Origin: a virus
Reading direction: 5' to 3' (one strand)
DNA: 20,602 bases
Virus record (IMG/VR): IMGVR_UViG_3300043773_000078
Location: 1 to 20,602 of that record
Shown: positions 1 to 20,602 of the stretch, in pieces
Position numbering within the stretch: position 1 is the first letter of the stretch
How the letters are laid out: each line of letters begins with the position of its first letter
Notes under the pieces: model-generated
Told to the model about the DNA's origin: nothing
What the model saw: the letters and a program-made list of their open reading frames with translations, nothing else
Database searches by the model: none
Position numbers and translations under genes: made by a program

Positions 1-1
1 T

Positions 2-358
2 CTCAAACGAGGAAGAGGAAGACCAAAGGGAAGCGTCAAGATGACCATACAGAGGTTTGCTGACAATCCACCCCTAGTACTACCTAAGACAGACCATCAA
101 CGTCTGAAGGAGCTTAAAGAGCTAATGATTAGGAGTGGAGGTAAGGATGTGGCTCAGAAGGTTATTGAGATAGCCCTTAATGATGAGCATCCTCACCAGT
201 TGGTAGCCCTGAAGATGTGTCTTGATAGGACTCTTCCTGTTTCTTTGTTTGAAAAGGATAAGTCTCAGAGAAGTGCTGTAACCATCAATATCACTGGCTT
301 GGGACAAGAACCAACCATTGTTGAGCAAGCAGAAGACGTAGAGGCTAAATATGGTTAA
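2..358 (+). CDS. Terminase small subunit-like protein, 5' end outside window
   Basis: The frame is open from base 2, so the gene probably begins before the window. An ATG at 41 would give 105 residues, but the in-frame codons upstream encode KRGRGRPKGSVK, an AT-hook-like motif of the kind seen at the N-terminus of DNA-binding phage proteins, which argues that 41 is internal. The rest is a small, mostly helical protein (KELKELMIRSGG, then a helix around ALKMCLDRTLPVSLFEK) ending in a short strand-rich tail (AVTINITGLG). This style of protein commonly sits just before the large terminase in aquatic podoviruses and is taken to be the DNA-recognition subunit of the packaging motor. The position two genes before the ATPase supports that. 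The role is inferred from position and resemblance, not from a diagnostic motif. The stop overlaps the next start by 8 bases. Confidence 0.7.
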   Translation, partial: LKRGRGRPKGSVKMTIQRFADNPPLVLPKTDHQRLKELKELMIRSGGKDVAQKVIEIALNDEHPHQLVALKMCLDRTLPVSLFEKDKSQRSAVTINITGLGQEPTIVEQAEDVEAKYG

Positions 359-524
359 TTGGATTCTTACTGTGAACAGACCTGAATACATGGAAAAGAG
401 TGAGTTGTTGGTTCCGAAGGATAAGTTGCCTGAGTTATTAGAAGCCATATTGAACAACAAGGATTGGTCTATTAGTGCTTCAATAACGATTAAACCCACA
501 GATATGGAGTACTTTGATGGCTGA
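351..524 (+). CDS. Hypothetical 57-aa protein between terminase genes
   Basis: A short open frame starts at ATG 351, inside the end of the small-terminase-like gene (8-base overlap), and stops at 522-524, inside the start of the large terminase (8-base overlap). It fills the only gap between the two packaging genes, and the paired overlaps are typical of translational coupling, so I regard it as a true gene. The product begins MVNWILTVNRPEYMEK and has a hydrophobic/aromatic N-terminus, a helix (KLPELLEAI) and a strand-like SISASITIK stretch. It has no cysteines, no membrane helix and no recognisable domain. It could be a packaging accessory protein, but nothing except location says so. Confidence 0.6.
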   Translation: MVNWILTVNRPEYMEKSELLVPKDKLPELLEAILNNKDWSISASITIKPTDMEYFDG

Positions 525-1776
525 TCTAAACTTTAGTCTCTTGCCCTGGCAACAAGAAGTTTTCAAAGATTCCACGAGGTTCAAGGTTGTGGCTGCTGGG
601 CGTAGGTGCGGTAAGAGTCGTATGGCGGCAGTTACCTTACTGATAGAAGGACTCAAGTGTCCACAAGGCTCTGCGGTTCTTTACGTGTCTCCCACTATGG
701 GACAATCAAGACAGATTATCTGGGACTTGTTGCTAGACCTTGGTAGAGAGGTTATTCAGAGCAGTCACGTAAACAACCTAGACATTACCCTGATAAACGG
801 AGCTAGGATATACGTCCGTGGTGCGGATAGACCTGATACGCTCCGTGGTGTCAGTCTGACCTATGCCGTACTAGACGAGGTTGCAGACATTAAACCCGAG
901 GCATGGGAACAGGTCATTCGAGCAAGTTTGTCTGATAAACGGGGTAGAGCACTCTTTATCGGCACTCCAAAAGGACGCAACTGGTTCTACGATACCTTCA
1001 AACTAGGTGAGAGCGAGGATGATCCTGATTGGAAGTCATGGCACTTCACCACTGCTGATAACCCCTTGATTGACCAAGCAGAGATAGATTCCGCTAAAAA
1101 GACCCTAAGTTCTTTCGCTTTCAAGCAAGAGTTTATGGCTTCTTTCACCAATGCGGGTTCTGATATTTTTAAGGAAGAGTGGATCAAATACGGGGTTAAA
1201 CCTGAACATGGAAGCTATTACATCGCTGTTGACCTTGCGGGATTCGAGGAAGTTGCCAAACAAGCCGCTAACGCAAAGAAGCGTCTAGATGAGTCTGCTA
1301 TCTCCATAGTTAAGGTTACAGACGATGGTAAGTGGTTTGTTGAGAAGATTGAACACGGACGTTGGGACATCCGAGAGACCGCCTCTAAGATACTGATAGC
1401 CATTCGGGACTACCGCCCTTTAAGTGTCGGGATAGAGAGGGGGGCGTTAAAGAACGCTGTTTTGCCGTATCTTAGTGACTTAATGCGTAAGAATAATACC
1501 TATGCCCACATCATAGATTTGACCCACGGGAATAGAAAAAAAGCGGATCGGATCATCTGGGCTTTACAAGGTAGGTTCGAGCATGGCAGAATTGTGTTAA
1601 ATTCGGAAGAAGATTGGGATGAGTTTGTAGACCAGTTAATCCTGTTCCCTGCTCAAGGAGTCCATGATGACTTGCCTGACTCCCTCAGTTACATTGACCA
1701 ACTGGCTGTTACATCTTACATGGAAGAAGATGATAGCGAGGAATGGCAACCAGTAGATATTATTAGTGGGGTATAA
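517..1776 (+). CDS. terL: Terminase large subunit (packaging ATPase/nuclease)
   Basis: This is the motor of DNA packaging: it hydrolyses ATP to pump DNA through the portal and cuts concatemers. I start it at ATG 517 (419 residues). A TTG at 514 is also in frame but less likely. The N-terminal ATPase shows Walker A at about residues 26-34 (AAGRRCGKS), Walker B with the catalytic glutamate at 116-121 (YAVLDE) and a coupling motif at 147-153 (FIGTPKG). The C-terminal RNase H-like nuclease shows acidic residues in YIAVDLAG (Asp239), VGIERG (Glu307) and HDDLPD (383-388). All hallmarks are intact and length is normal for the family (about 400-600). The start overlaps the preceding 57-codon gene, and the portal gene follows after 2 bases. 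The identification is secure from motifs. Confidence 0.96.
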   Translation: MADLNFSLLPWQQEVFKDSTRFKVVAAGRRCGKSRMAAVTLLIEGLKCPQGSAVLYVSPTMGQSRQIIWDLLLDLGREVIQSSHVNNLDITLINGARIYVRGADRPDTLRGVSLTYAVLDEVADIKPEAWEQVIRASLSDKRGRALFIGTPKGRNWFYDTFKLGESEDDPDWKSWHFTTADNPLIDQAEIDSAKKTLSSFAFKQEFMASFTNAGSDIFKEEWIKYGVKPEHGSYYIAVDLAGFEEVAKQAANAKKRLDESAISIVKVTDDGKWFVEKIEHGRWDIRETASKILIAIRDYRPLSVGIERGALKNAVLPYLSDLMRKNNTYAHIIDLTHGNRKKADRIIWALQGRFEHGRIVLNSEEDWDEFVDQLILFPAQGVHDDLPDSLSYIDQLAVTSYMEEDDSEEWQPVDIISGV

Positions 1777-1778
1777 GA

Positions 1779-3752
1779 ATGGAATTCCAAGAACCTAGTG
1801 ACTCAGACAAAGAGATAGTTAACTTTGTTGTCAACCATTGTGATAGATGGAGGGATTGGAGAGATGTCAATTGCCTTGATGATTGGCTAGAATACGAGCG
1901 CATCTTCAATGGTGAATGGGATGCCCAAGACAAAACCCGTGAATCCGAGCGTTCAAGAATCGTTACACCCGCTACCCAACAAGCCGTAGAGACACGCCAT
2001 GCTGAGATCATGGAAGCTATCTTCGGTCAGGGTGAGTTCTTTGACATTCAAGACGATATTCGTGATGTCAATGGTAGCCCTCTAGATGTTGCTGCCATCA
2101 AAGCACAACTGATGGAAGACTTTAAAGTAGACAAGATTCGCAAGTCTATTGACCAGATTGAGCTGTTGGCAGAAATCTATGGTACGGGCATCGGTGAGAT
2201 TGTTGTCAAAACAGAGAAAGTATTTGTCCCCGCTACTCAGGCAATACCTGGTCAAATGGGACAAGCCGCTATCGGAGTAGTAGAACAAGACCGCATTGCA
2301 GTCAAGATTGTTCCTGTTAACCCCCGTAACTTCCTGTTTGACCCCAATGGAACATCTATTGATGACTGTATGGGTGTTGCTATTGAGAAGTACGTCTCTA
2401 TTCACAAGGTCGTTAAAGGTCAAGAAGAAGGCATCTACCGCAAGGTAAAGGTCGGTACTGACTCGATGGACACAGACTTAGAGCCTACACAAGAAGTCTC
2501 CCAGTACGAAGACGATAAAGTTAAACTTTTGACTTACTATGGTTTAGTTCCCCGTGAGTATCTTGAAGAACTAGAGAATGAAGAAAATGGCGAAGTGGAA
2601 GACTTATTCCCTGAAGACAGTATTCAGGATGAGTATTCCGATCTGGTCGAGGCTATTGTCGTTATCGCCAATGATGGTGTTCTTCTGAAAGCAGAAAAGA
2701 ACCCATACATGATGAAAGACCGCCCAATTCTTGCTTATCAGGACGATACAGTTCCTAATCGCTTGTTGGGTCGTGGCACTGTTGAGAAGGCTTACAACTC
2801 ACAAAAAGCCATAGATGCCCAAGTTCGTTCACACTTAGATTCACTAGCCCTCACAACTAGCCCAATGATGGCTATGGATGCTACCCGCCTACCAAGGGGT
2901 GCTAAGTTTGAAGTAAAGCCAGGTAAAGCAATCCTGACAAACGGCAATCCCAATGAGATTTTATTCCCGTTCAAGTTCGGCAATACTGATGGTTCTAACC
3001 TGACTACTGCCAAAGAGTTTGAGCGTATGCTTTTGATGGCAACAGGCACTCTTGACTCTCAGGGAATGGTTACTGCTGTCTCCAGAGATGCGGGTCAGGG
3101 TGGTATTTCGATGGCTACTGCCTCGATTATCAAGAAATACAAGCGTACCTTGGTGAACTTCCAAGAGGATTTCATGATCCCCTTCATTACCAAAGCCGCC
3201 TATCGCTATATGCAGTTCGATCCAGAGCGTTACCCTACTGTGGACATGAAGTTCATTCCCACGGCAGCGCTTGGTATCATCGCTAGAGAGCATGAGCAAC
3301 AACAGTTCATTGCGCTACTCCAGACTCTTGGCCCGAATACTCCTGTTTTGCCTATCATTTTGAAGGGCATCATGGCTAATTCTTCTCTGTCAAACAGATT
3401 TGAGTTGATTGAGATGCTAGACAAGATGTCTCAAGTTGATCCACAGGCTCAACAAGCGGCTCAGATGCAACAACAAATGGCTATGCAACTGGCTCAAGCA
3501 CAGATTGCTGTCCAAACTACGCAAGCAGAGCAGAACAAGGCTGAAGCGCAAAAGTTATTGACTGAAGCGCAATTGATGCCTATTGAGTTGCAAGCAAAGA
3601 GCATGGCGGCTAATACCAAGAACCTCCCAACTGATGACGCTTTAGCTTCACGAGAGTTTGATAAGCGTGTCAAAGTTGCTGAATTAATGCTTAAAGAAGC
3701 TGATATTCAGAACAAGGCTAAGATTGTTGAAAAACAGATGACTAGACAATGA
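1779..3752 (+). CDS. Portal protein (podovirus type)
   Basis: The 657-residue product directly follows the large terminase, the usual place for the dodecameric portal through which DNA enters and leaves the head. The N-terminus is rich in Trp and acidic residues (CDRWRDWRDVNCLDDWLEYE, 21-40), followed by a conserved-looking RSRIVTPATQQAVETRHAEI stretch near 58-77, YGTGIGEIVVKTEK near 134-147 and NPRNFLFDP near 181-189. A central part carries LLGRGTVEKAYNSQKAIDAQ. The last roughly 110 residues are Gln/Ala-rich and predicted helical (QAQQAAQMQQQMAMQLAQAQ), like the long helical barrel seen in P22-type portals. Length fits large podovirus portals (600-730). There is little Shine-Dalgarno signal beyond GGGG/AAGA before the start, so coupling to the terminase stop is plausible. 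Its stop overlaps the next start by ATGA. Confidence 0.9.
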   Translation: MEFQEPSDSDKEIVNFVVNHCDRWRDWRDVNCLDDWLEYERIFNGEWDAQDKTRESERSRIVTPATQQAVETRHAEIMEAIFGQGEFFDIQDDIRDVNGSPLDVAAIKAQLMEDFKVDKIRKSIDQIELLAEIYGTGIGEIVVKTEKVFVPATQAIPGQMGQAAIGVVEQDRIAVKIVPVNPRNFLFDPNGTSIDDCMGVAIEKYVSIHKVVKGQEEGIYRKVKVGTDSMDTDLEPTQEVSQYEDDKVKLLTYYGLVPREYLEELENEENGEVEDLFPEDSIQDEYSDLVEAIVVIANDGVLLKAEKNPYMMKDRPILAYQDDTVPNRLLGRGTVEKAYNSQKAIDAQVRSHLDSLALTTSPMMAMDATRLPRGAKFEVKPGKAILTNGNPNEILFPFKFGNTDGSNLTTAKEFERMLLMATGTLDSQGMVTAVSRDAGQGGISMATASIIKKYKRTLVNFQEDFMIPFITKAAYRYMQFDPERYPTVDMKFIPTAALGIIAREHEQQQFIALLQTLGPNTPVLPIILKGIMANSSLSNRFELIEMLDKMSQVDPQAQQAAQMQQQMAMQLAQAQIAVQTTQAEQNKAEAQKLLTEAQLMPIELQAKSMAANTKNLPTDDALASREFDKRVKVAELMLKEADIQNKAKIVEKQMTRQ

Positions 3753-3988
3753 ATCCAGAACTTCAGAAGTACTACGAAGAGCGTTTTTCCATGATGTCCA
3801 CTCAAGGGTGGATAGATTTAATGGAAGATGTTGACAAAATAATAGAGCCTTTGAATAATATCTCAACAATTGCAGACGAAAAAAGTCTACAATTCAGAAA
3901 AGGCGAGTATTCAATACTAATTTGGCTGAAGAACTTAAAACAAGTCAGCGAAAGAGCATTTGAGGACTTAAATGAGAAGAATGTATGA
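3749..3988 (+). CDS. Conserved phage protein of unknown function (79 aa)
   Basis: It starts in the ATGA that ends the portal gene, so it is probably translated by coupled re-initiation. The product is acidic and helical (MNPELQKYYEERFSMMSTQG, then WIDLMEDVDKIIEPLNN, then WLKNLKQVSERAFEDL), with no cysteines and no membrane segment. Small proteins of this style recur beside podovirus portal genes. I know of no assigned role. Position between portal and scaffold suggests a virion-assembly or packaging accessory. It overlaps the next gene by 17 bases. Confidence 0.8.
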   Translation: MNPELQKYYEERFSMMSTQGWIDLMEDVDKIIEPLNNISTIADEKSLQFRKGEYSILIWLKNLKQVSERAFEDLNEKNV

Positions 3989-4199
3989 ATTTGCCTGTAT
4001 AAACGGGCATAAGACAGAGAGATTTGTTGATTATGAGTTAACAAGTCTTGTGTGTGATTGTGGTGAGGAGACTCATCGCATTTTATCTGCACCAGCTTTT
4101 AAGCTAGAAGGGTGGTCTGGGACATTTCCATCAGCGCATGGAAGGTTCGAGAAAAGTCACTTGGATAGATTAAAGGCCGAGCAGAAACTCAACTCATAA
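3972..4199 (+). CDS. FmdB-like zinc-ribbon miniprotein (75 aa)
   Basis: The N-terminus reads MRRMYEFACINGHKTERF and is followed by LVCDCGEETHRIL. Cys9, His13, Cys28 and Cys30 can form one metal site, an atypical CxxxH/CxC arrangement of the FmdB-type zinc ribbon, a fold found in small phage and bacterial proteins. The C-terminal part (LEGWSGTFPSAHGRFEKSHL) is polar and probably extended. ATG 3972 has GAGGA five bases upstream and ATG 3981 (residue 4) has GAGAAG, so either could be the start; the protein core is unchanged. It lies between portal and scaffold. A DNA-, RNA- or protein-binding function is possible but unproven. Confidence 0.8.
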   Translation: MRRMYEFACINGHKTERFVDYELTSLVCDCGEETHRILSAPAFKLEGWSGTFPSAHGRFEKSHLDRLKAEQKLNS

Positions 4200-4217
4200 G
4201 CAATTATGCCGAGTTGA
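4189..4217 (+). other. RNA hairpin with GCAA tetraloop at gene junction
   Basis: TCAACTC (4189-4195) pairs with GAGTTGA (4211-4217), and inside it ATAA (4196-4199) pairs with TTAT (4204-4207) around a GCAA loop, leaving GCC (4208-4210) as a bulge. The structure overlaps the stop codon of the zinc-ribbon gene and sits about 40 bases before the scaffold start. No U-run follows, so it is not a classical terminator. It could be an mRNA processing or stability element, or chance. Confidence 0.4.
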
Positions 4218-4256
4218 ATCTCCTACAACCGATTGACGGCAGGAAAAGGAAAAAGT

Positions 4257-4997
4257 ATGTTGATTGATGATGACAAAGAAGAGTTGGGTGAGTTAGAGAT
4301 TGAGCAGCAGAAGATCGAGCAAAAGCCTGAACTTCCTGAGAAATACAGGGATAAAAGTTTAGACGACATTGTGAGGATGCACCAAGAGGCTGAAAAGCTA
4401 ATTGGAAAGCAAGCACAAGAGGTAGGCGAGGTCAGAAAGTTAGCCGATGAACTTATCAAACAGAACCTTGGTTCACGACAACAGACTAGACAGGAAGAGC
4501 CTGAAGTAGATTTCTTTGAGAATCCACAGAAGGCAGTTCAAAGGACTGTTGATAATCACCCAGACATCCTAGCGGCACGACAAGTTACGTTAGAAATGAA
4601 AAGGTCACAGATTCAGCAAAGGTTAGCGCAAGAACATCCCGACTTTGGAGACATCGCCAAAGATCAGGACTTTGCAAATTGGGTTAAATCTAGCCCTATT
4701 CGCATTAAGATTTTTGAGCAAGCCGATTCTGGATATGATTTCGACTCAGCCAATGAATTGCTATCTACCTATAAACAGCTACGTTCTGTTAAACAGAAGC
4801 AAACGAGTGATGATGGCGAGGTAACTCGCAAGCAGAACTTAAAGGCAGTAGGTGTTGATATAGGTGGTTCTGGTGAATCATCAAAGAAGGTATACAGAAG
4901 GGCTGACCTTATTCGGCTCAAAATGCAAGACCCAACTAGATATGATGCTTTAAGTGATGAAATCATGCAAGCCTATCAAGAGGGTCGGGTTCGTTAA
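4257..4997 (+). CDS. Capsid scaffolding protein
   Basis: The 246-residue product is hydrophilic and charged, lies immediately before the major capsid gene and has the character of phage scaffolding proteins, which guide shell assembly and then leave. The N-terminal third is acidic (DDDKEELGELEIEQQKIEQ), then a long predicted helix follows (DIVRMHQEAEKLIGKQAQEV), then a variable middle with FFENPQKAVQRTVDNHPDI. The C-terminal end is a basic helical segment (RRADLIRLKMQDPTRYDAL) of the sort that binds coat protein in P22-like systems. I chose ATG 4257 because GGAAAAGGA lies just upstream; the longer TTG-started form at 4233 has no such signal. No protease motif is visible, so it is not a protease-scaffold fusion. 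Confidence 0.87.
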   Translation: MLIDDDKEELGELEIEQQKIEQKPELPEKYRDKSLDDIVRMHQEAEKLIGKQAQEVGEVRKLADELIKQNLGSRQQTRQEEPEVDFFENPQKAVQRTVDNHPDILAARQVTLEMKRSQIQQRLAQEHPDFGDIAKDQDFANWVKSSPIRIKIFEQADSGYDFDSANELLSTYKQLRSVKQKQTSDDGEVTRKQNLKAVGVDIGGSGESSKKVYRRADLIRLKMQDPTRYDALSDEIMQAYQEGRVR

Positions 4998-5002
4998 ACT
5001 TT

Positions 5003-5021
5003 AGGAGATTTAATTATGGCA
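5003..5021 (+). promoter_or_regulatory. Strong RBS/leader of capsid gene (copy 1)
   Basis: AGGAGATTTAATTATGGCA holds a full AGGAG Shine-Dalgarno 8 bases before the capsid ATG, with an A/T-only spacer. The identical 19 bases recur at 6036-6054 before the next gene. The signal is far stronger than those of most genes in the window, as expected for the most abundant virion protein. Confidence 0.8.
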
Positions 5022-5990
5022 TATCCAACACCAGCGGTTACAGTAACAACCGCAGAAAAATTCATCCCAGAAATCTGGTCAGATGAAATCGTAGCCGCAT
5101 ACAAGAAAAACCTTGTATTGGCTAACATCGTAATGAAGATGAACTTCAAGGGCAAGAAAGGTGACACTGTTCACATTCCCGCCCCTACCCGTGGTTCAGC
5201 TTCAGCAAAAGCGGCATCTACTGCCGTTACTCTGATTGCCGATACTGAGACAGAAGTTTTGGTTAACATTAACAAGCACTTTGAGTACTCACGTTTCATC
5301 GAGGACATCGTTGAAGCACAAGCCTTGAATAGCTTGCGCCAGTTCTACACTGCTGATGCGGGCTATGCGCTTGCCAAGCAAGTAGACACTAGCTTGATCC
5401 AGTTGGGTCGTGTTGCTAATGGTGGCTCTACAGGCGCACGTTACGGCTCTGCCTTCATTGGTGGTGACGGCACAACCGCTTTTGACTACACAGCTAACAC
5501 CAATACTGGTAATGCTTCTGCTCTGACTGATGCGGCTATTCGTCGTACTATTCAGCGTTTGGATGACAATGACACTCCTATGGATGGTCGCTTCTTTGTT
5601 ATTCCTCCTTCAAGCCGTAATACGTTGATGGGTCTTTCCCGTTACACAGAACAGGCTTTTGTGGGCAATGGCAATGCAATCCGCACTGGTGAAATCGGCA
5701 ACCTATATGGTATCCCCGTGTTCACATCTAGCAATGCTGACTCTGCATCTGCAACTGCTGCTTTCCCAACAAGCGGTTCTGCTATTGCCCGTGTCTGTTT
5801 GATGGGTCACAAGGACGCTATGGTTTTGGTTGAGCAAGTGGGCATCCGTTCACAAACTCAGTACAAACAAGACTACTTGGCTACTTTGTTCACATCTGAC
5901 ACGCTGTATGGTGTTTCCGCACTTCGTTCAGCCGCCACAACTGGTGAGGCTTTGTCTTCTTCCATGTTTGCCTTGGTTGTTCCTTCTTGA
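5016..5990 (+). CDS. Major capsid protein (HK97-fold type)
   Basis: The 324-residue product follows the scaffold and has the best ribosome-binding site in the window. The N-terminus (EKFIPEIWSDEIVAAYKKNL) resembles the N-arm and spine of coat proteins in which a free scaffold protein is used. It is followed by KGDTVHIPAPTRG (E-loop/P-domain style), then an axial-domain-like region with DGRFFVIPPSSRNTLMGL, and a C-terminal part with ARVCLMGHKDAMVLVEQVGI and DTLYGVSALR. This order of elements is typical of tailed-phage coat proteins around 320-350 residues. The family call rests on these features and on context, and an exact Pfam family is not assigned. A strong intrinsic terminator lies 12 bases past the stop. 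Confidence 0.93.
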   Translation: MAYPTPAVTVTTAEKFIPEIWSDEIVAAYKKNLVLANIVMKMNFKGKKGDTVHIPAPTRGSASAKAASTAVTLIADTETEVLVNINKHFEYSRFIEDIVEAQALNSLRQFYTADAGYALAKQVDTSLIQLGRVANGGSTGARYGSAFIGGDGTTAFDYTANTNTGNASALTDAAIRRTIQRLDDNDTPMDGRFFVIPPSSRNTLMGLSRYTEQAFVGNGNAIRTGEIGNLYGIPVFTSSNADSASATAAFPTSGSAIARVCLMGHKDAMVLVEQVGIRSQTQYKQDYLATLFTSDTLYGVSALRSAATTGEALSSSMFALVVPS

Positions 5991-6001
5991 TAACAACCTT
6001 T

Positions 6002-6029
6002 CCCCTCGCCTTCGGGTGGGGGGTTTTTT
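6002..6029 (+). terminator. Intrinsic terminator after major capsid gene
   Basis: CCCCTCGCC (6002-6010) pairs over all nine positions, two as G-U, with GGTGGGGGG (6015-6023) around the very stable UUCG tetraloop closed by C-G, and is followed directly by six T (6024-6029). It probably ends or attenuates most capsid transcripts and protects their 3' ends. Genes downstream must be reached by read-through or by a promoter I cannot see. Confidence 0.93.
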
Positions 6030-6035
6030 ACATTA

Positions 6036-6054
6036 AGGAGATTTAATTATGGCA
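6036..6054 (+). promoter_or_regulatory. Strong RBS/leader of decoration gene (copy 2)
   Basis: This is the same 19 bases as at 5003-5021, covering Shine-Dalgarno, A/T spacer, ATG and the first GCA codon-like bases. It begins only seven bases after the terminator U-run, too short a space for a separate promoter. Confidence 0.75.
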
Positions 6055-6372
6055 GCAGCAACAGCAGTTACTTCCCGTAGGGGAAATGACCAATTCCGTG
6101 GTTTGTTTTCAGACACTTGGGAAGTTTCTTGTACCCTCGATAGCGCATCAGTACTTACTACTGCAACCGCTACGGATACAGTGACAGTTCCAGGCGTTGC
6201 TTTGGGCGACATGGTTATCGGTATGTCTGTTGGCGTTTCTGAGGCAGGTTTGGTTCGTAGAGCCTATGTTTCAGCCGCTAATACAGTTACTATCGCAACC
6301 TACAATCCTACAGCAGGTACTGTAGACTTGGCATCAACTACATTGACCTTAATCATTGGTCGTGCAGTTTAA
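6049..6372 (+). CDS. Probable capsid decoration/head protein (107 aa)
   Basis: The product is small, nearly free of long helices and rich in Thr, Val and Ala. Its C-terminal half reads ALGDMVIGMSVGVSEAGLVR then VSAANTVTIATYNPTAG then TLTLIIGRAV, a beta-strand pattern shared with many short phage head-decoration or fibre-associated domains. The position directly after the major capsid gene and the identical strong leader suggest a protein made in large amounts on the virion surface. It stands alone between two strong terminators. I infer decoration or cement function; a head-completion role is the alternative. It has no signal peptide or cysteine pair of note. Confidence 0.8.
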   Translation: MAAATAVTSRRGNDQFRGLFSDTWEVSCTLDSASVLTTATATDTVTVPGVALGDMVIGMSVGVSEAGLVRRAYVSAANTVTIATYNPTAGTVDLASTTLTLIIGRAV

Positions 6373-6374
6373 TT

Positions 6375-6401
6375 AAAGGGGGCTAATACCCCCCTTTTTT
6401 T
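6375..6401 (+). terminator. Intrinsic terminator after decoration gene
   Basis: AAAGGGGG (6375-6382) pairs with CCCCCTTT (6390-6397) around a seven-base loop, and the T-run continues to 6401. The run of A before the stem would make it partly active in the opposite direction too. It lies three bases after the decoration-gene stop and ten before the next start. Confidence 0.9.
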
Positions 6402-6410
6402 GGAGTCCTT

Positions 6411-6605
6411 ATGGCTACTTTTCGTTGTTTACAGTCGGGAAACACAGTAACTTTCACCTATCAGCATGATATTGATAGCATGAAAGGTCACGAAGGATAC
6501 GTCAGAATTGATGAAGTTAAAGAAGAAACTTCTGAAAAGCAAATAGTCTTGCAACCTCCAGTACCTGTTAAGAAGATGGGTCGTCCAAGGAAATCAAATG
6601 TCTGA
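6411..6605 (+). CDS. Small protein with C-terminal GRPRK basic motif
   Basis: This 64-residue product starts after the second terminator, with GGAG (6402-6405) upstream. The N-terminal part is beta-like (FRCLQSGNTVTFTYQHDIDS, then GHEGYVRIDE). The C-terminus ends KKMGRPRKSNV, an AT-hook-like minor-groove-binding sequence. One cysteine is present, so a zinc site is unlikely. Proteins of this form are common in podovirus head regions, with no role that I can state. A DNA-contacting virion or packaging protein is possible. It overlaps the next gene by 8 bases. Confidence 0.75.
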   Translation: MATFRCLQSGNTVTFTYQHDIDSMKGHEGYVRIDEVKEETSEKQIVLQPPVPVKKMGRPRKSNV

Positions 6606-6801
6606 GATTGATCCAAGAGAATTCGGTAAGTTAGAAGCCCAAGTTGAGGCTTTACAAGCAGAAGTCCATGCACTTCGCCAAGATATTAAAACGCTTTTAG
6701 AAATGGCTAACAAATCTAAAGGTGGATTTTTCGTTGGAATGGCAATCGCCTCTGTTATTGGCGGTGTCATTTCTTTTGTTGCAACCAAGCTAGTTCGATA
6801 A
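6598..6801 (+). CDS. Coiled-coil plus membrane-helix protein, holin candidate
   Basis: The 67-residue product has an N-terminal heptad-like helix (EFGKLEAQVEALQAEVHALR, about 8-27) continuing to about residue 38, a GG hinge (SKGGFF) and one membrane helix from about 43 to 63 (VGMAIASVIGGVISFVATKL), ending in a positive residue. This layout matches a widespread class of small phage proteins, XhlA-like, often annotated as holin or lysis-associated. No endolysin is visible in the window, and it sits in a head-protein neighbourhood, so a lysis role is only a possibility. The start lies in ATGTCTGA, overlapping the previous stop. Confidence 0.8.
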   Translation: MSEIDPREFGKLEAQVEALQAEVHALRQDIKTLLEMANKSKGGFFVGMAIASVIGGVISFVATKLVR

Positions 6802-6809
6802 GGATTTAT

Positions 6810-6995
6810 ATGCCACAAGTCGGAAACAAAAAATTCCCATACACGGAAAAAGGCGAGAAAGAAGCCAAAGAGTATGGAAAGAAGAAATCTATGCCCGTTA
6901 CTGTAATGATTGCTATTGGTAAGCCTAAAGGTATGCCTACCCGTGGTGGTCGTACTGCTACTAACATGATGAAAAAGTCTGGACGAGGTAAATAA
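6810..6995 (+). CDS. Small lysine-rich basic protein (61 aa)
   Basis: The product is strongly basic (FPYTEKGEKEAKEYGKKKSM, then GKPKGMPTRGGRTATNMMKK), with Lys/Arg/Gly throughout and no hydrophobic core long enough for a membrane helix. It is preceded by AAGGA five bases before the ATG. Its stop is shared with the next start (TAATG). Similar basic miniproteins occur in aquatic podovirus head clusters. Nucleic-acid binding inside the capsid is a natural guess, but no function is known to me. Confidence 0.75.
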   Translation: MPQVGNKKFPYTEKGEKEAKEYGKKKSMPVTVMIAIGKPKGMPTRGGRTATNMMKKSGRGK

Positions 6996-7279
6996 TGTCA
7001 TCTTTAACTTCTCCCGTTACGCTCCTAAGTGACGTTACTGCTACTGGTGCTTCTAAAGCAGTTCAAGCTGATGCTGGTCAACCCGCATTTCTGCAAGTTG
7101 TTGGCATCACAACAGCTACTGTTGCTTTGCAAGGTAGTTTGGATGGCACAACTTACGCAACCATTGGCACAGCATTAACTGCCGATGGCATTGTTACTAT
7201 TGCAAATGCGCCTAAGTATTTGCGTGCTAACTGCACAGCCTATACATCTGGAACTATCACAGCCAAGGTTTTGTACTAA
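6995..7279 (+). CDS. Small beta-rich virion protein (94 aa)
   Basis: It has a repeated strand/turn pattern (VTLLSDVTATGASKAVQADA, then ATVALQGSLDGTTYATIG, then APKYLRANCTAYTSGTITAK). The wording VALQGSLDGTTYATIG with a C-terminal YLRAN...YTSGTITAKVLY resembles short beta-sandwich domains in phage head-fibre and decoration proteins. It is placed among other small virion genes and translationally coupled (TAATG) to the basic protein before it. Probably a surface or connector accessory protein; the exact role is unknown. Confidence 0.75.
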   Translation: MSSLTSPVTLLSDVTATGASKAVQADAGQPAFLQVVGITTATVALQGSLDGTTYATIGTALTADGIVTIANAPKYLRANCTAYTSGTITAKVLY

Positions 7280-7280
7280 T

Positions 7281-7427
7281 ATGAAACAAGGTCTTTACGC
7301 TAACATCAATGCCAAACAAGAACGTATCAAAGCGGGTTCTAAGGAAAAGATGCGTAAGGTTGGCTCTAAAGGTGCTCCTACTGAGGCGGCATTTAAGGCT
7401 GCGGCTAAGACCGCAAAGAAGAAATGA
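7281..7427 (+). CDS. 48-aa basic miniprotein, recurrent in phages
   Basis: I start it at ATG 7281, one base after the previous stop. Upstream in-frame starts would run back through the preceding gene. The product begins MKQGLYANINAKQERIKAGS and ends in an Ala/Lys helix (EAAFKAAAKTAKKK). The pattern of YANI, then RIKAGS, then KMRKVGSKGAPT, is one I recognise as recurring in many podovirus genomes, without known function. The high positive charge suggests nucleic-acid or capsid-interior contact. Its stop overlaps the next start (ATGA). Confidence 0.8.
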   Translation: MKQGLYANINAKQERIKAGSKEKMRKVGSKGAPTEAAFKAAAKTAKKK

Positions 7428-7717
7428 AATCTCCTGTTTGGCAAACAAAAGAAGGAAAAAACCCCAAGGGGGGCTTGAATGCCAAAGGAAGAGCATCGTA
7501 TAATGCAGAAACGGGTGGAAATTTAAAACCACCAGTCAAGTCGGGAGATAACCCTCGTAGGGCATCCTTTTTAGCACGAATGGGCAATATGCCTGGCGCT
7601 GAGATGAAAGATGGAAAGCCTACTAGACTCCTTCTATCTCTTAGAGCTTGGGGCGCAACGTCCAAGGAAGACGCTAAAGCTAAAGCTAAAGCGATCTCTA
7701 AGAGGAATATGAAGTGA
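7424..7717 (+). CDS. DUF6321-like basic phage protein (97 aa)
   Basis: It reads WQTKEGKNPKGGLNAKGRAS then LKPPVKSGDNPRRASFLARM then PTRLLLSLRAWGATSKEDA and ends in a Lys/Ala helix. This highly conserved phage pattern matches what I remember of DUF6321, though the family number should be confirmed. The protein is rich in Lys/Arg and Gly, with a short hydrophobic helix (RLLLSLRAW). It is coupled to the preceding miniprotein by ATGA and to the next gene by GTGA. Function is unknown. It travels with head and connector genes, which suggests a virion or assembly role. Confidence 0.82.
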   Translation: MKSPVWQTKEGKNPKGGLNAKGRASYNAETGGNLKPPVKSGDNPRRASFLARMGNMPGAEMKDGKPTRLLLSLRAWGATSKEDAKAKAKAISKRNMK

Positions 7718-8049
7718 GACCAGTATCTGTCGGACTTAACCCCACAGCCAATACGCTGACAACTGTTTATACAGTTCCTACGGGTTACTACGCCAAGTTT
7801 ACTGTGATGTACATTCACAACACTGGCGGTTCGACTAAGCACATTACTGTTCAATGGTATGACGCAAGCACTGCTACTACCTTGGATATTCTTACTAACT
7901 ACGACTTTACTTCAAAGCAATACCTTCAGTTTGATGGCAATGCTTATATCGTTTTAGAAGAAGGCGATAGAATTCAAATTACTACGCAATCTGCTAGTTC
8001 ATTTAGTTTTATTGCCACATTTGAGGTTCAGGGAGCACAACGAACATGA
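7714..8049 (+). CDS. Beta-rich accessory virion protein (111 aa, GTG start)
   Basis: Translation begins at GTG 7714, overlapping the preceding stop (GTGA), with AAGAGGA eight bases upstream. The product is beta-rich (LTTVYTVPTGYYAKFTVMYI, then KHITVQWYDASTATTLDI, then YIVLEEGDRIQITTQSASSF) and looks like a compact sandwich of the type found in phage head or tail-surface proteins. It sits directly before the head-tail adaptor and overlaps its start by ATGA. Decoration, head-closure or tail-collar function are all possible. Confidence 0.78.
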   Translation: MRPVSVGLNPTANTLTTVYTVPTGYYAKFTVMYIHNTGGSTKHITVQWYDASTATTLDILTNYDFTSKQYLQFDGNAYIVLEEGDRIQITTQSASSFSFIATFEVQGAQRT

Positions 8050-8690
8050 CCTACTTAGAACTTGTTAACGATGTTCTCATTCGATTGCGTGAGACAACTG
8101 TTTCTACAGTATCAGAAACAACTTATTCCGCATTGATTGGTAAGTTTGTCAATGATGCCAAGCGTCAGATTGAAGATTCTTATAACTGGAATGTTCTATC
8201 TCAGACAATCACAGTTACTACCACTGCTGCCACAAGTTCCTACTCATTAACAGGTGCGGGTCAGAAGTTCCGTATTAACGATGCTATTAACACTACCAGT
8301 GTTATAACTTTAGATAACACTACAACTGCGGATATGAACCGCAAGTTGAACTTTGGCACACCTTCACAGTCTATTCCTAGCGAGTTTTGCTTTAACGGGG
8401 TAGATGGTAGTGGCGACACAAAGATTGACCTGTTTCCTGTTCCTGATGGTGTCTATACATTAAAGTTTGATTTGACCATCCCACAGGCTAATCTGTCTGC
8501 TGATGGCACTTCAGTCAAAGTATTGGACTATTTGGTGACTCAAAGTGCCTATGCCCGTGGGTTGATTGAGCGTGGCGAGGATGGAGGCACTGCTTCTAAT
8601 GAGGCTTATGCTTTGTTCCGTGGAATGCTATCTGACGCTATTGCATTGGAAAGCACTCGTTACCCTGAAGATAACTTTGTGGCGGTCTAA
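8046..8690 (+). CDS. Head-tail adaptor (tail tubular A/gp4-like)
   Basis: The 214-residue product starts with an N-terminal helix pair (LELVNDVLIRLRETTVSTVS, then LIGKFVNDAKRQIEDSYNWN), typical of adaptor proteins that bind the portal ring in T7-like and P22-like phages (T7 gp11 is about 196 residues). A beta-rich insert follows, then a C-terminal helical part (VTQSAYARGLIERGEDGG, then ALFRGMLSDAIALEST). The order adaptor then nozzle is standard for podoviruses. The start is in ATGA and the end in TAATG, so it is coupled both ways. Naming after T7 or P22 counterparts is by architecture; I cannot verify homology. Confidence 0.85.
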   Translation: MTYLELVNDVLIRLRETTVSTVSETTYSALIGKFVNDAKRQIEDSYNWNVLSQTITVTTTAATSSYSLTGAGQKFRINDAINTTSVITLDNTTTADMNRKLNFGTPSQSIPSEFCFNGVDGSGDTKIDLFPVPDGVYTLKFDLTIPQANLSADGTSVKVLDYLVTQSAYARGLIERGEDGGTASNEAYALFRGMLSDAIALESTRYPEDNFVAV

Positions 8691-10234
8691 TGGCAGCTCC
8701 TTTACAAAGTCAAAGCATTAGCGCACCAGGCTTCTATGGCCTGAACACGCAAGACTCGCCCCTAGATTTATCTTCTGGCTTTGCTTTAACTGCGTCTAAT
8801 TGCGTAATTGACCAATTTGGTCGTATTGGCGCACGTAAAGGCTTTACTCTTGTTAATGCTTCATCAGGCAATCTAGGCTCTAACAATGTGGGTGTTATCC
8901 ATGAGTTAGTCCAAACTGATGGCACTTTGACTGTTTTGTTTGCGGGAAATAACAAGTTATTCAAACTTGGTACTTCTAACGCAGTGACTGAGTTGACCTA
9001 TGGTGGTGGCGGTTCTGCCCCTACTATCACGGCAAGTAATTGGCAGTGTGCATCTTTGAATGGCATAGCTTACTTTTTCCAAACTGGTCACGATCCACTC
9101 ATCTTTGACCCCGCTGTTAGCACAACGACATTCAGACGGGTATCTGAGAAGTCAGGCTATGTAGGGACTGTTCCTCAAGCAAACATTGCTATTTCTGCTT
9201 TTGGTCGTTTGTGGGTGGCTAATACATCCACAGATAAGGTCACGATTACCTTCTCTGATTTGATTGCGGGTCATGTATGGTCAGGCGGTACTTCAGGAAC
9301 ACTGGATGTTTCTAGGGTATGGCCTAATGGTGCTGACGAGATCATGGGTCTAGCGGCTCACAATGATTTCTTTTTCATCTTTGGTAAACGGCAGATTCTT
9401 GTTTACTCAGGTGCTTCAACACCCGCATCCTTGGTTCTGTCAGACACAGTAGGCTCTATTGGTTGTATTGCTCGTGATTCAATTCAGTCAATTGGTACTG
9501 ATGTGATTTTCTTATCTGACTCAGGTGTTCGTTCTCTGATGAGGACTATTCAAGAGAAGTCTGCACCCCTTAGAGACTTGTCCAAGAATGTGCGTTCTGA
9601 CCTTATTTCATCTTTGGCGGTAGAGACTTTGGCTAATCTGAAGTCTGTTTACTCAGAAAAGAATGCCTTTTACTTGTTGACTCTTCCAGTTACAGGTCAA
9701 GTCTTCTGCTTTGATACAAAGATGCAATTGCAAGATGGTGCTTTTAGAGTAACCAAGTGGGACTCAATAACGCCTACAGCTTTGTACTCACTCAGGAATG
9801 GTGATCTGTACATTGGAAAACAAGGCTTTATTGGCAAGTATGGAAGTTTCTTAGATAACACTTCTACTTACCGATTAAGCTACTTCACCAACCATGCAGA
9901 CCTTGGTAATGAGAATCAGATTTCTATTCTCAAACGAATCAAGGCCATCATCATCGGTGGCTCTAACCAGTTCGTAACGATCAAGTGGGGTTTTGACTTT
10001 GCTGCCAACTATCTGTCAGGAAATGCTTTTATTCCTACTCAACAAAACTATGAGTACGGTCTTGCTGAATACGGCACAGCAGAATACTCAGGTGGACTCT
10101 TGATTAAGACACTAGATGTAAATGCGTCTGGTGCGGGTAAAATTGTTCAAACGGGTTACGAAACCACTATCAACGGCACTCAACTGTCAATTCAGAAGAT
10201 TGAAATTCAATCTAAGAACGGAAAGATATCCTAA
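8690..10234 (+). CDS. Tail nozzle/tail tubular protein B-like
   Basis: The 514-residue product has the N-terminal signature [16 protein letters not shown] (17-32) then [18 protein letters not shown] (35-52), which I associate with podovirus proteins that extend the tail below the adaptor. The rest is beta-rich with repeated short Gly/Ser turns, [11 protein letters not shown] and [15 protein letters not shown], consistent with a propeller-like nozzle platform. Length is below T7 gp12 (about 790) and close to P22 gp10 (about 470), so a gp10-like hub is equally possible. The gene begins in the TAATG of the adaptor stop. The fibre gene starts one base after its end. Confidence 0.83.
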
Positions 10235-10235
10235 T

Positions 10236-12707
10236 ATGTCAAATTATACAAAGAGCACAAATTTCGCCACTAAGGACAACCTCACGCCTGGTGATCCACT
10301 CAAGGTCGTCCGAGGCACTGAGATTGATACTGAGTTTAATAATATTGCTACTGCTGTTGCGACAAAGACAGATAACTCTGCTGCCGCAATTACTGGTGGT
10401 GCAATTGATGGTGCAACTGTTGGTGCAACCACTCCCGCAACAGGTGCGTTTACAACCCTAGCGGCATCTGGCACAACAACTCTAGCGGGTGCGTTGGTTG
10501 GTGCGGTAACACAAGCGGCATTTAACACTGTATCAACTACCTTAAATCTTGGTGGTGCGGCTACTGCTGTAAACCTTGGTGCGGCTACAGGTACTGCCAC
10601 AGTCAATAATACTACCTTGGCGGCTAAAGCAATCACTGCAAGCACGACTCTAGCGGTGACAGGCACATCCACCTTGACAGGTGCTGTAACGGCAACTGCG
10701 GGTGTTTCTGGCCCGATCACATCTTCTAGCGTGTCAATCACGGGTGGATCAATCACAGGTATTACAGACTTGGCGGTAGCAGATGGAGGAACTGGTGCTT
10801 CTACTGCGGCTGGTGGTCTAAACAACCTATTGCCTAGCCAAACAGGTAACTCAAGCAAGTACCTTCAGACTGATGGAACTAATGCTTCTTGGGACGCTGT
10901 AAGCCTTTCTACTGCTGACATTACGGGAACTTTAGGTGCTGCTAATGGCGGTACAGGCGTATCAAACAATGCGGCAATGACTGTGACGGGATCTGGAAAC
11001 TTTGCATATACAAGAACTTTGACAGGCACAACAAACGTCACTTTCCCCACAACGGGAACATTGGCGACATTGGCTGGCACAGAAACCCTGACAAACAAGA
11101 CACTGACAAGCCCAATACTAACAACTCCTAATTTAGGAACACCCACTACTTTAGTGCTGACATCAGCTACGGGTTTGCCAATTAGCACAGGTGTGTCTGG
11201 TTTGGGTACTGGCATTGCTACTGCTCTAGCGGTTAATACAGGCTCTGCGGGTGCGCCAGTATTGTTCAATGGTGCATTGGGTACACCCTCTGGTGGTACT
11301 TTAACATCAGTAACTGGCCTACCACTGACAACTGGAGTGACAGGAACACTGCCAACTGCCAATGGCGGTACAAACTTAGGTGGTGCTACTCCATTCACAT
11401 CAGGCGGTGTGGTTTACGCATCTAGTTCTAGTGCATTGGCTACTGGCTCTGCGCTTACTTTTGATGGGACTACGCTTGTTTCTGGAACGTCAATTCGTGC
11501 AAATTCGTTTATGGAGATTAGAAGCAATACCGCCATAATGTATTGGGAAAATGCGGCAAATACATTGTGGTGGGCGCAAAAACTGACTGGCTCAGACTTT
11601 GCATGGGATTACTATGATGGAAGCACTGTTGCCGAAAAAATGCGCCTCACATCCTCAAGCCTTTATACGGCTAGTGGAATCAAAGTTGGAATAGGACTGA
11701 GTAACCCTGCCGCTAATTTAGACATTGTTGTTGCAAGTGGTACGGCTACTATTAAAGTAGGCAATGGAACTTTAGCAGGCGGTGCTTATTTAAACCTACA
11801 AGGCGCATCAGGCACTAAAACTTGGTTTGTAGCAAGTAACTACAATGTTGGCGGTGCATTAGAGTTTATTCAATCTACTGCCAATGGTGGTTCTACACCC
11901 GCTGGAACGGCATCAATGTTGCTCGACTCCTCAGGCAATGTAGGTATTGGTACAAGTTTGCCAGCCGACAAATTAGAGGTAACTAGAGTTAGTTCTTCAA
12001 ACAGTACAGGTGGATTGTCTCTTACCAATAGCGATGCCAGTGGTTATGGTTCTGCTGTGTCTTGGAGATTAAAGTTAGATGGCACTAATATTAGTACAGT
12101 AGGTCGTACCTATGTTGAATCCGCAGGCGCAACCTCTAGTTTTATGGTTTTTCAAACGATTGCTGCCAGTACGCTTGCAGAACGAGCCAGAATACCCTCA
12201 ACAGGTGGTTTTCAATCAGTAACCTCAATTTCAGTTGGCAACGCTACACCCACAACAAGCGGTGCTGGCATCACATTCCCCGCAACTCAATCAGCATCAT
12301 CAGACGCTAATACTTTGGATGACTATGAGGAGGGGACTTTTAATGATGTTGCAATTGTTGGCTCTACTACCGCTGGAACAGGAACTTATAGCGTTCAAAC
12401 TGGGTCTTACACAAAAGTTGGAAATACTGTTGCATATCGCATATTTTTAGTTTGGTCTGCTCATACAGGAACTGGAGACATGAATATTTCAGGACTTCCT
12501 TTTAGTTCTGCATCAAGTGGTTGGTCTCCTTGTGCTGTTAGAGTTAATGAAGTGACTTTAACTGCTTTAAATACTTTCCAAGCTCACGTCAATACAGCCG
12601 CATCAACAATTTCTTTAGAACAAGTCCCAGTTGGAGGGGGTTCAAATAATCCTATTCCAATGGACACTGCTGGGCAAATAATGCTATCTGGAATTTATAT
12701 GGTTTAA
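10236..12707 (+). CDS. Modular tail fibre protein (823 aa)
   Basis: I start at ATG 10236, which follows the nozzle stop by one base and gives [20 protein letters not shown], a usual fibre N-terminus for tail attachment. Residues from about 40 to 430 are low-complexity Gly/Ala/Thr strands, including ADGGTGAST (182-190), a second NGGTG motif and paired LGTP...TGLP repeats. Around 484 and 568 are VGIGLSNPA and [15 protein letters not shown] motifs seen in phage fibres. The C-terminus opens with [13 protein letters not shown] (690-702) and a roughly 120-residue beta domain that is widespread in fibre tips. No S74 chaperone-peptidase signature is visible. It should bind the host surface as a trimer. 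The tip half reads more A+T-rich than the repeat half, which may reflect module exchange. Confidence 0.9.
11130..11350 (+). repeat. Paired LGTP/TGLP repeats in fibre shaft
   Basis: Within the fibre, the segment beginning [17 protein letters not shown] (residue 299) recurs 48 residues later as [17 protein letters not shown] (residue 347), each followed by TGV(S/T)G. The repeat is at protein level, with looser DNA identity, and fits a shaft built from duplicated units. Confidence 0.7.
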
Positions 12708-12745
12708 CTTAACTTGATTGGATTATCAAGTCGGACACTTAACTT
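12707..12745 (+). promoter_or_regulatory. Hairpin flanked by 9-base direct repeats
   Basis: ACTTGAT (12712-12718) pairs with ATCAAGT (12725-12731) around a six-base loop. ACTTAACTT occurs at 12707-12715 and again at 12737-12745, exactly 30 bases apart. The element fills the only noticeable gap between the fibre and the small genes after it. There is no U-run, so it is not a standard terminator. The AAAAGGA ribosome-binding site of the next gene follows directly. Confidence 0.4.
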
Positions 12746-12759
12746 AAAAGGAAATCAAA

Positions 12760-13011
12760 ATGTCACTTACTAAAACTACAGCCGTAGACCAGATTACAGT
12801 CACAGAGAATGGCATCATTCTGTATCGTGAAGCTACTCGCATCATGGAAGATGGCAAAGAGTTAAGTAAAACTTACCATCGTTCAAGCCTCACACCCGCA
12901 CAAGACCTGACAGGCGTACCAGCTAATGTTGTTGCTATTTGCAATACAGTCTGGACTGAAGCGGTGATTGCGGCTTATCAAGCGGCTCAAGCAGAAAGAG
13001 AAACAGTATGA
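12760..13011 (+). CDS. Small protein downstream of tail fibre (83 aa)
   Basis: The 83-residue product has a strand-rich N-terminus (TTAVDQITVTENGIILYREA), a polar middle (KELSKTYHRSSLTPAQDLTG) and a C-terminal helix (VVAICNTVWTEAVIAAYQAA). Proteins of this form frequently follow fibre genes in aquatic podoviruses. A fibre-assembly or accessory role is inferred from place only. A clear AAAAGGA lies upstream. The end overlaps the next start by ATGA. Confidence 0.8.
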   Translation: MSLTKTTAVDQITVTENGIILYREATRIMEDGKELSKTYHRSSLTPAQDLTGVPANVVAICNTVWTEAVIAAYQAAQAERETV

Positions 13012-13310
13012 CTACATCTTACAACTGGCTAATAACCCAAACTGACTACGAAACCGCCAATGGTTTCATCACTACAGCGCATTGGACTTGCCGTGCAGTA
13101 GATGGCGACAACATGGCTTCAATCTATTCAACTTGCTCATGGGCTTCTGGTACACCAACAATCCCCTATGCCCAAGTCACTATGGCTGAAGTATTAGATT
13201 GGGTTTGGGCTAATGGTGTTGATAAACAAGCCACAGAAGATGCTCTGGCGGCTAATATTGCTTTGCAAAAGAACCCTGTTACTGCTACTGGCACACCTTG
13301 GTCTGCATGA
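13008..13310 (+). CDS. Small tail-region protein (100 aa)
   Basis: The product starts TSYNWLITQTDYETANGFIT, then has AHWTCRAVDGDNMASIYSTC, and ends in a helical part (VTMAEVLDWVWANGVDKQAT). The Trp-rich N-terminal strands and C-terminal helix resemble short proteins found after fibre genes in many phages. I do not know a function. It has coupled ATGA overlaps at both ends (13008-13011, 13307-13310), placing it in a four-gene cassette. Confidence 0.8.
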   Translation: MTTSYNWLITQTDYETANGFITTAHWTCRAVDGDNMASIYSTCSWASGTPTIPYAQVTMAEVLDWVWANGVDKQATEDALAANIALQKNPVTATGTPWSA

Positions 13311-13405
13311 AGCACCCTAGTTATTGTTGCCAGAAATGTGGTGAACACATAGGATGGCTTGGACGACTTTTAAAATTTAATCATACTTGCAAAAAACTAT
13401 TATGA
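13307..13405 (+). CDS. 32-aa zinc-finger-like miniprotein
   Basis: This very short open frame starts in the ATGA of the preceding stop and ends in an ATGA that starts the next gene, so it is linked on both sides. The product starts MKHPSYCCQKCGEHIGWLGR. Cys8 and Cys11 (CQKC) with His26 and Cys28 (HTC) can form one zinc site, and the loop between (IGWLGRLLKF) is hydrophobic and basic. I recall similar miniproteins from other phages. Coupled spacing plus an intact metal-ligand set makes chance unlikely. Function is unknown; nucleic-acid or protein binding is possible. Confidence 0.68.
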   Translation: MKHPSYCCQKCGEHIGWLGRLLKFNHTCKKLL

Positions 13406-13542
13406 CTTTAGACCTAGACGTTAACGAGATTAACTTTGTATTACAAACCCTTGGTGAATTGCCAAGCAAGTCAGGCGTGTGGCCTCTTATCGTAAAGATT
13501 AAAGAACAGGCTGAAGCGCAAGTTCCTAAAGAAGCGGAGTAA
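13402..13542 (+). CDS. 46-aa conserved miniprotein
   Basis: It starts in the ATGA ending the zinc-finger-like miniprotein. The product starts MTLDLDVNEINFVLQTLGEL, then PSKSGVWPLIVKIKEQAEAQ, and ends PKEAE. It looks like a beta-strand plus two-helix mini-domain, with a hydrophobic pattern and no cysteine or membrane segment. I recognise the general pattern (DVNEINFVLQTLGELP then LIxKI) as recurrent beside fibre or ejection genes in phages. Function is not known. The next gene begins five bases after its stop. Confidence 0.7.
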   Translation: MTLDLDVNEINFVLQTLGELPSKSGVWPLIVKIKEQAEAQVPKEAE

Positions 13543-13547
13543 ACATC

Positions 13548-15512
13548 ATGGCATACACAAGTCAAGAAATTGTGGATTTCCTACTTAGGAATCCAGGCAT
13601 GACCGATGAGCAAATTGTTAAGGCAATGGAAACCTATGGGGTTTCTCCTGCTCAGATGGCTCAAGCTGTTGGCTTGTCAGAGGGTGAGGTTGCTTCTCGT
13701 GCTGCGGCTACTGTTCCTCAAGGACAGACTATTACCCTTGGAGATACTGTTGTTCAACCTGTTTACCAAGTAACTGGATCAGGTGAAAGCGAACAAGTAG
13801 GCGGTATTGAGAATGTCATTACCTACAAAGCTACTGATAACAAGGCGGGTGGATCGTATACCCAATACACACCTACTGGTGAAGTAGAGCAAACTGGCAC
13901 TCAACAAGAAGTTAAAAGCGGTCTAAAAGAGTTCGCAATAGGTGCGGGTTTACTGTTTGGTTTGCCAACCTTATTGAATGCGGGTGCGGCTACAACTGGC
14001 CTGACTGCAACCGAACTTGCTCAACTAGACTTGGCTACAGGTGGTGTTGGTGGTGCGGGTGGTATTGGTACAGGTGTTACCGCATTGGCTACAGGCGCAC
14101 CTACAGTAGCAACTACTGCTTTAACAGGTGGTAGTGGTTTAATTACAGGTGTTAATGCAGGTTTAACTGCGGCAGAAATTGCGGCTTTGACAGCACAAGA
14201 TTTAGCTATAGGTGCGGGTACTCCTAGTGCGGCAAGTGCAGCGGGTTTGCTTACTCCTGCTGTAACAAGTGCGGTAGCTCCTGCTGTTGCGGGAACTGCG
14301 GCAACAACAATTCCTACGGCAACTGCGGCTACTACAGCGGCTACTGCATTAACACCAACTGCGGCATCTGTACTAGCACCTGCGGCAGCATCTGCATTAA
14401 CACCAACTGTTGCCAACATAGCAACATCGTTGATTCCAACGGCAGTTAAGAGTCTCTTTACACCTACAAACATTAGTAATTTGCTTACGAGTGGCGCACA
14501 GACTACGGCAGGTTTACTCCAGCAGCAAACATCTCGTGAAGCGGCTCAAAAAGCGCAAGCAATGATTGATGCTGAGACTGCGGCTGCCAAACAATCTGCG
14601 GCTTTCCGTCCTATCGGAATGACTACTCGTTTTGGTACTTCACAGTTTGCAGTCGATCCTGTAACAGGTCAGTTGACAAGCGCAGGGTACACACTAAGTC
14701 CTGAAGCTAAAGCACAACAAGACAGGTTTGTTGCCTTGTCGCAACAAGGATTGACTCAAGCAGAAGCGGCACAACAACAGTTTGCACCTCTCCAAACAGG
14801 CGCACAACGTCTATTTGGATTGGGCAATCAATACTTGGCACAGACTCCTCAAGATGTTGCTCAGAATTATCTCAATCAGCAGATGGCTTTGTTGCAACCA
14901 GGCAGAGAGACTGAACTTGCTAATCTGCAAAACAGACTCCAACAACAAGGCCGTGGTGGTCTATCTGTTGCTCAAGGCGGCACTATGGGTGCTACTACTC
15001 CTGAACTACAGGCTTTGTATAACGCTAGAGCGCAACAAGAGGCTCAATTGGCGGCTAATGCTCAACAGTTTGGTCAACAACAAGTCCAGTTTGGTGCGGG
15101 ATTGCTTGGTACTGGCGCACAAACTATGGGTCAATACTATGGTGGTCAACAAGCGGCTTATGCACCTTATACGACTGCTTTGGGACAAGTTCAAGGTCTT
15201 GAGACTGCTGCACAACAACCCTTCCAATTGGGCGTTGGTCTTGGTAAAGAAACGTCTACAGCAGGTTACAACGTAGGTCGTTTAGGCTTAACGGGTGCGG
15301 GTCAAAGCGTTGCTCTAGCTACTGGTGCAGATGCCACTAGAAACCCATACGCCTCTGCAATAAGTGGTTTGGCAGCTAACCCTGCATTGGGGCAATATGT
15401 GGGTGGTTTGTTTAGTGGTGTACCGCCCGTTACGGCTATGAGTGCGCCAGCAACAACATTTGGTACTGGTACTTATTATGGCAACCAAGACCTCATGTCT
15501 CAATTCTTGTAA
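13548..15512 (+). CDS. Internal virion protein A (ejection protein)
   Basis: The 654-residue product is first of three large Ala/Gln-rich proteins, the normal size and place of podovirus ejection proteins. The N-terminal 52 residues hold a helical double motif (EIVDFLLRNPGMTDEQIVKA, then YGVSPAQMAQAVGLSEGEVA). Residues 125-150 are hydrophobic (KEFAIGAGLLFGLPTLLNAG), and a long Ala/Thr low-complexity stretch follows (about 150-300). The C-terminal half is Gln-rich, with repeated AQQ and QFGQQQVQF, ending in a Gly/Tyr-rich tail (YYGGQQAAYAPYTT). The hydrophobic and low-complexity parts fit a protein that leaves the capsid unfolded and forms part of the envelope channel. I see no enzyme motif. 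The call is inferred from order and composition. Confidence 0.75.
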   Translation: MAYTSQEIVDFLLRNPGMTDEQIVKAMETYGVSPAQMAQAVGLSEGEVASRAAATVPQGQTITLGDTVVQPVYQVTGSGESEQVGGIENVITYKATDNKAGGSYTQYTPTGEVEQTGTQQEVKSGLKEFAIGAGLLFGLPTLLNAGAATTGLTATELAQLDLATGGVGGAGGIGTGVTALATGAPTVATTALTGGSGLITGVNAGLTAAEIAALTAQDLAIGAGTPSAASAAGLLTPAVTSAVAPAVAGTAATTIPTATAATTAATALTPTAASVLAPAAASALTPTVANIATSLIPTAVKSLFTPTNISNLLTSGAQTTAGLLQQQTSREAAQKAQAMIDAETAAAKQSAAFRPIGMTTRFGTSQFAVDPVTGQLTSAGYTLSPEAKAQQDRFVALSQQGLTQAEAAQQQFAPLQTGAQRLFGLGNQYLAQTPQDVAQNYLNQQMALLQPGRETELANLQNRLQQQGRGGLSVAQGGTMGATTPELQALYNARAQQEAQLAANAQQFGQQQVQFGAGLLGTGAQTMGQYYGGQQAAYAPYTTALGQVQGLETAAQQPFQLGVGLGKETSTAGYNVGRLGLTGAGQSVALATGADATRNPYASAISGLAANPALGQYVGGLFSGVPPVTAMSAPATTFGTGTYYGNQDLMSQFL

Positions 15513-15521
15513 GGAATCATC

Positions 15522-17039
15522 ATGGCAGAAAATATCGTAGCGGGTTTGTTTGGGCTGACTCCTGAAATGTATGGTGAGCAACAACGCAGAAGTGCTTTGC
15601 GTGAAGGCATTGACCTTGCCAAGTTGACTCCTGGTGAAGCGGGTGCGGCAATGACCTATGCTGGTGCTAGAGGGCTTGGTGGGGCTATTGCGGGTGCTTT
15701 AGGTGTAGAAGACCCACAACTAAAGCTAATCAGTACTAGACAACAAGTTCTTGGTCAACTAGATCAATCTGATCCTACTTCTTTGTTAAATGGAGCTAAA
15801 ACTCTTGCTCAAATGGGTGACCAACAAGGTGCTTTTGCATTGGCTGATTTTGCTCGTAAGGCTCAAGTTCAAATTGCTGAACAACAACAGCGTTTAGCGG
15901 CAGCAAAAGCGTCAGAGGCTACGGCTACTCGTGAGCGTTTACCAGCAGTTAATCCTAACATCCAAATATCAGATCAAATTGCTAATTTAAAAGATGGAAT
16001 TACTCAACTAGAAGCAGCAGAGCAGACTCCTGAAAATCTGCGAACTAAAAATATTTTGACATATAAGTTAGCTGAGTTAGAGCGTTTGACAGACAAAGAG
16101 AAGCCTGACGCAACTACTAATGAATTTAAAAATGCTAGTGAGTTAGCTCTTACAGCGGGGCCAGTAGGTTCTCCTGAATATAAGGCTAAATTTGCTACTG
16201 AATTTGAACGTCTGACAGCTAAAAATGAAGTTCGTGGAAACATCAATAAAATTGGAGTTGCAGCATCTCCTGCTGGAAAAGCTGTTTTCTTGGATGTCAA
16301 TAAAGATTTGCAGTTTATTTACGATAAAGATGCAAGTGGAGCACAAATACGAGTGCCATTTACTGGTTCTTTAGTGCAAAAAGCTGATGGCGAAGGTGGA
16401 GGAGCAGATAGTGCGGCAGGAAAAGGAACAGTAGAAGTAGTCGACCCAAAAAATCCTACAAAAACAATTATTGTTAGCAAAGCAGAAGCTGTAGCAAACA
16501 GATTAACTCCTGCCAAAGCAATTGAGGGTTTAACACCGCAAATGCGACAAAATTTAGAGAAGAGTTACCCACAAGCAACATCCTCTCTAAAATCATATCA
16601 ATCCAAATCACAATTGTTTATTAAAGACCTTGAGACTCTGCGAGATAGCGAAGGTTTGGATTCTATTACTGGGTTTGCGGCAGGAAGAGCACCAGGCTTT
16701 ACAGACGCTGGACGTAAAGCAGTGGCTCTGTATGACAAAATAGTTGCTAAAGGCGGTTTCCAAACACTGCAAGATATGCGTGATATGTCTAAAACTGGAG
16801 GTGCGTTAGGAAACACATCCAACAGAGATATTTCCCTACTTATCGCTGCATTTGGGGCCATAGATAGAAAACAAAACGCAGATGATGTTAGGGCGGCTCT
16901 TGATAACTTAATTGAAGAACTAAAAGGTAGTCAAGAAAGGGTAAAAGACGCTTATGATTTGACTTACGAATATAGAAGAGCAAATGTACCGCAAGCCACA
17001 GGTGGTGTAGACCCTAACAATCCGCTATTAAGGAACTAA
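15522..17039 (+). CDS. Internal virion protein B (ejection protein)
   Basis: The 505-residue product has the N-terminal pattern VAGLFGLTPEMYGEQQRRSA, then a Gly/Ala-rich helix (AAMTYAGARGLGGAIAGALG), then EDPQLKLISTRQQVLGQLDQ and GAKTLAQMGDQQGAFALADF, which I recognise as recurrent in aquatic podovirus internal proteins. A Gln-rich coiled coil follows (VQIAEQQQRLAAAKASEATA). The C-terminal half is polar and helical (QKNADDVRAALDNLIEELKG). No lytic transglycosylase signature is present. It is preceded by AAGGA at the stop of protein A and followed after four bases by protein C. Together the three proteins resemble the T7 gp14/gp15/gp16 set in order and size, but no correspondence is claimed. 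Confidence 0.78.
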   Translation: MAENIVAGLFGLTPEMYGEQQRRSALREGIDLAKLTPGEAGAAMTYAGARGLGGAIAGALGVEDPQLKLISTRQQVLGQLDQSDPTSLLNGAKTLAQMGDQQGAFALADFARKAQVQIAEQQQRLAAAKASEATATRERLPAVNPNIQISDQIANLKDGITQLEAAEQTPENLRTKNILTYKLAELERLTDKEKPDATTNEFKNASELALTAGPVGSPEYKAKFATEFERLTAKNEVRGNINKIGVAASPAGKAVFLDVNKDLQFIYDKDASGAQIRVPFTGSLVQKADGEGGGADSAAGKGTVEVVDPKNPTKTIIVSKAEAVANRLTPAKAIEGLTPQMRQNLEKSYPQATSSLKSYQSKSQLFIKDLETLRDSEGLDSITGFAAGRAPGFTDAGRKAVALYDKIVAKGGFQTLQDMRDMSKTGGALGNTSNRDISLLIAAFGAIDRKQNADDVRAALDNLIEELKGSQERVKDAYDLTYEYRRANVPQATGGVDPNNPLLRN

Positions 17040-17043
17040 TGAG

Positions 17044-19551
17044 ATGGCTGATTTAACATCAATTCTTTCTGACCCAAACTACGTTAATGCAAATGAAGCC
17101 ACTAAAAAGGCTATCTTTGAGAAGTTTTCTTCTCAAGACCCAAATTTTGTAAACGCAAATCCTGAAACGCAAGCGGCTATTAGAAATAAGTTTGGCGTAT
17201 CTACTTTTGAAACTACACCTGAAGGTGCGGCAATTGGTAATCCATTGGCGGCAAGAAAATATGGTGGCCCTAAAGACACTAGCCGCATAGACCCTTTGAT
17301 GGCAATAGGCGGTGCGGGAACAGTTGGCACGTTTATGGGTGCAGTTGCACCTGAACTTTTACAAGGTGCGGCAACAGCAACTAGGGGTGTCCCCGCTTTA
17401 GCTCCTTTAAGTTCTGGACTTAGCCTCATGGCAGCGGCTACAAGACAGGCGGGTCGAGGAGTTAGCAGTATAGCGGGAGGTGTTAGCGGTTTATCTAGCG
17501 AAACAGCGGGACAAGTTGCCGAAGGAATGGGTGCAAGCGCACCAGTAGCTGAAGCGGCTCGACTTGTTGGTGGTGCTGTAACGCCTGAACTTGGGCCTTT
17601 AGCTTTGCAAATAGCAAGATTTACAGTTTCTGGTGCACCACAACAAGCCGCCATAAGTTTTGCAAAATCACTTTTAAATAAACTGAAAGAGGGTCAGTTA
17701 TCTCCTACAGAACAAAAAGAACTTCTTGAAATACAGTCCAGAATTATGGGCGAACAAGAGCCTAACAAAGCATTAAAACTTATTGGCGATGAGATGGAGA
17801 AGGCGGCTTTAAACATAAGGTCTACTGCGGCTCTTAAAGCATCTAGTTTGCACTCAAATGCCGCTGAAGTAGCTCGTAATGCCCGTTTAGCCGCTGATGC
17901 AGAATTAGCAAAAGTGCCTGGTCAACAAGCCGATATTCAAGCACAACAAGCATATTTAAAACAACTACAAGCACAAACAAGAACTGCGGGTGAAAACACA
18001 GTTGCCGCAATTGGAGAAGCTAAACCTTTGTCGGTCATAGGTTCAGAATTGCAACAAGCTGCTGCTCAACGTCAAAATGAATTAAGAACAGCCGCATCTG
18101 AAGCGTACAAACAAACACAAAGCGAAGTAAATAGCATTGTTTCTAAGTTAGAAAGTTCTGGTGAGTCGGTTACAAATTTATCTTCTTACAAAACATTAGT
18201 AGATCTTTTAAAACAGGAATTAAAACCAGGTGTTCACTCACCAGATGTGGCTAAAGGTTATCAAAAAATACTTGACCAAATAACTGTAAAAAAGAAGCCT
18301 GACGTTGCGCCTACATCACTTGGAGACCTTCTTGCTAAAGCTATAGAAGCTGAACCAAAAGAGCCACCAGCACTACCTACTTTTCAAGCTATTGACGATG
18401 CTAGACGTTTGTTAGGTGAAGCGTTTAGGGGCGAGGCAGACGAAGGCTATAAGGCAATTGGAAATACTGCTCAAAAAAAGTTTTATGGGTTGGTGTCACA
18501 AGTTCAAAAAGATTTTGCGGGAGAGCCACAAGCTAAATTGTTAACGCAATATGCTGATTCACGGCCTGGACTTGAAATATTTGGCTCTAAAGCTGGCACT
18601 AAATTAACTGGTCTTGACAAGGGTGCGTTATCGCAATTTGCTAGTGATCCTGCAAATATACCTAAAGTGTTTTTCTCTAGCCCAAAAATGTTTGCATCTT
18701 TAGTAGAGTTAGTTGGCGATAAAGCATTGGCAACACAAGCGGCACAACAATATACAGCTAATGAATTAACGCTAAGAAAAACATCCCGTGAAGTTGGTAC
18801 TTGGATGACAAAAAACCGAGAGTTTTTAAACACAGTACCAGAGATAAAAACATCTGTAATTGCCTATCAAAATTCTTTGCAAAACAGCGAAAGAGAAATA
18901 GCTAACATAGGGTCAAAGATCCAAAAGTTAGGTGGAGAATCAAAGGCAACTGCTTCAACAGCAGCCGCTACTGCAAAACAAATGCTTACCGAAGGTAGAG
19001 CTACTTCTCAAGCACTTACAAAAGAAGCAACTACTGTCAGTAGCGAAAGTGCGGCTTTGGCTGACAAACTATGGAATGGTCGGTCAGGAGAGTTAAAAAA
19101 TGCCCGTGAAGCCATTGAAGGCGGTGATTTAACTAGATGGGCTGCTATTGCGCCAATTATAGAACGCTCACCAGAAGCTAAAACTGCAATTTTTAATGCT
19201 GTAAGACAAGTTACATCTGAAATAGCAACCAATAAAGCGGTAATTCAAAAGTTTAACGAACAGATGCGTCCCGCTTTAGAAAGATTTGGGATGCTGAGTA
19301 AAGAAGAAGCGGATCGAATTGCTGCCGAATTAGTAAAAATCGGGGCTAAATCTGGCTCTGAAGCAGAAAAGTTAGGTTTGATGCGGAGACTAATTCTGCA
19401 AGGTGTAACTGGATATTCTAGTTCCTTGACTAGTCGAGGTACAAACTTTGCATTCATAAGTGCAGTCGATCAAATACCTAAATCATCTGGTATGTTAGGT
19501 GGCCCAATAGCACCGCCTCCTACTCAAAAACAAGGTATGTTGTCTAGGTAG
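17044..19551 (+). CDS. Internal virion protein C (ejection protein)
   Basis: The 835-residue product is the largest in the window. It opens with two tandem copies of a short motif, DPNYVNANEATKKAIFEKF (10-28) and DPNFVNANPETQAAIRNKF (32-50), period 22. A hydrophobic Gly-rich stretch follows (GGAGTVGTFMGAVAPELLQG), then Ala-rich and coiled-coil helical segments (EVARNARLAADAELA, then QAQQAYLKQLQAQTR). The C-terminus is extended and ends GGPIAPPPTQKQGMLSR. No SLT lysozyme motif or protease signature can be seen. Long helix, Ala/Gln-rich and tail-proximal order all point to the third ejection protein. ATG 17044 is chosen because the overlapping ATG at 17039 stops after five codons. Confidence 0.78.
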   Translation: MADLTSILSDPNYVNANEATKKAIFEKFSSQDPNFVNANPETQAAIRNKFGVSTFETTPEGAAIGNPLAARKYGGPKDTSRIDPLMAIGGAGTVGTFMGAVAPELLQGAATATRGVPALAPLSSGLSLMAAATRQAGRGVSSIAGGVSGLSSETAGQVAEGMGASAPVAEAARLVGGAVTPELGPLALQIARFTVSGAPQQAAISFAKSLLNKLKEGQLSPTEQKELLEIQSRIMGEQEPNKALKLIGDEMEKAALNIRSTAALKASSLHSNAAEVARNARLAADAELAKVPGQQADIQAQQAYLKQLQAQTRTAGENTVAAIGEAKPLSVIGSELQQAAAQRQNELRTAASEAYKQTQSEVNSIVSKLESSGESVTNLSSYKTLVDLLKQELKPGVHSPDVAKGYQKILDQITVKKKPDVAPTSLGDLLAKAIEAEPKEPPALPTFQAIDDARRLLGEAFRGEADEGYKAIGNTAQKKFYGLVSQVQKDFAGEPQAKLLTQYADSRPGLEIFGSKAGTKLTGLDKGALSQFASDPANIPKVFFSSPKMFASLVELVGDKALATQAAQQYTANELTLRKTSREVGTWMTKNREFLNTVPEIKTSVIAYQNSLQNSEREIANIGSKIQKLGGESKATASTAAATAKQMLTEGRATSQALTKEATTVSSESAALADKLWNGRSGELKNAREAIEGGDLTRWAAIAPIIERSPEAKTAIFNAVRQVTSEIATNKAVIQKFNEQMRPALERFGMLSKEEADRIAAELVKIGAKSGSEAEKLGLMRRLILQGVTGYSSSLTSRGTNFAFISAVDQIPKSSGMLGGPIAPPPTQKQGMLSR

Positions 19552-19553
19552 TA

Positions 19554-19646
19554 ATGTCTAAGTGGATTGAAACAATTGTTGCGGCAGTCTGTATAGCTTG
19601 CTTTGTGATATTTTGTAGCTACATTATTGTTTGGGCGTATCCGTGA
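19554..19646 (+). CDS. 30-aa single-pass membrane miniprotein
   Basis: This short frame begins two bases after internal protein C. The product starts MSKWIETIVAAVCIACFVIF and continues CSYIIVWAYP: a charged N-terminus and one hydrophobic helix (about 8-28), with three cysteines and aromatic ends. Its stop overlaps the next start by GTGA. Tiny membrane peptides of this kind occur in phages in lysis or superinfection functions, but no specific role can be stated. Confidence 0.55.
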   Translation: MSKWIETIVAAVCIACFVIFCSYIIVWAYP

Positions 19647-19795
19647 AATGGTTTCTAGTACTGTCAATGTTGTTTACATTGGTAGTATCTAGTAAAGAGA
19701 AAACTGAATATCGTTGTGTTAAGTGGGCGTGGACAGGTGATGTCTATAACCGAAAAGTAGTATGTCTTGAATGGCAAAAGGTAGATAAGAGATGA
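19643..19795 (+). CDS. 50-aa signal-like miniprotein (GTG start)
   Basis: It uses GTG 19643 inside the previous stop (GTGA) and ends in the ATGA that starts the next gene. The product starts MKWFLVLSMLFTLVVSSKEK, a signal-peptide-like hydrophobic segment, followed by a short polar domain with two cysteines sixteen positions apart (YRCVKWAWTGDVYNR, then VVCLEW). The signal plus paired cysteines suggests export and a disulfide in the periplasm. It has no lipobox, so it is not a clear outer-membrane spanin. I recall similar YRCVKW...VYNR...VC miniproteins in phages. Confidence 0.62.
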   Translation: MKWFLVLSMLFTLVVSSKEKTEYRCVKWAWTGDVYNRKVVCLEWQKVDKR

Positions 19796-20286
19796 TAGAT
19801 CCTCTAACAGCCCTAGCTGGCATTCAGCAAGCTATTTCGATGGTCAAGAAGGCTAGTAAGGTAGCCTCTGATCTAGGCTCTCTTGCACCCATGATTGGCA
19901 AGATGTTCGATGCCAAGAGTGCGGCTACCAAGGCATTGATTGAGGCTAAGAAGGGTAAAGGCTCAAACATGGGGACTGCTCTCCAGATTGAGATGGCTCT
20001 TGAACAGGCTAGAGCGTTTGAGGAAGAGTTAAAGATGCTCTTCATGACCACAGGTAAGGTTGACGTTTGGAACAAGATTAAATCTCGTCAAGACCAGATG
20101 GACATAGATGATGCAAGAGAACTTAGGGCTTTAGAAAGAGCAGATAAGAAGGCTAAACAAGAAGAAGAAGAAATGCAAGAGTTAGCCATGATTATTGGTG
20201 GTGTGGCTTTTGTTTTATTCTTGGTCGGAATCGGTATCTACGAACTCATGGAGTTTTGCGATACCACTAAAAGGTGTGGTCGGTGA
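19792..20286 (+). CDS. Helical protein with C-terminal membrane segment (164 aa)
   Basis: The N-terminal part is helical (LAGIQQAISMVKKASKVASD) with LAPMIGKMFDAKSAATKAL and NMGTALQIEMALEQARAFEE, then KMLFMTTGKVDVWNKI, followed by a charged coiled coil (RELRALERADKKAKQEEEEM). One membrane helix lies near 131-150 (AMIIGGVAFVLFLVGIGIYE), with a short CDTTKRC tail. This is a recurrent phage pattern in which a cytoplasmic coiled coil precedes a membrane anchor. Function is not established; a virion, injection or lysis-accessory role is possible. It is coupled by ATGA upstream and GTGA downstream. Confidence 0.8.
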   Translation: MIDPLTALAGIQQAISMVKKASKVASDLGSLAPMIGKMFDAKSAATKALIEAKKGKGSNMGTALQIEMALEQARAFEEELKMLFMTTGKVDVWNKIKSRQDQMDIDDARELRALERADKKAKQEEEEMQELAMIIGGVAFVLFLVGIGIYELMEFCDTTKRCGR

Positions 20287-20438
20287 ATGAGTATCAGAAG
20301 ACTTTTGACCTATGCCTCAAGATATTCGTTTACGGGTGTGTGGCGTTATGGTTTCTAGGCTTCTTAAAGTTCTTGCCTGACGATTTGTCGGACAGGATTG
20401 TCAATCTTCTACTTGGAAGGGTTGGGTTAGGGAAATGA
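20283..20438 (+). CDS. 51-aa single-pass membrane miniprotein (GTG start)
   Basis: GTG 20283 overlaps the previous stop (GTGA), and the stop lies in the ATGA of the next gene. The product starts MNEYQKTFDLCLKIFVYGCV; one membrane helix runs about 11-31 (CLKIFVYGCVALWFLGFLKF), followed by a polar PDDLSDRIVNLL tail. A different frame from ATG 20287 gives only 23 residues and is less likely. It may work with the preceding membrane protein. Confidence 0.6.
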   Translation: MNEYQKTFDLCLKIFVYGCVALWFLGFLKFLPDDLSDRIVNLLLGRVGLGK

Positions 20439-20602
20439 GAATTACCACTTACCAACAGAATGCTCAAATGTTGTCAGAGGCTCACCGAGTGATCCACCAA
20501 CAGAATATGAAGCGTTTGGCAGAACTAACCAGACAAGCTGAACAACAACAGAGAGTCCAAGAGATTAAGACGCAATGGGCTAAGTCTGTGGATATCAAAG
20601 CA
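20435..20602 (+). CDS. Gln-rich helical protein, 3' end outside window
   Basis: The frame starts in the ATGA ending the preceding gene and runs open to the last base (56 codons). The visible product starts MRITTYQQNAQMLSEAHRVI, then NMKRLAELTRQAEQQQRVQE. It is helical, Gln-rich and likely coiled-coil, with no membrane segment so far. Too little is visible to name it. It continues the close-coupled series. Confidence 0.6.
   Translation, partial: MRITTYQQNAQMLSEAHRVIHQQNMKRLAELTRQAEQQQRVQEIKTQWAKSVDIKA

Follow-up and report, generated by a model that had tools for sequence, protein, structure and literature searches.

The locus studied here raises the question of how a gene that is enclosed between two terminator-like hairpins is expressed, and of what these hairpins do to the genes that follow. 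The window, by which we mean the whole stretch of DNA that was analysed, is the whole of a virus record of 20,602 bases. It encodes the virion module of a tailed phage, with terminase, portal, scaffold, capsid, small genes, and tail genes. In Pfam, the portal and the adaptor are similar to their counterparts in phage SU10, and the capsid protein shares 26-36% identity with its relatives in podoviruses of cyanobacteria, Pf-WMP3 among them. One hairpin (T1) follows the capsid gene and the other (T2) follows a small gene encoding 107 residues (Table 1). The phages with this two-terminator arrangement are a freshwater family.

The first-pass annotation of this DNA had placed a 9-bp UUCG terminator after the capsid gene, and such an element is indeed present at 6002-6029, with a run of six Us. 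The capsid stop codon lies at 5988-5990, the T1 hairpin, CCCCTCGCC-TTCG-GGTGGGGGG, at 6002-6023, and T6 at 6024-6029. In T2, the core GGGGG-CTAATA-CCCCC spans 6378-6393, the outer pairs reach 6375-6397, and the run of seven Ts (6395-6401) adjoins with zero bases between them the GGAG at 6402-6405, the Shine-Dalgarno of the next gene. The gap between the T-run of T1 and the AGGAG of the small gene, whose ATG is at 6049, is as short as first described, although it counts 6 bases and not about seven. The leader AGGAGATTTAATTATGGC is common to the capsid gene (5004-5018) and the small gene (6034-6051).

Table 1. Features of the virion module discussed in the text (positions are those of the window).
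Feature	Position	Strand	Evidence or context
Candidate internal promoter, TTGACA-17-AATAAT	3831-3859	+	Upstream of scaffold and capsid genes, within gene 3749-3988
Structured leader RNA of the scaffold gene	4191-4256	+	Covarying hairpin 4191-4215, UCUCCUA 4219-4225, GGCAGGA 4238-4244
Putative scaffold protein gene	4257-4997	+	phrog_19777 head scaffolding protein (E 2e-4), phrog_13678 (E 2e-15)
Major capsid protein gene	5016-5990	+	phrog_267 major head protein (E 4e-51); PF19821; solved capsid chain 9jwb_A (E 2e-33)
Predicted terminator T1: 9-bp stem, UUCG loop, U6	6002-6029	+	Sequence, folding, score; in 130/132 relatives
Shine-Dalgarno AGGAG of the small gene	6036-6040	+	Sequence
Small gene (107 aa), probable capsid decoration protein	6049-6372	+	Alignment, AlphaFold model, weak fold matches, position after capsid gene
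Predicted terminator T2: G5/C5 stem and 3 outer pairs, loop, U7	6375-6401	+	Sequence, folding, score; in 129/132 relatives
Small gene, first after T2	6411-6605	+	Adjoins capsid gene in 5 loci without decoration gene
Candidate promoter, TTGAAT-18-TATAAT	7475-7504	+	Downstream of T2, within gene 7424-7717, ahead of tail genes

Both elements show a G+C-rich stem-loop and a U-run directly after the stem (U6 and U7), as expected of intrinsic terminators. Folding gave -17.7 kcal/mol for T1, which 0 of 200 shuffles equalled, and -15.0 kcal/mol for the T2 region, equalled by 8 of 200; the stem energies in the window are -17.0 and -10.4 kcal/mol, respectively. On a d'Aubenton-Carafa-type score, for which we used our own implementation of the formula, T1 reaches 37.9 and T2 20.3. 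A loose scan of both strands revealed 28 terminator-like sites, against 18.3 (sd 4.2) in shuffles, and this excess is so small that the bare count of sites means little. A strict test, which demanded four or more Ts in a row, left four sites on the + strand (mean of 0.48 and maximum of 3 in 100 shuffles) and 0 on the - strand. The two + strand sites other than T1 and T2 are intragenic (4059-4080 and 17337-17352). Hence, among intergenic sites, only T1 and T2 stand out, by their strength and their place. A scan of the window with Rfam gave no match at the gathering threshold.

Using the small protein and the capsid protein as queries, we gathered relatives from viral contigs. The 239 sequences were reduced to 132 distinct loci having both genes, after leaving out 84 duplicates, 14 sequences lacking the small gene, 3 with too short a stretch after it, 3 not starting from residue 1, and 3 without the capsid gene. 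These loci are related by descent and their counts are thus not independent. The only two matches in bacterial genome bins (L167 and L168, in MAGs labelled as a proteobacterium and as Actinomycetota) are likely binned phage contigs. Both hairpins with their T-tracts were identified in 128 of the 132 loci (T1 in 130, T2 in 129). Their sequences are diverse: there are 35 distinct stem-loops for T1 and 40 for T2, even if the latter list includes four entries (cccctt...gagggg) that are alternative hairpins and not T2. The 5' arm is C-rich throughout in T1 and mostly G-rich in T2, and the loops include UUCG, CUAGU, UUAAUC, CACAA, and others. When pairs are counted outward from the loop, one same distance is occupied by C-G, G-C, A-T, or T-A in different clades. 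The many different stems with two-sided changes imply that the structure is kept while the sequence changes. A consensus of the gap between the capsid and small genes (gap 1) made with MAFFT and RNAalifold was poor because stem lengths vary.

The T-runs are conserved to different extents. The strict test recovered T1 in 130 and T2 in 115 of the 132 loci, and only 22 other sites in the 1.06 Mb of the same loci. Of the 130 T1 sites recovered in this way, 129 have five or more Ts after the stem. One clade has an interrupted T2 U-run (UUUCUC), and 17 of the 132 loci fail the strict test at T2; in many relatives the T-run begins 2-3 bases past the stem, which is a weaker design. The scores, which cover 131 of the 132 loci, have medians of 30.7 for T1 and 15.8 for T2, whereas none of 501 random 64-base control segments from the same loci reached 0 (best -17.8). 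Both terminators had been called strong at first; the word suits T1, and T2 scores lower than T1 in 118 of 131 loci. As yardsticks, T7 Tphi scores 22.3, the VIII-III terminator of M13 50.1, and the J-F terminator of phiX174 -10.2. That a terminator such as the latter scores below 0 means that the score ranks designs and is no measure of efficiency.

A second sample of loci was chosen by the sequence of the scaffold leader (Table 1), independently of the small gene. Of its 67 loci, 63 have T1 and 62 the small gene; T2 is present in 50 of 58. In four of the 67 loci (L244, L256, L284, and L338) the T1 hairpin is kept and its U-run is lost, which suggests either an extra role of the hairpin besides termination or weak termination. 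Among distant relatives of the capsid gene, the region that follows it has a clear terminator in TR020 (score 24.1) and scores -4.3 in A-4L and -11.3 in CHP58. The corresponding region of Pf-WMP3 carries a long hairpin and U6 (-16.5 kcal/mol); the loop and a mismatch of this hairpin kept the score from detecting it.

The hairpins without an intact U-run bear on one alternative, in which they are mainly 3' stabilisers. Once RNase processing or partial termination has produced an end, they would protect it from exonucleases and prolong the life of the capsid and decoration messages, and the ratio of products would be set by decay and not by termination. Very stable stems are indeed kept despite a broken U-run at 4 of 67 T1 and, in the strict test, 17 of 132 T2. 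Furthermore, PMC3335065 reports that terminators both terminate and stabilise, and that the phiX174 transcripts ending at TJ are the more stable ones. However, a pure stabiliser has no need of the five or more Ts that nearly always follow the T1 stem. We consider it unlikely that stabilisation is the main function of the hairpins.

We searched from -120 to +20 of the start of the small gene for sigma70-like matches of at least 9/12 and found none in the 132 loci, in line with the initial view that gap 1 has no room for a promoter. Without a promoter-like site in this gap, the small gene must be reached through T1, and from these sequences read-through of T1 (or processing of a longer RNA) seems hard to avoid. 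That expression of the small gene depends on passing T1, as the first-pass annotation had proposed, is thus supported by the promoter-less gap 1 together with the conserved hairpins that bracket the gene (128 of 132 loci). The same dependence on read-through or antitermination had been extended to all later virion genes. This is too strong, given the candidate promoter at 7475-7504, after T2.

We ranked promoter-like sites by their mean match over orthologs in the aligned genes from portal (1779) to 10234, and used 300 permutations of codon columns as a null. The best conserved promoter-like site of the module is at 3831-3859, with a mean of 10.55/12 over 103 orthologs; TTGACA is present in 53 and AATAAT in 48 of 63 distinct segments. 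The site at 7475-7504 comes second (9.57/12 over 87 orthologs), and the next independent site has 7.95. Its TATAAT is retained by 73 of the 77 distinct segments, at a position where silent changes are open to both codons. The best site of the permuted alignments has a 95% quantile of 9.92 and a highest value of 10.61, with 4% reaching 10.0, and the second-best site has a 95% quantile of 9.03. The 7475 site is therefore significant only as second best; it would not be so as best site (16% of the nulls reach 9.5). This site may provide the tail genes, from about 7714 onwards, with a promoter of their own. A scan of synonymous sites showed peaks mostly at gene starts and in the scaffold leader.

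We then asked which polymerase transcribes these genes. PF00940, the profile of T7-type RNA polymerases, had no match in 22 relatives, most of whose records may be fragments, nor in A-4L and Pf-WMP3; 14 control genomes were also negative, and T7, the positive control, matched with E 1e-109. A T7-like phage polymerase was thus rejected, and the host polymerase probably transcribes these phages.

Our favoured interpretation, to which we give a probability of about 0.62, is that the two hairpins are intrinsic terminators acting as leaky step-down valves in a late operon transcribed by the host polymerase. Transcripts would enter from an upstream late promoter or from the probable internal promoter at 3831-3859, and most would stop at T1, past the scaffold and capsid genes. 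Part of them would continue through the decoration gene to T2, and fewer would pass T2. The small gene would then be made in lower amounts than the capsid, and the later genes in still lower amounts unless topped up from 7475-7504, as is probably the case of the distal tail genes. In this scheme we infer termination itself and its efficiency, the coupling to ribosomes, both promoters, and the protein ratios. A step-down after the capsid gene and another after the small gene appears to be the simplest reading, and it has precedents. Leaky stops would offer an easy means of producing capsid parts in large numbers and the other parts in smaller ones.

How would polymerases pass the two valves? 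The median distance from the stop codon to the start of the stem is 11 bases for T1 and 4 bases for T2. In E. coli, according to PMC4824070, a translating ribosome suppressed the terminator tR2 almost fully at short distance, and termination was maximal beyond ~30 bp. Since both hairpins are within this range of suppression, no antiterminator is required. A ribosome close behind the polymerase would prevent the hairpin from folding and give read-through without a phage antiterminator, so that actively translated capsid and decoration messages would let a fraction of the polymerases pass. Antitermination, initially given as one of two ways past the terminators, is therefore not a requirement: the distances of 11 and 4 bases, taken with these E. 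coli data, predict ribosome-dependent read-through. A bolder version, in which T1 and T2 are gated by ribosomes and the polymerase passes only with a ribosome close behind, is one that we hold as tentative and possible at best. If it were true, transcription of the later virion genes would report how briskly the capsid is translated. Stoichiometry would then be controlled without a regulator protein, in combination with the leader that would control translation of the scaffold in the same operon.

The naming of the small gene as a decoration gene is plausible from its position, its size, and a model of beta-sandwich fold (AlphaFold, pLDDT 83.7), and it is not confirmed, as no solved structure is a convincing match. 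The alignment shows an almost invariant N-terminal arm and a variable beta domain. We found no Pfam family and no PDB sequence match that would place the protein in a known decoration family, and no match in phage records with tblastn at E 0.01. In PHROGs, it matches only the C-terminal end of the 806-aa profile phrog_19253 (E 5e-5). Fold searches gave weak matches in the PDB (best E 0.029) and, in BFVD, unnamed phage proteins and parts of tail fibres.

The small gene is exchangeable and sometimes absent. The 132 loci comprise 116 of type A and 16 of type B, and the type changes at least 7 times on the tree of the capsid gene (120 loci). Five of the 16 type-B loci are 98% identical to a type-A partner in the capsid gene and 100% in gap 1, and only 61-62% identical in the small gene. 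This reflects a swap of the outer domain (L146 versus L135, L139, L144, L145, and L147), with a break ~54 bases into the gene. The gene is absent from 5 of 171 loci of the family (L245, L260, L288, L328, and L355), where the capsid gene is separated from the homolog of the gene at 6411 by one G-first, T2-like hairpin. Because these loci keep a terminator after the capsid gene, the terminator seems to be the constant part, and the small gene with the second terminator an insertable and exchangeable unit. Such a gene fits a decoration protein, without this being proof. In PMC4378225, decoration proteins are described as often accessory and decoration genes as morons. The small gene is likewise a single, exchangeable gene of the size of decoration genes that is missing in some relatives. 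As in a moron, it is inserted between genes that are adjacent in relatives, since the five loci join the capsid gene to the homolog of the 6411 gene. A promoter of its own before the gene, another trait of morons, has no counterpart in gap 1 of the 132 loci at 9/12 for sigma70.

These exchanges also suit a second alternative, which sees the hairpins as leftovers or borders of exchanged cassettes. Every exchangeable gene would then bring its own terminator, with regulation as a secondary effect. The losses that leave a single T2-like hairpin, the type-B genes within type-A flanks, and the repeated changes of type are all in its favour. Yet the boundary of the swap falls within the gene and not at T1, and a terminator that stays behind the capsid gene when the small gene is missing is presumably kept for its own sake. 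We regard this alternative as rather improbable. The least probable of the alternatives, and one we find very doubtful, is that a Q-like antiterminator carries late transcription through both sites, which would act only on stray or early transcription. PMC8022706 mentions the use of Q by lambda-type phages with host polymerase and lists the stopping of spurious transcription among possible roles of intra-operon terminators. Against it, 0 of 20 proteins of the early and lysis regions of one relative (G008, L149 and L150) match a PHROGs antiterminator, a weak argument for these 20 proteins since Q proteins are diverse, and a polymerase made blind to both sites by Q would leave little reason for their strong conservation. 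A terminal repeat of 123 bases makes the record of this relative look complete. Among the products of its early genes are a replication protein, a RusA-like resolvase, and proteins resembling Sak (annealing) and PAPS reductase.

The interpretation of the hairpins as leaky valves can be compared with known systems. In filamentous phages, transcribed by the host polymerase, an intrinsic terminator lies directly after the gene of the most abundant coat protein (VIII-III); this is a single site in an unrelated phage, whereas there are two here. In T7, a terminator that stops most transcripts lies right after gene 10, and expression of genes 11 and 12 depends entirely on read-through (PMC5592923). 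T1 resembles T7 Tphi in directly following the major capsid gene (in 63 of 67 loci of the leader-chosen sample). In contrast, T7 has its own RNA polymerase and one terminator, and here there is no match to PF00940 and two terminators with a small gene between them. The polymerase that defines the T7 type having been sought and not found, the present arrangement is no member of that type.

In phiX174, which is transcribed by the host polymerase, each of the genes J, F, G, and H is followed by a leaky terminator, mRNA declines step by step, and the terminators have a stabilising effect (PMC3335065). The phages studied here would likewise pair the host polymerase, as we infer it, with leaky intrinsic terminators behind one virion gene after another. 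However, phiX174 is an unrelated ssDNA phage in which TF and TG are much weaker hairpins, whereas those found here are strong and close to the stop codons. PMC8022706 describes in phage L a terminator within the late operon, after the procapsid genes, and notes that, while such terminators are not unique, what they do is not known. That terminator is similarly near head genes in a late operon of the host polymerase; it is one predicted site in one phage, in contrast to two sites in 128 of 132 relatives. Leaky terminators after capsid genes are thus already known (T7, phiX174, and phage L). The present arrangement would work like these and is ordinary in principle; what is unusual is their doubling, their conservation, and their closeness to stop codons. 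Our literature search on terminators or read-through after a major capsid and a decoration gene found, within its scope, no paper on this arrangement. The 132 distinct loci provide a natural series, with two sites at fixed places, varied stems, graded predicted strength, and losses of the gene. This makes the role of terminators within late operons, as raised in PMC8022706, directly testable. It could show how a small phage that uses the host polymerase sets several hundred capsid copies against few tail copies without a polymerase of its own.

Upstream of the capsid gene, the conserved leader and ribosome-binding site identify ATG 4257, and not TTG 4233, as the true start of the scaffold gene. 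The leader spans the 57-base gap and the end of the preceding gene. The eight pairs of its hairpin are 96.5% paired over 40 distinct sequences (40 of the 41 distinct parses obtained from 62, as L263 was omitted for its poor parse), with 46 two-sided changes against a mean of 8.7 in shuffles. The covariation is 0.443, and slid controls are at most 0.06. Folding of single sequences is no better than that of shuffles, so the structure is seen only by covariation. Comparison of the leader with Rfam gave no match above the gathering threshold and one at chance level. The hairpin is followed by invariant UCUCCUA, a loop segment that resembles an anti-Shine-Dalgarno, and GGCAGGA; UCCU of the former can pair with AGGA of the latter. 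A scaffold homolog follows in 110 of the 113 loci found by leader sequence, a set that had no filter for false matches of the L318 type and in which the 3 loci without a following scaffold were counted as misses. Translational control of the scaffold is known genetically in P22, and the obvious guess from sequence is that this leader is a possible translational control of the scaffold gene.
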